Source of the DNA: a virus
Direction: 5' to 3' (one strand)
DNA: 50,669 bases
IMG/VR virus record: IMGVR_UViG_3300044974_000239
Coordinates: 1-50,669 of that record
The position numbers and the translations under genes are program-made. The notes under the pieces were generated by a model. It was not told where the DNA came from. It saw only the letters and a program-made list of their open reading frames with translations, and made no database searches. Positions 1 through 50,669 of this stretch are shown in pieces (positions within the stretch are counted from its first letter, which is position 1; each line of letters starts with the position of its first letter).

Positions 1-107
1 GGCTTCAGATTCATTCCCTGTGCTTTGGCGCTAGCGCGGCCTTTTGCATTAAGCCCACCCTTTGGGTCTTTCCCCTCTTTTCTTTGCCAAGCTGGAGACT
101 TAGCCAT
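1..107 (-). CDS. Small basic phage protein, cut by the window edge
   Basis: The first 35 codons read leftward from an ATG at 107. They begin MAKSPAWQRKEGKDPKGG and continue with GLNAKGRAS, the N-terminal signature of small basic proteins common in phage structural operons (often labelled DUF6321; label from memory). The start lies two bases after the stop of the upstream gene, so the two are probably coupled. If the sequence is circular, reading on from base 50669 gives seven more residues (PGLTRLR) and a TGA overlapping the next gene's ATG, for a 42-residue protein. Function unknown. Confidence 0.7.
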   Translation of the reverse strand, partial: MAKSPAWQRKEGKDPKGGLNAKGRASAKAQGMNLK

Positions 108-109
108 GA

Positions 110-742
110 CTATCGCCTACCTCTAAACTGTGGCCTTTGTAGTGGCATAGCATTGGGATTACCCATAACTTGCGGCATACCTTGTGGCGTTGGCCTAGGC
201 ATTGGGCGTGGCATCGGCTGCGCTTGGGGGAGAACTTGAGGTTGTGGAGCCGGTTGAGATATCTGGGGTTGACCCTGCGGTTGGAATGACCCTACAGAAA
301 TAGGAGGTTGTCCTCGCGGTGCTTCGAGATAGTCATTACCAATTGAGAGAGGTTGCCCAAATTGAGCCCCCGCTCCACCCGGAGCAGGCATAGGCATTGG
401 TCGCGCCATCCCTTGTGGCATCCCTTGTGGCATCCCTTGTGGCATCCCTTGTGGTGGTCCCCCATAAAACATCTGTTGTCCGCTCGGAGCGGGACCCGCA
501 TACGCAGGTAGAGTCATCTGAGGAGCACCCGGACCATTAGGGGCATTCATAAAACCCTGCGGCATTGGTGCACGACCCGTCATACCCTGTTGCATACCCC
601 CCGGAGCAGCTACATTAGCCCCCGGAACTTGTGAGGGCATACCCGCTGAACCTTGCCTGTAGTTTTGCAGCGCGTTTTGGAACTGCTGCATATTGCCGCC
701 TACTGCGGGTCTTCCCCCGCCGCCTTGAGCTCCACCAGCCAT
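110..742 (-). CDS. Low-complexity Gly/Pro/Met/Gln-rich protein, probable virion component
   Basis: This 210-residue protein is almost entirely low-complexity sequence rich in Gly, Pro, Met and Gln, with no visible signal peptide, membrane segment or enzyme motif. A perfect four-copy 12-bp tandem repeat encodes consecutive MPQG units near residue 100. It sits at the downstream end of the capsid gene cluster, three bases after a small basic gene and two bases before another. Such proteins occur among accessory virion genes of related phages, but the role is inferred from position only. The repeat makes length variation by replication slippage likely. Confidence 0.65.
   Translation of the reverse strand: MAGGAQGGGGRPAVGGNMQQFQNALQNYRQGSAGMPSQVPGANVAAPGGMQQGMTGRAPMPQGFMNAPNGPGAPQMTLPAYAGPAPSGQQMFYGGPPQGMPQGMPQGMPQGMARPMPMPAPGGAGAQFGQPLSIGNDYLEAPRGQPPISVGSFQPQGQPQISQPAPQPQVLPQAQPMPRPMPRPTPQGMPQVMGNPNAMPLQRPQFRGRR
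407..454 (-). repeat. Four tandem copies of a 12-bp coding repeat
   Basis: Four perfect contiguous copies of catcccttgtgg (plus-strand orientation) lie inside the Gly/Pro/Met/Gln-rich gene. On the coding strand each unit encodes Met-Pro-Gln-Gly, so copy-number change keeps the frame. Confidence 0.95.
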
Positions 743-744
743 GA

Positions 745-1020
745 CTATACCATCCGGCCCTTTGTATGACCTTTAACTGCGCAGCCATCGATCTTGCCAC
801 CTTTAGCGTAGCATTTCGTAGCCTTGCCCCCTTTGGCATACATACCGGGAATACCACCAGCGGAGTCAGCCATACCTACATTGGCTTTGTCCATTTTGCT
901 GATCTTCATGCTAGCCTTCTTCTTGTTCGGCAGTTTGCCGCCTTTTCTCATTCCACATTTCATAGCATCACCTGTAGCTTTAGTTTGAATTTTAGCAACA
1001 CCACGAGAGGGCATTGTCAT
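745..1020 (-). CDS. Small basic Lys/Gly-rich protein with AKGGK repeats
   Basis: A 91-residue strongly basic protein. The C-terminal half has repeated AKGGK-type segments with four cysteines spread through the protein (MKCGMRKGGK near residue 20; KCYAKGGKIDGCAVKGH near the end). There is no transmembrane segment. Its ATG at 1020 overlaps the stop of the upstream gene as ATGA, so translation is probably coupled. KGGK-rich small proteins are frequent near phage capsid genes; nucleic-acid binding is possible from charge alone. Function not recognised. Confidence 0.65.
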   Translation of the reverse strand: MTMPSRGVAKIQTKATGDAMKCGMRKGGKLPNKKKASMKISKMDKANVGMADSAGGIPGMYAKGGKATKCYAKGGKIDGCAVKGHTKGRMV

Positions 1021-1250
1021 TTGTCAGCCTTCTCGTCCAATTTGTCCATAATACGCTGAAACATATTTTCGATCTTTGCCATCTCTATGCGGTAGTCGTC
1101 CTTACGCACGTATGTTTCATGGATCAATCGGTTGGTCTCTTTCATATCATCCTTGAGTTCCCTGATGGCATCCCAAACGATCTTGAACAACCAACCGAAT
1201 ATGACTCCTGCTGTACCAACAACAACATCAATTATTGATTGTAACTCCAC
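1017..1250 (-). CDS. Small membrane-anchored coiled-coil protein (holin/spanin-size), GTG start
   Basis: I chose the GTG at 1250 because AAGGAGG lies five bases upstream. An in-frame ATG at 1289 would overlap the previous gene and has no such site. The 77-residue product has an N-terminal hydrophobic segment (IIDVVVGTAGVIFGWLFKIV, residues about 5-24) followed by a charged helical, coiled-coil-like tail ending in DEKADK. A single N-terminal membrane helix with a cytoplasmic or periplasmic coil is compatible with a lysis-accessory or small virion protein. No family was recognised, and lysis is only a hypothesis from size and topology. Confidence 0.7.
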   Translation of the reverse strand: MELQSIIDVVVGTAGVIFGWLFKIVWDAIRELKDDMKETNRLIHETYVRKDDYRIEMAKIENMFQRIMDKLDEKADK

Positions 1251-1260
1251 CCGAACCTCC

Positions 1261-1701
1261 TTACGGAGTGGCAGGGTCTTCAGCGCCATTGGAAGCCTTC
1301 TGTGCATACATGATCGTTACACGGGCCGCGCCAGTAGCAGCGGTGCCAGCGGTGGTCGCAATCACAGCAACATCAGAAGTGCCGATGTTGATAAAAGTCA
1401 GAGGCTGATAGGTAGAGGACAGGTCGTTACGGCCTGCAGTGGTGATGGTTGTCGAGGTTACAAACTCGTCGTCGTTAGACGAAGTACCAATCTTCAGCGT
1501 GGTCGCTGCATTGAATACCGTGGTGGTATCAACGATGATATCCAGAATCTGTGAACCTGCCGGAAGAACGGCGACGGTGGTAGCACCTGCAGTAGCAGGG
1601 AGAGTTTCGGTCTGAACCAGTACGGCTACGCCGCAGTTTTCACCAGAACCATAACGAACAGTACCGGAGCGAATTGGCCCGGAAAAGGTTGAAAAGCTCA
1701 T
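1261..1701 (-). CDS. Probable capsid-decoration or head-associated protein
   Basis: The start is placed at the ATG at 1701, which has a GAGG site six bases upstream; an upstream ATG would add five residues. The 146-residue product opens MSFSTFSGPIRSGTVRYGSG and is rich in Ala, Thr, Val and Gly, with alternating hydrophobic segments predicting a beta-rich fold. Proteins of this type follow the major capsid gene in many phages of aquatic metagenomes and are usually called structural or decoration proteins; I infer that here from composition and position. It is separated from the capsid gene by the GIY-YIG endonuclease gene. Confidence 0.65.
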   Translation of the reverse strand: MSFSTFSGPIRSGTVRYGSGENCGVAVLVQTETLPATAGATTVAVLPAGSQILDIIVDTTTVFNAATTLKIGTSSNDDEFVTSTTITTAGRNDLSSTYQPLTFINIGTSDVAVIATTAGTAATGAARVTIMYAQKASNGAEDPATP

Positions 1702-1804
1702 AAGAACCTCATGCACTTGCGCCTATCGTCTTGTGCGAATCTGCTGGGTCAGTCGAGTAGGCAATTAAAGAAATCCCAGATTTAAGGTACTTATAGCCCA
1801 GTTT

Positions 1805-2752
1805 TTAGGGGGTGTCAAGCGCCTTCTGTTTGCGCCTGTCATTGTCCTTTTTGTAGTCTTCTTTCATACAAGCAACGCATGTACCTTTTGCCTTACGAGG
1901 AGAAATATGCCCTCTGTCGCAGGGAATACCTGTGAAATAGTGTTTGGCCCCGGTAGCTTTTGCTTCTTGCCTAGAGCGTGGATAGGCTAAAAATTCTTCT
2001 GGGATTTCTGGAGCTAAGTTTCTTTCTCCATCCACATACGACAGCACCCAACCGGCGTGGGGGCCAAACACAATAGGTTTACCCGACTTACAGGCGCGAA
2101 TGATTGTTCCTATAGCTAGCCCCAGTGTGTCTCGCATTTCCGTAAGGCTGCTATACACCTTGGTTGTCCTATCTGGAAGTACCGCATGAATAGCCTTCTG
2201 TAGATCGTCGGCATTTGCAGGCCGCTTGCCATAAAAATGGCACTCTTCGCCTCTCTTTGCTGCAGCAGCTATGTTGGCTCTGCCTTCTTCCGAAACTTTT
2301 CGCCCCGGCGCTTTAGGTACATCCCTCTGCGTGTCTCCTATTTTCTTCCTAACTTCTTCCTCTAGCGATTTACCAAAACGGTAGTGCTCTTCACCTTTGG
2401 GCACATGTTTTAGCGACATTTTAGCTACGGCTTCAGAAGTATGTTTTTTTCCTCGCATTGGGGCGCTAGCATCTGCAGCCCAGTTGTAGCAATGGGTCTT
2501 TCCCGCGTGTTCGTCTAACCAAACTTGCTCAACGGCGAGTAACTCGTCCCTATCCTCAACGCTAGCCACTATCTCAAACTTAAAACAGTCCTCGCCGTAC
2601 TTATTCCATGCGGCTTGCAGATGAGGGCTTTGGTGCGTTCCTTTTTTTAGCCGCCTTTTGTGCGCTTGGAACCTCACACGAGCATCAACGGTGCTGCCTA
2701 CATAGAATTTACCGTTGACCACATTACGAATCACATAGATTACGTTTTTCAC
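1805..2752 (-). CDS. GIY-YIG homing endonuclease
   Basis: A 315-residue free-standing homing endonuclease that would cut a specific site in an allele lacking it. The N-terminus has the GIY-YIG core (IYVIRN then FYVGST, residues 5-21) followed by the conserved RxxxH-type region. NUMOD3-like DNA-binding segments (GKKHTSEAVAKMS, GKSLEEEVRKKIG) occupy about residues 100-180. The C-terminus has a probable zinc-binding element, CDRGH then CVACMKED. Translation starts at GTG 2752 after a strong GGAGG six bases upstream. The gene lies just downstream of the major capsid gene but is separated from it by a terminator and has its own promoter-like sequence. No intron boundaries are visible, and the capsid frame is intact. 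Confidence 0.93.
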   Translation of the reverse strand: MKNVIYVIRNVVNGKFYVGSTVDARVRFQAHKRRLKKGTHQSPHLQAAWNKYGEDCFKFEIVASVEDRDELLAVEQVWLDEHAGKTHCYNWAADASAPMRGKKHTSEAVAKMSLKHVPKGEEHYRFGKSLEEEVRKKIGDTQRDVPKAPGRKVSEEGRANIAAAAKRGEECHFYGKRPANADDLQKAIHAVLPDRTTKVYSSLTEMRDTLGLAIGTIIRACKSGKPIVFGPHAGWVLSYVDGERNLAPEIPEEFLAYPRSRQEAKATGAKHYFTGIPCDRGHISPRKAKGTCVACMKEDYKKDNDRRKQKALDTP

Positions 2753-2784
2753 TGGAAACCTCCGTTATTTAGTTGACGAAGGTC

Positions 2785-2813
2785 AGTTTACACTATTTGT
2801 GATTGCGTCACAA
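2785..2813 (-). promoter_or_regulatory. Sigma70-like promoter overlapping an inverted repeat, ahead of the GIY-YIG gene
   Basis: On the minus strand TTGTGA (2813-2808) and TAAACT (2790-2785) are separated by 17 bases, each matching 4 of 6 consensus positions. The -35 element is one arm of a perfect 6+6 inverted repeat, TTGTGA-cgcaa-TCACAA (2797-2813), so a repressor or activator could act there. It begins just after the capsid terminator. Confidence 0.5.
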
Positions 2814-2820
2814 GTTTTTA

Positions 2821-2850
2821 AGCAAAAAGAAAGGGAGCCGGAGCTCCCTT
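2821..2850 (-). terminator. Rho-independent terminator after the major capsid gene
   Basis: On the minus strand an 8-bp perfect stem (AAGGGAGC paired with GCTCCCTT, 4-base loop) is followed by TCTTTTTGCT. It lies about 25 bases beyond the capsid stop codon and should reduce read-through from the strong capsid operon. Confidence 0.88.
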
Positions 2851-2876
2851 CCCGTAAACCCTTGATTTTACTGGGT

Positions 2877-3785
2877 TTAGCCTTGGCTACCGAACATAGC
2901 GAGGGGGTCACTCCAGCCGTAACTGTACCGCTCTCGAGCCTTGTAGCGAGCGTTTCCGGTATCGAAGTCTCCATCCATTGAAGTAGACAGAGCAGCACGG
3001 ACGAAATGCTTCAGACCATTCGGGATATCCGTCTGCAAGAACCAAGCGTTGGTGTCAGTCAAGAAATGGTTAACTGTCCAACCACCCGGAATTGAGCCAT
3101 TGTTCACAATCGCGTTCACATCGTTGTCAGTCGTGCCAACACGAAGCTGGGTTTCCAACAAACGGGTAGCTACGAACTGCAGAGCAGGCGGGATGATGAG
3201 CTTCTTCGGCTTTGCTGCAATCAGCAGGCCGCGTTCGTCAGTCCACAGGCTGATCTGGATAACGGCATTCTCAAGAGAAGTTTCATTAAGGTCAGTCGGA
3301 GTAGACGGGACGTTAGACAGAGTAGAACCATTAACCAACGGGTGAGCGTTAGAGAACAATTCCTTACCATCACCACCAGCATAGTTAGAGTTGAAACCGT
3401 TGTTCAGAACAGCGGCACCCTTAACTTCCTTGGTGTAAGCCATAGCACGAGCCAGCGCCTTGGTATAACGAGCAGACAGAGAGTCGTACAGGTTATCTTC
3501 GATAGCTTCTTCGGTCAGGGAGAAGCCCAAAGCAATGGTTTCGTGGGTATAGCGAGTGGACCAAGCTTCCTGTGCGGTGTCGTAAGCGATGGCAGAACCT
3601 TCGTTCTTAACAGGAGCAGCACCGAAACCGGAGAGCTTCTGTTCTTCTTCAAAGGAACGGTCAGAGCTTTCAACTTCAAACAGTTCTTTCCACTCTTCGC
3701 CATAACGATCATATTCCAGACCGAAGAGGGCGTTGAGGCCGGGGAGTAGCTCTTTAAGTAATTGAGCGCGTGAAATAGCAGCCAT
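2877..3785 (-). CDS. Major capsid protein
   Basis: The 302-residue product starts MAAISRAQLLKELLPGLNAL and ends YGWSDPLAMFGSQG. The length, lack of low-complexity sequence, and position directly downstream of portal, scaffold and a virion-type gene fit the shell protein of an HK97-fold phage. The segment LFSNAHPLVNGSTLSN (about 150-165) and the C-terminal RERYSYGW are typical of the Mu gpT-like branch of phage major head proteins. The ribosome site AAGGAGATATA lies upstream of the ATG and closely resembles the strong leader of phage T7 gene 10, as expected for the most abundant virion protein. A strong terminator follows. Identification rests on family resemblance and context. Confidence 0.9.
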   Translation of the reverse strand: MAAISRAQLLKELLPGLNALFGLEYDRYGEEWKELFEVESSDRSFEEEQKLSGFGAAPVKNEGSAIAYDTAQEAWSTRYTHETIALGFSLTEEAIEDNLYDSLSARYTKALARAMAYTKEVKGAAVLNNGFNSNYAGGDGKELFSNAHPLVNGSTLSNVPSTPTDLNETSLENAVIQISLWTDERGLLIAAKPKKLIIPPALQFVATRLLETQLRVGTTDNDVNAIVNNGSIPGGWTVNHFLTDTNAWFLQTDIPNGLKHFVRAALSTSMDGDFDTGNARYKARERYSYGWSDPLAMFGSQG

Positions 3786-3798
3786 TGATTATATCTCC

Positions 3799-4428
3799 TT
3801 AGATTCCAGTAGCCTGACGGTAGAAGTGCATCGCGGCATTGTAGATAACCTGAACCCGCGTAAAGGTGCCATCAGGCAGAACACTTTCCGGCACAATAGA
3901 GACAACCCGGAAGGGCAGTGTGTTGGTCGTGTTGACTGAAGCAAAGTTAGCGGACACGGTGCTGTTGCCGCCTGCATTTACAAAAGTAGCAGGCTGATAG
4001 TAGCCGATGTTGTTACCAACAGTAGCCTGAGTCGCTGCACTTGCGGTGTAGCGGTCCCCAGAAGCATTGGTCAGAGTGATCTCGAAAATAGCATCGGGAT
4101 CGTCAACAACGACAGCAACTGCATCAGAAGCTACGGTACCAGAAGCCCAATTCTGATCGAATAGCTTGTACTTCAAGGTAGGATCGGTGAAGCTGCATCC
4201 AAGGAAAATACCAACAGGAGCCAGAGCAAAAGCTGCCTTAGCACCAGAAGCGGTATCAACACGAGCAATGGTACCGGTGCTAGCAACAGTCACCAGATCA
4301 CCAAAACCGATGTTCTGAGCATAGCCAGAGACAATCGGAATAGAACGAGTGGCACCTGAGTAAACACGCCCACCTAGCAGGTTTACCGGCAAAAAACCGG
4401 TAGGGCCGGGATTAAAAACACTAGACAT
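3799..4428 (-). CDS. Probable capsid-associated or decoration protein
   Basis: A 209-residue protein beginning MSSVFNPGPTGFLPVNLLGG. It is rich in Ala, Val, Thr, Ser and Gly with few charges, a composition typical of beta-rich head decoration or cement proteins. It lies 13 bases upstream of the major capsid gene and downstream of scaffold in the head operon, with a good TAGGAG site before the ATG. No enzyme motif, signal peptide or membrane helix is visible. Head decoration is inferred from position; a tail or plug function cannot be excluded. Confidence 0.7.
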   Translation of the reverse strand: MSSVFNPGPTGFLPVNLLGGRVYSGATRSIPIVSGYAQNIGFGDLVTVASTGTIARVDTASGAKAAFALAPVGIFLGCSFTDPTLKYKLFDQNWASGTVASDAVAVVVDDPDAIFEITLTNASGDRYTASAATQATVGNNIGYYQPATFVNAGGNSTVSANFASVNTTNTLPFRVVSIVPESVLPDGTFTRVQVIYNAAMHFYRQATGI

Positions 4429-4465
4429 AATTAACTCCTAAAAGTTTTTAAGCGGCCCTTCTATA

Positions 4466-4924
4466 TCAGGAACCGCGACCAAAAGATACTTTCGATTGCT
4501 TCTCAGAAAAGAGAGGCATTCTTGGATCACTCTCACGCAGAAAGTTGTTATCAACTGACTGCATACCGGATTGGGTCTGGTTTTCGTAATACGCTTTCCG
4601 TGCCTTAGCATTTTCAACCGTAGTCTTACACAGCACCAATCCACCAATTTCGATCAGTCCAGTGGCTTGCAACCCGAAGGCTACAAGGTCATTCGCAAAT
4701 TCGGGATGATCTTCGGCTTTACAGGGTTCCCAGCCCTCGCGTCGGGCCTGAGCCATATTGCGATGATCTGCTTCTCCCATCATGGATGCGCGTTTCCAGT
4801 GGAATACATAACCATCTTGCGGCTCCGGTATAGGAAGGTCAGAGGCGGGTCTCCAAGATACTTGACGTACATCGTGCTCCCGAGTTTCCATTGAGCGTGG
4901 GGGTCTTCCTACTGGATTAGCCAT
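4466..4924 (-). CDS. Conserved phage head-operon protein of unknown function
   Basis: A 152-residue protein beginning MANPVGRPPRSMETREHDVR. It has a soluble charged central region with HWKRASMMGEADHRNMAQAR, EGWEPCKAEDHPEF and a C-terminal polar tail. The ATG at 4924 overlaps the end of the scaffold gene by eight bases, so the two are probably translated in tandem. No recognised domain. The wording of residues 40-100 resembles small proteins that sit between scaffold and capsid genes in other phages; a role in head assembly is inferred from this position only. Confidence 0.65.
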   Translation of the reverse strand: MANPVGRPPRSMETREHDVRQVSWRPASDLPIPEPQDGYVFHWKRASMMGEADHRNMAQARREGWEPCKAEDHPEFANDLVAFGLQATGLIEIGGLVLCKTTVENAKARKAYYENQTQSGMQSVDNNFLRESDPRMPLFSEKQSKVSFGRGS

Positions 4925-5834
4925 TATTCATCTCCTTTGCTGCATACTTAGCGTAAGTTTCTAACGGTACACCAAGGCGTTTTGCGATTGCCACTTGACT
5001 GGCGGTTAGCGTCACTTTCCTGCTTCCAGTGCTTCTGGAGGCGGGTGCCACGGTTGACGATTTGCGTGACTTTGTAAAGTTTTGCGGGAAAACTTCCCTG
5101 ATGCGGCTGTCGATCTTCTGATAATACTCATCGGAAGTCGGATCAATACCGTTGTTTACCAGCTTCTGATGCAGGCCATACGCGAATGAGGTCATTTCCT
5201 CATCTTTGCCGAACCAAGGGTTGCGTGATGCCCAGTCTTCTGCGCGATAATCACGAGGTGCCGGTGCGGGCTGCTCATATTGCTGCTGTTCAGGTTGACT
5301 ATATACAGGACTATTTTCGTTTTGTCTAGTATTTTGTTGCACTGCCGCTGCAATTTGATTCTGAAGCTGCGCTTTCTGTATAGCCGCCTCATTCAACTCG
5401 CGTTGTGCTTCCAGTACACCATCCGTATCGCCGGTTTCATAGGCTTTACGGTATTTATCTTCTGCTAGCTTTTGCGCATACTCAAGCTTACTTTGAGACT
5501 CGCGGGCATACTCCTGCTGACCCCAAGATAGCGTCTGTTTTAGACGCTCATACTCTCCATACACCGTTCTAGCGAGGCGCACCGCCTCTTCATTCTGTCT
5601 TGCCAGCGCTTCTTTCGCTCTTCGCTCATCATGAATCTTATGATTCAGCTGGTTAATGCGCTTCTTAACCTTCTCCGAGTAATTTTCGATCTCGTCTTCA
5701 TGAGCCTCATCATCTGTCGCCTTTAATGGTTCTCGGCCTTGGTCTTCTTCAGGCGTATCGTCTACGACTTCAATTTCTACCTCGGGCAATTCCGCACCGA
5801 CTTCCAAATCATCACCAATCTTTTCTGTTTGCAT
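4917..5834 (-). CDS. Capsid assembly scaffolding protein
   Basis: A 305-residue acidic, helix-rich protein. Residues about 10-50 are strongly acidic (EVEIEVVDDTPEEDQGREP). Residues about 50-175 form a long charged coiled coil (KKRINQLNHKIHDERRAKEA). A Gln/Pro linker (YSQPEQQQYEQPAPAPRDYR) leads to a basic C-terminal region with RKVTLTASQVAIAKRLGV. An acidic coil plus a basic C-terminal segment is the usual layout of internal scaffolds, where the C-terminus binds the shell protein. It lies between the co-chaperonin and capsid genes, as expected. No protease motif is visible, so self-cleavage is not indicated. Confidence 0.8.
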   Translation of the reverse strand: MQTEKIGDDLEVGAELPEVEIEVVDDTPEEDQGREPLKATDDEAHEDEIENYSEKVKKRINQLNHKIHDERRAKEALARQNEEAVRLARTVYGEYERLKQTLSWGQQEYARESQSKLEYAQKLAEDKYRKAYETGDTDGVLEAQRELNEAAIQKAQLQNQIAAAVQQNTRQNENSPVYSQPEQQQYEQPAPAPRDYRAEDWASRNPWFGKDEEMTSFAYGLHQKLVNNGIDPTSDEYYQKIDSRIREVFPQNFTKSRKSSTVAPASRSTGSRKVTLTASQVAIAKRLGVPLETYAKYAAKEMNNG

Positions 5835-5850
5835 GAGTTATTCCTCAAGT

Positions 5851-6255
5851 TTAATAAGCGCGGTTAATTCCTCTCGGGTCAGACACTACCGCCTGTACCA
5901 TGTCGTCGTTCACCATGACGAACTCTTTCCCATTCACGGAGAAACGGCTACCGGCGTAAGCGCCTAGCAAAACAAAATCGCCTTCCTTACACCACGGACC
6001 TGTAGGAAATTTTGCTTCATCCTTGTACGCCATATCGCCTACCTTCAACACAAATCCTACTACGGCTCCCGCTTCTTCCCGGCGAATAAACTCTTTAGGT
6101 TTAACAATGCCCCCTTCTGTCTTCTCTTCGATTTCGGGCTTGACGACGAGGATTTTATACCCCACAGGGTCTGGTAATTGCGCTGCCAGTTTGTCACTTG
6201 TTTCCTTTGTTTTGTCTACGTCAATGTTAGCTGCAGAAAGTGCGGCGTTTTCCAT
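5851..6255 (-). CDS. GroES-like co-chaperonin
   Basis: A 134-residue GroES-fold co-chaperonin expected to cap the host GroEL ring and adjust the folding chamber for capsid proteins, as T4 gp31 does. After a 30-residue N-terminal extension the domain begins PVGYKILVVKPEIEEKTEGGIVKP, with a mobile-loop segment ending in the GGIV hydrophobic tripeptide that contacts GroEL. It continues with GAVVGFVLKVGDMAY and GDFVLLGAYAGSRFSVNGKEFVMVNDDMVQAVV, the conserved beta-barrel. GroES itself is about 95 residues, so the extension and a short insert make this longer. Its ATG overlaps the stop of the upstream gene (TAATG), within the portal-to-scaffold head operon. Confidence 0.9.
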   Translation of the reverse strand: MENAALSAANIDVDKTKETSDKLAAQLPDPVGYKILVVKPEIEEKTEGGIVKPKEFIRREEAGAVVGFVLKVGDMAYKDEAKFPTGPWCKEGDFVLLGAYAGSRFSVNGKEFVMVNDDMVQAVVSDPRGINRAY

Positions 6256-6437
6256 TAGTTAGCCTCTTCGTATTTAAGCAGGTCTTTCAGTCGATCACTC
6301 GCGGAGGTTAGACCCGTAATCACCCCTACGAGATGCTGATACTCAGCATAGTCCTTGATATGCCCTCTAACGAGAGCGTTCTTGCGCGTATCGATAGCTT
6401 CTTCTAGCTCCTTGAGTACTATGTCTACTACGTTCAT
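6255..6437 (-). CDS. Small helical protein between portal and co-chaperonin
   Basis: A 60-residue, mostly helical, charged protein (LKELEEAIDTRKNALVRGH, then SDRLKDLLKYEEAN). The ATG overlaps the portal stop as ATGA, and the stop overlaps the next ATG, so it is translated inside the portal-scaffold cluster. The segment DYAEYQHLVGVITGL is of a type seen in small genes next to phage portal genes. Function unknown. Confidence 0.7.
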   Translation of the reverse strand: MNVVDIVLKELEEAIDTRKNALVRGHIKDYAEYQHLVGVITGLTSASDRLKDLLKYEEAN

Positions 6438-8932
6438 TTTTTAGCCTTCGGTGGTTGCTGTGATTTGTTCTCTCCCTGAAACGTATTAAATGCTCTATCC
6501 TTTTCCTTCTCGCCCGTGTTGTATTCTCTTTCCTCGGCCTTTTCCCCTACCCCGTAGAGTTTCTCGGCTACTTTGAGTCCTACGTCGATGTTTTTCTGGG
6601 TGGTGGAGGTCTTATCCTTTTCTCCTTGAATCATCAGCTTGTTTTCATTGTTCATCATGGCAATCTGCATCTCGTTCTGCAATTTAGCCATCTCAATCTC
6701 GTACTTCTGCTGGATTTCCTGCTGCTTAAGTTGAAGCTCCTGCATCTGCATCTGAACAATCGGGTCTTGCTGCTGTTGTTGAGCAATCTGCGCCTGTGTT
6801 TCCGCCTGATTTCTTTGTAGCGCCTGCGTCGCTGCCTGCGCAGAGATGACGCTTAGCTGTCTTTCGGCTTCTGGATCAAGCTTTTGCTCTGGATCAGGCA
6901 GAGGCATACCTAGTTGCGCTTCTACTTCACGACGATACTGGAACGCTAAATGCTCCATAATATGGGCTTGTGCCGCCTGCATGATCGCCTGCGCGTTCGG
7001 GTTCTGTCCCATTGCTTGCGCAATCTTGGGGTCTTGTATGGCTGACTGGTGTACGGCTAGATGTGCCGCGTGATCCTGCTCAATAAAGGCTTTTACGGGC
7101 TTCTGATTCATAATGTCCATATTCTCCGACACTGGGTCGGTAGACACCAAGTCATCTTCCGTTTTGACGATCTTATCTGCGTCCTTGATACCCATCACCT
7201 CCAACATCTGGCGGTGTAAAACGGGCAGGTCATAAATTTGCGGAGACTGCTGAGCTAGCTGAATAGCCGCCTGATACTGAATAATCCTCTGAGCCATCGT
7301 TGCGGCATTGGGATCAGAAACAGGTAGCACCTCTACCATATCGTAGTCGGACTTTTTAGCTTCCGGCCCTACGTTGTACTCAGGCATGTAGTCGTATTCA
7401 GGGGCTGTGTACTCTTTAATAAGGTGAGCAATCAGCTTGAACTCTTGCGCCATCGCATAATGGACCCGCGCCTGCACCGCAGACATAACCTTGAGCGTCC
7501 GTTCCAAAATAGCTAGGGTAGTACCTACCGGCGCTTCACCCCCCATCGCATCAAACTTTACATCAGCTACCGCCGCCAGCCTGCGCCCTTCATCCACCAC
7601 ATTTTGAAGGAGTTGAAAGAGCGTTGCACTGGGCTCTTTATAAGGAAGAGGCATGATATTGTCTCGGATCGTGGCGCTTGCCACGTCCACATCGCGCCAT
7701 TCCCCCGGCATAATCGGAGTGTCATCTCCTTTTATACGCATACCTTTGGTCTTGAGCCCTCCGGGAAGATTGGACAGCGTACCCGCGTCAATCAACTGCC
7801 TTACGATACTCGTAGCACTCTTGGCAAACCCGCCCACCAGATGAATCAGACCATAGCCATAGGCTCCAAAGCCGGGAATGTACGTGTATTGCACGAAATG
7901 CTGTTTAGCCCGTTTCAGAGGGTCAAATTCATCCCAATTACGTCGAACAGCGAGGATTTCTTGGCTGCTTTTCTCTATCGTAACCACATAAGGGAGGGCT
8001 ATACCTGTGGGTTCACCCGTCTCATCATCTACATCCTCATACCCCGGAATGTCTAATTCCGTATGTATCTCTAGGATTCTGTATCTGTCATCGTTGATTG
8101 CACTGAAACCTTCAGCATCATCCTTGCGCTTCTGAATCTCATCTATGTCCTTGCTGGGCTCACTGAGCTCAATGTCTCTATAGAACCCTGCATACTGCAG
8201 CTTTTTCACCTCATTTGGTGTTTTACGCATGAGGTGCGTGACTCTCGGTGCGGTACGCGCATCGCTGGCTCCATAGGGAATATAGAGGTCTTCAGCGGGT
8301 ACAAACATACTCACCTGCCTATTGAGGGAGGGGTCGAAGTAGACCTTTTTGAACGCAGCACCAGCTAAAGAGAGACTCCACAGCATCTTTTCGTGCTCTG
8401 GACGAAACTCCTGCATCTTTTCAGTCAGCTGGTAGTTCATATCCTCTGCCACACGGACAGCGGCCTCCTCATTCTCTCGCGTTTCCTTCCCCATGATCTT
8501 GGTTTTTACCGGACCTTGTGCCGGGAAGGTTTCTGCAATCATCTCCGCTTGGAATTTAATAGCGGCTTCAGTCAACATCGGATGGTATACACCGCATGCA
8601 CCGTTCCACGGCTCAGTACGTTCTTCGATCTTCAGACCCAACAAGTCGAGCCCATCTACATAGGTCTCTTCCCACTCTCTACGAGCGTTCTTGTCATTAT
8701 CGAAGTCATCCAACAAATCAGCAGCGAGGGAAGCTAACTCACTCCCCTCAATGTACTCGGCAAGGTTGGCATCAAACGAAGGCTCTTCCTCTATTTCAAG
8801 AGTGATCTCATCCACCAACTCTCCCTCTGGATCACCAATAACAATCTCAATGGGGCTATCATCCTCTTCCTGCATCAGAGGAGACTGCGGAATCATCGCC
8901 TTATCTACGTTACTCAGAGGAAGAATTGCCAT
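6434..8932 (-). CDS. Portal protein (P22 type)
   Basis: An 832-residue portal, the dodecameric ring through which DNA is packaged and ejected. The conserved body covers about residues 70-560. Visible markers are EPWNGACGVYHPMLTEAAIKF (allowing for breaks), the acidic AEDLYIPYGASDA, and SNLPGGLKTKGMRIKGDDTP followed by PGEWRDVDV, all characteristic of the P22-like portal family. The C-terminal 230 residues are a Gln-rich helical tail (AQIAQQQQQDP, MQMQELQLKQQEIQQKYEIE) that could form a barrel-like coil. The gene follows terL and a small DUF3310 gene and is ATGA-coupled to the next. The ribosome site is weak. Confidence 0.93.
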   Translation of the reverse strand: MAILPLSNVDKAMIPQSPLMQEEDDSPIEIVIGDPEGELVDEITLEIEEEPSFDANLAEYIEGSELASLAADLLDDFDNDKNARREWEETYVDGLDLLGLKIEERTEPWNGACGVYHPMLTEAAIKFQAEMIAETFPAQGPVKTKIMGKETRENEEAAVRVAEDMNYQLTEKMQEFRPEHEKMLWSLSLAGAAFKKVYFDPSLNRQVSMFVPAEDLYIPYGASDARTAPRVTHLMRKTPNEVKKLQYAGFYRDIELSEPSKDIDEIQKRKDDAEGFSAINDDRYRILEIHTELDIPGYEDVDDETGEPTGIALPYVVTIEKSSQEILAVRRNWDEFDPLKRAKQHFVQYTYIPGFGAYGYGLIHLVGGFAKSATSIVRQLIDAGTLSNLPGGLKTKGMRIKGDDTPIMPGEWRDVDVASATIRDNIMPLPYKEPSATLFQLLQNVVDEGRRLAAVADVKFDAMGGEAPVGTTLAILERTLKVMSAVQARVHYAMAQEFKLIAHLIKEYTAPEYDYMPEYNVGPEAKKSDYDMVEVLPVSDPNAATMAQRIIQYQAAIQLAQQSPQIYDLPVLHRQMLEVMGIKDADKIVKTEDDLVSTDPVSENMDIMNQKPVKAFIEQDHAAHLAVHQSAIQDPKIAQAMGQNPNAQAIMQAAQAHIMEHLAFQYRREVEAQLGMPLPDPEQKLDPEAERQLSVISAQAATQALQRNQAETQAQIAQQQQQDPIVQMQMQELQLKQQEIQQKYEIEMAKLQNEMQIAMMNNENKLMIQGEKDKTSTTQKNIDVGLKVAEKLYGVGEKAEEREYNTGEKEKDRAFNTFQGENKSQQPPKAKK

Positions 8933-8953
8933 TTGGGTGCCTGCGGTGGTGAG

Positions 8954-9358
8954 TTAGAGAATTTCGAGGAGCTTCTCAAGATAATGTTTGGCCTTTTCGT
9001 AGTCTTCCTTTGCTGGGCCTTTATCTCCAGCCCTCATTATATACTTGATCGCATTGCCTTTGTAAAAGCCGATAGCCTGTGCATGAGGCAGAGTGTCGAT
9101 CACATCCCACGGCTGCACTCGTTTGTCTTTGTAGTGTGACCCACCTACTTGGTAGTCGTTAGCTTTTTTCTCTGCACTTTCTCTTTTTTCTGTTTCTTTT
9201 ACTAATTCGTTCTCTGCATCGGCGTACTCTTCTTTGATGTACTGCTCCCATGCTGCGTATATTCTTGGTATTTCTGCGTGTATCATCTTCTCCTCCTCCT
9301 GTTGCTTAAGCGCTCTTTCTACCTGCCCCGCCATCGCTTCCACTATACCGGCTACCAT
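8954..9358 (-). CDS. DUF3310 protein
   Basis: A 134-residue protein. The last 65 residues match the DUF3310 pattern: YQVGGSHYKDKRVQPWDVI, then FYKGNAIKYIMRAGDKG and KAKHYLEKLLE. This family is widespread in phages and is sometimes annotated as a nucleotide kinase, although the biochemical role is not firmly known. The N-terminal half is a charged coiled coil, an extension not present in the shortest members. A strong GGAGGAGAGA site precedes the ATG. It lies between terL and the portal gene, which is unusual because DUF3310 genes are more often in early or nucleotide-metabolism clusters. Confidence 0.9.
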   Translation of the reverse strand: MVAGIVEAMAGQVERALKQQEEEKMIHAEIPRIYAAWEQYIKEEYADAENELVKETEKRESAEKKANDYQVGGSHYKDKRVQPWDVIDTLPHAQAIGFYKGNAIKYIMRAGDKGPAKEDYEKAKHYLEKLLEIL

Positions 9359-9370
9359 ATTCTCTCCTCC

Positions 9371-10909
9371 TTAGTAGTACGCGGCTTTACGCGAATATCT
9401 AAAACTAACATCGTCGTCCTCCTCGTCATGTTGTGTACGAACCATACCTCCCTTTCTAATTCTTGACAATGCTTGGCTAAGTGTGTCAACGTAGTCATCG
9501 TGCCGCCCTGCGGGAAAGGAAGCAACCTCTTCAACCACGTCCTCTGCCCAGCGCCGGTCTGGAGCCCAGACCTTTTTAGAGGCAAATATGTCAGCAATCG
9601 CGTTTAGTCGCGCAATCTTATCGTTCTTAACATTCGCTGCTTTTCTTGAGGGAGAGTATTCTTGCACGGGTATACCCATAGCCCTGAACTCATAAATGAG
9701 TGGCGCACCTGATGCCTTCTTTTCTATGATGACGCTATCTGGCTCATGCTCACGATACAATTCTAAGGCTTTAGCCTTCAGGGAAGGAAACTCCAGCTTG
9801 TCTCTCCACGCATCCAGAAGAATGATGTGCTGATTGTAATTGTCCTCGGGGTTCTCCCATACACCCCACAACGTCATCGCGGAATAGTCAGCACTCTGTT
9901 TGGCTTCAAAGGCGCAGTCAAAGCTCATCAGTGTGTACTCCACCTTCGGTGGCTCCTTCTCTTTCCATATCTGCCAGTACTCCCGCTTTATGATGGCGGT
10001 CTCGTCGCTGGTCGGATTCTGTTGGTACTGCGCGTTCCACTTGCCGGATGGAATCTCTGCACGGATGGCTTCTAGCTCTTCTTTTGACCAGTACTCGGGC
10101 CATAATGGGTTGCCACTCGGAAGAATGGCGGGAAACTCAAACACTTCCCACTGATCGGTTTTCTCGTTCTTAGCGGCATTCTCAACGATCTGCCCTGTCA
10201 GGTCTCGCATGGACCAGCGAGTTTGTACGATGATTAGGGCTCCTCCCGGCTGAAGACGCTGACGAACCCCCGATGTATACCAGTCGTAAACTTTGTCGTA
10301 GATGCCGGGATTGAAAACAGCAGACAGCGCTTCTGCTTCCGTATGTGGATCGTCAATAATCGCAATGTCCGCGCCTCGGCCCGCTAGGGCCGCACCAATA
10401 CCACAAGCGTAGTACGTACCGTTATGGTTTGTGTCCCAGCGCCCCGCCGCCTTGGAGTCGGCTCGTAGCTCTACATCGGGGAAGATTTTTCTGTAATCCT
10501 CGGTGTCTAGCAAATTTCGCACCTTACGACCAAAGCCCTCAGCCAACTCACCTGTATTCGATACTTGCATGACTTTTTTATTGGGAAACTTACCCAAGAA
10601 CCACGCTGGGAACAGATACGAGGCAAACTCCGATTTTGTATGTCGAGGGGCGAGGTTGATAATGATTCGCTTCTTTTTCCCTTCGGCTATCTCATTGAAC
10701 AGTTTTGCAATCCTTCTATGGTGTGATCCTTCAATAAAATCAGACCATTGGGTTTTAGCGAATGTGAGAAAGTCTTCCTGCGCGGCTTCACGTGTTTTAC
10801 GTTCTTCGAGCGCTTCAAGCAGCGCCTGTAATTTTGACTTTTCTTCGTGTGTAGCCTTTTGTAGTGCCACTTGTACAAGTTCTGGTGTGATCCCTTCATT
10901 CTCGGTCAC
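9371..10909 (-). CDS. terL: Terminase large subunit
   Basis: A 512-residue packaging motor. The ATPase has a Walker A-like loop APRHTKSE (about 87-94), Walker B IAIIDD (182-187) and the coupling motif QTRW (229-232). The C-terminal RNase H-fold nuclease shows SFDCAFEAK with D331, IIEKKASG with E396, and AGRHDDYVDTLSQAL with D471/D472, the three acidic clusters that bind metal and cut the concatemer. Translation starts at GTG 10909, five bases after GGGGAGG, and the GTGA overlaps the stop of the upstream gene, so the two subunits are likely coupled. Length and motif order fit the Terminase_6 family. The packaging strategy (pac or cos) is not visible from this sequence. Confidence 0.96.
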   Translation of the reverse strand: MTENEGITPELVQVALQKATHEEKSKLQALLEALEERKTREAAQEDFLTFAKTQWSDFIEGSHHRRIAKLFNEIAEGKKKRIIINLAPRHTKSEFASYLFPAWFLGKFPNKKVMQVSNTGELAEGFGRKVRNLLDTEDYRKIFPDVELRADSKAAGRWDTNHNGTYYACGIGAALAGRGADIAIIDDPHTEAEALSAVFNPGIYDKVYDWYTSGVRQRLQPGGALIIVQTRWSMRDLTGQIVENAAKNEKTDQWEVFEFPAILPSGNPLWPEYWSKEELEAIRAEIPSGKWNAQYQQNPTSDETAIIKREYWQIWKEKEPPKVEYTLMSFDCAFEAKQSADYSAMTLWGVWENPEDNYNQHIILLDAWRDKLEFPSLKAKALELYREHEPDSVIIEKKASGAPLIYEFRAMGIPVQEYSPSRKAANVKNDKIARLNAIADIFASKKVWAPDRRWAEDVVEEVASFPAGRHDDYVDTLSQALSRIRKGGMVRTQHDEEDDDVSFRYSRKAAYY

Positions 10910-11415
10910 AGCACCTCCCCCTCTATAACCTTCTCTTCACCTCTTTTTGCGATGCTCCGTAGGAGCATGAGCGCTTCACTCTGCAGTTCTATGGTGCTCT
11001 TGGTGTTGATATTGATTTCTTGCCGCTCCTCATGGAGCCCCACAATGCTGGTTTTTGCCAGAGAGTCTAATGCAGGTTTGCTGATCTTCGGGTCAGCATC
11101 ATTCGCCAACTCAAAATACTTGTACATACAGAAGTTTTGCCACGCCTCTTTGGAAGCAGGCATCTGAAAAGCAAATTGATCGAGTTGGGATTTTAGCAGC
11201 CGTTCGGCAAACTTGGTCGGCGGAGGTGTGGAGTTCTCGGGGTCTACGGTTTTGAGTGTGACCCAGTTTTTCTCAATGGGAGTTAGCTCTTCTTTGGTGG
11301 GTAGGCTGCAGTTCTGGAATGATGGACGCGCAAAAACCGCGATAGGATCGCAGTCCCGTAGGGATAGCATGTCTTCAGTGAAGACGAAAGAAGCGTCATA
11401 CTCTAGGTCATCCAT
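10906..11415 (-). CDS. Probable terminase small subunit
   Basis: This 169-residue protein starts MDDLEYDASFVFTEDML at ATG 11415. An upstream in-frame TTG would place the start inside or before the likely promoter (-10 at 11449-11454), so I prefer the ATG despite a weak ribosome site. The protein is helical and charged with no HTH I can place with confidence. It has FAERLLKSQLDQFAFQMPASKEAWQNF (allowing for breaks) in the middle and ends SEALMLLRSIAKRGEEKVIEGEVL. It is first in the leftward unit and its stop overlaps the terL start, the standard place for TerS. The call is positional, with modest sequence support. Confidence 0.65.
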   Translation of the reverse strand: MDDLEYDASFVFTEDMLSLRDCDPIAVFARPSFQNCSLPTKEELTPIEKNWVTLKTVDPENSTPPPTKFAERLLKSQLDQFAFQMPASKEAWQNFCMYKYFELANDADPKISKPALDSLAKTSIVGLHEERQEININTKSTIELQSEALMLLRSIAKRGEEKVIEGEVL

Positions 11416-11448
11416 ATTGTCAGCAGGCCGCAAAGAACCAGAAGCCAA

Positions 11449-11477
11449 AACATAGCACAGTGAAAACGGAATGACAA
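11449..11477 (-). promoter_or_regulatory. Leftward late/head operon promoter, extended -10
   Basis: On the minus strand TTGTCA (5 of 6 to consensus) is followed after exactly 17 bases by TATGTT preceded by TGC, an extended -10. The predicted transcript starts near 11441, 26 bases before the ATG at 11415. This would drive terminase, portal and capsid genes. Confidence 0.65.
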
Positions 11478-11702
11478 GTAGGCTCAAAAATTTATAAAAA
11501 TTTTAAGGGGGGCTAAAAATAAAAAGCATGGGGGTCATTTGTGGCGAGAGGGGGTGGGGTTTACATAACTTTACATTTTGGAAGATTTTTGTTTTTAGAA
11601 AAAATTTTGGCCTTTACGGTTGTGGATTACAGTCTAGGTGGACGGAGCGGAGTCCCGCTGGTGGCGCGGGGGGTACGGGATGGGTGGGGTCCGGGTTTTG
11701 AA

Positions 11703-11796
11703 GCTGGTGCTGGTGCTGGTGCTGGTGCTGGTCGCTGGTCGCTGGTCGCTGGTCGCTGGTCGCTGGTCGCTGGTCGCTGGTCGCTGGTCGCTGGTC
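11703..11796. repeat. Tandem array: four gctggt units then ten gctggtc units
   Basis: Four perfect 6-bp units (11703-11726) are followed without interruption by ten perfect 7-bp units (11727-11796). The change is a single added c per unit. It lies between the divergent promoters. It could serve as protein-binding iterons, a recombination or slippage hotspot, or a sequence acquired from a host that carries the same heptamer array. Confidence 0.97.
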
Positions 11797-11842
11797 GCTT
11801 CGCCCACACATAAAAAGAATGGGAGCGAATGACGTACAAAAC

Positions 11843-11872
11843 TTGACGTGTCTTGACGCAACGTGATGGAAT
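11843..11872 (+). promoter_or_regulatory. Rightward early promoter (candidate)
   Basis: TTGACG at 11843 is followed after 18 bases by TGGAAT (4 of 6). A second TTGACG starts ten bases later at 11853. The predicted start is just before the hairpin leader of the first early gene. The duplicate -35 is odd and could mark two overlapping promoters. Confidence 0.5.
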
Positions 11873-11874
11873 AC

Positions 11875-11903
11875 TCTCAACGGTTCGGGACTGGCCCGGA
11901 CTG
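11875..11903 (+). repeat. Leader hairpin element, copy 1
   Basis: A 29-base element with a 7-bp RNA hairpin (GTTCGGG-ACTGG-CCCGGAC, one G-U pair at 11883-11901) lies at the predicted mRNA 5' end ahead of the first early gene. Nearly the same element recurs at 12119-12146, differing by one inserted g. Confidence 0.85.
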
Positions 11904-11920
11904 ACTAGCCGGAGACTAGC

Positions 11921-12118
11921 ATGAAGGTTTCAATCATTCAGACTAACAATGTTGTCGGGTTTAAAGGCGTTCCCGAGTTTATGGTTATCAAAGGCGAACG
12001 CGCCAATGGTGGTTACCCTATAGGGATTGAGGGTAAAGATTGGGAGCGCCTAACACGGGAAAACCTAACCTTAGATGAAGCGCGTAAAATCGCTAACCTG
12101 CTAAACAAAACTAAATAA
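11921..12118 (+). CDS. First early gene, small protein of unknown function
   Basis: A 65-residue soluble protein, MKVSIIQTNNVVGFKGVPEF at the N-terminus and LTLDEARKIANLLNKTK at the C-terminus. The C-terminal stretch DEARKIANLLN is a typical helix of small phage regulatory or accessory proteins. It is the first gene after the rightward promoter, so it is probably expressed at high level immediately after infection. It could be a host-takeover protein, but no family was recognised. A GGAG site precedes the ATG. Confidence 0.75.
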   Translation: MKVSIIQTNNVVGFKGVPEFMVIKGERANGGYPIGIEGKDWERLTRENLTLDEARKIANLLNKTK

Positions 12119-12146
12119 TCTCAACGTTCGGGACTGGCCCGGACTG
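12119..12146 (+). repeat. Leader hairpin element, copy 2
   Basis: A copy of the 11875-11903 element ahead of the second early gene. The same hairpin (GTTCGGG 12126-12132, CCCGGAC 12138-12144) is kept, with one base missing outside the stem. Nothing follows that would act as a terminator T-run. Confidence 0.85.
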
Positions 12147-12172
12147 CTAACTAACTAACTGGAGACAATGAC

Positions 12173-12460
12173 ATGGCTAACAGGATCACTGATAAACACC
12201 TAAAAGGTATGATCGACCGCCTTAATCGTATAACCAATAATCCATTGGTTCCGTACGAACGAATAGACGGAAAACTCGTGGCACAAATAGGTTGTTACCA
12301 TTTGAGCCATGCCTATGGTGGTGTGTCTCTTTATAGAATGTGCAATGAAGGCGGAGGCGTGACTGACGTTTTTCATTCAGGCCACACGACCAAGCGTGAA
12401 TTATATGAACGTATTTACGCTTATATTAAGGGTATTGAAGATTACGGGATGCAATCATGA
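12173..12460 (+). CDS. Conserved phage protein, MANRITDKHL family
   Basis: A 95-residue protein starting MANRITDKHLKGMIDRLNRI, with AYGGVSLYRMCNEGGGVTDVF in the middle and HTTKRELYERIYAYIKG near the end. This arrangement recurs in early regions of many proteobacterial phages, where it has no assigned function. No catalytic motif, membrane segment or zinc site is visible. It follows the second leader hairpin and a GGAG site and is ATGA-coupled to the next gene. Confidence 0.85.
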   Translation: MANRITDKHLKGMIDRLNRITNNPLVPYERIDGKLVAQIGCYHLSHAYGGVSLYRMCNEGGGVTDVFHSGHTTKRELYERIYAYIKGIEDYGMQS

Positions 12461-12696
12461 AATATGAAATTATCGCTTACGACGTGTGGGGAAACGCCCG
12501 CGACGGGTTCGAGGTTAACCAAGCTTTCCACACTGGCGATTATATAGACTTACCGAAAAATCCTAGTGACTACCTAATAAATAGGCGCTTAGGATTGCGT
12601 GGCGTAGTTTGGGATGGCGAGCCAGAATATACGCTGTATGGGACTGTTAAGCGAAATGGCTATCCTGCGCTCGAATTGCGCCCAATAAACAACTAA
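12457..12696 (+). CDS. Small conserved phage protein
   Basis: A 79-residue protein, MKYEIIAYDVWGNARDGFEV at the N-terminus, then GLRGVVWDGEPEYTLYGTVKRNG. It has a predicted mixed alpha/beta soluble fold. The ATG overlaps the previous stop as ATGA. Similar proteins accompany the MANRITDKHL gene in other phages, suggesting a conserved pair. Function unknown. Confidence 0.8.
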   Translation: MKYEIIAYDVWGNARDGFEVNQAFHTGDYIDLPKNPSDYLINRRLGLRGVVWDGEPEYTLYGTVKRNGYPALELRPINN

Positions 12697-12714
12697 TAAT
12701 TGGAGATAACGAAA

Positions 12715-13296
12715 ATGGCAATTTTAATCAATCGGAAAATTTTCAAGGCTATCAGCTTTTTTGCAGCTGATAATGACATTCGCCACTACTTAAATGCAAT
12801 CCACGTTAAGGTGATAGATAAACAAGCACGAATCGAGGCAACCGACGGAAATGCACTGGCTACAGCCAATTGGACTATATCAGACGATATAGACATAGAC
12901 GTCATTATTCCATTGCCTATAGTTAACCTTGCGATTAAATCCAAGGCCGATAGCTTCGCGTTACAGAAGCTAGAGAATGGGCAATTTAGAGTCTTTGACG
13001 TGTGGGGATTAGATTGCACTTTTGCCAGTGTGGAGGGTAGATACCCAGAAACTGAACGCGTCTGGCCTAGGGAAAAATCAGAATTATTCTCGCCCATTGC
13101 GCCTAAAATTCTCAACAAGGTGGATAAAGCCTGTACAGCCATAGGCCGCAACATGATGGCGGTTGACTTGATACCGTTTGGGCGAGGCCATGTCTATGCC
13201 GCATGGCCTAAGGGTAAGGGGCAGGATGAAAATGTACAGCTGAAAATGCTGACTATGAGCTATCGTGTAACGGCAACAGACTTGCCGAAATTCTAA
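12715..13296 (+). CDS. Short sliding-clamp (DnaN beta-like) protein
   Basis: The start is ATG 12715 with GGAG eight bases upstream; an in-frame TTG at 12700 is less likely. The 193-residue product has two segments typical of bacterial beta-clamp domains: YLNAIHVKVIDKQARIEATD with the ATDGNALA turn (about 25-45), and VEGRYPETERVWP (about 105-117), matching the clamp pattern GxFPDYxRVIP. Bacterial DnaN has about 365 residues in three domains, so this is about half length and would need to form a larger ring or act as a clamp mimic. It could tether the phage polymerase or compete for the host clamp. The call comes from motif recognition and needs structural confirmation. Confidence 0.72.
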   Translation: MAILINRKIFKAISFFAADNDIRHYLNAIHVKVIDKQARIEATDGNALATANWTISDDIDIDVIIPLPIVNLAIKSKADSFALQKLENGQFRVFDVWGLDCTFASVEGRYPETERVWPREKSELFSPIAPKILNKVDKACTAIGRNMMAVDLIPFGRGHVYAAWPKGKGQDENVQLKMLTMSYRVTATDLPKF

Positions 13297-13343
13297 CAAT
13301 TCACCACGTGCCATGGATGGCGCGCCTTTTGAGGATAATAACA

Positions 13344-13424
13344 ATGAATAACGAAAATATAAAAGCATGGTTGATCGTGGCTTGTCTGATTGTACTTCCC
13401 GCATTGGTTGAGGTGATGAAATGA
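13344..13424 (+). CDS. 26-residue membrane microprotein
   Basis: A short frame encoding MNNENIKAWLIVACLIVLPA followed by LVEVMK. It is essentially one transmembrane helix with a charged N-terminus. A GAGG site lies about ten bases upstream, and its stop overlaps the next ATG as ATGA, the same coupling used throughout this operon, which supports expression. It could modify the inner membrane or a host membrane protein. Function unknown. Confidence 0.6.
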   Translation: MNNENIKAWLIVACLIVLPALVEVMK

Positions 13425-13606
13425 AAACACAAAAGGAAATGTTTTACACTGCGCACGGCAAGGCGGCCAGACTAACTACGGTATTCATGGGCCTAGTGAA
13501 CGACCCAGTAAACCCCATAACGAATGAAGACTTGAAGAAACTGATTGCACGAAAACCAGAAGTTTACGGACGCTTCGCCGGATTTATCGGCAAGTTAGCA
13601 AACTGA
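13421..13606 (+). CDS. Small conserved early protein
   Basis: A 61-residue basic protein, MKTQKEMFYTAHGKAARLTT, ending RKPEVYGRFAGFIGKLAN. It is coupled by ATGA to the membrane microprotein and followed within 12 bases by a strong terminator, so it closes the first early operon. No family was recognised. Confidence 0.72.
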   Translation: MKTQKEMFYTAHGKAARLTTVFMGLVNDPVNPITNEDLKKLIARKPEVYGRFAGFIGKLAN

Positions 13607-13617
13607 GCTCTCTCACT

Positions 13618-13641
13618 GCCCCACTTAGGTGGGGCTTTTTT
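13618..13641 (+). terminator. Rho-independent terminator of the first early operon
   Basis: A perfect 7-bp stem (GCCCCAC paired with GTGGGGC) with a TTAG loop is followed by six T residues, directly downstream of the last gene in this group. Confidence 0.95.
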
Positions 13642-13724
13642 GTGTCTCAAAGTTGATACACCTACCCACCACACGAAAGCCGCTTAGTTAAATCCCCGCC
13701 GATCAAGGCCATTCTGCGCCTTTT

Positions 13725-13758
13725 GAAACCCGTTCTAGCAAGACGGAGGGAGCGCGAA
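13725..13758. repeat. 34-bp direct repeat, copy 1
   Basis: It begins gaaacccgttct and ends gacggagggagcgcgaa. It matches 13843-13876 in 34 positions, apart from a few changes in the centre (agcaa versus aagag). Confidence 0.9.
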
Positions 13759-13842
13759 TAAAAAATATGCCCCTGTAAGCTCCTGAGAAGCCCGTGAAGC
13801 CACGAAATCAGTTTAGGGTAGGGTAGGGTAGCTCTAGGTTTA

Positions 13843-13876
13843 GAAACCCGTTCTAAGAGGACGGAGGGAGCGCGAA
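13843..13876. repeat. 34-bp direct repeat, copy 2
   Basis: Second copy of the element at 13725-13758, 118 bases downstream in the same orientation, inside the non-coding region. Confidence 0.9.
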
Positions 13877-14030
13877 GCTACCGCTTTAGCGGGCGGAGCT
13901 ACCGCGTGAGCGAGAGGATGGAACGAGCGCGGGGATTTTGTAATGTTCGTGCTGACTTTTTATGTTATACGAGAGCAAACCCTACGGAACTAGCGCGATT
14001 GAGACGATGTTAGCGGGGACAGCATTAAGT

Positions 14031-14317
14031 TAAAATAACGAATTTAGAAACGGCGCACTATCGCATAGGGGCAACGGCACTGGGGATTTTTTTGTTTTTC
14101 TATATATATTATTATTAGAATAGTATAAATATATATAATACTTTGGCGAATTTTTTTCACTAGACCGATCGGTCTAGTTCTCCCCCTCTCTTTCTTTCTC
14201 TCTATAGTTTTATACTTTTCATGTCTATTCTGATAATACTGCACTTTTCACCCCCGCCAAAACCTAGCAACCACGCCGCCTGACGTGCCATGCGTCAAAT
14301 CCAAATTCGTTATTTTA
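14031..14317. repeat. 15-bp perfect inverted repeat flanking an AT-rich non-coding segment
   Basis: TAAAATAACGAATTT (14031-14045) and its exact reverse complement (14303-14317) bracket 257 bases. Between them lie a roughly 40-base A/T-only-like tract (about 14100-14141), a T-run and the 20-bp palindrome. The arrangement could be the ends of a small non-autonomous element, paired protein sites or a folding origin region. Confidence 0.8.
14159..14178. promoter_or_regulatory. Perfect 20-bp palindrome resembling a TetR-family (NemR-type) operator
   Basis: ACTAGACCGATCGGTCTAGT is a perfect palindrome. Its core TAGACC-N4-GGTCTA is the form reported for operators of NemR, a TetR-family electrophile sensor of Gram-negative bacteria. 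No T-run follows on either strand in the right place, so a terminator is unlikely. No TetR-like gene is visible in this window, so a host regulator would have to bind it. Confidence 0.65.
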
Positions 14318-14352
14318 TCAAGGCACTGTACTCGCTAACATCAGCCTAACCC

Positions 14353-14381
14353 TTGACAAACCGGGCGCTTTACGCTACCTT
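14353..14381 (+). promoter_or_regulatory. Sigma70-like promoter for the 433-residue gene
   Basis: A perfect TTGACA (14353-14358), a 17-base spacer and TACCTT (14376-14381) lie 37 bases before the ATG. The -10 is weak (3 of 6), so an activator or a modified start is possible. Confidence 0.6.
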
Positions 14382-14417
14382 AACCTCTCTTTTCAACATG
14401 AACATCGTAAGGAAAAC

Positions 14418-15719
14418 ATGAACATTGACAACGAAACCCCTGAAAACACGGGTGCTGTGCGTACTCGAACCATCACAATAAATCCCGATTTAGCCCACTC
14501 AGATGCCTTCACTTTGGCCGATTTGTTGTTTCGCTTCTCAGAGTGTGTAATACGTGTTACCTCAAAAGACAGAAAACTAACAAAGGAAAAGCTAATAGAT
14601 AGCGAGACGACGCAAGACCTATGGATACGTTACGAGACAGACACTGGACAAGTCTACGTTAAATCGAGACAGTTCAAGCGCAACTTAGGCAAACCTTTAC
14701 AACAAGACCTTAAAGACTCAACCCAATACATTGGGTACACCAACAAGCACTTCTATGCCGGAACTCCCTATCCAAGTCAACTATGTGCGTGTCACGTTTT
14801 CAATACAAAGATAGCCCCATCGAAAAGAATAGAAGCTTTAGGCCGACCTGCCATACCTGAAGAAAAGATCGCCTCTCACAGAGCCTACCTGATGCGAATG
14901 CACGGGAATGACGGCAGGCTAGTTGATGTGCTGATGAAAGAGTGGGTCAAGGACTACAACCGACCTAAGAGAATCGTCAAGAACAAGCGACCCAAAGCTG
15001 AAAACATTGCAGAGCAAAAGAGAACCACCAAGAAGTTAAAGACAAGAATAGAAGAGCTAGAGGCGTGGAGAAATGACATGCGGTCATGGGCGGGGGAGGT
15101 AAAGAAAGTGCGGAATAGTTTTGAGGTGGGAGGTGTAACAGGTTCTTATGATGAGAATGCAGTTGAGCCGATCACTATTTTTAAACTCCTCGAAGCGTTA
15201 TCCATGCGGATACTAGCCAGCCAGACCCCCACACAAGACAAACCAGAGAAGCAACCACTCGATGCCATCTCTGAGTACATAAAACTCCATAAGCCACAAA
15301 TACGCACCACTATCACACGCTTAACTAAAATCCCCTCCACCCCTCATACCGAAGGCGCTGAACCTGATCCAGACTATCAAACCAAACTTATACCAGCCTT
15401 AGTGACCCTACCCGACTATGACCCGCGTGACCACAAGCTAGAGACTATCGGGCGCTATGTAGAGACAGTGCGGCTGGATGGGAGTGGTAAGAAAAAGACC
15501 TTATACCTGCACACTGTGCCACTGCGTGACTACCTAGAGAAGCACTACCCCAGCCAGACCATAAGGCTCAAACATGACGTGCGCTATACGCACTCGCAGA
15601 ACTTCAAGATTCACTCTCTACCATCAGCCTCCGGCCTCTATTGTGCCGTGTTCGATATGCGTAGAGGGAGAAAACCTACAGAAAACCTCAAGCAAAACAA
15701 TGAGGTAGAAGAAAGTTAG
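14418..15719 (+). CDS. Orphan 433-residue early protein of unknown function
   Basis: A large soluble protein with a TAAGGA site before the ATG. The N-terminal half has MNIDNETPENTGAVRTRTIT, then TLADLLFRFSECVIRVTSKD and a region around residues 120-165. The middle (about 180-235) is a highly basic coiled coil (KRIVKNKRPKAENIAEQK). The C-terminal part holds VETVRLDGSGKKKTLYLHTV and LRDYLEKHYPSQTIRLKHD. No helicase, nuclease, HTH or replication-initiator signature was recognised. It stands alone between its own promoter and another strong promoter, next to the repeat-rich non-coding region, which makes a DNA-binding or replication-initiation role possible. That role is inferred from context only. 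Confidence 0.75.
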   Translation: MNIDNETPENTGAVRTRTITINPDLAHSDAFTLADLLFRFSECVIRVTSKDRKLTKEKLIDSETTQDLWIRYETDTGQVYVKSRQFKRNLGKPLQQDLKDSTQYIGYTNKHFYAGTPYPSQLCACHVFNTKIAPSKRIEALGRPAIPEEKIASHRAYLMRMHGNDGRLVDVLMKEWVKDYNRPKRIVKNKRPKAENIAEQKRTTKKLKTRIEELEAWRNDMRSWAGEVKKVRNSFEVGGVTGSYDENAVEPITIFKLLEALSMRILASQTPTQDKPEKQPLDAISEYIKLHKPQIRTTITRLTKIPSTPHTEGAEPDPDYQTKLIPALVTLPDYDPRDHKLETIGRYVETVRLDGSGKKKTLYLHTVPLRDYLEKHYPSQTIRLKHDVRYTHSQNFKIHSLPSASGLYCAVFDMRRGRKPTENLKQNNEVEES

Positions 15720-15738
15720 AAAAAGTTTTAATTAGGGG

Positions 15739-15766
15739 TTGACACAACCAGACAAACATATACAAT
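15739..15766 (+). promoter_or_regulatory. Strong sigma70-like promoter
   Basis: A perfect TTGACA (15739-15744), a 16-base spacer and TACAAT (15761-15766, 5 of 6). It is the closest match to the sigma70 consensus among the rightward promoters seen. It drives the DUF2591 operon. Confidence 0.85.
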
Positions 15767-15776
15767 ACCACTCAAC

Positions 15777-15793
15777 GCCCCCACTCAGGGGGC
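15777..15793 (+). promoter_or_regulatory. 5'-terminal leader hairpin
   Basis: GCCCCC-ACTCA-GGGGGC forms a perfect 6-bp stem starting about four bases after the predicted transcription start. It is followed by AGGAG and ATG 15812. No T-run follows, so it is not a terminator. Confidence 0.7.
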
Positions 15794-15811
15794 TGCACCA
15801 AGGAGACTACG

Positions 15812-16042
15812 ATGACCACACCGCTACAAAAAATAAAGATCACAACAGGGCTTCATTACACAAGAGTTGGATCAGGCAACATTCCGGTAGAGGCCACCAT
15901 AAAATACGACATAGAGGATGAGCGCTACTACGTAGCCGAGGTGCTAAGCGAGGGTGTAGATATTAAGGACTACGTAGAGCACGACACACTAGCGGAGATT
16001 GCCGAGGACTGGGTACACGACCAGCTGGAGAGAGGACAATGA
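15812..16042 (+). CDS. Small acidic protein
   Basis: A 76-residue acidic protein. The start has an AGGAG site. The C-terminal part DYVEHDTLAEIAEDWVHDQL resembles that of the gene at 17276-17476 (GYLDQRVLDQLAQDWLACEQ), so the two are probably diverged paralogs either side of the DUF2591/HNH locus. It is first after the strong 15739 promoter and coupled to the DUF2591 gene by ATGA. Function unknown. Confidence 0.75.
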   Translation: MTTPLQKIKITTGLHYTRVGSGNIPVEATIKYDIEDERYYVAEVLSEGVDIKDYVEHDTLAEIAEDWVHDQLERGQ

Positions 16043-16383
16043 AAACAAGTGAGTTAAGCGGCCCCGCCCTTGATTGGGCAGTAGCTAAGTTGGAAGGGGT
16101 TGACCTGTTTGAAACGGAAGGCTGGGTCTACCCAGAAGATGGGGGCCGCGCACCCTACAAACCCTCAACCAACTGGTCCCAAGGCGGGCCGATCATTGAG
16201 CGAGAGAAGATAACACTTGTTGTTTATTGGAATGGGCTTTGGGTTGCCGAGCCGGAGGAAGCGCATGAATCGGTTGGTGAAACCCCACTCATCGCAGCCA
16301 TGCGCTGCTATTGTAGTGCTATACTGGGGGACGAAATTGAAACCCCAAAGGAACTACAACCATGCCAGCAGCCAAGTCTTTAG
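16039..16383 (+). CDS. DUF2591 (NinX-like) protein with a rebuilt C-terminus
   Basis: A 114-residue protein with the DUF2591 signature: MKTSELSGPALDWAVAKLEG at the start, then NWSQGGPIIEREKITLVVYW and ETPLIAAMRCYCSAILGDEI near the end. This family includes NinX-like proteins of lambdoid phages and has no firm function. The normal family ending is GDEx-IPEEL. Here the reading frame continues ETPKEL and then eight unrelated residues encoded by the overlapping start of an HNH endonuclease gene. The expected native ending lies immediately downstream of that HNH gene (16858-16896), so this is an intact gene with a recoded tail caused by insertion. Confidence 0.88.
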   Translation: MKTSELSGPALDWAVAKLEGVDLFETEGWVYPEDGGRAPYKPSTNWSQGGPIIEREKITLVVYWNGLWVAEPEEAHESVGETPLIAAMRCYCSAILGDEIETPKELQPCQQPSL

Positions 16384-16865
16384 CAGGACAAGTCTTCGGT
16401 CGCCTTACTGTTATTGAGCAGTACGGTAGCCGCCAAGGGCGTGTTAATTGGTTGTGTCGGTGTGATTGTGGAACGCTGCACGAAGCTGTTAGCCATGCAC
16501 TTACATCAGGGCACACCAAGTCCTGCGGGTGCTTGAAAGACGAGCGCAACACAAGCACTGCCCACACCCACGGACACGCCAGAAGAAAAACAGGATTATC
16601 GCCCACATATCAGTCTTGGCGCGGCATGCGGACACGCTGCACAAACCCTAACGTCAAGTCGTACAAAGACTACGGTGGCCGAGGTATTCAGATATGCGAA
16701 CGCTGGAAAGACTTCGGTAATTTCCTAGCAGATATGGGTGAGCGTCCTGATGGGCGAACATTGGATCGAAAAAACGTGAACGGTGATTACGAGCCAAATA
16801 ATTGCCAGTGGGCAACACGAAAGGAACAAGCAATGAATACGCAGAAAACAAGCAAAATTAGGTGA
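16362..16865 (+). CDS. HNH-type homing endonuclease inserted in the DUF2591 gene
   Basis: A 167-residue free-standing endonuclease. The N-terminal half carries a zinc-binding cluster (CRCDCG about 33-38, then KSCGCLKDE about 53-61). The C-terminal half has the motif YKDYGGRGIQICERWKDFGN, then TLDRKNVNGDYEPNNCQWAT, the phage HNH-like group with the YGGRGI signature. The ATG lies 22 bases before the stop of the DUF2591 gene, in another frame. Its own final codons overlap a leftover copy of the DUF2591 3' end. This matches a mobile endonuclease that invaded the end of the gene and supplied a substitute end. Confidence 0.9.
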   Translation: MPAAKSLAGQVFGRLTVIEQYGSRQGRVNWLCRCDCGTLHEAVSHALTSGHTKSCGCLKDERNTSTAHTHGHARRKTGLSPTYQSWRGMRTRCTNPNVKSYKDYGGRGIQICERWKDFGNFLADMGERPDGRTLDRKNVNGDYEPNNCQWATRKEQAMNTQKTSKIR

Positions 16866-16896
16866 TGAGATAGATATACCGGAGGAACTGAAATGA
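16858..16896 (+). pseudogene. Leftover 3' end of the DUF2591 gene
   Basis: In frame, these codons read LGDEIDIPEELK and TGA, matching the family-typical C-terminus of DUF2591 proteins. The TGA overlaps the ATG of the next gene as ATGA, so this was the original gene end before the HNH gene entered. It no longer connects to a start codon. The upstream copy LGDEIETPKEL differs at many third codon positions. Confidence 0.85.
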
Positions 16897-17279
16897 TTGA
16901 ATACACAGTAAAAGTGTACCCATGCGGCACAAAGGAATGGTATCTGAACGGCAAACTCCATAGAGAAGACGGGCCCGCCGTTGAATGGCCTAGTGGCTCT
17001 AGGTATTGGTATTTGAATGGCAAGCCCCACAGAGAAGACGGTCCTTCGGCTGAATATGTTGATGGTAGCCGCGAGTGGCATTTGAATGGTAAGCGGCACC
17101 GTGAGGATGGGCCTGCTGTTTATTATGCTGATGGTAGGCGCAGATGGTATTTGAACGGTAAAGAATATACCGAAGACGCTTGGGGCCTGATGATTCTCAA
17201 GAAGAAGGTTGCAGCGAAAGAACTCACCGTAGCAGAGATTGAAGAACTGTTGGGGTATCCAGTAAAGGTGGTGAAATGA
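16893..17279 (+). CDS. REDGPA-repeat protein (four repeats)
   Basis: A 128-residue protein made of about four copies of a 22-residue unit containing WYLNGKxHREDGPAVE and a DGSR-type turn, followed by a helical tail (KKKVAAKELTVAEIEELLGY). MORN-like WYxNGKxHREDGPA repeats occur in phage and giant-virus proteins and are thought to form beta-hairpin ladders; the ligand is unknown. The start overlaps the old DUF2591 stop, so it was originally coupled to that gene. A two-repeat relative lies at 21923-22123. Confidence 0.82.
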   Translation: MIEYTVKVYPCGTKEWYLNGKLHREDGPAVEWPSGSRYWYLNGKPHREDGPSAEYVDGSREWHLNGKRHREDGPAVYYADGRRRWYLNGKEYTEDAWGLMILKKKVAAKELTVAEIEELLGYPVKVVK

Positions 17280-17476
17280 AAGCTTTAATCGGGATCGAAG
17301 AGAAGCGGTGCACGGTGCGTTGCGAGATCGTATACGGCGACGTGTATGTGATTTCCGTGCGAGACTGCCGTGATGGCACGGATGTGAGAGGGTATCTTGA
17401 CCAGCGAGTGCTGGACCAATTGGCACAAGACTGGCTAGCTTGTGAGCAGGAGGAGGAGAGGGAGTTGGATTTTTAG
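17276..17476 (+). CDS. Small protein, probable paralog of the 15812 gene
   Basis: A 66-residue protein coupled by ATGA to the repeat protein. RCEIVYGDVYVISVRDCRDG is followed by LDQRVLDQLAQDWLACEQEE, the same order of beta-like segment and final helix as the gene at 15812-16042. Function unknown. Confidence 0.72.
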   Translation: MKALIGIEEKRCTVRCEIVYGDVYVISVRDCRDGTDVRGYLDQRVLDQLAQDWLACEQEEERELDF

Positions 17477-17489
17477 AGGAGGCAGAAGC

Positions 17490-17969
17490 ATGAACATCTT
17501 TGTTTTATCAGAAGACCCACGCATGGCAGCAATAATGATGTGCGATAAACACATAGCGAAGATGATACTTGAATCAGCGCAACTACTATGTACAGCTATT
17601 AACCATAAGGGCGGATGCACGCCATACAAAACGACGCATCTAAATCATCCTTGTGGATTGTGGACACGTGCAAGCCAAGAGAATTTCCACTGGCTAACCG
17701 AACACGCCAAAGAACTGAACAACCAGTACAGAAAACGCTACGACAAACAGGTCAACCACAAAAGTTGGGAGATCATCAAGCAAACAGTGCGAGACAATGC
17801 GGAAATCATCCGCAGCCTACCAGATATAGGCCCCACGCCCTTTGCTCAAGCCATGCCGGAAGAGTTAAGGATCAAGGACAACCCCGTTGCCGCCTACAGA
17901 AATTATTATAAGACCAAGGGCTTCGCCCGATGGGAAAAAAATGTAGCTTGTCCGGCATGGTGGGGATAG
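17490..17969 (+). CDS. Conserved phage protein with CDKH motif
   Basis: The start is ATG 17490 with AGGAGG seven bases upstream; a longer frame from a start at 17442 lacks such a site. The 159-residue protein has MNIFVLSEDPRMAAIMMCDK then HIAKMILESAQLLCTAIN, a central HLNHPCGLWTRASQENFHWL, and a C-terminal AYRNYYKTKGFARWEKNVAC ending in PAWWG. Conserved His, Cys and Trp residues and this layout recur in many phages and large viruses. I recognise the family by pattern but know no established function; an enzyme acting on nucleic acids or nucleotides is possible. Confidence 0.8.
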   Translation: MNIFVLSEDPRMAAIMMCDKHIAKMILESAQLLCTAINHKGGCTPYKTTHLNHPCGLWTRASQENFHWLTEHAKELNNQYRKRYDKQVNHKSWEIIKQTVRDNAEIIRSLPDIGPTPFAQAMPEELRIKDNPVAAYRNYYKTKGFARWEKNVACPAWWG

Positions 17970-18159
17970 AATAAAAAGGGCGTCAGCTGTGAGTGGCCCT
18001 CCATGTGAAATAACCGCAGCAGGTAGTGAGAAGAAATTCTTTGTGGCGATAGAAAGCCGCAAGTCTCCAGCTTCGGCGCTATCCCTCCGGGGTGCAGGTC
18101 AACCCCAACTAACACACGGCAGACTATGTCTGCCTGAACATAGGAGAACGGGTTTCACC
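17970..18159 (+). other. Non-coding leader with hairpins
   Basis: About 190 bases without a credible gene. It contains GGGGT-gcaggtca-ACCCC (18091-18108 region) and a perfect GCAGAC-TAT-GTCTGC hairpin (about 18119-18133) just upstream of an AGGAGAAC ribosome site. I see no convincing promoter in it. Confidence 0.6.
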
Positions 18160-18309
18160 ATGAAAGAAGATGATTACGTTCGATTAGAATTGTTTCTGGA
18201 AGGTATGGAGCGTATAAAAGACTTCTGCGAAGGCGTAGAAGCGTGGATGAGTGAACTGGAGCAGAGGCTAAGCAAACTGGAGGAACGAAGCGATGATGAC
18301 CTTAAATAA
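18160..18309 (+). CDS. Small acidic coiled-coil protein
   Basis: A 49-residue protein from ATG 18160 (AGGAGAAC upstream; longer in-frame starts at 17989 lack support). It reads MKEDDYVRLELFLEGMERIK and then WMSELEQRLSKLEERSDDD, a predicted coiled coil. Its end overlaps the next gene by 17 bases. Function unknown. Confidence 0.68.
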   Translation: MKEDDYVRLELFLEGMERIKDFCEGVEAWMSELEQRLSKLEERSDDDLK

Positions 18310-18547
18310 TTTTCGGGTGCAGGAAGAACTGTTAAAATTAGAAGGTGCGACAATCCATCACACGCCGACGCACACGGTAGTTACACGAGGAGACTACAGC
18401 TGTCATGTCAGCAACATACGCAAAGACGAGAAGGCCCCATCCCACAAGTTTCTGTGGGACGAGAAGAAGAACGGCAAGCCGTTGAGCCCCAAGCATCTTG
18501 TGTTGAGAGCTCAGGTATCTTACGCACTGGGGAAAGCTGATGTATGA
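18293..18547 (+). CDS. Small protein of unknown function
   Basis: An 84-residue basic protein with MTLNNFRVQEELLKLEGATI, then RGDYSCHVSNIRKDEKAPSH and a conserved-looking KFLWDEKKNGKPLSPKHLVL. GGAGG lies nine bases upstream. The start overlaps the previous gene and the end overlaps the MazG-like gene. No domain was recognised. Confidence 0.7.
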   Translation: MMTLNNFRVQEELLKLEGATIHHTPTHTVVTRGDYSCHVSNIRKDEKAPSHKFLWDEKKNGKPLSPKHLVLRAQVSYALGKADV

Positions 18548-18851
18548 CTTTTACGACTTGGAAGACCTTGTATTTGAGTGGGCTAGTGAACGAGGGATCA
18601 TCAAAAATGGCACAGCAATGGCGCAAGCCATCAAGACAACAGAAGAGGTTGCCGAACTACTCAAGGCCCTGAGCAAAAATGATAGAGCAGAAGTGCGAGA
18701 TGCCTATGGTGATATTCTGGTGACTCTTATTATAGGTGCAGCTATTTCAGAAGTGGATTTGGTTGGTTGTTTGAATGATGCCTACGAAACCATCAAGGAC
18801 CGCAAGGGCTATCTCACCCCGGATGGAATTTTTGTAAAGGAAGAAACATGA
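18540..18851 (+). CDS. MazG-like NTP pyrophosphohydrolase, copy 1
   Basis: A 103-residue all-alpha NTP pyrophosphatase. The metal-binding residues are visible as EEVAELLKAL (EExxE, about 36-40) and EVRDAYGDILVTLIIG (ExxD, about 51-55). Such enzymes hydrolyse NTPs or dNTPs to monophosphates; phage versions may balance nucleotide pools or alter host (p)ppGpp-linked signalling. The ending KDRKGYLTPDGIFVKEE is nearly the same as that of the paralog at 22389-22724. It overlaps the preceding gene by eight bases and is coupled to the next by ATGA. Substrate cannot be deduced here. Confidence 0.88.
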   Translation: MYDFYDLEDLVFEWASERGIIKNGTAMAQAIKTTEEVAELLKALSKNDRAEVRDAYGDILVTLIIGAAISEVDLVGCLNDAYETIKDRKGYLTPDGIFVKEET

Positions 18852-19033
18852 GCAGGGATAAGATAACCGAAGCGTTCAACGAGTGGAGGCAGGATGCCAT
18901 GAAGGACTTGAACAATGTGCCGAACCGATGGGAAGCCTTTTTAGCAGGATGGGAGGCAGCAGTAGAGTGGTATGTAGTAGAAAAGCAGGAGGCCACACCC
19001 GAAGAAATCAGAATAAGTAAAGGCGGGACATGA
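18848..19033 (+). CDS. Small phage protein with a WEAFLAGWEAA helix
   Basis: A 61-residue soluble protein; ITEAFNEWRQDAMKDLNNVP is followed by NRWEAFLAGWEAAVEWYVVE. Short phage proteins with AFLAGWxAA helices are common and uncharacterised. ATGA coupling at both ends. Confidence 0.75.
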   Translation: MSRDKITEAFNEWRQDAMKDLNNVPNRWEAFLAGWEAAVEWYVVEKQEATPEEIRISKGGT

Positions 19034-19251
19034 ACGATGAAAAAAAGATTCTGAAGCGCTGGAGTTTTCTATTAAGCGGACAGGTTGTTATAGCCCCAGC
19101 ATTGGATGAAGACGGAGATATAGATTTCATGATAGTTGAATCAGAAGATTATTTTGCCAAGTGCTATAGCCCAGATGATGTGAACAATGCTGTTGATATA
19201 GCCATGTACAAGGCTGAATTTTCTGATGCGCGGTATGAGTTGATTCATTGA
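19030..19251 (+). CDS. Small acidic phage protein
   Basis: A 73-residue acidic protein with LLSGQVVIAPALDEDGDIDF and a C-terminal NNAVDIAMYKAEFSDARYEL. Its end overlaps the -35 of the promoter that serves the next group. No family was recognised. Confidence 0.7.
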   Translation: MNDEKKILKRWSFLLSGQVVIAPALDEDGDIDFMIVESEDYFAKCYSPDDVNNAVDIAMYKAEFSDARYELIH

Positions 19252-19268
19252 ATTGATTTGTGTATAAT
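19240..19268 (+). promoter_or_regulatory. Strong sigma70-like promoter with perfect -10
   Basis: TTGATT (19240-19245), a 17-base spacer and a perfect TATAAT (19263-19268). It would transcribe the HNH endonuclease and thyX genes. Confidence 0.8.
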
Positions 19269-19274
19269 AGACCC

Positions 19275-19397
19275 CAGCTGTAGCAGGCGTGTACGGATGT
19301 GAAGAGTTCTAGTGTAATGGCATCGTGTTTGGTGGTTGGGTTCTCCGTTCCCTCTGCTACCCGCTAGGCGCGGTGCCTCCCTATACTGGAGAAATGT
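19275..19397 (+). other. Structured leader RNA candidate
   Basis: About 123 untranslated bases lie between the promoter and the HNH gene. GTAGCAG (19280-19286) can pair with CTGCTAC (19354-19360) to close a 67-base loop, and AGGC-GCGGT-GCCT forms a hairpin shortly before the GGAG site. I tested the closed element as a tRNA: the T arm lacks a 5-bp stem and the usual loop sequence, so it is not one. Confidence 0.5.
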
Positions 19398-19883
19398 ATG
19401 CTGACTCAAGAAAGATTAAAGGAACTATTATCGTACAATCCTGAGACGGGTGTGTTTGTGTGGAGAACGCGCAGAAGTGGGATTAAGGTAGGGGTTCTTG
19501 TTGGCAGCCCTAATGCAGACGGGTATTTGCGAATAATGGTAGACAAAAAAAGGTATTTATCGCATAGATTGGCTTGGTTTTACATGTATGGGTATTGGCC
19601 CGACAAGCAAATAGACCATATAAATAGAGTGAGAACAGACAATCGAATAGAAAATTTAAGGGAAGCCACCCCACTACAGAACACATGGAATCTAAGCATA
19701 AGGTCATACAACACATCCGGGCTTACAGGAGCAAGCGTACATAAAAAATCTGGTAAATGGATAGCTCAAATATCAATAGCTGGACGTAAAAAACATTTAG
19801 GGTTACACGCTACGGCAGAAGAGGCGCACATTGCCTACTTAGAGGCTAAAGAACAACATCATAAGATAGGAGCAGAGCAATGA
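19398..19883 (+). CDS. HNH homing endonuclease with AP2 domain
   Basis: A 161-residue endonuclease. The N-terminal half gives FVWRTRRSGIKVGVLVGSPN, then YLSHRLAWFYMYGYWPDKQI and DHINRVRTDNRIENLREAT, the HNH core with catalytic His and Asn in the DHINRxRxDNRIxNLR signature. The C-terminal part is an AP2-like DNA-binding domain: SGLTGASVHKKSGKWIAQIS then GRKKHLGLHATAEEAHIAY. It follows a structured leader and is coupled by ATGA to thyX, a common homing target. thyX itself is uninterrupted, so the endonuclease would act as a free-standing intron-less mobile element near its target. Confidence 0.93.
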   Translation: MLTQERLKELLSYNPETGVFVWRTRRSGIKVGVLVGSPNADGYLRIMVDKKRYLSHRLAWFYMYGYWPDKQIDHINRVRTDNRIENLREATPLQNTWNLSIRSYNTSGLTGASVHKKSGKWIAQISIAGRKKHLGLHATAEEAHIAYLEAKEQHHKIGAEQ

Positions 19884-20548
19884 AAGTAGAACTGATTGAC
19901 AGCATGGGCTCAGACCTAAGCGTGATAGACGCGGCACGAGTCAGCTTCGATAAGAAGTCTGAATGGGAGATGATGAAGGATACAGATGGTACGGTACACA
20001 GGGTGCTGAACAACAAAGATGCGCGGCTTATCAAATATTTGGCAGAGCACAACCACTGGACGCCCTTCTCACACCCGCAGATCACACTCAGAATAACGGC
20101 CCCGCTGTACGTCAGATCACAACTTTACAAACACAAGGTGGGCGGCACAGAGAACGAAGTTAGCAGAAGATATGTGAATTACATACCCACCCTCGACGTG
20201 CCAACCAGATGGCGCAAGGCAGCAGAGAATGTGAAGCAAGGATCGTCTGATGAGCTAGTAAAAATTGACCCCTCGATGCAGATTCAGATTGACAAGTGGC
20301 AGGAAATGACTACACTACTGTACCAAGACCTCCTACTTTTGGGAGTGTGTGCTGAGCAAGCAAGAGCCGTGTTACCCGTGTGTAGCGAGACTTCATGGGT
20401 GTGGACAGGGAGCCTGTATTTCTTCGCTAGGGTATGCAGATTGAGACTAGACCCTCATGCTCAGCGTGAGACGAGAGAAGTAGCAGAAAGAATTAGTAGC
20501 ATCATGAACGAGCTTTTCCCAGAGAGTTGGAATGTTCTGATGGCTTGA
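19880..20548 (+). CDS. thyX: Flavin-dependent thymidylate synthase ThyX
   Basis: A 222-residue ThyX converting dUMP to dTMP using methylene-tetrahydrofolate and FAD/NADPH, giving the phage its own dTMP supply. Recognisable features are KYLAEHNHWTPFSHPQITLR, the ThyX signature in the form YKHKVGGTENEVSRRYVNY (canonical RHRxxSxNExSxRY), and the C-terminal ARAVLPVCSETSWVWTGSLY with the tail RLDPHAQRETREVAERI. The signature is one residue longer than in bacterial ThyX, with Lys in place of both Arg residues, as in many phage forms. AGGAG precedes the start, which overlaps the upstream stop as ATGA. Confidence 0.96.
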   Translation: MKVELIDSMGSDLSVIDAARVSFDKKSEWEMMKDTDGTVHRVLNNKDARLIKYLAEHNHWTPFSHPQITLRITAPLYVRSQLYKHKVGGTENEVSRRYVNYIPTLDVPTRWRKAAENVKQGSSDELVKIDPSMQIQIDKWQEMTTLLYQDLLLLGVCAEQARAVLPVCSETSWVWTGSLYFFARVCRLRLDPHAQRETREVAERISSIMNELFPESWNVLMA

Positions 20549-20554
20549 GTCTAC

Positions 20555-20679
20555 GGGTGCTGTTGTAAATCCTTTTAACAGGGGTTCAACAAACGACTTC
20601 AGCACCCACCCTTTTATGCCCCGGTCCTTATTTTTCATACCCGTTGGGTATGGGGAGTTCGATCAAAATCTACCGGGGC
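20555..20679 (+). other. Nested, structured untranslated RNA after thyX
   Basis: Within the 164-base gap between thyX and the next gene, GGGTGCTG (20555-20562) pairs with CAGCACCC (20600-20607). GCCCCGGT (20618-20625) pairs with ACCGGGGC (20672-20679) and encloses a 7-bp hairpin CATACCC-GTT-GGGTATG (20636-20652). All stems are perfect. It could be a 3' end structure, a leader or a regulatory RNA. No tRNA or known riboswitch was recognised. Confidence 0.6.
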
Positions 20680-20712
20680 TCCTATTCTGGTCATAAAACA
20701 AACGGAGAAGCA

Positions 20713-21003
20713 ATGGACACTATAACAATCGACGGCATTGAATACGCACCCGTAAAAAAGCATGAAGGTAATCGTGCTGTCATAGTCGTAGATAGGGGTT
20801 GGATTTTCGCTGGAGATGTAGAGCGCAAGGATGGACGAATCTATCTCACTCGTGCTGTTTGGGTATTCAAGTGGCACTCAGTAGGTTTCGCCGGAATGAT
20901 AAAAGATACATCACATGCTGACATACGCCCTTGCGAGGATGTTGAACTGCCGGAAATATCGGAGATTTTCTGCGTTCCAGTTCATAAGGATTGGGGCCTA
21001 TGA
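20713..21003 (+). CDS. Small phage protein, DUF6948-like
   Basis: The start is ATG 20713 with GGAGAA upstream; the longer frame from 20644 covers the structured RNA and is rejected. The 96-residue product starts MDTITIDGIEYAPVKKHEGN, then has RAVIVVDRGWIFAGDVERKD and a conserved-looking RAVWVFKWHSVGFAGMIKD. It resembles small phage proteins sometimes grouped as DUF6948 (label from memory). It is coupled by ATGA to a Gly/Tyr-rich gene. Function unknown. Confidence 0.75.
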   Translation: MDTITIDGIEYAPVKKHEGNRAVIVVDRGWIFAGDVERKDGRIYLTRAVWVFKWHSVGFAGMIKDTSHADIRPCEDVELPEISEIFCVPVHKDWGL

Positions 21004-21347
21004 AACTGATAGGCAACGGCTTCGGCGACGGCTTCGGCATCGGCGATGGCCACAGTTTCAATGAAGGCAGTCGCCACGGCCCCAGTTTCAATGATGGCTA
21101 CGGCATCGGTGACGGTTTCAATTACGGCTACTGGATGGGCGCTGACTACCAGAAAAACCACGACGGCGTTGACGGTTACTGGGACGGCGACGGCTACGGC
21201 TACGGCTACGGCAACAGGAGCGGCAACGGCTACGGCAACGGCTACGCCTACCAGTATAGCAACGGCGGTGACGGATATGGCTACGACGACGGTCGAGGAT
21301 ATGGCTACGGCGAAGGCACAACACACAACCGCGATAGGCGTAGATAA
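21000..21347 (+). CDS. Gly/Asp/Tyr-rich repeat protein
   Basis: A 115-residue protein, MKLIGNGFGDGFGIGDGHSF onward, almost wholly built from GDGYG/GYGNGYG-type repeats with few bulky aliphatic residues. Its ATG overlaps the previous stop. The DNA is a repetitive ggctacggc-type array, and the two other forward frames are open through much of it, so it could be a disordered, phase-separating or adhesive protein. A Gly/Asp tail fused to the preceding DUF6948-like type is known in some phages; here it is a separate frame. Function unknown. Confidence 0.6.
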   Translation: MKLIGNGFGDGFGIGDGHSFNEGSRHGPSFNDGYGIGDGFNYGYWMGADYQKNHDGVDGYWDGDGYGYGYGNRSGNGYGNGYAYQYSNGGDGYGYDDGRGYGYGEGTTHNRDRRR

Positions 21348-21352
21348 AGAAC

Positions 21353-21369
21353 CCCGCGAACGACGCGGG
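21353..21369 (+). promoter_or_regulatory. Leader hairpin
   Basis: CCCGCG-AACGA-CGCGGG is a perfect 6-bp stem about 20 bases before ATG 21388. No T-run follows, so it is an internal leader hairpin and not a terminator. Confidence 0.55.
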
Positions 21370-21387
21370 CCTTACATGGAGAAAGCA

Positions 21388-21627
21388 ATGGACACTAAAT
21401 TGATCGTGAACAATGAAGACCTGCCTGCGGGCATTCTCTCCAGCGCCGATATAGCACCCCACACTTTCGTTACATTCGGGAAACAGGATAACCAGGAAAT
21501 CATGAGGCTCGACAAAGAGGGGATGATCTTCATGGGTGTCCGCATCACAGACGCAGGTGAAGCCTACGCAGCATGGATGGAAGCGATGGCAATGATGCAG
21601 GGGAAAGCGGGGAGGAATAATGGCTGA
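21388..21627 (+). CDS. Small protein of unknown function
   Basis: The ATG at 21388 is preferred because GGAGAAAGCA directly precedes it, the same leader wording as the gene at 20713. The 79-residue product reads MDTKLIVNNEDLPAGILSSA, then GMIFMGVRITDAGEAYAAWM. It has no recognised domain and overlaps the next gene by eight bases. Confidence 0.7.
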   Translation: MDTKLIVNNEDLPAGILSSADIAPHTFVTFGKQDNQEIMRLDKEGMIFMGVRITDAGEAYAAWMEAMAMMQGKAGRNNG

Positions 21628-21811
21628 TTTCGATCAGTGGTGGAATAACGATGAATCTATTCAAAATAACGCTGATACACTCAAGCAGCGTAATTACTTG
21701 ATTGACCAAGTGCATCACATTGCACAGTCAATCGATAATGAGATGCCGGACATGGCACTGATGAAGATCAGACAAACAATAGGTGTAATCAAGGAATGGA
21801 AGACTCAATAA
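21620..21811 (+). CDS. Small helical protein
   Basis: A 63-residue acidic helical protein, MADFDQWWNNDESIQNNADT, then YLIDQVHHIAQSIDNEMPDM and a final helix. It overlaps both neighbours. Function unknown. Confidence 0.65.
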   Translation: MADFDQWWNNDESIQNNADTLKQRNYLIDQVHHIAQSIDNEMPDMALMKIRQTIGVIKEWKTQ

Positions 21812-21912
21812 GCGGAGAGCAGCTATTTATATCACTGACTATTATCGCAGTATTGATTGCATTTGCAATGCTGTTGATAATGAAAGCAACTGATGACGAT
21901 AACAATAGATAA
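21796..21912 (+). CDS. 38-residue membrane microprotein
   Basis: A short frame that starts inside the end of the preceding gene with an AAGGA site, MEDSISGEQLFISLTIIAVL, then IAFAMLLIMKATDDDNNR. One transmembrane helix (about residues 11-29) with acidic termini. It is similar in size to the microprotein at 13344. Function unknown. Confidence 0.6.
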   Translation: MEDSISGEQLFISLTIIAVLIAFAMLLIMKATDDDNNR

Positions 21913-21922
21913 AGGTGTTAAA

Positions 21923-22123
21923 ATGATCTCATATAGAGTGACCGTTAATGATAATGGTGATCGTTATTGGTATTACAATCTCAAACTACATAGACAGGAT
22001 GGTCCTGCTGTTGAATGCCTTGATGGTACTCGTCGCTGGTATTTGAATGGCCAAGAATATAGCGAAGAAGAATATACTTTGGCGCTTAGCGGAAGGAGAA
22101 AGCGAGGAAGGAGAAAGCAATGA
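21923..22123 (+). CDS. REDGPA-type repeat protein, two repeats
   Basis: A 66-residue protein from ATG 21923 (AAAGGTG upstream; a longer start at 21893 is within the previous gene). It has RYWYYNLKLHRQDGPAVECL and then DGTRRWYLNGQEYSEEEYT, followed by a basic tail GRRKRGRRKQ. It shares the unit and the final WYLNG(Q/K)EY step with the four-repeat protein at 16893, so it is probably a paralog with fewer repeats. Confidence 0.78.
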   Translation: MISYRVTVNDNGDRYWYYNLKLHRQDGPAVECLDGTRRWYLNGQEYSEEEYTLALSGRRKRGRRKQ

Positions 22124-22392
22124 GCGAGCACACGCCGGGGTCTTGGAGGGTTGAGAAAGCGCATGATTTATGGGCGGAAATTCGGTCTGGATACGGCCTT
22201 TCCAACTTTATGATTGCGGATTGTGTCAATCCAGCAAACGCCAGATTGATAGCCGCCTCGCCTGATCTTCTTGCCGCTTTAAAAGCATGTGATGAAGCGA
22301 TGGAATACATGAGCGAGTACGATTCTATACCTATCACACTACCGGGTCAGGTAAAGGCCGCGATAAGAAAAGCAACGGGGGAGCAACAGTGA
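22120..22392 (+). CDS. Conserved phage protein, TPGSWRV / NARLIAASPDLL family
   Basis: A 90-residue protein with the pattern MSEHTPGSWRVEKAHDLWAE then PANARLIAASPDLLAALKAC. This combination is widespread in prophages and lytic phages and has no assigned function. The ATG overlaps the previous stop. Confidence 0.85.
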   Translation: MSEHTPGSWRVEKAHDLWAEIRSGYGLSNFMIADCVNPANARLIAASPDLLAALKACDEAMEYMSEYDSIPITLPGQVKAAIRKATGEQQ

Positions 22393-22724
22393 GCGAATCA
22401 TTTCAGACATTAGAATTAAAGGTCCTCCGATGGGCAGAGGAAAGGAAGATCATCCCTAATAGTAACCCGCTGGCTCAGGCTATAAAGACGCTTGAGGAAG
22501 TAAGCGAGTTGCTTACTGCGCTAAATCAGTGCAGTGTAGATCGGGAGTGGTTTCAAGATGAAGCGAGAGATGCCTATGGCGATATCCTTGTCACATTGAT
22601 AATAGGCGCTGATTTATTGGGGACAGACTTGCGAAGTTGTTTAGATGATGCTTATGAGATGATCAAGGATAGAAAGGGATACTTAACCAGCGATGGTATC
22701 TTTGTGAAGGAGGAAAGCAAATGA
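22389..22724 (+). CDS. MazG-like NTP pyrophosphohydrolase, copy 2
   Basis: A 111-residue paralog of the gene at 18540-18851. EEVSELLTAL (EExxE) and EARDAYGDILVTLIIGAD (ExxD) supply the metal-binding residues, and the ending KDRKGYLTSDGIFVKEE is nearly shared. It starts at GTG 22389 after GGGGGAG. Compared with copy 1 it has an insert of about eight residues between the two motifs (NQCSVDREWFQDE). Two such genes in one phage suggest different substrates or a recent duplication followed by change. Confidence 0.88.
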   Translation: MSESFQTLELKVLRWAEERKIIPNSNPLAQAIKTLEEVSELLTALNQCSVDREWFQDEARDAYGDILVTLIIGADLLGTDLRSCLDDAYEMIKDRKGYLTSDGIFVKEESK

Positions 22725-23125
22725 TTAAAGATTTTGTAGATCGGTTTATGCAGAACAAGGACGCACTGCGGACCAAGTTTGAAGCAGATTTCCCCCGTGA
22801 ATATAGGGACATTGTTAAGGCGGTGGTGGAGATCATCACAGCTAAAGAATACACCGCCCATGATATTGACCCAGAGCGTATCCATGAGATCGACGATGGG
22901 GATTACCAAGGTACATTGGTCTATGTGATCGGAACGAAAGGCTATCAGCCATCCAACTATTACTACGTTAAAGTCGATTATGGTTCTTGCTCTGGGTGCG
23001 ACACGCTACAGTCTATTGAGTCTGAACATTCCTGTGCGGCTGACAAAAAACAATCTATCGACGACCTGATGGCGCTGGCCCTACACATTGTGCAAGGGCT
23101 TAAAAAGATGGGGGACGAAGAATGA
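22721..23125 (+). CDS. Conserved phage protein of unknown function
   Basis: A 134-residue acidic protein. The centre is ERIHEIDDGDYQGTLVYVIG then YYYVKVDYGSCSGCDTLQSI, a pattern I recognise from many phage genomes. The C-terminus is a helix. The CSGC pair could bind metal but no second pair is present. ATGA coupling on both sides. Confidence 0.82.
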   Translation: MIKDFVDRFMQNKDALRTKFEADFPREYRDIVKAVVEIITAKEYTAHDIDPERIHEIDDGDYQGTLVYVIGTKGYQPSNYYYVKVDYGSCSGCDTLQSIESEHSCAADKKQSIDDLMALALHIVQGLKKMGDEE

Positions 23126-23400
23126 GCAACAGACTACTAACAAAAGCCGAGTTTCAAGCTCGGTGCAAGGAGTTTGCTGACAAGTTTAATGCTGACTTAA
23201 CCCCAAAGAAAGTCTGGATCAGCGATATGGGTGGATGGTTTGCTACTGAGAGTTCTTGTGATATTCCCTATATACGTGCGGATATTGTTGACCAACTGGT
23301 TGATGTGATGCAGGAATGTATTGACGGGATGATGGAGTTTTACGAGCTTAACAAACAGACCTTAAAAGCCAAAGCCGTATTAAAAATTTTGGAGGAATAA
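23122..23400 (+). CDS. Small acidic phage protein
   Basis: A 92-residue protein: LTKAEFQARCKEFADKFNAD, then KVWISDMGGWFATESSCDIP and a final helix LKAKAVLKILEE. No recognised domain. ATGA-coupled upstream. Confidence 0.72.
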   Translation: MSNRLLTKAEFQARCKEFADKFNADLTPKKVWISDMGGWFATESSCDIPYIRADIVDQLVDVMQECIDGMMEFYELNKQTLKAKAVLKILEE

Positions 23401-23402
23401 CA

Positions 23403-23615
23403 ATGGACAATAAACTTGACGGCTCTGCCCCCATAATTACGCGAGGAAAGGTTTTTCAACCGACGCCAAGGCTCAGATTTATTGATCGCTCAACAAATCT
23501 GCGTATTGATGAGCATACGGCAATAAAGGTTAGAGTTCTTCAACAGAAATGGGCTGATATGAACTCACAAGAATCAGAGTGGCGAGATGTGCCGCTTGAG
23601 GAGGAAGGCGAATGA
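23403..23615 (+). CDS. Small protein of unknown function
   Basis: A 70-residue protein with TPRLRFIDRSTNLRIDEHTA then KVRVLQQKWADMNSQESEWR, a pattern seen in small phage proteins of DNA-metabolism clusters. It has an AGGA site. Function unknown. Confidence 0.72.
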   Translation: MDNKLDGSAPIITRGKVFQPTPRLRFIDRSTNLRIDEHTAIKVRVLQQKWADMNSQESEWRDVPLEEEGE

Positions 23616-23857
23616 TTAACGCAAACGAACTGCTGAGACGGGCGCTTGATGAGTTAATTGCTCAAGACGGAACAATATGCCAAGAGTTTTGCACATCGGA
23701 AACATGGGATAGCCCACAAATAATCCAAGAAATCCGGGACTTCCTAGCCGCCGAGACAGAAGCGGAGCCGATGACGGAAGAGAAAGACTGGCTAATTGAA
23801 ATGATTCGATTCTGTGAGCAACAGATAGCAGAGAGGAAGAACCGTGAGCTCCCTTGA
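23612..23857 (+). CDS. Small acidic protein
   Basis: An 81-residue acidic, helical protein, MINANELLRRALDELIAQDG, ending CEQQIAERKNRELP. ATGA-coupled upstream, overlapping the next gene by 14 bases. No domain was recognised. Confidence 0.7.
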   Translation: MINANELLRRALDELIAQDGTICQEFCTSETWDSPQIIQEIRDFLAAETEAEPMTEEKDWLIEMIRFCEQQIAERKNRELP

Positions 23858-24086
23858 GCGAAGGAAAGATGCAAGCCCTGCGTATTGGGTCAATGCTTTT
23901 GGTGTGTTTAGAGAAGTCGCCATGCCGGGGCATCGTCCTTTGTACTGGGCGAAAACACCTTTACCTGTGGTGCGTCTGGCGGAGTTGTGGGAAGAGGCAG
24001 AGAGTCACCCTAAACGATTTGCTAGGTTGATTGAGAAGGAACATGGAATACAGAAAGATGACACCCCCCAAGACAACCACATGTAA
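23844..24086 (+). CDS. Small protein, GTG start
   Basis: An 80-residue basic protein from GTG 23844 with GAGGAAG upstream. MSSLERRKDASPAYWVNAFG, then PVVRLAELWEEAESHPKRFA. It has no recognised domain and overlaps both neighbours. Confidence 0.62.
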   Translation: MSSLERRKDASPAYWVNAFGVFREVAMPGHRPLYWAKTPLPVVRLAELWEEAESHPKRFARLIEKEHGIQKDDTPQDNHM

Positions 24087-24192
24087 AGTCTGCGGAGAGC
24101 AGCACAAGATCGAGCAGTACAGGTCCGTGCAGTTTTATGGGTGTCCCAAGACGGGGCGCATTTATTTAGTACCAAAAGAGGGAAAGAAATGA
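24043..24192 (+). CDS. 49-residue zinc-ribbon-like microprotein
   Basis: A short frame inside the end of the previous gene, MEYRKMTPPKTTTCKVCGEQ then HKIEQYRSVQFYGCPKTGRI. A CxxC pair and a third Cys 17 residues later suggest a small zinc ribbon, although a fourth ligand is not clear. AAGGA lies close upstream, and it is coupled to the next ATG as ATGA. Confidence 0.55.
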   Translation: MEYRKMTPPKTTTCKVCGEQHKIEQYRSVQFYGCPKTGRIYLVPKEGKK

Positions 24193-24329
24193 TTGAGTGG
24201 ATGATTGCGGTAGGCGTGGGATTGCTGGCGTACTTTGCTGGGCGATTCATTTGGTGGTCATTGAATGACGAGGCATTCTTTGATGGCGGGTATTATGAGG
24301 AAGAAGAAAAGGAGAAGAGCGATGATTAG
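24189..24329 (+). CDS. 46-residue membrane protein
   Basis: From ATG 24189: MIEWMIAVGVGLLAYFAGRF, then IWWSLNDEAFFDGGYYEEEE. One transmembrane helix followed by a very acidic tail. GAGGGAAAG precedes the ATG. Function unknown. Confidence 0.65.
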   Translation: MIEWMIAVGVGLLAYFAGRFIWWSLNDEAFFDGGYYEEEEKEKSDD

Positions 24330-24555
24330 ATTTATACCAAAGAGAAAGATAGGTGAGATCGTGCGGATTGATAGGAAGTTTTACAAGGTGCATGAGGCGT
24401 TGTTTGGTTTTGTGAAGCTTTTCAGGTATCATTCTAACCGCCTGCCCCAAGGCAGAGAACAATACGGTTCAGAGGAGAGATTGTGGAACCATCACCATAC
24501 AAAGCAGAGCTACATCCAGAGTGGAAATTCGTGGATGAATATCCACCACCCATAG
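24322..24555 (+). CDS. Small basic protein, tail uncertain
   Basis: A 77-residue protein from ATG 24322, MIRFIPKRKIGEIVRIDRKF then KLFRYHSNRLPQGREQYGSE. The last 25 residues overlap the next gene in another frame and are not protein-like (WNHHHTKQSYIQSGNSW), so the functional part is probably the first 50 residues or the tail is a frameshift product. Confidence 0.5.
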   Translation: MIRFIPKRKIGEIVRIDRKFYKVHEALFGFVKLFRYHSNRLPQGREQYGSEERLWNHHHTKQSYIQSGNSWMNIHHP

Positions 24556-24713
24556 GAACAAAAGTCCTCCTGCTTACACGCTATGGCTCAGCCATCATTG
24601 GGCACTACTACAGAGGAGGTGAATTGGTAGCATGGACAGGATTGCCGAAGCTACGCCCAGACCAGAAAGAGAAAATGAATGGCTACATACAAGGTACGAT
24701 CCCTGCCCCGTGA
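24483..24713 (+). CDS. Conserved phage protein, YPPPIGTKVLLLT family
   Basis: A 76-residue protein from GTG 24483 (GAGGAG upstream). WKFVDEYPPPIGTKVLLLTR then YGSAIIGHYYRGGELVAWTG is a widespread phage pattern without assigned function. It overlaps the previous gene by 73 bases and the next by 35. Confidence 0.8.
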   Translation: MEPSPYKAELHPEWKFVDEYPPPIGTKVLLLTRYGSAIIGHYYRGGELVAWTGLPKLRPDQKEKMNGYIQGTIPAP

Positions 24714-24876
24714 CATAGCGAGGTGCGAAGGAAGCAATTGTAGACAGAAGGATCAGTGTGCTAGGCACACGCAGATAGAGAAGGATAGAGAGTTTAGAAT
24801 AGACACAACATGGATTGTGTACGCCGACGCTTCGCGGAACGAAGTTGATTGTGATTTTATGATAGGAGAAATGTGA
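24679..24876 (+). CDS. Small Cys-rich phage protein
   Basis: A 65-residue protein with PRDIARCEGSNCRQKDQCAR then WIVYADASRNEVDCDFMIGE. Four Cys residues, conserved with the DCDF ending in this phage family, may bind zinc. Function unknown. Confidence 0.78.
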   Translation: MATYKVRSLPRDIARCEGSNCRQKDQCARHTQIEKDREFRIDTTWIVYADASRNEVDCDFMIGEM

Positions 24877-25406
24877 TGAGTACACGAGCAAAGAAAAAAG
24901 TAGAAGCTACGCCAACCATTTCCGAACGCACAAGGGACGTGCTTAACAGTGCGTCAGACAAGCTGACAAGGCAGGAGATACTAGAGCGGTTGGATACAGT
25001 GACAAGAGAGCAGCTAAGAAAGAGCCTGAACAATCAGGTGAGTATGGGCTACCTTGGCATTGAGCACGATCATCTTGGAGTGCCACGTTACTATCTGACA
25101 GGGAAGCTACCTGACCAGAACACCCCTGCATACCACAGCCGAGGCAAGAACAACGGCATAGTCAAAGCGAAAGCCGAAGAGCGCATAGCCAAGAAGGAAG
25201 AGAAGGACAACGCACCGTCCGATATCAATAAGATAAAAGAAGAGCTAGGCACAGAGAAAATACCCTTCAACTATCAGGAGGCTTACACTCGTGGGTACAA
25301 CGATGCGATGTTCCACAGCCACAGGGATGCGTACAATGCTGGAAGGCAGAGTGTCCTGAAGGGCCTGCTCAAACTACTCAATATCAAAGGTGAGGTGCTG
25401 CTATGA
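24876..25406 (+). CDS. Winged-helix-like DNA-binding protein
   Basis: From ATG 24876 (AGGAG upstream), 176 residues. The N-terminal 80 residues have a winged-helix layout: SERTRDVLNSASDKLTRQEI, LERLDTVTREQLRKSLNNQV and SMGYLGIEHDHLGVPRYYLT (beta wing). The middle is a charged linker (KAKAEERIAKKEEKDN) and the C-terminus a helical region with RGYNDAMFHSHRDAYNAGRQ. A transcription or replication regulator is inferred from the fold pattern; the target is unknown. Confidence 0.72.
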   Translation: MSTRAKKKVEATPTISERTRDVLNSASDKLTRQEILERLDTVTREQLRKSLNNQVSMGYLGIEHDHLGVPRYYLTGKLPDQNTPAYHSRGKNNGIVKAKAEERIAKKEEKDNAPSDINKIKEELGTEKIPFNYQEAYTRGYNDAMFHSHRDAYNAGRQSVLKGLLKLLNIKGEVLL

Positions 25407-25747
25407 AGCTGTTTATTTTATGTGTTGTTTTGTTTTCTTCTTCGGTCCAATCGGCCATGTACATTTTCCAACCGGGGAAACCAGTTCGGATGATCCAGAA
25501 GAACGGCAACAACACCACGATGCTGAACATGGGCAACGGTGAAGTCACTCAGATCATCGACATGGGCGGTGTCACTGCAATTTCTGGAGGTGGTAGACCT
25601 ACGTCATTCATCATGGATGGTGGCGAGTTGGGCCGGTCTGTAGGGGGTGAGGTGGTCCCTGCACTGGACCCGAACACAGGGGATGTAGAACCAGAAATCA
25701 ATTTACGCCCGCAGGGTGTTGATGTAGAATTTGAGGAGTGGCAGTAG
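25403..25747 (+). CDS. Exported protein with signal peptide
   Basis: A 114-residue protein with a clear N-terminal signal peptide: MKLFILCVVLFSSSVQSAMY, with cleavage likely after the QSA. There is no lipobox Cys at the site. The mature part is Gly-rich (NMGNGEVTQIIDMGGVTAIS) and acidic at the C-terminus (DVEFEEWQ). It would be exported to the periplasm of a Gram-negative host, so it might act on the envelope, superinfection or lysis. No family was recognised. Confidence 0.72.
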   Translation: MKLFILCVVLFSSSVQSAMYIFQPGKPVRMIQKNGNNTTMLNMGNGEVTQIIDMGGVTAISGGGRPTSFIMDGGELGRSVGGEVVPALDPNTGDVEPEINLRPQGVDVEFEEWQ

Positions 25748-25758
25748 CCACAATCACG

Positions 25759-25800
25759 GGGGTCCGAAGGCATAGCCACCCGCATGAAGGGTCGGACCTC
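25759..25800 (+). promoter_or_regulatory. Long-loop leader hairpin
   Basis: GGTCCGA (25761-25767) pairs with TCGGACC (25792-25798), extended by a G-T and a G-C pair, 42-80 bases before the ATG of the ribbon-helix-helix-like gene. No T-run follows. Confidence 0.5.
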
Positions 25801-25841
25801 CACCACCAGACACTGCGCTGTACGCAGCTGGAGAAGAGAAG

Positions 25842-26279
25842 ATGGCTATTGAAAAGGTGTCACGAGCAGATACGATTACTGTGCGTTTTACTAATGAAGA
25901 ACGATGGATGTTAACGTTGTATTCAAGGATAACAAGAACTCCCCTAAGCCGGTGTGTAAGCGACATAGTAGTGGAGCATGTAAAATCAAACAACGCTAAA
26001 GAGATAAGTAGAATTTTAGACGCTTACTCTATCTATGAAGTTTGTAACGTGTTAGCTCTTGGGCGTATCGCGCCCCACTTGCTGACGGTAGAAGAGGAAA
26101 AGGGGTTAGACATACTGCAGGGGTTGGGGGTGTGGGGCGATGAATTTTGGAATACCACATTTCCAGCATTGGACAGTCTGTGGGCTAAGGTCAAGGAAGT
26201 TCACTATGTAGGCGACATAGCCGCTATAAGAAAAGAAGCGGAAAGGATAAAAGAAATATGGACAGGAACGCTAAAATGA
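25842..26279 (+). CDS. Ribbon-helix-helix-like protein
   Basis: A 145-residue protein. Residues 8-50 look like a ribbon-helix-helix unit: RADTITVRFTNEERWMLTLY then SRITRTPLSRCVSDIVVEHV, suggesting a dimeric DNA-binding regulator. The remaining C-terminal domain is acidic and helical (ILDAYSIYEVCNVLALGRIA). It starts a coupled group leading to the nuclease and polymerase genes. Confidence 0.68.
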   Translation: MAIEKVSRADTITVRFTNEERWMLTLYSRITRTPLSRCVSDIVVEHVKSNNAKEISRILDAYSIYEVCNVLALGRIAPHLLTVEEEKGLDILQGLGVWGDEFWNTTFPALDSLWAKVKEVHYVGDIAAIRKEAERIKEIWTGTLK

Positions 26280-26476
26280 CAGCTGAAATCCTACAGTTCA
26301 CCCCGGTAGAAGAGCACACACCCACGGAAGAGGATCACTGTTCATTCTGTGGAGTAGATAAGAGCAATGCACTAAAAGGCAGACTCGTTAAAGGGCCAGA
26401 GGCCATGCTGTGTATCCGCTGCCTACGGCAGATGAGCGCTATGTTGACGGCAGATGATGGAGGGTTAGTAGCATGA
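26276..26476 (+). CDS. Small ClpX-type zinc-finger protein
   Basis: A 66-residue protein from ATG 26276 (ATGA overlap; an upstream in-frame ATG at 26258 adds six residues). Two CxxC pairs, CSFCGVDKSNALKGRL and AMLCIRCLRQMSAM, have the spacing of the N-terminal zinc domain of ClpX, without any AAA+ part. It may bind or mimic ClpX substrates or adaptors; this is inference. Confidence 0.75.
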   Translation: MTAEILQFTPVEEHTPTEEDHCSFCGVDKSNALKGRLVKGPEAMLCIRCLRQMSAMLTADDGGLVA

Positions 26477-26772
26477 CACCTGAAGCCAAGGTCAAGGCCG
26501 AAATTAAGAAAGTCCTCCACGAACTGGGTGCTTGGTATGCGATGCCGATGGGTACAGGGTACGGGCGCTCAGGGGTACCTGACTTTCTTGTTTGTTTAGG
26601 TGGTGTGTTTATTGCTATCGAAGCTAAGGCAGGTAAGGGCACAACCACCGCACTGCAGGACAGGGAGCTAAAGAGAATAGGTGAGGCAGGAGGCATAGCG
26701 TTGGTAGTCAATGAGGAAGGACTGGATACACTGGCTAGAGACTTGAAAACATTTGTGCGGGAGCGAGGGTGA
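26473..26772 (+). CDS. VRR-NUC endonuclease
   Basis: A 99-residue PD-(D/E)XK nuclease of the VRR-NUC family: TPEAKVKAEIKKVLHELGAW, then GYGRSGVPDFLVCLGGVFIA, IEAKAGKGTTTALQDRELKR and GGIALVVNEEGLDTL. Catalytic residues are E (about 4), D (PDF, about 36) and ExK (IEAKAG). Small phage members cut branched or flapped DNA and accompany replication genes. It is coupled to both neighbours. Confidence 0.93.
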   Translation: MTPEAKVKAEIKKVLHELGAWYAMPMGTGYGRSGVPDFLVCLGGVFIAIEAKAGKGTTTALQDRELKRIGEAGGIALVVNEEGLDTLARDLKTFVRERG

Positions 26773-28604
26773 TGGACCTAGCGGTGGTTGACTACGAAAC
26801 TTTTTATGATAAGGACTATTCCCTCTCCAAGTTAAGCACAGCCGCATATATACAAAGCCCTCAGTTTCGGGTGATCGGTGCAGGGATAAAAATCAACGAA
26901 GCGCCAACCGTGTGGAGGGTAGGCGCGCAGGTAGGGAATGAACTGCATAGAATAGACTGGAATAAGACAGCGCTCCTAGCACATAACAGCGTCTTCGATT
27001 GCACCATACTGACATGGAAGTATGGGATAAAACCCAAGCTTGTATTAGACACGTTAAGCCTCGCTCGTGCGGTACACGGCACTGAAGTAGGTGGGAGTTT
27101 AGCAGCGCTGGCGAAGCATTATGGGATAGGAGAGAAAGGGACCGAGGTGGTTGCGGCGTTAGGTAAACAGCTAGAAGATTTCACGGAAGAAGAGTTGAAG
27201 AGATATGGAGAGTATTGCGTCAACGATGTTGAGTTAACCTACGAACTATTCAAAAGACTGGCCCCACATTTCAGCAAGAAAGAAATCCAACTGATTGATA
27301 TGACGATCAGAATGCACAGCGAGCCTTCTCTACAGTTGGATAAGGCTGTGCTAGAAGAGAACCTTGAGGAGATACGCCGCAAGAAAGAACAAGCGTTACA
27401 AGACTGCGGGGTGAACAAGGAAGACCTCATGTCCAATAACAAGTTTGCAGAGGTACTGAGAGGGTTAGGTGTTGAGCCTCCTACTAAGATAAGTCCACGG
27501 ACAGGTAAGGAAACTTATGCATTCGCTAAGAAAGACGAGGAACTGTTATCACTTCTTGAGCACGATGACCTGACGGTGCAAACAGTTGTCGCAGCTAGGC
27601 TGCAGACCAAGGAGACTTTAGAAGAGACTAAGACTATTCGGTTGATTGAGACAGCGGACGTGTATCCGCTACTACCTGTTGGGTTGAAGTATTACGGAGC
27701 GGAAGTTACAGGTCGGTTTTCAGCGGGGGGAGATGGGGGAGCTCTACAGTTACAGAACATAGCAAGAACCTCTCGAATCAAGGAGGCTATCGTTGCGCCT
27801 GATGGATACGTAGTAGTCGGGTTCGACTTGTCGAACATTGAGGTGCGGGTTAATTTGTACTTGGCAGGGCAGATGGATCAGTTAGATGTCATTCGTTCCG
27901 GTACGGATATGTATCGTGTGTTCGGCAGCAAAGTGTTCGGTGTTCCGTATAATGAGATTGACAAGCAGCAACGCTTCATCTCGAAAACAGCTGTACTAGG
28001 ACTCGGCTTCGGGGCTTCAGCGCCTGTGCTACGTAAAGCTATTAAGTTGGGGTCAGGAGTGGATGTGGGAGAGGAAGAATCCATCCGTATCGTCAGTGCA
28101 TACAGAGACCTGCATCCTAATGTGGTAAGTGCATGGCGTATGGGGGCTAATGTTATCGATGCTGTACACGAAGACTCCTACTATGATTATTGCCCCGGTG
28201 CCTTGAGTCTACCTGTACACGGCAAAAAAGGAGTACAACTTCCTAGCGGGATGTTCATCAAGTATCCGGGTCTAGCGCAACATGTGAACGACGAGGGTAG
28301 GCTAGAGTGGTCGTATGAAGGAAGACGGGGTGTAAAGAAGAAGATATATAGCAGCAAAATTCTACAGAACTGCACTCAAAGCGTAGCCCGTTGTGTGATG
28401 AGCGAAGCGATGGTGAGGATAAACAAGAGGTACAGGATCGCGTTGACCGTGCATGACAGTTGTGCTATCGTAGTTCCAGAAAGTGAAGCAGAGACAGCAT
28501 ACTCTTTTATGCTGGCAGAAATGACAAAATCTCCTGAGTGGGCTCCAGACTTACCGCTGGCTGCTGAGGGAGGGATAGGTAAAAATTTGAAGGAGTGCAT
28601 GTAA
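26772..28604 (+). CDS. Family A DNA polymerase with 3'-5' exonuclease
   Basis: From ATG 26772, a 610-residue Pol I-type polymerase. The exonuclease domain is intact: VVDYETF (D7, E9), AHNSVFDCTIL and YCVNDVELTYELF. The palm has motif A GFDLSNIEVR (D352), motif B RFISKTAVLGLGFG (R401, K405) and motif C LTVHDSC (D562). The residue at the E. coli Pol I 762 position is Leu409, and the next aromatic is Phe413 in place of Tyr. Motif C has Ser in place of the usual Glu. There is no 5'-3' nuclease. Leu at 762 is a known class marker in phage polymerases. It is the phage replicase, beside VRR-NUC and Cas4-like nucleases. Confidence 0.97.
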   Translation: MDLAVVDYETFYDKDYSLSKLSTAAYIQSPQFRVIGAGIKINEAPTVWRVGAQVGNELHRIDWNKTALLAHNSVFDCTILTWKYGIKPKLVLDTLSLARAVHGTEVGGSLAALAKHYGIGEKGTEVVAALGKQLEDFTEEELKRYGEYCVNDVELTYELFKRLAPHFSKKEIQLIDMTIRMHSEPSLQLDKAVLEENLEEIRRKKEQALQDCGVNKEDLMSNNKFAEVLRGLGVEPPTKISPRTGKETYAFAKKDEELLSLLEHDDLTVQTVVAARLQTKETLEETKTIRLIETADVYPLLPVGLKYYGAEVTGRFSAGGDGGALQLQNIARTSRIKEAIVAPDGYVVVGFDLSNIEVRVNLYLAGQMDQLDVIRSGTDMYRVFGSKVFGVPYNEIDKQQRFISKTAVLGLGFGASAPVLRKAIKLGSGVDVGEEESIRIVSAYRDLHPNVVSAWRMGANVIDAVHEDSYYDYCPGALSLPVHGKKGVQLPSGMFIKYPGLAQHVNDEGRLEWSYEGRRGVKKKIYSSKILQNCTQSVARCVMSEAMVRINKRYRIALTVHDSCAIVVPESEAETAYSFMLAEMTKSPEWAPDLPLAAEGGIGKNLKECM

Positions 28605-28822
28605 TGGTAGAAGAAAAAACGCTACCTACTGTTGGAATATCTATCGGTATTTATGATGACGCTGTTGAAGGACTGACTGTTATGCTCAACCTCAGTGAAA
28701 ACGGATACAAGACAACATACCTAACGATGACCGCAGCTAGAGCTAGGCTGTATGGAGAAATGCTCATAAGCTGTGCAGATGCTGTCTACGAAGAGAAAGA
28801 GAACGGAGCATTTGCTCAATGA
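28604..28822 (+). CDS. Small protein after the polymerase
   Basis: A 72-residue protein from ATG 28604 (TAATG overlap with polA; AAGGAG upstream). TLPTVGISIGIYDDAVEGLT is followed by RLYGEMLISCADAVYEEKEN. No recognised domain. Confidence 0.7.
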   Translation: MVEEKTLPTVGISIGIYDDAVEGLTVMLNLSENGYKTTYLTMTAARARLYGEMLISCADAVYEEKENGAFAQ

Positions 28823-29499
28823 GTAAAACCCCCGGTGCATGGAGCTACAGTGGACTCAAGACATACGAGACTTGCCCTAAGAAGTACGAAGCCGAGAAGA
28901 TCACCAAGGAAGTTAAGTTTACTGATAGCGAAGCTACACTGTACGGGAAGTCACTGCACCTTGCGGCTGAAGAGTACATAAGAGATGGTAAAGAACTGCC
29001 GGGGCAGTTTGCCTTTATTAAGCCTTATCTGGATAAGCTGGTTGCCATTCCCGGTGAGAAACATTGTGAACTAAAGCTGGGAGTAAAGAAAGATGACGGT
29101 CGATTGGTGGCATGTGATTTCTTCGATAGTAGTGTATGGTTCCGTGGTATTGCTGATTTGGTTATTATTGACGGGGCCAAAGGTTGGATCGTAGATTACA
29201 AGACAGGTAAGAGCGCGAAGTATGCGGATACAAGACAGCTGGCGCTTATGGCTGCTGCGCTCTTTTTGAAATTCCCTGAGCTTGAGAAGATCAAAGCTTC
29301 ACTGCTGTTCGTTGTCTCAAAGGAGTTCATACGTGCAGAGTATGAGGCAGAGCGAGGGCTGGATATTTTTGGTGAATTGGCGGACCTGTTGACACAGAGG
29401 GAAGTGTCATATTCGACTGGCATTTTTAATCCAAAGCAGAATCCTCTATGCCGTAAGTGGTGTGAGGTTTTGTCGTGCGCCCATAATGGGAGAAACTAA
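28819..29499 (+). CDS. Cas4/RecB-like PD-(D/E)XK exonuclease
   Basis: A 226-residue nuclease. SYSGLKTYETCPKKYEAEKI is the family opening with an N-terminal Cys, and YGKSLHLAAEEYIRDGKEL follows. RGIADLVIIDGAKGWIVDYK then TGKSAKYADTRQLALMAAAL carries the catalytic D and DYK. The C-terminal cluster PLCRKWCEVLSCAHNG adds three Cys, so an iron-sulphur cluster as in Cas4/AddB is plausible. It could process ends in recombination or degrade host DNA. It is coupled to the small gene upstream and followed directly by an HNH gene. Confidence 0.87.
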   Translation: MSKTPGAWSYSGLKTYETCPKKYEAEKITKEVKFTDSEATLYGKSLHLAAEEYIRDGKELPGQFAFIKPYLDKLVAIPGEKHCELKLGVKKDDGRLVACDFFDSSVWFRGIADLVIIDGAKGWIVDYKTGKSAKYADTRQLALMAAALFLKFPELEKIKASLLFVVSKEFIRAEYEAERGLDIFGELADLLTQREVSYSTGIFNPKQNPLCRKWCEVLSCAHNGRN

Positions 29500-30089
29500 T
29501 GCCTCATAAAGACCCAGAAAGAAAAAAGTTATACATGAAGGAGTACTTTAAAAGACAGAAAGAGTTAGGCAAAGTGCGACCTAAGAGAGATAGAAAAGAG
29601 TACAATGCTATTTATTATGAGGCGAATAAAGACAAGCTTAAAAAAGATACATTGACTTACTACTACGATAATAAAGAAAAAATCAGTAAGAGTAAGAAAA
29701 CGTATGCGGCAAAATACAGAAAAGAAAAAGCTGAAATTATTAGCGCTAAAAGCAAAGAATACGCCCAACGCAATAAAGACAAAATACGCAAATATCAAAA
29801 AGCATACAGAGAAAAAAATAGAGGTTTGATACGATATTACGTAAGAGCATACCAAACAAAAAAGAAACATTGCTCTCCTGTATGGTTGTCATCTTCGCAC
29901 AAATGGATGATGAAAGAAATATATGCGTTAGCCGTGTTAAGAACAGAGCTTACGGGTGTTGAATGGCATGTAGATCACATAGTGCCATTGAGAGGAGAAA
30001 TTGTTAGCGGGCTACATGTGCCTTGGAATTTGCAAGTGCTTCCTTATATTGATAACATAAGAAAAGGCAACAAGTTTACCGCCAACTAA
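29499..30089 (+). CDS. HNH endonuclease with Lys-rich N-terminus
   Basis: A 196-residue protein. Residues 1-125 are Lys/Arg/Tyr-rich repeats (KEYFKRQKELGKVRPKRDRK; YRKEKAEIISAKSKEYAQRN) that resemble DNA-binding repeats. The C-terminus has the HNH core WHVDHIVPLRGEIVSGLHVP then WNLQVLPYIDNIRKGNKF. It is inserted between the Cas4-like nuclease and the following gene with a TAATG overlap. This class is a free-standing phage homing endonuclease. Confidence 0.9.
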   Translation: MPHKDPERKKLYMKEYFKRQKELGKVRPKRDRKEYNAIYYEANKDKLKKDTLTYYYDNKEKISKSKKTYAAKYRKEKAEIISAKSKEYAQRNKDKIRKYQKAYREKNRGLIRYYVRAYQTKKKHCSPVWLSSSHKWMMKEIYALAVLRTELTGVEWHVDHIVPLRGEIVSGLHVPWNLQVLPYIDNIRKGNKFTAN

Positions 30090-30101
30090 AAGAGTACCAG
30101 T

Positions 30102-30359
30102 ATGCCTATCAAACCAGAGAATCGCAACTACCGCCACGAAACCAAATTAGAAAAGGCCAGACCCGGAGCCCACGAAGCTCGGCTAGAAAGGCAGAGAGCC
30201 AGAAGAGAGTTAGACAAAAAGGGCGTAGATCGTACCGGCAAGCATGTGGCACATAAGAAAGCCCTCGCCAACGGCGGTACAAATGCAGACGGATACACAC
30301 TGCAGTCGCCTAAGAAGAACATGAGTTTCCCAAGGAAGAGTAACCATAAACCTAAATGA
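30102..30359 (+). CDS. Small basic phage protein
   Basis: An 85-residue basic protein: MPIKPENRNYRHETKLEKAR, then GKHVAHKKALANGGTNADGY and NMSFPRKSNHKPK. The H/N pattern in the middle resembles an HNH remnant (compare GKxVxHxxxLxxGGxN). It may be a degenerate nuclease-type nucleic-acid binder; family known in phages but uncharacterised. Confidence 0.78.
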   Translation: MPIKPENRNYRHETKLEKARPGAHEARLERQRARRELDKKGVDRTGKHVAHKKALANGGTNADGYTLQSPKKNMSFPRKSNHKPK

Positions 30360-30577
30360 AAGTTTCCACCCGTGCGGTGAAAGACCTTGCTAAAGAAGCA
30401 GGATTTCACGAAGAGATCATTGAGCGCAACATAGATGAGTTGATAGCTTTCACGTTCCGCATTGCTTCCAGAGAACAGAAGTGGTGTGCTGATAAAGTGA
30501 GGGCTTGGTATTTTGATAGCAGTCTCAATAAGCCCCAGTTGTTTGAATTGTTTGCAGAAGACCACGACATCGTGTAA
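30356..30577 (+). CDS. Small helical protein
   Basis: A 73-residue protein, VSTRAVKDLAKEAGFHEEII then ELIAFTFRIASREQKWCADK. ATGA-coupled. No recognised domain. Confidence 0.7.
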   Translation: MKVSTRAVKDLAKEAGFHEEIIERNIDELIAFTFRIASREQKWCADKVRAWYFDSSLNKPQLFELFAEDHDIV

Positions 30578-30578
30578 T
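30551..30578 (+). promoter_or_regulatory. Candidate promoter for the helicase group
   Basis: TTTGCA, a 16-base spacer and TGTAAT (5 of 6) end just after the preceding stop codon. A CCGCA-gccttga-TGCGG hairpin (30604-30620) lies about 20 bases past the predicted start, then AGAGGAAG and ATG. Confidence 0.45.
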
Positions 30579-30603
30579 CTTTCAGTTCGTTAGTAGGCCC
30601 CCT

Positions 30604-30620
30604 CCGCAGCCTTGATGCGG
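30604..30620 (+). promoter_or_regulatory. Leader hairpin before the helicase gene
   Basis: CCGCA pairs with TGCGG around a 7-base loop, 19-35 bases before the helicase ATG. Confidence 0.5.
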
Positions 30621-30638
30621 TTGATTTAAGAGGAAGAT

Positions 30639-32207
30639 ATGGAAATTGTAGCTAACCGTGCGGTAGTGCTGCGTACCCGCAATCCGTATAAGATCACTGA
30701 GGTTCTGCCTCAGTCGCAGATCGTTAAAGAGCTAGACACGCCGAAAGGTAAGGGTTACGAGGTAGCCGTGAAGTGGACGCTGGGTAACACCAAAATCCTG
30801 CACAACCTCGGCTTTAAGAAAGTACCTTCGCCTATAGAGTCTAGGTATGAGTGGCCGGGAATCTATAAGCCCTTTGAGCACCAGAAGGCAACGGCTGGAT
30901 TTCTATCCCTCAACAAACGCGCTTACTGCTGGAATGAGCAGGGGCTAGGAAAGACTTGTAGCGTAGCATGGGCGGCTGACTATCTGATGCGGCAAGGGCT
31001 CATTCGGCGGGTGCTGATTGTCTGCCCTCTGTCTATTATGGACTCAGCATGGAGAGCAGACCTTTTCAAAACCGTAATGGGGCGTAGGGTAGACATTGCA
31101 CATGGTGTTCGTGATAAGCGAGTCAAGGTCATAGAGTCGGACGCAGAGTTCGTTATCATCAACTATGATGGCGTTGAGTCTGTACGCAAAGAGTTGGCTA
31201 CAGGTGGGTTCGACCTTGTGGTACTCGATGAGGCCAACTATGTAAAGACGAGTACAACAAAGCGCTGGAAAGTAATCAATAGCCTAATCACACCTAACAC
31301 TTGGTTGTGGATGTTGACGGGCACCCCTGCTGCACAGAGCCCCGTGGATGCGTATGGCCTAGCCAAGATGATGAACCCCAAGAGTGTGCCTAACTTCTTC
31401 GGCGCGTTCAGAGATAAGGTGATGTACAAGATCACTCAGTTCAAGTATGCCCCCAAGCCAGAAGCGCAAGAGATGATCCATGCCATCCTGCAACCTGCCA
31501 TACGGTTTACCAAAGAAGAGTGCCTTGACCTGCCCGAGCTACTATATGCAGAGCGCGATATCCCCCTGACTCCACAGCAGGAGAAATACTATAAGCAGCT
31601 GAAGCAGGACATGCTGATCCAAATAGCCGACGCAGATATCTCCGCTGTGAACGCGGCGGTCAACATGAATAAGTTGCTTCAGATTTCTAGCGGAGCGGTC
31701 TACAGCGATACTGGAGAGGTGGTGGAGTTCGACTGCAAGGGCAAACTCAATGAGATGCTAGAGGTGATACAAGAGAGCAGCCACAAGACACTGGTGTTCG
31801 TTAACTTCCGGCATTCGATAGAGATGGTGCAGGAGTTCCTCAACAAGCATGGTATAGCTAACGAGACTATACACGGTGGGGTCAGCGCTAAGAAACGCGC
31901 AGAGATATTCGCAGACTTTCAGACCTCAGACAAACCACAAGTGCTGGTCATCCAGCCTCAATCCGCCGCGCATGGAGTCACGCTTACAGCGGCTAATACT
32001 ATCGTGTGGTTCGGCCCTGTTACCAGTGCAGAGATATGGCTTCAGGCGAATGCCCGTGTGCATAGGGCGGGACAGCGCAACCCCTGTCTGGTCGTTAAGC
32101 TAGTCAGTTCAGGTGTAGAGCGCAAGCTATACAAGGCGCTGGAGACTCGCACACTGGCGCAGAACACACTGCTGGAAATGTATAGACAAGAGATAACTAA
32201 CGCTTGA
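30639..32207 (+). CDS. SF2 DNA helicase (SNF2-like)
   Basis: A 522-residue superfamily 2 helicase. Motif I is WNEQGLGKT (about 98-106), motif Ia VLIVCPLS, motif II VVLDEAN (195-200, DEAN in place of DEAH), motif III MLTGTP (225-230). The C-terminal lobe has TLVFVNFRHSIEMVQEFLNK, then QPQSAAHGVTLTAANTIVWF and the motif VI NARVHRAGQRNPCLVV. The GxGKT loop and arginine finger positions are intact, so activity is likely. It would unwind or remodel replication intermediates. Confidence 0.95.
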   Translation: MEIVANRAVVLRTRNPYKITEVLPQSQIVKELDTPKGKGYEVAVKWTLGNTKILHNLGFKKVPSPIESRYEWPGIYKPFEHQKATAGFLSLNKRAYCWNEQGLGKTCSVAWAADYLMRQGLIRRVLIVCPLSIMDSAWRADLFKTVMGRRVDIAHGVRDKRVKVIESDAEFVIINYDGVESVRKELATGGFDLVVLDEANYVKTSTTKRWKVINSLITPNTWLWMLTGTPAAQSPVDAYGLAKMMNPKSVPNFFGAFRDKVMYKITQFKYAPKPEAQEMIHAILQPAIRFTKEECLDLPELLYAERDIPLTPQQEKYYKQLKQDMLIQIADADISAVNAAVNMNKLLQISSGAVYSDTGEVVEFDCKGKLNEMLEVIQESSHKTLVFVNFRHSIEMVQEFLNKHGIANETIHGGVSAKKRAEIFADFQTSDKPQVLVIQPQSAAHGVTLTAANTIVWFGPVTSAEIWLQANARVHRAGQRNPCLVVKLVSSGVERKLYKALETRTLAQNTLLEMYRQEITNA

Positions 32208-32232
32208 CACCGCTAGACGGTACTGGCATACT
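32204..32232 (+). promoter_or_regulatory. Sigma70-like promoter
   Basis: A perfect TTGACA (32204-32209), 17 bases and CATACT (32227-32232, 4 of 6), overlapping the end of the helicase gene. The predicted start is about 32239, two bases before a perfect hairpin. Confidence 0.7.
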
Positions 32233-32240
32233 ACACCTAC

Positions 32241-32256
32241 GCCGCTGGTGAGCGGC
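32241..32256 (+). promoter_or_regulatory. 5'-terminal leader hairpin
   Basis: GCCGCT-GGTG-AGCGGC is a perfect 6-bp stem at the predicted 5' end, followed by AGGAG and ATG 32276. No T-run follows. Confidence 0.65.
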
Positions 32257-32275
32257 TGAACTTAGGAGAATAGAG

Positions 32276-32671
32276 ATGAGCAACGAGATCACGGCTGACC
32301 GTTTAGTGTCCGCGTACATCAAGATAAGAAACGCACGGAGTGTACTGCTCCAGAAGTTTGACGCTGAAGATGCAGAGTTGAAGATGCAGTTGAAGCTGGT
32401 AACGGACAAGCTGCATGATATTTGCAAGGAGACGGGGGTATCAGGGTTCAAGACCCCACACGGCACGGTAGCCAGAATAGTGAAGACTCGCTATGGCACG
32501 AATGATTGGGACAGCATGTATGAGTTCATCAAAGAGCATGATGCGTTCCATCTTCTGGAGCAACGGATAGCACAGAAGAATATGCAGACGTTCTTGGATG
32601 AACACCCGGACACCCTACCTATGGGGTTGAACAGTAACAGCGAGTATTCGATTCGCATAACGAAGGGGTAA
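32276..32671 (+). CDS. Conserved phage protein upstream of SSB-like gene
   Basis: A 131-residue protein. MSNEITADRLVSAYIKIRNA, then helical KLHDICKETGVSGFKTPHGT, VARIVKTRYGTNDWDSMYEF and IAQKNMQTFLDEHPDTLPMG. This pattern is common next to phage recombination or SSB genes. It might be a DNA-binding helper, but function is unknown. It begins the last early operon. Confidence 0.8.
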   Translation: MSNEITADRLVSAYIKIRNARSVLLQKFDAEDAELKMQLKLVTDKLHDICKETGVSGFKTPHGTVARIVKTRYGTNDWDSMYEFIKEHDAFHLLEQRIAQKNMQTFLDEHPDTLPMGLNSNSEYSIRITKG

Positions 32672-32901
32672 TGATGATTGACGAAGACACTGGTGCATCG
32701 TATGATGCGCAACCGCCTGACGACGAGATGCTGTCTGTAAAACAGGCAGTGGGACTTCTGGCCGTTTCCAGAATGACCTTATACACATGGAGGAAAATGG
32801 GCGTATTGAGCGCCTATAAAAACCAACGAGGTAGAGTTTTCTATAAGAAATCCGATCTGCTAAAAACCTACGAGCAACTTAACTCTTTAACGAGGATTTA
32901 A
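32671..32901 (+). CDS. HTH_17/MerR-like excisionase-type protein
   Basis: A 76-residue protein with SVKQAVGLLAVSRMTLYTWR then KMGVLSAYKNQRGRVFYKKS, the helix-turn-helix plus wing of AlpA/excisionase-type DNA-binding proteins. It could be a regulator of the replication genes. A TAATG overlap links it to the preceding gene. No integrase is visible to partner it. Confidence 0.8.
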   Translation: MMIDEDTGASYDAQPPDDEMLSVKQAVGLLAVSRMTLYTWRKMGVLSAYKNQRGRVFYKKSDLLKTYEQLNSLTRI

Positions 32902-32903
32902 TC

Positions 32904-33812
32904 ATGTCAGAACTCACACTTTTCAGAAACGCTAAAGCTGTTATTCCTGCGCATTTGCGTCAGGGCACCGATGAAATGACTCGCCGGCTAGCTGGTGGGG
33001 GTAGTGGCAACAAGCGTATATCTATTCGCGGCAATGTGTTCCGTATGTTCGTAGATGGTAAGGAAGTTGCCAAAAGCGAAGAGCGCTCTATGGATATCGT
33101 AATCGTCAACGCCGCAGAGAATGTTAGCCGCCAGTATTACGAGGGCGTGTATAAGGAAGGAGAAGCCAAAGCTCCCGACTGCTGGTCAGCGGATGGCATC
33201 AAGCCAGACCCCAAGGCGGCAAACGTGCAGTCCACGGCATGTGCAACCTGCCCTATGAATATCAAAGGCTCTGGTCAGGGCGACTCTCGCGCCTGCCGCT
33301 ATCAGCAGCGCCTCGCTGTAGTGATGGCTAACAACATCGAAAACAGCGATGTGTATCAGTTGATTCTTCCAGCCCAGTCTATCTTCGGTAAGGGCACAGG
33401 CGACAAAATGCCACTTCAGCAATATGCCAAATTCCTCAATGGTCACGGACTGGGTGTGCGCAGTGTTATCACAGAGATTAGGTTCGATACTAACTCGGCT
33501 ACACCGAAGCTGACTTTCCGCGCTGTTGAGCCATTGGATGAAGACCAGTTTGCGATTGTTGTGGAAAAGGCTGAGAGCGAAGATGCTATCAACGCAATCA
33601 CTATGAGCGCGGCTCAAATGGATGGGGCCAAACCCGCTGCTCCTAAATTGGCTGCGCCCGCTCCTGCGCCAGCCCCGGTTGTGAAACCCGTTCTTGAAGA
33701 AGAGGAAGATGCACCCGCTCCTGTTGTACGCGAGAAAAAGTCAGCAGTTCCCGCTGCACCCGCCAATGATTTGAATAGTGTGCTTGACGCTTGGGGCGAT
33801 GACGACGAATAA
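32904..33812 (+). CDS. ssDNA-binding-like protein with acidic tail
   Basis: A 302-residue protein. The N-terminal core includes SGNKRISIRGNVFRMFVDGK and a Cys cluster STACATCPMNIKGSGQGDSR with a further Cys at CRYQQRLAVVMANN. The C-terminal third is an Ala/Pro linker (APAPAPAPVV) and ends in NSVLDAWGDDDE, an acidic tail like that of SSB and gp2.5/gp32 proteins that recruits polymerase and helicase. Its place between helicase and primase genes supports the call, but the core has no classical OB signature I can point to. Confidence 0.68.
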   Translation: MSELTLFRNAKAVIPAHLRQGTDEMTRRLAGGGSGNKRISIRGNVFRMFVDGKEVAKSEERSMDIVIVNAAENVSRQYYEGVYKEGEAKAPDCWSADGIKPDPKAANVQSTACATCPMNIKGSGQGDSRACRYQQRLAVVMANNIENSDVYQLILPAQSIFGKGTGDKMPLQQYAKFLNGHGLGVRSVITEIRFDTNSATPKLTFRAVEPLDEDQFAIVVEKAESEDAINAITMSAAQMDGAKPAAPKLAAPAPAPAPVVKPVLEEEEDAPAPVVREKKSAVPAAPANDLNSVLDAWGDDDE

Positions 33813-33826
33813 GTAGTCGTCCTTTT

Positions 33827-33856
33827 GAGGGAGGTGCAAAGCCTCCCTCTTCTTTT
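33827..33856 (+). terminator. Terminator or leader hairpin before the primase gene
   Basis: GAGGGAGG-tgcaaag-CCTCCCTC is a perfect 8-bp stem followed by TTCTTTT, 30 bases before the primase ATG. The T-rich tail fits a partial terminator, though several hairpins here act as leaders. The primase gene still needs a promoter; read-through is likely. Confidence 0.65.
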
Positions 33857-33886
33857 CCCCATAGAACTCTAATAAAAGGAAGCGTC

Positions 33887-36802
33887 ATGTCTAGGAGTGA
33901 ATTTATAGACCACGTACTAGCCCCAACAGGTTATATCTGCATTGTGGGGTTGATGTACGACAAGTCAAAACCAGCGGTACAAAAATTCTTCCCGACGCTA
34001 GAAGACGCAGAGTCTCTGATTCAATCGCTGATGGATGAACAGCGTGAAGTCTATTTCGGCTGCGCTACATTCAGAGACCTCAGTGCAAAGTCCCCCCGCA
34101 GTGCTAAGAATATCGATGCCCTGAAATCTTTTTATATTGACATAGATTGCGGGTTCAACAAGCCTTACGAAAACAAACGCGCTGGGCTAGAGGCGCTAAA
34201 CGCTTTTATTGTGGAGGCTGGCCTTCCAGTCCCTACTCTGGTTGACTCAGGTGGGGGCATCCATGCTTACTGGACCCTAGAGAATGCTATCTCTTACAAC
34301 GAGTGGCGACCCGTTGCGGACGGACTCAAGAAGTTAGCCAGTAAACTCAAGTTCGACATTGACCCTGCAGTGACGGCAGATGGGGCGCGTATTCTGCGCT
34401 TGCCCGAGACTTTCCACAACAAGAACAAGGAGAACCCGAAGCCTGTCGTAGTCCGCCAGTATGCACATCATATCGACCTTGAGGTGTTTCGGAGTTTATG
34501 CGGTGTCTTCGATGAGAAGACCAAGATCAGTGATGACAATGACCCCGTGCTCAAGTCCATACATAACGGACAGGTTGAGTGCAAATTCAGTAAGATTTAC
34601 AAGAAGAGCGTAGTCAAGGCATCGGATGGTAGCCGTCTGGTCAACCCGCAGGGGTGTGCGCAAATAGCTGAGTTGATACTGCATCAGCATGAACCGAGGA
34701 TTGCGACTGAACCACGGTGGCGCTCTATACTATCTATCGTTAAATTTTGCGTAGACTGGGAAGAGGCGGCATACAAAGTCTCCTACCTTCATCCCGAATA
34801 CTCACCAGAAAGCACATTGGATAAACTGGAGGGCATCCCCAAACCGCATACGTGCAAAGAATTTCAACGGCATAAACCTGAGCTATGCCTTAGTTGCCCA
34901 AACAAAAACAAATTTAACAGTCCCATTGCACTGGGTGTAATCATTGCTGAAGCAAAGCCAGAAGACAACGTGCTGGAAGACGTGTGGCATAGCAACGTCA
35001 AGGACTTCGTAGAAGTCGATATCCCCATCACCTACCCTAAACCTTGGTTGCGCCCTAAAGCGGGGGGTGTAGCTATTCGCGGCAAACTGCAGTCGATTGT
35101 AGGGGAGAAGAAAAAGGATGACGAAGAAGATGAAGAGCCGCAGGAAGCGCTGGTATACCCCAACGATCTGTGGGTAAAGGGTCGTGTCAATGACCCCAAT
35201 CTGGGTGAGATGATTCTGATAGCTCATATCCTACCAAAAGACGGGATGCGGGAATTTATGGTGCCGCTGGCGGATATCACCAAGAAAGACAAGTGTCAGA
35301 GTATTCTGGCTGCACATGGTGTCGCTGCTATTGATCGACGTATGGACTTGATTCGGCGTTACATCACAGACTGGACTGCCTATATACAGGAAGAGACCGA
35401 CGCGGCACAAGCGCGGCTACAGTTCGGCTGGCACGATAACAATACCAAGTTCATTCTGGGCAACCGAGAAATTCGCGGCGATGGGTCTGTTACCTACAGC
35501 CCGCCTTCATCCACAACAGAAGACCTCGTGGAGATTTACAGCAAGAAAGGCGCATTGGAACCGTGGAAGCGCGTCATCAATACCTACAATAACCCCGGTA
35601 ATGAAGCCAGAGCATTTGCGTTGTTTGTCGGGTTCGGCTCCGCGTTATACAAGTTCATGAACCTCCCTAGCGTCATAGTCCATCTGACCAATACAGCATC
35701 AGGTGTCGGTAAATCTACAGCGCAGATGGCGGCTAACAGCATCTGGGGGCACCCTGCAGACGCGCTACTCAATGAACATGACACAGCGAATGCACGTTGG
35801 CACAGAACAGGCGTACTTAATAACATCGTAGTCACCATAGACGAGATCACCAACATACTGGCAGAAGATGCAAGTGACTTTGCGTTTAACTTCTCACAGA
35901 ATCGCGGCAAGAACCGCATGATGGCGCAAGCCAATGCCGAGCGTAAGAATAAGACTACATGGCAGACCATGTGCCTCACGTCAGGAAACAACAGTTTGTA
36001 TGATCTGATTCGTTCTTTCAAAGCCTCTTCTGAAGGCGAGATGTACCGCATACTTGAGCTACCGATCAACCGTGATACGGTGCTGAGCAAAGAAGAATCG
36101 GATTTTCTATTTCATGATCTGCTGCTCAACAACTACGGTGTGGCTGGAGAAATTTTCATACAGCATGTAATTGGCAATCTTGAGGATGTGATTAAGCGGC
36201 TGAAGACCTACAGAAAGGCTTTCGATATCGATGCTAAGTTCAAGCAAAAAGAGCGGTTCTATTCAGGATGTTGCGCAGCGGCGTTGGTGGCAGGCGAGAT
36301 TGCTAGAGAGTTGGGACTGCATGATATAGACACAGACCGCATTCGTTCATGGGCATTGGATATGTTTGACGCTGTTAAAGAGACTGTCACCCAGAAAACA
36401 GAGGTCAATGAGATACAGACATTAGCTGAATATATCAACGAGATTAACCGCTCTATAGCGATTGTCAGAGGCGATCTACCCAAAGTCGATGGTAGGATTC
36501 TCCCCGATGCCGCAGCCTATATGCCCAATGCAGAACTTCTTGGGCGCTATGAACCTGATACCTACAGCCTGTACGTGGCGGCACATAACTTTAGAGAATG
36601 GTGTACTGACCGCAGACTCCCCTATGAATTGTTCAAGAATCGACTTATCGAAGTCGGAGTGCTCTACGGTGTTAAGAACGTGCAGTTAGGCGCTGGTACG
36701 CGAATGCCGGGGGCTAGAATTGAATCCCTTTTGCTAGATGCGCGTAAGCTGGGGGTAGACCTTGACAACCCTGTGAAAGAAGACTACTCTATTCCTCAAT
36801 AG
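33887..36802 (+). CDS. AEP-type primase fused to helicase
   Basis: A 971-residue replication protein. The N-terminal archaeo-eukaryotic primase region has FYIDID (D85, D87), SGGGIHAYW (121-129) and ADGARILRLPET (164-175), matching the DxD, sxH and third-acid motifs. A Cys-rich patch lies about 323-342 (HTCKEFQRHKPELCLSCPNK). The C-terminal ATPase has Walker A TASGVGKST (about 602-610), Walker B VVTIDEIT (about 648-655) and a hexameric-helicase layout of the D5/DUF927 type. It would open the fork and lay primers for the family A polymerase. It is the last gene of the unit. Confidence 0.88.
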   Translation: MSRSEFIDHVLAPTGYICIVGLMYDKSKPAVQKFFPTLEDAESLIQSLMDEQREVYFGCATFRDLSAKSPRSAKNIDALKSFYIDIDCGFNKPYENKRAGLEALNAFIVEAGLPVPTLVDSGGGIHAYWTLENAISYNEWRPVADGLKKLASKLKFDIDPAVTADGARILRLPETFHNKNKENPKPVVVRQYAHHIDLEVFRSLCGVFDEKTKISDDNDPVLKSIHNGQVECKFSKIYKKSVVKASDGSRLVNPQGCAQIAELILHQHEPRIATEPRWRSILSIVKFCVDWEEAAYKVSYLHPEYSPESTLDKLEGIPKPHTCKEFQRHKPELCLSCPNKNKFNSPIALGVIIAEAKPEDNVLEDVWHSNVKDFVEVDIPITYPKPWLRPKAGGVAIRGKLQSIVGEKKKDDEEDEEPQEALVYPNDLWVKGRVNDPNLGEMILIAHILPKDGMREFMVPLADITKKDKCQSILAAHGVAAIDRRMDLIRRYITDWTAYIQEETDAAQARLQFGWHDNNTKFILGNREIRGDGSVTYSPPSSTTEDLVEIYSKKGALEPWKRVINTYNNPGNEARAFALFVGFGSALYKFMNLPSVIVHLTNTASGVGKSTAQMAANSIWGHPADALLNEHDTANARWHRTGVLNNIVVTIDEITNILAEDASDFAFNFSQNRGKNRMMAQANAERKNKTTWQTMCLTSGNNSLYDLIRSFKASSEGEMYRILELPINRDTVLSKEESDFLFHDLLLNNYGVAGEIFIQHVIGNLEDVIKRLKTYRKAFDIDAKFKQKERFYSGCCAAALVAGEIARELGLHDIDTDRIRSWALDMFDAVKETVTQKTEVNEIQTLAEYINEINRSIAIVRGDLPKVDGRILPDAAAYMPNAELLGRYEPDTYSLYVAAHNFREWCTDRRLPYELFKNRLIEVGVLYGVKNVQLGAGTRMPGARIESLLLDARKLGVDLDNPVKEDYSIPQ

Positions 36803-36820
36803 TTCGTTGCTCCTCACTCG

Positions 36821-36847
36821 CCCCCGCCTTTCACGGGGGATTTTTTT
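36821..36847 (+). terminator. Rho-independent terminator at the convergence point
   Basis: CCCCCG-cctttca-CGGGGG then ATTTTTTT. A perfect stem and strong T-run lie 19 bases past the primase stop. On the minus strand no T-run follows, so the leftward unit ends elsewhere. Confidence 0.95.
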
Positions 36848-36849
36848 GC

Positions 36850-39800
36850 CTATTCTTCTATGTCCAGACTATAGAAGCGCTTGACTCCACGCGAAGCTAA
36901 CTCGTTATACCATTTACGACGATCACGAATAGCGATCTGCTTACGTTCTGGAGTTAGAGACTTGTCATTCTGAATCTGGTCAATGGCTTTCTCAACCTTG
37001 CTCATTTCTTCAGCTATCTCGCGTCCAGCAGGTGCTGCATAGAATTTCTTTTTGTTCTCTGGATCAGCCATCAACCGCTCCATAGTATCCACATTACCTC
37101 GACCTTGAGCGCGAGTAACAGTATCGCGTATTGCACCTACGGCTTGGTTTAGCTCAAAGAACGTATCTACATCTCTATCACGCTCAGGCTTAGTGAGGAT
37201 ACCTTTAGCCCCACCCATTATGATAGGTACTTCACCCGGATATTTAGCAGGTTTACCCTGACCCTCTTCTAAGAACTTATCGGCTACAAGCCCCATAACC
37301 GTCCAGAGTTCAGTCAGATACCCACGCCCAAAATGCTCAACCTGTATCGGAGACACCCCGAGTGCTCTACCTAACTCAATAGACAAAGAAGAAGCCCCAC
37401 GAGTCTGCTCAGTTGGAACAAGACGAGCTTGACCTGCACCGACAATATCGCGCCCTGTGTGGAAGTCAGTATTAGTAACTGCTTCTGCTAAAGGTTTGAT
37501 AAGTTGCGGTATCGGTAATGGTGGAGCGAGTGTAGACCATGCAGCCTCTTTAGCCATTTTCTTAGCTTCAGACGGGCGCAGAGTGCCACTGTTTAACCTA
37601 ACCATAAGTTCAGGCATGATCTTGGCTGGAAGCCCTAACTCAAATGGAATAGAGAACATCTGGAACGGCGCGTCTTCATCACCCGTAGGCCGTAACCAAT
37701 TCATCAACGCATCGGGAGAGTTGATATAGTCTTCATCATCCTGCATCGCCAGAGTATAAGCCGTGGTGTACGAGGCGATCATTAAAAGCCTAGAAGCAAA
37801 TAGCCTACGCGCCTCTGCCGCTTCACGACGATTCAGACCTTTACCCGTAGCTGCACGGAGCACTGAGTCCAAACTGTTTAACTGAGCAGAGAAGAATGGC
37901 ACGGTGGCCCGAATAGACTGCAGTGTGTTGGACCTGCCTTGGTTGGCGAAGTTGATAATCTCACGAGCCCGCATGGTGGCGTAGTTCTTGGCATCCTCAC
38001 GGGACATACCCTTCTTCTTAGCTTCTTTCAGAGCCGCCTTATAGACCTCAACACGAGTCGCAGCATCTGCTGCTTCATGTACGTGCATTACCCAGTCAGC
38101 GCCCTTTTTGAACAAGCCGGGATTTTTGTCGCTTATCTTTTTGAACCGCGCTGGATCAGACAGCGAGTCTATAGCCCCTACTACACCCCGACGCTTGAGC
38201 TCACCATACTCTTTAGATGCACCCGCGATAATCTTGGCAAAAGACAGCGTAGCGCCTATGGGAGTCACCATACCCGTCTTCGATACTACATTGGCATGGA
38301 GCGGGTCACGTATCAACTGGCGATACCAATACAGTGGATTAACCAAAGTCACCGCGCGGAAAGCCTTGGTGTACTCTCTCGCCGCTTTCATCAATGGGTT
38401 CATCAAAGGCGCAGCCGCTTGGAGTGCGTCAAGCGCTACAGGATCATAAATGCGGTAGTAAAATTCCTTACCATCCTCCTTGAACATGATGGCCTGCTTG
38501 TCATCACGGCTGGTACGCCTAGCGGCACCGAAAAGCTCCATATCTCTAGCAGCGGTTTTACGAGTCGCGTTCTGCGCGGCGGCTGTAGTCATGAAGGCAT
38601 AGTGCCTCTGAAGATTTTCCAGAAGGTTGATAGCTTGTTCGCCACCTTTAAGCGCTTTTACGTTCGGCAGAGACTTAGCACCCCCACCCATCATTCGTAC
38701 AGTCTTGTTAGGGTCACGCAGAATATCTTCCTGCGCCATGTAGAGCGGTATGTAGTTGGGTTTGGAGCGCCATTCTTTAGCCACATCCTTGGACACTAAG
38801 CCACTCTCTTCCCACAAGTCCACCAAAGACTTCATCAGACCGTGAACATCCTCCATGATTTTTTTGATTTCTGGATGCTCCTCTAGCCTACGCTTAGCTT
38901 CGGCTATGTCATCTGCGGTGACTAACTTCTCTCTACCTTCACCACCTATTTTGTCTTTGAGCTTATCCGCTTGTTTGGTGTATTTTTCTGCAAGGTCAGA
39001 AGCCTTCTTCCCTTCCTTAAACGATTGAGTCTTGGCATAGGCATTCAACTTTTTAGCCTTATCACGCAGAGTGTCAATGCGTTCCAGTGTCTCGGCATCT
39101 TCCTTGATAATCTCTTCGCCGCGCAACGCGCGGAATATCTCGCCTACATACACACGAGGGTTTTTGACCTTTACCTTATCAACGGCCTTGGTGATATTAC
39201 TCAGATTCTTTTTTTGATCCTTCCGGATCATCACGGTGCCGTCGGTAGAGAATACCGGGAAGCCCTCAGTAGTCCCTGCAGTGATGACGTTGAAAATCTG
39301 GTCGTTGGCACTCCCCACAAGATCAGCACGGAGCTTGCCATTCATATCAAAGGTTGACTTGTCCTTTATCGCCTCACGCAGAGCGGCATTCTTATCAATC
39401 AGGCTAGTCTCTAGCCGCGTCCATGCACCACTCTTAATTACATCCGCAGCCGCATCCATCCCCTTACGCAGCACACTACGTTCTTTAGGCTCCTCTTCCT
39501 TAACGAGGGGTTTGGGTTCTTTGGGTGTGACTTCTTCCTTGACCTCCTTGGCGGTGGGCTCTTTTATCTCTACGCCTTTCTTGGAGGTTTCACGGAGCAG
39601 GCTTTTGAAGGTTGAGTCAAGTTTTTCTTGCAATGGGCGCTGTTCGTTATAACGCTTAACTTGACTTTCGTAATCTGCCTTCTTGTTAAGGTAATCGTTA
39701 AGTTGTTGTTTGAACGCTTCTTTTCGTTTTGTGGGTAGACCGAGCAGTCTAGAAACCGCATCTACAAATTTATCCCAAAGCGTCAGGCGTGTGGGGGGTG

Positions 39801-42800
39801 CCTGAGTAGGAGCCTCTGGTTTCTCTATTAGCTTGTTGCCGTTAGAGTCAAACTGTTTAAGCGTTTCTCTAAACGTAGGAGATGTAAGCCCGTAAGCCAG
39901 CACTTCACCCGGATTGTCCTTAATCGCTTCACCCCAAAACTGTTTGAGTTCAGGAGAGTCTAGCGACTCATATATCTGTCTGGATACACGGTTCAGTTCA
40001 GCGGCGGCTTCAGGATTACGCTGCAACGCAGCTTCAGTCACACCATGTACAAGTTCATGGACAGGTACATCTTCTCTTAGGTTAGCAGAGTCAGAATTGA
40101 AGTAGATAGTAGGCTTACCATTCTCATCCCATGCCGCAACAGCCGTAGTACCCGTATCAAATTTTTGGCGTATATCCCTATGCACCTTGTCTGCGGCTTT
40201 GACCCACTTAACTCCAACAGCACCTAAATGCGGAGACTTATTGATAGTGTCAGTGAGTGCGACTAGATCAGCGTCCGTGCCTTTTTCCTTGACCCGCTGA
40301 ACAAGTTCTCTAGCATTCGTAGTATCCGCGTAGTCTTCTACCGCTATGGGTCTAATGCCTTTATCTGGGCTAGGGACTCTTGCTTCTCGTATTTCAGGGG
40401 GTTGTGCCCCCATATCCTTCTCACCCGCATCGAACTTAACAACATCGGCAACGGCGTCTTTATCGACCATACCTTCATAGGCTTTATACTCATCCTTCCA
40501 TAGCTTCTGTGCGGGTTTGGAGAGGGAGGCGAAGTCAGGTTGTTCGGGAGTGCGTAGGTTATCCCATGCTTCGACGGCTTCTTGAGGTTTGATGTTTGAT
40601 GGTTTGGGCGCTTCAACCTTCGGCGCTTCAACCTTCGGCGCTTCAATTTTTGGAGCGGCGGGGACTTCTGGCGCTTTTACTTCTGGAGCAGCTTGCATTT
40701 CGGCCTGCGGCTGCAGTGCTCCTAGCACTTTGTCGCGTACTTTGTTGTTGAACTCAAGCCCGCCTAGCTCTTCGTTTCGGCTCCCCTTCGGTATCTTGGC
40801 AGAGACAAGTGTTTGTTGTGCGGTATCTAAATCTACACCTGTGATACGGAAGCGGTTATTCGGTAGGTCTTCTACTTTGATCCCTTCGGGGATTTTGATT
40901 TCTTCAACTTGCCTAACTTCTGGTCGGCTGATACGAACTCCTTCGCCACCTTCTGGGGCACCCCTACCTTCTTGGCGAATTTCGGGTTGTGGCTTGCTGC
41001 CAACATCAACTTCTGCTGGCTCTTGGACACGCTGGGCACTGGGCACCTCCGGGGTTGTGATTTCTGGTTTAGGGGCAACTGCACTCATACGTTCTTCCAA
41101 ACGTGTATAAGCTTCCGGGGCTATCCGCGCAGTGCTCTTATTAAGAATGTCCGTAATGGCTTCATGGTCTGCAGGGTTGTCTACCTCTAACCCCGCCGCT
41201 TTTATCTTCTTAACCACACCCGCCTTCGGTGGTAGACCCAGCGTGTCTTCAGCCCAGTGTTTGGGCTCCGGTTGTCTTACTGTGGGTTCTGGTATTTCTT
41301 CGGAAGCCACTTCAACGGTAGGAGCGGCAGGAGCAGTAGGAGGGACAGAAGCAGTAGGCAGTTCTTCAGTAGGGATAGTAGGTTGGGCAGCAGGTTCTTG
41401 AGGTTCCACAGGAGGAACAGTGGTATCAACAGGAGGAATATTGGAAGCAACAGCAGGTTCTTCACTCGGTCTTACTCCTACACCAATGCCAGCTTTACGT
41501 TCTAGGTCAGCGATTTCTGCTGCTTGTTTTTTAGCCGCTTCGCTCTCTACCACCTCTGCCTGCTCTGCTTCCGCAGCGCGTTGAGCCTCCAGTTCAGCCT
41601 GCCTCTGTGCGAGTTGGGCTTCTTCTACCGTACCCTTCTTAGCCGCATAACGACCTGCACCGCTCAGACCCCCAGAAACTACACCCAATGGAGCCGATTT
41701 AAGGAATACGTCTTCATACTCAGCTAGCGCTTCCGGCGTGTTAATAGGCTGGTCAGAGGCTACACGTTCCGCAATACGAGAGGCGACTTCGCCAGTACCC
41801 ACACCGACAACATTTAGCCCAGTTTCTTTAGCGATGTTGCTTAGTCTGGAACCAATCGCTTTACTAGCAGCGTCAACACCTTCTTTAGCTACAATGTCTT
41901 TGATGTAAGCCTGCGCAGACGGAGAGGCAAACTCGCCCAGCAACCCTTTCAATGGGCCTAAGAACCGCATACCGGCTACGTTGACAGCAGTGGACACTGC
42001 CGCTGGGCCGAGGGTTTTCGTTACGTCGGGGGTCTGCCCCATACGTTCTTGTTCGGCTAGCTCACCACCGATTTCTTGAGCACCGATAGCGCCCACACCC
42101 GCAGCCATCCCCACACCGGGAATCATGAACGCAGGCAATGTAGCGCCAATCGACCCCACACCAGACGCAAGAGGTTCTACAAATTCTTTGCGAACCGTAC
42201 CCCACATACCCATCTGTTTGGCTTCTTCAGGGGTGAGCTCTTGATACCGCTCTGCGGCCTTCTGCTGCCATTCACGTCCTTCTTCGGCGGCGGCTCTACC
42301 TGCCCCCTGCAATAGTGGAGATTCAAAATACTGTCCAGCCTTTTCAGTCGCAGCACCAGCACCACGAGCCATACTACCGAAAGCGCTTTCAGCGCCACTA
42401 ATCATTGCTGGGAGAACACCCTTCTTATCACTCTCAGCTTTAGGCTGCTCACCAAAGGCATCGGGGGCTAGCTTACGCATACCCTGCAAAACCTGCTCAT
42501 CGCTATAACTTAGCGGAGCGTCAACAAAAGACCCATCCGGCAGAGAGACTTGACGTAAAGGTTCGGCATCAATCCCGTTGGTTTTAAGGACTTCGGCTAG
42601 TTTGGTTAGGTCTGCACCGGGCTCCACATCTACCGTGGTGCCATCAGAAAGCTTAACGGTTTGGTAGGGGGACTGTTGAGGGGCGGTTTGAGGTGCGTAT
42701 TGTTGTGCCCCCATACCTTGGCTTTGAACGCCTTGCCATAGAGCGCGTTGCTTTTCACTAAGTCCACCTTCCCAAGAGCCACCCAGCATACCAAGTCCTT

Positions 42801-43812
42801 GCCCCCCTCCAATATCGAAGTGCATGAGGTCAAGAGCGCCATAGTTTTTCTTACCAGAGAAGTATCCACCCCAACGGAAAGCATCGCCTAACTCTGGATA
42901 CAATTGCTGCTGTACGGCACGGGCGGTTTGAGCAAACTGCTCATAGTCTCTAAAATGTTTTGGGTCTTGGTAGTCAGCTAAAGCTTTACCCGTGCGTTTA
43001 TCTACAAGCTGTACGTCGATAGCATTGTGTTTGCCATGTTGTCGCTTGTCACCGGGGCGGTAGCCAGATTTGAACTGCACATCAAACGGGGTGTTTTGCG
43101 CGGCAGTACTAAGAATCTGCTGTAGGCGAGGATCAGTCTGACTAATAGGGTGTTTACTTACGCCAGCGCCGACTACATGAGGCTGGAACTCTGGGCTACG
43201 AGCGAATTGCCCCTGTGGTTGAGCCTGTTCTTGCTGTGGTTGATACCCACCAGAAAATAACTGATTGGCATATTGGATACGTTTGTCATCCCGTGCTTCA
43301 GCTTCGCCGGGGCGCTCATAATACTTACGGTGCGCAATAGCCGCTTCCGCTGGAGTTTTTGCTTGGAGCATTCGCTCAAGCGCTTTCCGTTCAGGACCAT
43401 TCATTTCGGCCCATGAGAACTCAAGCTGTTTTAAAAGATCACCCTTACCACCAGCGCGAAGCATCGCTTCTTTACGTGGACCCATAGCCTGCATGATACC
43501 GTATGCCCCACCGGGGTTATAAGCATTTGGGTCTAGGTTAGGCCCAGACTCCTGCATCATACTACCAACCCATCCAGCAGCTATATGGGGAGGAACGCCT
43601 TTATTTATATAGAAGTTGTATGCTACTTGGGCGTTATCACTAGCACCTTTTCCTCCTTTTGTTCCTTGTGGAACATACCCACCCCCTTGCGGGGTGTATT
43701 GAGGAGCGGTGTAGGGCTCTGGGAGGTATTGGGCTAGCTCTTCTTCCGTGAGGTCTGTTTCAGGACCGTAGATAGAATTTAGGACTTCATCCAGTGTCGG
43801 TTCGTAAGCCAT
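36850..43812 (-). CDS. Giant multidomain virion/ejection protein
   Basis: A 2320-residue protein, probably packaged in the head and ejected with DNA. The N-terminus (about 58-190) looks like phage tail lysozyme: YNFYINKGVPPHIAAGWVGS then SMMQESGPNLDPNAYNPGGA. Residues 225-350 resemble an M15-type D,D-peptidase: KHNAIDVQLVDKRTG and LDLMHFDIGGG with His/Asp ligands. About 1247-1251 is HELVH, an HExxH zinc-protease motif. The C-terminus contains LPD38-type LYWYRQLIRDPLHANVV, AREIINFANQGRSNTLQSIR and VPFFSAQLNSLDSVLRA. The middle is Ala/Pro/Glu low-complexity linkers. Peptidoglycan digestion plus a membrane channel or internal-core role is inferred. Confidence 0.9.
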   Translation of the reverse strand: MAYEPTLDEVLNSIYGPETDLTEEELAQYLPEPYTAPQYTPQGGGYVPQGTKGGKGASDNAQVAYNFYINKGVPPHIAAGWVGSMMQESGPNLDPNAYNPGGAYGIMQAMGPRKEAMLRAGGKGDLLKQLEFSWAEMNGPERKALERMLQAKTPAEAAIAHRKYYERPGEAEARDDKRIQYANQLFSGGYQPQQEQAQPQGQFARSPEFQPHVVGAGVSKHPISQTDPRLQQILSTAAQNTPFDVQFKSGYRPGDKRQHGKHNAIDVQLVDKRTGKALADYQDPKHFRDYEQFAQTARAVQQQLYPELGDAFRWGGYFSGKKNYGALDLMHFDIGGGQGLGMLGGSWEGGLSEKQRALWQGVQSQGMGAQQYAPQTAPQQSPYQTVKLSDGTTVDVEPGADLTKLAEVLKTNGIDAEPLRQVSLPDGSFVDAPLSYSDEQVLQGMRKLAPDAFGEQPKAESDKKGVLPAMISGAESAFGSMARGAGAATEKAGQYFESPLLQGAGRAAAEEGREWQQKAAERYQELTPEEAKQMGMWGTVRKEFVEPLASGVGSIGATLPAFMIPGVGMAAGVGAIGAQEIGGELAEQERMGQTPDVTKTLGPAAVSTAVNVAGMRFLGPLKGLLGEFASPSAQAYIKDIVAKEGVDAASKAIGSRLSNIAKETGLNVVGVGTGEVASRIAERVASDQPINTPEALAEYEDVFLKSAPLGVVSGGLSGAGRYAAKKGTVEEAQLAQRQAELEAQRAAEAEQAEVVESEAAKKQAAEIADLERKAGIGVGVRPSEEPAVASNIPPVDTTVPPVEPQEPAAQPTIPTEELPTASVPPTAPAAPTVEVASEEIPEPTVRQPEPKHWAEDTLGLPPKAGVVKKIKAAGLEVDNPADHEAITDILNKSTARIAPEAYTRLEERMSAVAPKPEITTPEVPSAQRVQEPAEVDVGSKPQPEIRQEGRGAPEGGEGVRISRPEVRQVEEIKIPEGIKVEDLPNNRFRITGVDLDTAQQTLVSAKIPKGSRNEELGGLEFNNKVRDKVLGALQPQAEMQAAPEVKAPEVPAAPKIEAPKVEAPKVEAPKPSNIKPQEAVEAWDNLRTPEQPDFASLSKPAQKLWKDEYKAYEGMVDKDAVADVVKFDAGEKDMGAQPPEIREARVPSPDKGIRPIAVEDYADTTNARELVQRVKEKGTDADLVALTDTINKSPHLGAVGVKWVKAADKVHRDIRQKFDTGTTAVAAWDENGKPTIYFNSDSANLREDVPVHELVHGVTEAALQRNPEAAAELNRVSRQIYESLDSPELKQFWGEAIKDNPGEVLAYGLTSPTFRETLKQFDSNGNKLIEKPEAPTQAPPTRLTLWDKFVDAVSRLLGLPTKRKEAFKQQLNDYLNKKADYESQVKRYNEQRPLQEKLDSTFKSLLRETSKKGVEIKEPTAKEVKEEVTPKEPKPLVKEEEPKERSVLRKGMDAAADVIKSGAWTRLETSLIDKNAALREAIKDKSTFDMNGKLRADLVGSANDQIFNVITAGTTEGFPVFSTDGTVMIRKDQKKNLSNITKAVDKVKVKNPRVYVGEIFRALRGEEIIKEDAETLERIDTLRDKAKKLNAYAKTQSFKEGKKASDLAEKYTKQADKLKDKIGGEGREKLVTADDIAEAKRRLEEHPEIKKIMEDVHGLMKSLVDLWEESGLVSKDVAKEWRSKPNYIPLYMAQEDILRDPNKTVRMMGGGAKSLPNVKALKGGEQAINLLENLQRHYAFMTTAAAQNATRKTAARDMELFGAARRTSRDDKQAIMFKEDGKEFYYRIYDPVALDALQAAAPLMNPLMKAAREYTKAFRAVTLVNPLYWYRQLIRDPLHANVVSKTGMVTPIGATLSFAKIIAGASKEYGELKRRGVVGAIDSLSDPARFKKISDKNPGLFKKGADWVMHVHEAADAATRVEVYKAALKEAKKKGMSREDAKNYATMRAREIINFANQGRSNTLQSIRATVPFFSAQLNSLDSVLRAATGKGLNRREAAEARRLFASRLLMIASYTTAYTLAMQDDEDYINSPDALMNWLRPTGDEDAPFQMFSIPFELGLPAKIMPELMVRLNSGTLRPSEAKKMAKEAAWSTLAPPLPIPQLIKPLAEAVTNTDFHTGRDIVGAGQARLVPTEQTRGASSLSIELGRALGVSPIQVEHFGRGYLTELWTVMGLVADKFLEEGQGKPAKYPGEVPIIMGGAKGILTKPERDRDVDTFFELNQAVGAIRDTVTRAQGRGNVDTMERLMADPENKKKFYAAPAGREIAEEMSKVEKAIDQIQNDKSLTPERKQIAIRDRRKWYNELASRGVKRFYSLDIEE

Positions 43813-43844
43813 TTGCTAGCCCTAGCAGTGATTGATAGGTCGGT

Positions 43845-43871
43845 ATTATAGCGTAGTTTTATCGTAGTTAA
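43845..43871 (-). promoter_or_regulatory. Candidate leftward promoter for the giant gene
   Basis: On the minus strand TTAACT (43871-43866), a 15-base spacer and a perfect TATAAT (43850-43845) lie 33 bases before the ATG. The spacer is short, so this is less certain than a 17-base arrangement. Confidence 0.5.
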
Positions 43872-45688
43872 GTTCCATCGAAGAAGCCTCTTGACCGACC
43901 AGTGGGGGCGGCACTCCCGCCAGCAGGTACAAAACCATTTATGAGTTCTTGCAGCTTCTGATTATATATTTCTCGCCATCTAGCTAATGTTTCAGGAGTG
44001 CGCGGTTTACTGCCTAATTCTCTTTCCCAAGCAACATCAGCGGCTTTTTGCGCCTCGCCTCTTGCCTGCACCATTTGGTATTCATTCATACCACCGCCCG
44101 TTCTTTTAGCCTCAGCGCCTACATCCGCCGCGTATCTTCTAGCTTCCGCAGATTCTTGGGATTTACGAACACCGTATTCGCCTTCAAGTTTCTTCAGTGC
44201 TAGTTGCTTCTTAAATTCATCCGCTTCCGCAGCCGCCTTCGCCCTTTGATTGAGCACCATCTCAGCAGCTTTACGAGTGCCAGAGCCTTCCATTTCCTTG
44301 ACTTTGAGCGCTAGCTCATTGAGCTTAGCCTGACGCGACTCATTCGCTTGTTCAGCACCTATCAGCCCAGAAGCTAGACCAGCAAGGCCCGCACCCCAGC
44401 GATTTTGAGCGGGGCCATAGGTACCCAGACCCAGACCTACCGCATTGGCCAGAGAAGCTATAATACCGAGATTGCCTGCACGGGCACTTTGCTTTTCCAT
44501 TTCCCCCTTAATGCGCATGGCTTCGGAGGTATCGGTCTGCATGTACTTAGCGATAGCCGCAATCTGTTGATCTGCGGAGAGGCCACTGTTGACTATGCGG
44601 GCTACGCCAGCGTTATTGTTTGGGTCTAAGTTGACTTTCTGTCCTTCTTCGCCTTGGTCATCCACGATTATGGTGTCAGACGGGTCGTTATAGGAGCTCT
44701 GTAGGGGGCCACCCGTCCATGCCGCTGGGCTAAGTAGCGACACACCCGGACGCTCATCGGACTTCGGCACTTCTTTAGGAACAGGCGCGGGCGCAGGTAT
44801 ACTGCGCCCCTCTGACGCTTTGGGAGCGTTTGGTTGCTTTGCTGCACCTGCATCGGGCTTTACTGTTTTGTCTGGGGTCAGCATTTCTCCAACCGCCGCG
44901 AGTACGCCTTTAGTATCGTCAATAAAGCTAGGCTTCTCAGGTGCAGTAGGTATAGGTGCAACACCCATCAATTCTCTTTTTTTACTAGGAGAAGGTTCAG
45001 TAGTTTTGTAGTAATCTTTTTCGGCTTGCGCTTTTGCGGCTTGCTTAGCTTCCCAGTTAGGGTCTTTAATAAACGCCTTATCCGCAAGCCAACTACCCGC
45101 AGACTTCAACCCTTTTAAAGCCATTCCACCAATATCACCGGGGCCAGCGCTGTAGCGCTGCACATCTTCCTCCATTTCCGGGTTTGCCTCTGCTTCTGTT
45201 TCAGCTGCGATCATGGCATCTAGCTCATCATCGTTCAAATCGCCATACCCAGAGGTATAAGGGAAAGCTCCTCTAACTACACTACCATCTGCAAACCCTC
45301 TCATCCCCTCATAGTCTTCACCACCATCGTAATTGAAGACAGGTACATCATCTTCACCGGCATAGCCCATCGGGAGCATACTAGCCAGCCCGCCATTAGC
45401 GAAAGCTACGAGCCCACCAGCTGCATACTGCTGTGCCATTTCCTCAAGCCCCGGCTGTGCCAGCCCCATTTCCGGTTGCTGTTGAGGCCATTGATAGTAT
45501 TGATTCATAACAGTACCCTGTGGAGGTGGAGGGGTTTGTAATTTAGTACGTAAGCTACCTTCTGCACCATCTAACCTTTGCGCCATCAATGCGGCTATGG
45601 GGTTGTTCGCCGCGGCTGTCTGCCGCTGCTGTGGGGTGATGGGTTGCTGCAGTGCCCTTTCAATCTCGTAGACGTTAGCGGTTTTCAT
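43868..45688 (-). CDS. Virion protein of the ejection cluster
   Basis: A 606-residue protein. The first 250 residues are Gln/Pro-rich and then contain Gly/Asn/Asp turns such as QQYAAGGLVAFANGGLASML, GGEDYEGMRGFADGSVVRGA. The middle is charged and Pro-rich. The C-terminal half has a hydrophobic run (LGIIASLANAVGLGLGTYGP then LAGLASGLIGAEQANESRQA) followed by a long coiled coil. A hydrophobic hairpin plus coil is common in injection proteins. It sits upstream of the giant protein. Exact role unknown. Confidence 0.65.
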   Translation of the reverse strand: MKTANVYEIERALQQPITPQQRQTAAANNPIAALMAQRLDGAEGSLRTKLQTPPPPQGTVMNQYYQWPQQQPEMGLAQPGLEEMAQQYAAGGLVAFANGGLASMLPMGYAGEDDVPVFNYDGGEDYEGMRGFADGSVVRGAFPYTSGYGDLNDDELDAMIAAETEAEANPEMEEDVQRYSAGPGDIGGMALKGLKSAGSWLADKAFIKDPNWEAKQAAKAQAEKDYYKTTEPSPSKKRELMGVAPIPTAPEKPSFIDDTKGVLAAVGEMLTPDKTVKPDAGAAKQPNAPKASEGRSIPAPAPVPKEVPKSDERPGVSLLSPAAWTGGPLQSSYNDPSDTIIVDDQGEEGQKVNLDPNNNAGVARIVNSGLSADQQIAAIAKYMQTDTSEAMRIKGEMEKQSARAGNLGIIASLANAVGLGLGTYGPAQNRWGAGLAGLASGLIGAEQANESRQAKLNELALKVKEMEGSGTRKAAEMVLNQRAKAAAEADEFKKQLALKKLEGEYGVRKSQESAEARRYAADVGAEAKRTGGGMNEYQMVQARGEAQKAADVAWERELGSKPRTPETLARWREIYNQKLQELINGFVPAGGSAAPTGRSRGFFDGT

Positions 45689-45690
45689 AA

Positions 45691-48135
45691 TCAGGTATTC
45701 GTTCCACCGGGAGCACCTGAGAGATTAGCAGCGCCAGTCCCCATGCGATTATTAGCCGCGTACCTATTATAAAAATCTTGCCCCAAGCCCATCATGGAGC
45801 CAGCTGTGCCTTTGAGATTACCGAACATGTCCATCTGTTGCGCCCAATTAGCATTACCTATAGCCCCTAAGCCTTGAGCCATGTTGCCCATAGCGTTAAA
45901 AGCGCCGATGTTTTGTTGGTTTCCTTGAAGCCCTGCTTGTTGGTTAGCCATCTGCGACTGCAGCCCATATTGAGAGTTGGCAAGGTTGACGTTTGTACCC
46001 AACTGAGCATTTTGAAGAGCCGCCTGTGTTCCCAGCGAAGCATTCTGCAGGTTGGTTTGATTCGCCAGATTTGCATTCAAAGAGCCCACACCGAACTGAG
46101 TCTGCTGATTAGCCAAAGCCGCTTCAAGTGCCGCCCGTTGGTTGGCTAGATTGGCCTGCGTTCCCAACTGAGCATTAGCAAGAGAGGCTTGATTCTGCGC
46201 CCCAGCATTGAACTGCCCTGTGCCAAACTGCGTTTGTTGATTAGCTAGAGCCGCTTGTAACGCCGCTGCTTGATTAGCCAGAGCACCTTGAGAGTTTACG
46301 CCTTGGTTAGCTAGCGCTGCCTGCTGTGCTAGTTGTGCATTGGTCTGCCCCGTACCGAAGGCAACTTGTTGGTTAGCCAAGGCCGCTTGAAGCATTTGCT
46401 GTGCTTCTTGAGACTGCACACCCAACATCGACTGCAGGTTCTGCACTTTGGTCTGATAGTCAATGTTCTGGTTAGCCAGCATTGCTTGCAACTCTTGCTG
46501 CGAAGACTGCGACTGTGTGGAGAGCTTAGACTGCAGATTCTGTAGAGCCGCCTGCTGCGACATGCTTAATTCCCCAGTGTACTGAGAGCGACCTGATTCG
46601 TAGGCTTGCTGCAACCCTCGCGTTTGAATATCTTGCAACTGCTGATTGTAGTTACGCTGCGCTTCAGAGCGCTCCAAAGCCTGCCTAGACCCACCAAACG
46701 CTCCAGCCGATACAGCCTTGGCATTCAGAGCATTCATCTGCTTGGTATAGTCCCTCTCTGCTTCGCGCTTTGAGATATCGATGACCCCCTGCATGTAGGG
46801 GCTCATATACTTGCCGGATACACCCTCATCGGTCCAAGACCCCGGCCCTGCCATTTGATAGGCTTCAAGCGCTTGAGTGGTGATTGGACTCGTACTATCC
46901 ATCTGATACCGCTGCAGTTCTCTAGCGGTTACATCCTCTGGGCGCTGCATTTGCGAAGCGTCTACGTTGTACTGCCCGAGGTTCACTTGCTGAGCATTAA
47001 CATCAGCAATAGCTGCCATTTGAGAGGCTTGAGCTCTTTCTGCCGCTGCGCGTTCTGCATTGACATTAGCAATACTACCCATCTGTGCGGCGGCGGCTCT
47101 TTCTGCGCTGGCCCTTTCAGCCGAAGCGTTTTGGTAGCTTACATCCTGCGGTTTATACCCAGCCAAGCCTTGCAACCCTGCTCCCGCTGTTCTGAACATA
47201 TCTGCTGATTGCCCCAACTCGGCGGGTGCTTGCATCTGATTCAAGTAATCCAGAGTTTTATTAACCCACGGATCAGTGGTGGTTATGGGTTTGGTGGGGT
47301 CTACTCCTACGATGTTGCCTTTATCATCTCTGATATACCCCGGAACCACGCCATAGGTGCTCTCCATCCCTCCTAATTCAGAGATAACAGGCGCTGCATT
47401 TTTTACCCCCTCCGAACCTGTTCCAGCACTTGTCCCCGTGCCTTTACCTGCACCTAAAGCGGTAGAGTTCTTCAGAATACCTTTATTGGTAGGGGCTTTG
47501 GTGCCTACGTTGGTATAAGGAGAAACATCACGTCCTGTTTTCTGCTCAATCGTATCAAGCCGTTTCTTTTGTGCTGCCGTAGGTTCTTTGCCTTTAGCTT
47601 TAAGATTGGCCATTTGTTTTACAAACGCCGCTTGACCCGCATCAAGCCCTTTATCTCCTACCTTGCCTCCGTCTGCATAGCGCTTAGCCTGCATGATTCC
47701 ACCAGCCGCTTTACCTTGCTTGGCATAGGGGTTAGCCACACCTACGAGGTCAGCCATCGCTGCGCTCTGCTGCTGTTTATCTAAGCGGCCTTGCGTCCAA
47801 GCATCGGGTCTGGCTCCCGGCATCTGTGGGTTTGGTTGAATAGCAGCGGGGGCGTCATTCACAATACCACGGCTACGATTGATTCGGTCCATTACATCTT
47901 GCTGTACAGCACCGGGAGGCATTCCAGCAAACCTACGCAAAGACTCAGGGTCCATCTCCATAACCCCCTTATACAGCTTTCTACGCTGTAGGGTATCTTT
48001 AAGCATGGGCGTGTAATACTGCATCTGCAGTCCCTGCATTTGCTGCTGCAGGCCGAACTTCAGCCAGTCAAGCTCGTTGGGGGTGTACGCTTGAAAAGTC
48101 TGGGATGATGTTGACGGGGGTACTGAACTGCCCAT
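45691..48135 (-). CDS. Repeat-rich virion protein (ALANQ repeats)
   Basis: An 814-residue protein. Residues 1-330 include Gly/Thr/Lys-rich segments and PNPQMPGARPDAWTQGRLDK. Residues 540-735 are a long array of units such as LANQQTQFGTGQFNAGAQNQ and LQAALANQQVAFGTGQTNAQ, regular Gln/Asn/Ala-rich repeats likely forming a coiled or beta-helical rod. The start has AAGAGG upstream. It may be a tail shaft, internal core or injection-associated protein; fibre function is less likely without a receptor-binding domain. Position between two virion genes supports a structural role. Confidence 0.68.
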   Translation of the reverse strand: MGSSVPPSTSSQTFQAYTPNELDWLKFGLQQQMQGLQMQYYTPMLKDTLQRRKLYKGVMEMDPESLRRFAGMPPGAVQQDVMDRINRSRGIVNDAPAAIQPNPQMPGARPDAWTQGRLDKQQQSAAMADLVGVANPYAKQGKAAGGIMQAKRYADGGKVGDKGLDAGQAAFVKQMANLKAKGKEPTAAQKKRLDTIEQKTGRDVSPYTNVGTKAPTNKGILKNSTALGAGKGTGTSAGTGSEGVKNAAPVISELGGMESTYGVVPGYIRDDKGNIVGVDPTKPITTTDPWVNKTLDYLNQMQAPAELGQSADMFRTAGAGLQGLAGYKPQDVSYQNASAERASAERAAAAQMGSIANVNAERAAAERAQASQMAAIADVNAQQVNLGQYNVDASQMQRPEDVTARELQRYQMDSTSPITTQALEAYQMAGPGSWTDEGVSGKYMSPYMQGVIDISKREAERDYTKQMNALNAKAVSAGAFGGSRQALERSEAQRNYNQQLQDIQTRGLQQAYESGRSQYTGELSMSQQAALQNLQSKLSTQSQSSQQELQAMLANQNIDYQTKVQNLQSMLGVQSQEAQQMLQAALANQQVAFGTGQTNAQLAQQAALANQGVNSQGALANQAAALQAALANQQTQFGTGQFNAGAQNQASLANAQLGTQANLANQRAALEAALANQQTQFGVGSLNANLANQTNLQNASLGTQAALQNAQLGTNVNLANSQYGLQSQMANQQAGLQGNQQNIGAFNAMGNMAQGLGAIGNANWAQQMDMFGNLKGTAGSMMGLGQDFYNRYAANNRMGTGAANLSGAPGGTNT

Positions 48136-48156
48136 GATAAACCTCTTAAAAATTCG

Positions 48157-48567
48157 TTAAAGCTTGCGCCCTACTACGTGATACTTTTCGGCAAAACCAA
48201 AGTGCCTCAGTAACCTAGCCATTGACTTCCTGACTGCTCCCTCAACACACGTAGCCCCGTGTGTCTGCATTATAGTAAAAAGTTGCTGTAATGTATCTTT
48301 ATTTGTGATGAACTTACCGCCAGAAGCTACGATAAAGGCCACTCTATCTCTAGGGCGATTGTAGTATTCGATAACAGCACAGCCATGAATCTGGTTCTGC
48401 TCATCCACCGCTACCGTAAGCTGCCATAGTCCTCTAGTCAGCAAAACCCGCGCTTCCTCTACCGTGTAGTCACCCTGAGAATGTTCAAACGCCTCGGCTA
48501 TATATGTCTCCACATAAGGCAACGTAGACGGTACGTACTCCAAAGGTACTATCTGTACGGTGTTCAT
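48157..48567 (-). CDS. GNAT-like small virion protein
   Basis: From ATG 48567 (TGATG overlap), 136 residues. The layout is of a GNAT acyltransferase-like fold: YVPSTLPYVETYIAEAFEHS, LTVAVDEQNQIHGCAVIEYY and FIVASGGKFITNKDTLQQLF then GAVRKSMARLLRHFGFAEKY. This group is the same kind as the T7-type internal protein gp13 (GNAT-like) that precedes injection proteins. The coenzyme A-loop is not clear, so catalysis is doubtful. Confidence 0.7.
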   Translation of the reverse strand: MNTVQIVPLEYVPSTLPYVETYIAEAFEHSQGDYTVEEARVLLTRGLWQLTVAVDEQNQIHGCAVIEYYNRPRDRVAFIVASGGKFITNKDTLQQLFTIMQTHGATCVEGAVRKSMARLLRHFGFAEKYHVVGRKL

Positions 48568-49658
48568 CAACCAGCCCGCTGCATTCTCTCCACAGCCCTA
48601 CGCTCGGCTAAGCTGCCTGCACGTTGAGGAGGCTTTACACCTTCGGGGGGTCCATTCTGTATGTAGTGGGTGAACGCTTGTTCCAAGAACTTGGCCCCAG
48701 CTTTGGATGAACCATTACCAATCGCACTGACCACATCTGCAGGGATCACATACTGACCGTCCCGCATAGCAATACCACCACCTTTCAGCGTAGTCAGACC
48801 GCCATCAGAAAAACCTCTAAACGGGTTAGCAAAGGGACTACCTGACATTCTTCTACTCATCAATTCATCCTCTTCAGCATAGCGAGACTGAGGTCTGCCA
48901 CCACCGCCCGTAGAGGGTCTCGGCATGGGCTCTTCTTCAGGAGACATAGCGCCTTTGAGCGCTTCCTTGCCTAGCTCCTTACTCATATCACCAAACATAG
49001 AGTCAGAGCCCCCGGTTGTCGAGGCTGCAGCTGCTTGAGAAGCTTTTCCAAATGTAGGAGCCGCTGTCCCTTTAGTTATAGCGCTAACAGAAGGTTCTGC
49101 CGCTACGACTTGAGCAGCGCCGGGGATACCACCCGTTGCTTGTTGGAATGCTGGAGTGGCTACTCCCTTAGTAATCTCACTAACTGATGGTTGTGCTGCA
49201 GTGACCGCTTGGCCCGCTTGACCTGTTATACCCCCTGCAGGCGCTGCTGCGCCACCCAATGCTCCAAGACCACTCATCAAGGCTCCACCCGCAGCACCGA
49301 AAAGAGCCCCTTGGCCGGGATCACCACCCATAGCCGCAGAAGACGCAGCACCTAATCCAGCACTACCCGCAGCGGTGGTTAACCCTGTACCTATCGTCCC
49401 TGCCGCTCCTCCTATCGTACCGCCTGCTCCTACAGAGCCGGGAACCCCAAGCGCCATCAATCCAGAGCCTATACCCCCAGCAATGCCTGAGCCTATACCA
49501 GACGCGGCTCCCGCCGCTGTACCCACTGCCCCGGCCAAGCCTGTACCGGCTGTCGCTGCCGCTGTCGCTGTCGCTGCCGTACCCACTGTACCTAGACCAA
49601 CAGCAGCAAGCCCCGAGGCGAGAGCAGAACCAATCGAACCCAATACAATAAACGCCAT
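48567..49658 (-). CDS. Gly/Ala-rich virion protein
   Basis: A 363-residue protein. Residues 1-150 are extremely Gly/Ala/Thr/Ser-rich (TAGTGLAGAVGTAAGAASGI), forming a glycine-zipper-like membrane-active stretch. A variable part follows, then RGFSDGGLTTLKGGGIAMRD and GQYVIPADVVSAIGNGSSKA near the C-terminus. The RGFSDGG and DGxYVIPADVV motifs recur in other virion genes of this cluster. GGAG lies six bases upstream. It may help DNA ejection across the membrane. Confidence 0.68.
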   Translation of the reverse strand: MAFIVLGSIGSALASGLAAVGLGTVGTAATATAAATAGTGLAGAVGTAAGAASGIGSGIAGGIGSGLMALGVPGSVGAGGTIGGAAGTIGTGLTTAAGSAGLGAASSAAMGGDPGQGALFGAAGGALMSGLGALGGAAAPAGGITGQAGQAVTAAQPSVSEITKGVATPAFQQATGGIPGAAQVVAAEPSVSAITKGTAAPTFGKASQAAAASTTGGSDSMFGDMSKELGKEALKGAMSPEEEPMPRPSTGGGGRPQSRYAEEDELMSRRMSGSPFANPFRGFSDGGLTTLKGGGIAMRDGQYVIPADVVSAIGNGSSKAGAKFLEQAFTHYIQNGPPEGVKPPQRAGSLAERRAVERMQRAG

Positions 49659-49659
49659 G

Positions 49660-50091
49660 CTAGTTCTCCAAAAGTCCTGCTTTATACTCGTCCATTGAAC
49701 TACACGTCAGCAGCTTCTCAATCACATCCACATCCGTTTCTTCACAGGCATGAACAGTGAGCCACTCGACCTCTGTATGCGCATAGATCGCCCTTTGTAC
49801 GCCTGCTGGAGTAACGAAGACTTGAGGAGCAAATACATCCCTCTTCTCTCCGTTCTCATCCATGACTGAGGCTATGCCTTTCAACGCTACCGTGATGTGC
49901 GGCACTTTATGAACCGCTGATATAATCGTCGCTCCCGCAGGGACATTCGTCCTACGTCCATAGAGCATACCGGGAACAATGTAATGATCGGTCTTTCCTT
50001 CAATACGGAACTGGTCTCCAGCCGCTATCGCGTCTGCCATCGCATGGCGAAACTCTTCAATAGACGGGCTAGCTTTTTCTATCTGATTCAT
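49660..50091 (-). CDS. Cupin-like virion-cluster protein
   Basis: A 143-residue protein with cupin-type barrel signs: HYIVPGMLYGRRTNVPAGAT, VHKVPHITVALKGIASVMDE and NGEKRDVFAPQVFVTPAGVQ then HTEVEWLTVHACEETDVD. Two His residues could bind metal as in cupins. This type is found in phage tail clusters with no known function. TGATG overlap upstream. Confidence 0.72.
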   Translation of the reverse strand: MNQIEKASPSIEEFRHAMADAIAAGDQFRIEGKTDHYIVPGMLYGRRTNVPAGATIISAVHKVPHITVALKGIASVMDENGEKRDVFAPQVFVTPAGVQRAIYAHTEVEWLTVHACEETDVDVIEKLLTCSSMDEYKAGLLEN

Positions 50092-50651
50092 CAGTCCATC
50101 ATATCCAGTACGACTTCTTTACCTGCATCTTGCTTGACTTGTTGGGCTGTCCCGTATGCTGCCATTCTAACACGCTTGAGCATATTATCTAAGGCTTCAA
50201 CCCCAAACATATCCACAATAGCTTTAGGAATAATCACCTCACCATCCGCTACACGGACTTCCTCTTCACCATCAATGACCGCGCCCACCGAGTCACTCAT
50301 GCCATCCCCATCACCTTCTATAAACCCACTGTCTTCAGGCTCGCCTTCACCGTCAACAAACCCGCCTTCTTCATAGCCTTCTACGACCTCATGCCTTTGT
50401 GGAGCAGCAGCGGGGTATGGTTTAGCGCGTTCAATCATGGATTGTGGATAGGCAGTATCCGGGTCAAAAGGGGCTGTGTTGATATAGCCTCCATGCGCCA
50501 TACGCAGGGCTCCCAGTCCTCCCTCTTTCTTAAAACTTTCTATCGCATGTTCAGGGATATAGGCTTGTACAGGAAGACCAAACTCACCCGCATACCCCAC
50601 GGCACCACCATCAGAGAAACCACGGTTGGTAAAAGAGTAACTGTATCTCAT
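50091..50651 (-). CDS. Gly-rich virion-cluster protein, at the window edge
   Basis: A 186-residue protein from ATG 50651, which overlaps the TGA predicted by joining the window ends. It opens MRYSYSFTNRGFSDGGAVGY and includes EGGFVDGEGEPEDSGFIEGD then VRVADGEVIIPKAIVDMFGV. The frame stays open to base 50669, so an earlier start is formally possible. It shares the RGFSDGG motif and the DGEVIIPKAIV type of segment with the gene at 48567. Function unknown. Confidence 0.68.
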   Translation of the reverse strand: MRYSYSFTNRGFSDGGAVGYAGEFGLPVQAYIPEHAIESFKKEGGLGALRMAHGGYINTAPFDPDTAYPQSMIERAKPYPAAAPQRHEVVEGYEEGGFVDGEGEPEDSGFIEGDGDGMSDSVGAVIDGEEEVRVADGEVIIPKAIVDMFGVEALDNMLKRVRMAAYGTAQQVKQDAGKEVVLDMMD

Positions 50652-50669
50652 CTTAGACGGGTCAATCCC

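Follow-up and report, generated by a model that had tools for sequence, protein, structure and literature searches.

A free-standing HNH endonuclease gene stands at the 3' end of a NinX/DUF2591 gene in a 50,669-base virus record (the whole stretch analysed, hereafter the window), where it most probably arrived by homing from a co-infecting phage together with a copy of the donor's gene tail. We put the probability of this reading at roughly 80%. The NinX gene of the window carries a foreign C-terminus, which continues the reading frame of the resident gene and differs in sequence from the native end. The native C-terminus is kept downstream and is identical to that of L002, a close relative that has no insert.

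Empty and filled alleles of the NinX locus

L002 is contig IMGVR_UViG_3300042938_001172, a metagenome assembly and the sole close empty allele known. Its identity to the window is 99.57% across 3271 bp on the left side of the site and 100% across 552 bp on the right; further on it is 99.76% across 2487 bp. Its NinX gene is uninterrupted, has no HNH gene and reads into ...FVKRKLGDEIDIPEELK and a stop. In place of 11 bp of L002 the window has 545 bp (16310-16854). A second contig, L001, is in the filled state and identical to the window across 6.3 kb, so that the site is polymorphic for presence and absence, with the window and L001 filled and L002 empty.

In the window the NinX gene is a hybrid ORF at 16039-16383 (+; PF10765, E 2.7e-20). 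Its resident body (16039-16309, +), which carries the PF10765 similarity, is collinear with L002 3001-3271. The foreign tail YCSAILGDEIETPKELQP (16310-16361, +) follows; it is absent from L002 and resembles other NinX lineages. In the next 22 nt (16362-16383, +) the end of NinX, CQQPSL and stop, overlaps the start of the HNH ORF, and the product therefore ends in LGDEIETPKEL plus QPCQQPSL. The HNH gene (16362-16865, +) encodes 167 aa and is missing at the L002 site. Behind it lies the stranded native tail, KLGDEIDIPEELK and stop (16855-16896, +), within a segment (16855-17406) that equals L002 3283-3834 at 100%. The next gene (16893-17279, +) encodes a 128-aa repeat protein and is the same in both. 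The downstream tail matches the end of the uninterrupted L002 NinX exactly; it is therefore the native tail and the upstream one the replacement, and the duplication is not due to chance. A first-pass annotation had proposed that the HNH gene captured the end of NinX and left the native tail behind, and had predicted that relatives without the HNH gene would read straight through; L002 does so. The family-typical ending that it placed after the HNH gene is also there: LGDEIDIPEELK runs to a stop at 16896 that overlaps the ATG at 16893.

The orphan tail, whose frame lacks a start codon, is recognised by a NinX profile that was made from relatives (16843-16893, E 0.0091, family columns 97-111). 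The stranded NinX DNA also contains the HNH stop codon (16863-16865), and the final HNH codons and stop (KIR and stop) are resident NinX DNA read in another frame. Shine-Dalgarno-like stretches precede both downstream starts: AAAGGAA, in the foreign tail, before the HNH ATG, and GGAGGAA, in the stranded tail, before the gene at 16893. The stranded tail retains GGAGGAA and the ATGA overlap that serve this next gene, which, judging from the sequence, would be a plain reason for the persistence of the remnant. Among 103 NinX-like gene ends, 46 have an ATGA overlap with the next start and 61 have a Shine-Dalgarno-like stretch within the last 25 nt. Selection on the conserved PEEL tail may thus act in part on its role as a start signal.

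The HNH protein matches the phrog_374 HNH endonucleases (E 7e-67, residues 1-165) and is nearest to phage homing endonuclease families. It has no Pfam match at 0.1. Its predicted fold (mean pLDDT 81, pTM 0.49) has no significant counterpart in the PDB, and the HNH assignment therefore rests on PHROGs. The gene lies outside any intron or intein.

Other differences and genes were seen around the locus. Small genes at 15812-16042 and 17276-17476 flank the NinX region and are paralog-like by eye. Window positions 17407-19467 (2061 bp) are missing in L002, and at the junction in L002 both the 66-aa gene at 17276 and the start of an HNH-AP2 gene are cut short. The window phage has four homing-type nuclease genes: the HNH gene beside NinX, a GIY-YIG gene with NUMOD3 (1805-2752, -), an HNH_3 gene with AP2 (19398-19883, +) and an EndoVII-like gene. 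The family A DNA polymerase ORF of L002 (L240:5422-8166; contig 16422-19169) has an intein-like insert, CLAEGTEVLT...VHNC, which the polymerase of the window does not have. An HNH ORF lies inside this insert in another frame and belongs to the family of the window HNH (L240:7202-7855; L002 contig 18202-18858). The arrangement recalls the 'hidden HNH' element of ShiLan, as presented in the available text of PMC11855218.

Origin of the new tail and the probable route of insertion

The foreign tail YCSAILGDEIETPKELQP retains the G, D, P and L that are invariant across the NinX alignment. L009, which belongs to a different NinX lineage, has 33 nt identical to it (ACCCCACTC...TATTGT). The NinX of L076 ends in ...PKELQP and a stop at ...CTACAACCATGA; its DNA end, ...GAGCTACAACCATGA, encodes ELQP and a stop that overlaps the next start (ATGA), and the window at the same point reads ...GAACTACAACCATGCC. 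By these alignments LGDEIETPKEL is a real NinX tail of another lineage that arrived with the HNH gene. The donor's ATGA would have become the HNH ATG, with the stop turned into Cys and CQQPSL added. As L076 ends in PKELQP, the residues QP probably belonged to the donor gene already, which leaves CQQPSL as the part contributed by the HNH start. The first-pass annotation had taken the whole ending, with eight unrelated residues, for a product of recoding by the HNH overlap; this holds for the last six residues and fails for LGDEIETPKEL and, probably, for QP.

The donor phage was not found, and a search of viral_contigs found the new tail encoded in no other viral contig. When the locus was compared with named phages at the nucleotide level, only weak matches in the HNH region came up. 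Some 125 viral and genomic NinX loci contain no other NinX-HNH pair, and close relatives of the HNH gene adjoin many different genes, which indicates that it is not a regular NinX resident. A separate observation concerns L009:3724-3996, a non-NinX ORF two genes after an intact NinX. It ends in a NinX-type tail, ELGDEVDIPEELK and stop, with a ribosome-binding stretch and an ATGA overlap, and a NinX-type tail and start signal may travel as a module.

Comparison of the window with L002 reveals 14 SNPs in the 3271 bp upstream, seven of which lie at 16099-16290, against the insert (7/14 within 211 bp, binomial P 1.1e-5). There are none in 14751-16098 (1.35 kb) and none in the 552 bp downstream (16855-17406). 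The cluster probably represents a one-sided co-conversion tract (16099-16309, +; minimum 16099-16290, from the SNPs). Here co-conversion of flanking markers is read from natural alleles and not from a cross. Asymmetric co-conversion, with one DNA end protected, is described for phage homing in the available text of PMC2988022. The right border, just before AAATTAGGT, would mark the neighbourhood of the cut and gives a probable cut site, predicted from sequence. The AAA at the junction could be microhomology.

These features suggest the following course. A co-infecting phage with the HNH gene at the end of its own NinX would have been the donor. The endonuclease is predicted to have cut the uninterrupted NinX, most likely near the codons for FVKRK. 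The left end would have been resected into NinX and would then have invaded the donor NinX, so that donor tail and HNH gene were copied as a one-sided co-conversion. A short microhomology (AAA) would then have served to join the new end to the right end, which would hardly have been resected. Since the donor tail supplies the lost codons, NinX remains complete, and the stranded native tail would be untranslated DNA that still bears the Shine-Dalgarno stretch and start overlap for the next gene. The two window tails match at 23 of 36 nt, and 9 of the 13 differences are at third codon positions. The earlier annotation had taken such differences as a sign of escape from cutting; the count bears out the predominance of third positions, but any homologous tails would look alike and escape is not shown thereby. 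The pattern fits a cut-resistant new tail as well as ordinary divergence.

Exchanged gene ends beside other endonuclease genes

A second end swap is seen in the window phage, at a PD-(D/E)XK nuclease gene (28819-29499, +; PF12705, E 7e-14) whose last ~100 nt are exchanged. It is followed by the EndoVII-like endonuclease gene (29499-30089, +; phrog_1035 'endonuclease VII', E 1.8e-11). The body of the nuclease gene is 99% that of L277/L278; against L278, on the L002 contig, 562 of the first 572 nt match and 55 of the last 100. L277 and L278 have the other, native end in common and no EndoVII-like gene. The window ending, CEVLSCAHNGRN, resembles that of the more distant L282/L283 (CEVLSCGHNGRN), and this foreign end came in together with the EndoVII-like gene.

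Duplicated tails were sought at 140 distinct HNH loci by taking the 30 C-terminal residues encoded by the gene upstream of each HNH gene and comparing them with the three frames downstream. The tail of the upstream gene is duplicated in four phages (the window, L367, L394 and L417) and probably in L022; the loci were picked by similarity to the window HNH, and 4-5/140 is therefore not an unbiased rate. The upstream gene is an ATP-dependent DNA ligase (PF01068) in L417 and DUF7484, the phiKZ gp42 family, in L394, where the stranded tail supplies the HNH stop, as it does in the window. In L367 the tail is NPWVWVV, and the gene is ASCH-like by eye and has no Pfam family. In L022 it is a phage capsid gene (PF05065), and the HNH gene ends in frame with KLATSAT and stop, the last seven residues of the capsid, in other codons. 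Differences between the copies are mostly synonymous except in L367 (synonymous/nonsynonymous codons: L394, 12/1; L022, 5/0; window, 7/4; L417, 11/9; L367, 6/8). A survey of 299 proteobacteria genomes added only 11 more HNH matches. L413 was not counted because of HNH-HNH paralogy, nor were L364/L366, which are low-complexity.

In a cross-locus null, a score of at least 70 was reached by 0 of 7678 pairs, against 3 of 195 real pairs. At a score of 45 there were 14 null and 4 real matches, the null ones being mostly HNH paralogs. The head of the following gene was not found duplicated before the HNH gene in any of 161 tests (best score 37). A control of other adjacent gene pairs was at first swamped by tandem repeat-protein paralogs, and a paralog filter was then applied. 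It left 2 of 61 HNH genes against 5 of 873 other pairs (Fisher P 0.07), a weak contrast because the strict adjacency rule kept only 61 HNH genes; reliance is therefore placed on the cross-locus null, the head control and case-by-case inspection. Matches without core paralogy among the 873 pairs are few: L058, where a NinX-type tail adjoins NinX, L010, L272 and weak others. In L010:1540-2360 a 235-aa gene without a PHROGs match lies between two tail copies of near-identical DNA, a plain duplication. In L272:3698-5149 a QueC-like gene is followed by a GIY-YIG homing endonuclease and then by a weak tail repeat (YNCQP / YNCKP), possibly the same end swap by another nuclease family.

The window allele could also have arisen by passive transfer, an ordinary phage recombination that relied on homology in NinX at one end and on illegitimate joining at the other and involved no HNH cut. 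Mosaicism between the window and L002 is also seen elsewhere, in divergent blocks at 22200-22400 and 28300-28600, and little homology suffices for phage recombination. We nevertheless consider such an origin unlikely. The junction falls exactly at an endonuclease gene, here and at 29499-30102, and tail duplication recurs beside endonuclease genes across unrelated genes, whereas the explainable filter-passing pairs among the 873 others come down to tail paralogy, GIY-YIG (L272) and near-identical repeats (L010).

Only two alleles are known at the site, which leaves room for the reverse direction, with the window state ancestral and the HNH gene lost by L002. Such a loss is very unlikely: it would need FVKRK rebuilt in frame, the insert removed and the seven upstream SNPs changed together, and the window has an out-of-place copy of the exact L002 tail, a remnant that is sensible only after insertion. 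If the NinX tail had simply been duplicated in tandem, with an unrelated gene between the copies, L010 would be a precedent, but such copies would start identical, and window tails that agree at only 23/36 nt, the upstream one nearer to other NinX lineages, make it highly improbable. Introns often house HNH endonucleases, but an intron or intein can be dismissed here, since the insert replaces 11 nt, excision of 16310-16854 in silico gives a stop directly after ...AAMRC without restoring NinX, and no Rfam intron family matches.

Relation to known systems and significance

The architecture at the NinX end has its closest likeness in mobile ORFs of fungal mitochondria (PMC3630166). There an endonuclease ORF enters the 3' end of a host gene and brings a divergent C-terminus, the native one is left downstream or wholly replaced, and replacement and native copies show mostly synonymous differences. 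Such ORFs with foreign C-termini are reported in Glomus atp6, atp9, cox2 and nad3 (PMC3630166) and in Allomyces macrogynus atp6 (Paquin et al. 1994, as cited there). The PD-(D/E)XK gene, with its native end wholly replaced, resembles Glomus atp9 (PMC3630166). The mitochondrial ORFs are LAGLIDADG or GIY-YIG, make long inserts and have transcript data (PMC3630166), whereas the window is from a dsDNA phage, and its compact HNH gene overlaps the host gene, whose DNA also provides the HNH stop codon. The two appear to work alike without common descent, one being a phage-family HNH and the others LAGLIDADG or GIY-YIG.

Among phages, the T4-type seg and mob genes are likewise free-standing and co-convert flanking DNA, and one-sided co-conversion tracts are reported for I-TevI, in the available text of PMC2988022. 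The endonucleases treated there usually lie between genes and cut at a distance, or split a gene into two proteins, as do mobE in Aeh1 nrdA and mobA in T4 gene 60; that text describes no replacement gene end with a stranded native end. Phage nuclease genes lie at genetic-exchange boundaries in the portion available of PMC10448857. These nucleases and the Skunavirus HNH endonucleases (PMC12724721, also in part) mark recombination borders and have polymorphic flanks, like the window gene, and the same portions describe no duplicated stranded gene tail. No phage report of such an end swap was found in the open-access literature (subscription journals were outside the scope).

Together, the window and L002 give a clean view of a phage gene before and after its invasion by a free-standing homing endonuclease. 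The chances seem evenly poised that several families of phage homing endonucleases recurrently carry gene ends. The element would then be a replacement 3' end plus an endonuclease, its tail homologous, recoded and cut-resistant, letting the nuclease invade the coding ends of essential genes (capsid, ligase, nuclease) non-lethally and leaving stranded tails as dated fossils. Since a stranded tail is easy to recognise in sequence, all phage genomes can be screened for it, and one could then measure how often such invasions occur, which genes they hit and how old they are. The locus also carries a warning that a phage protein encoded next to a nuclease gene may have a foreign C-terminus. It suggests how endonuclease genes enter coding sequence without loss of the host gene, by a trick known from fungal mitochondria.
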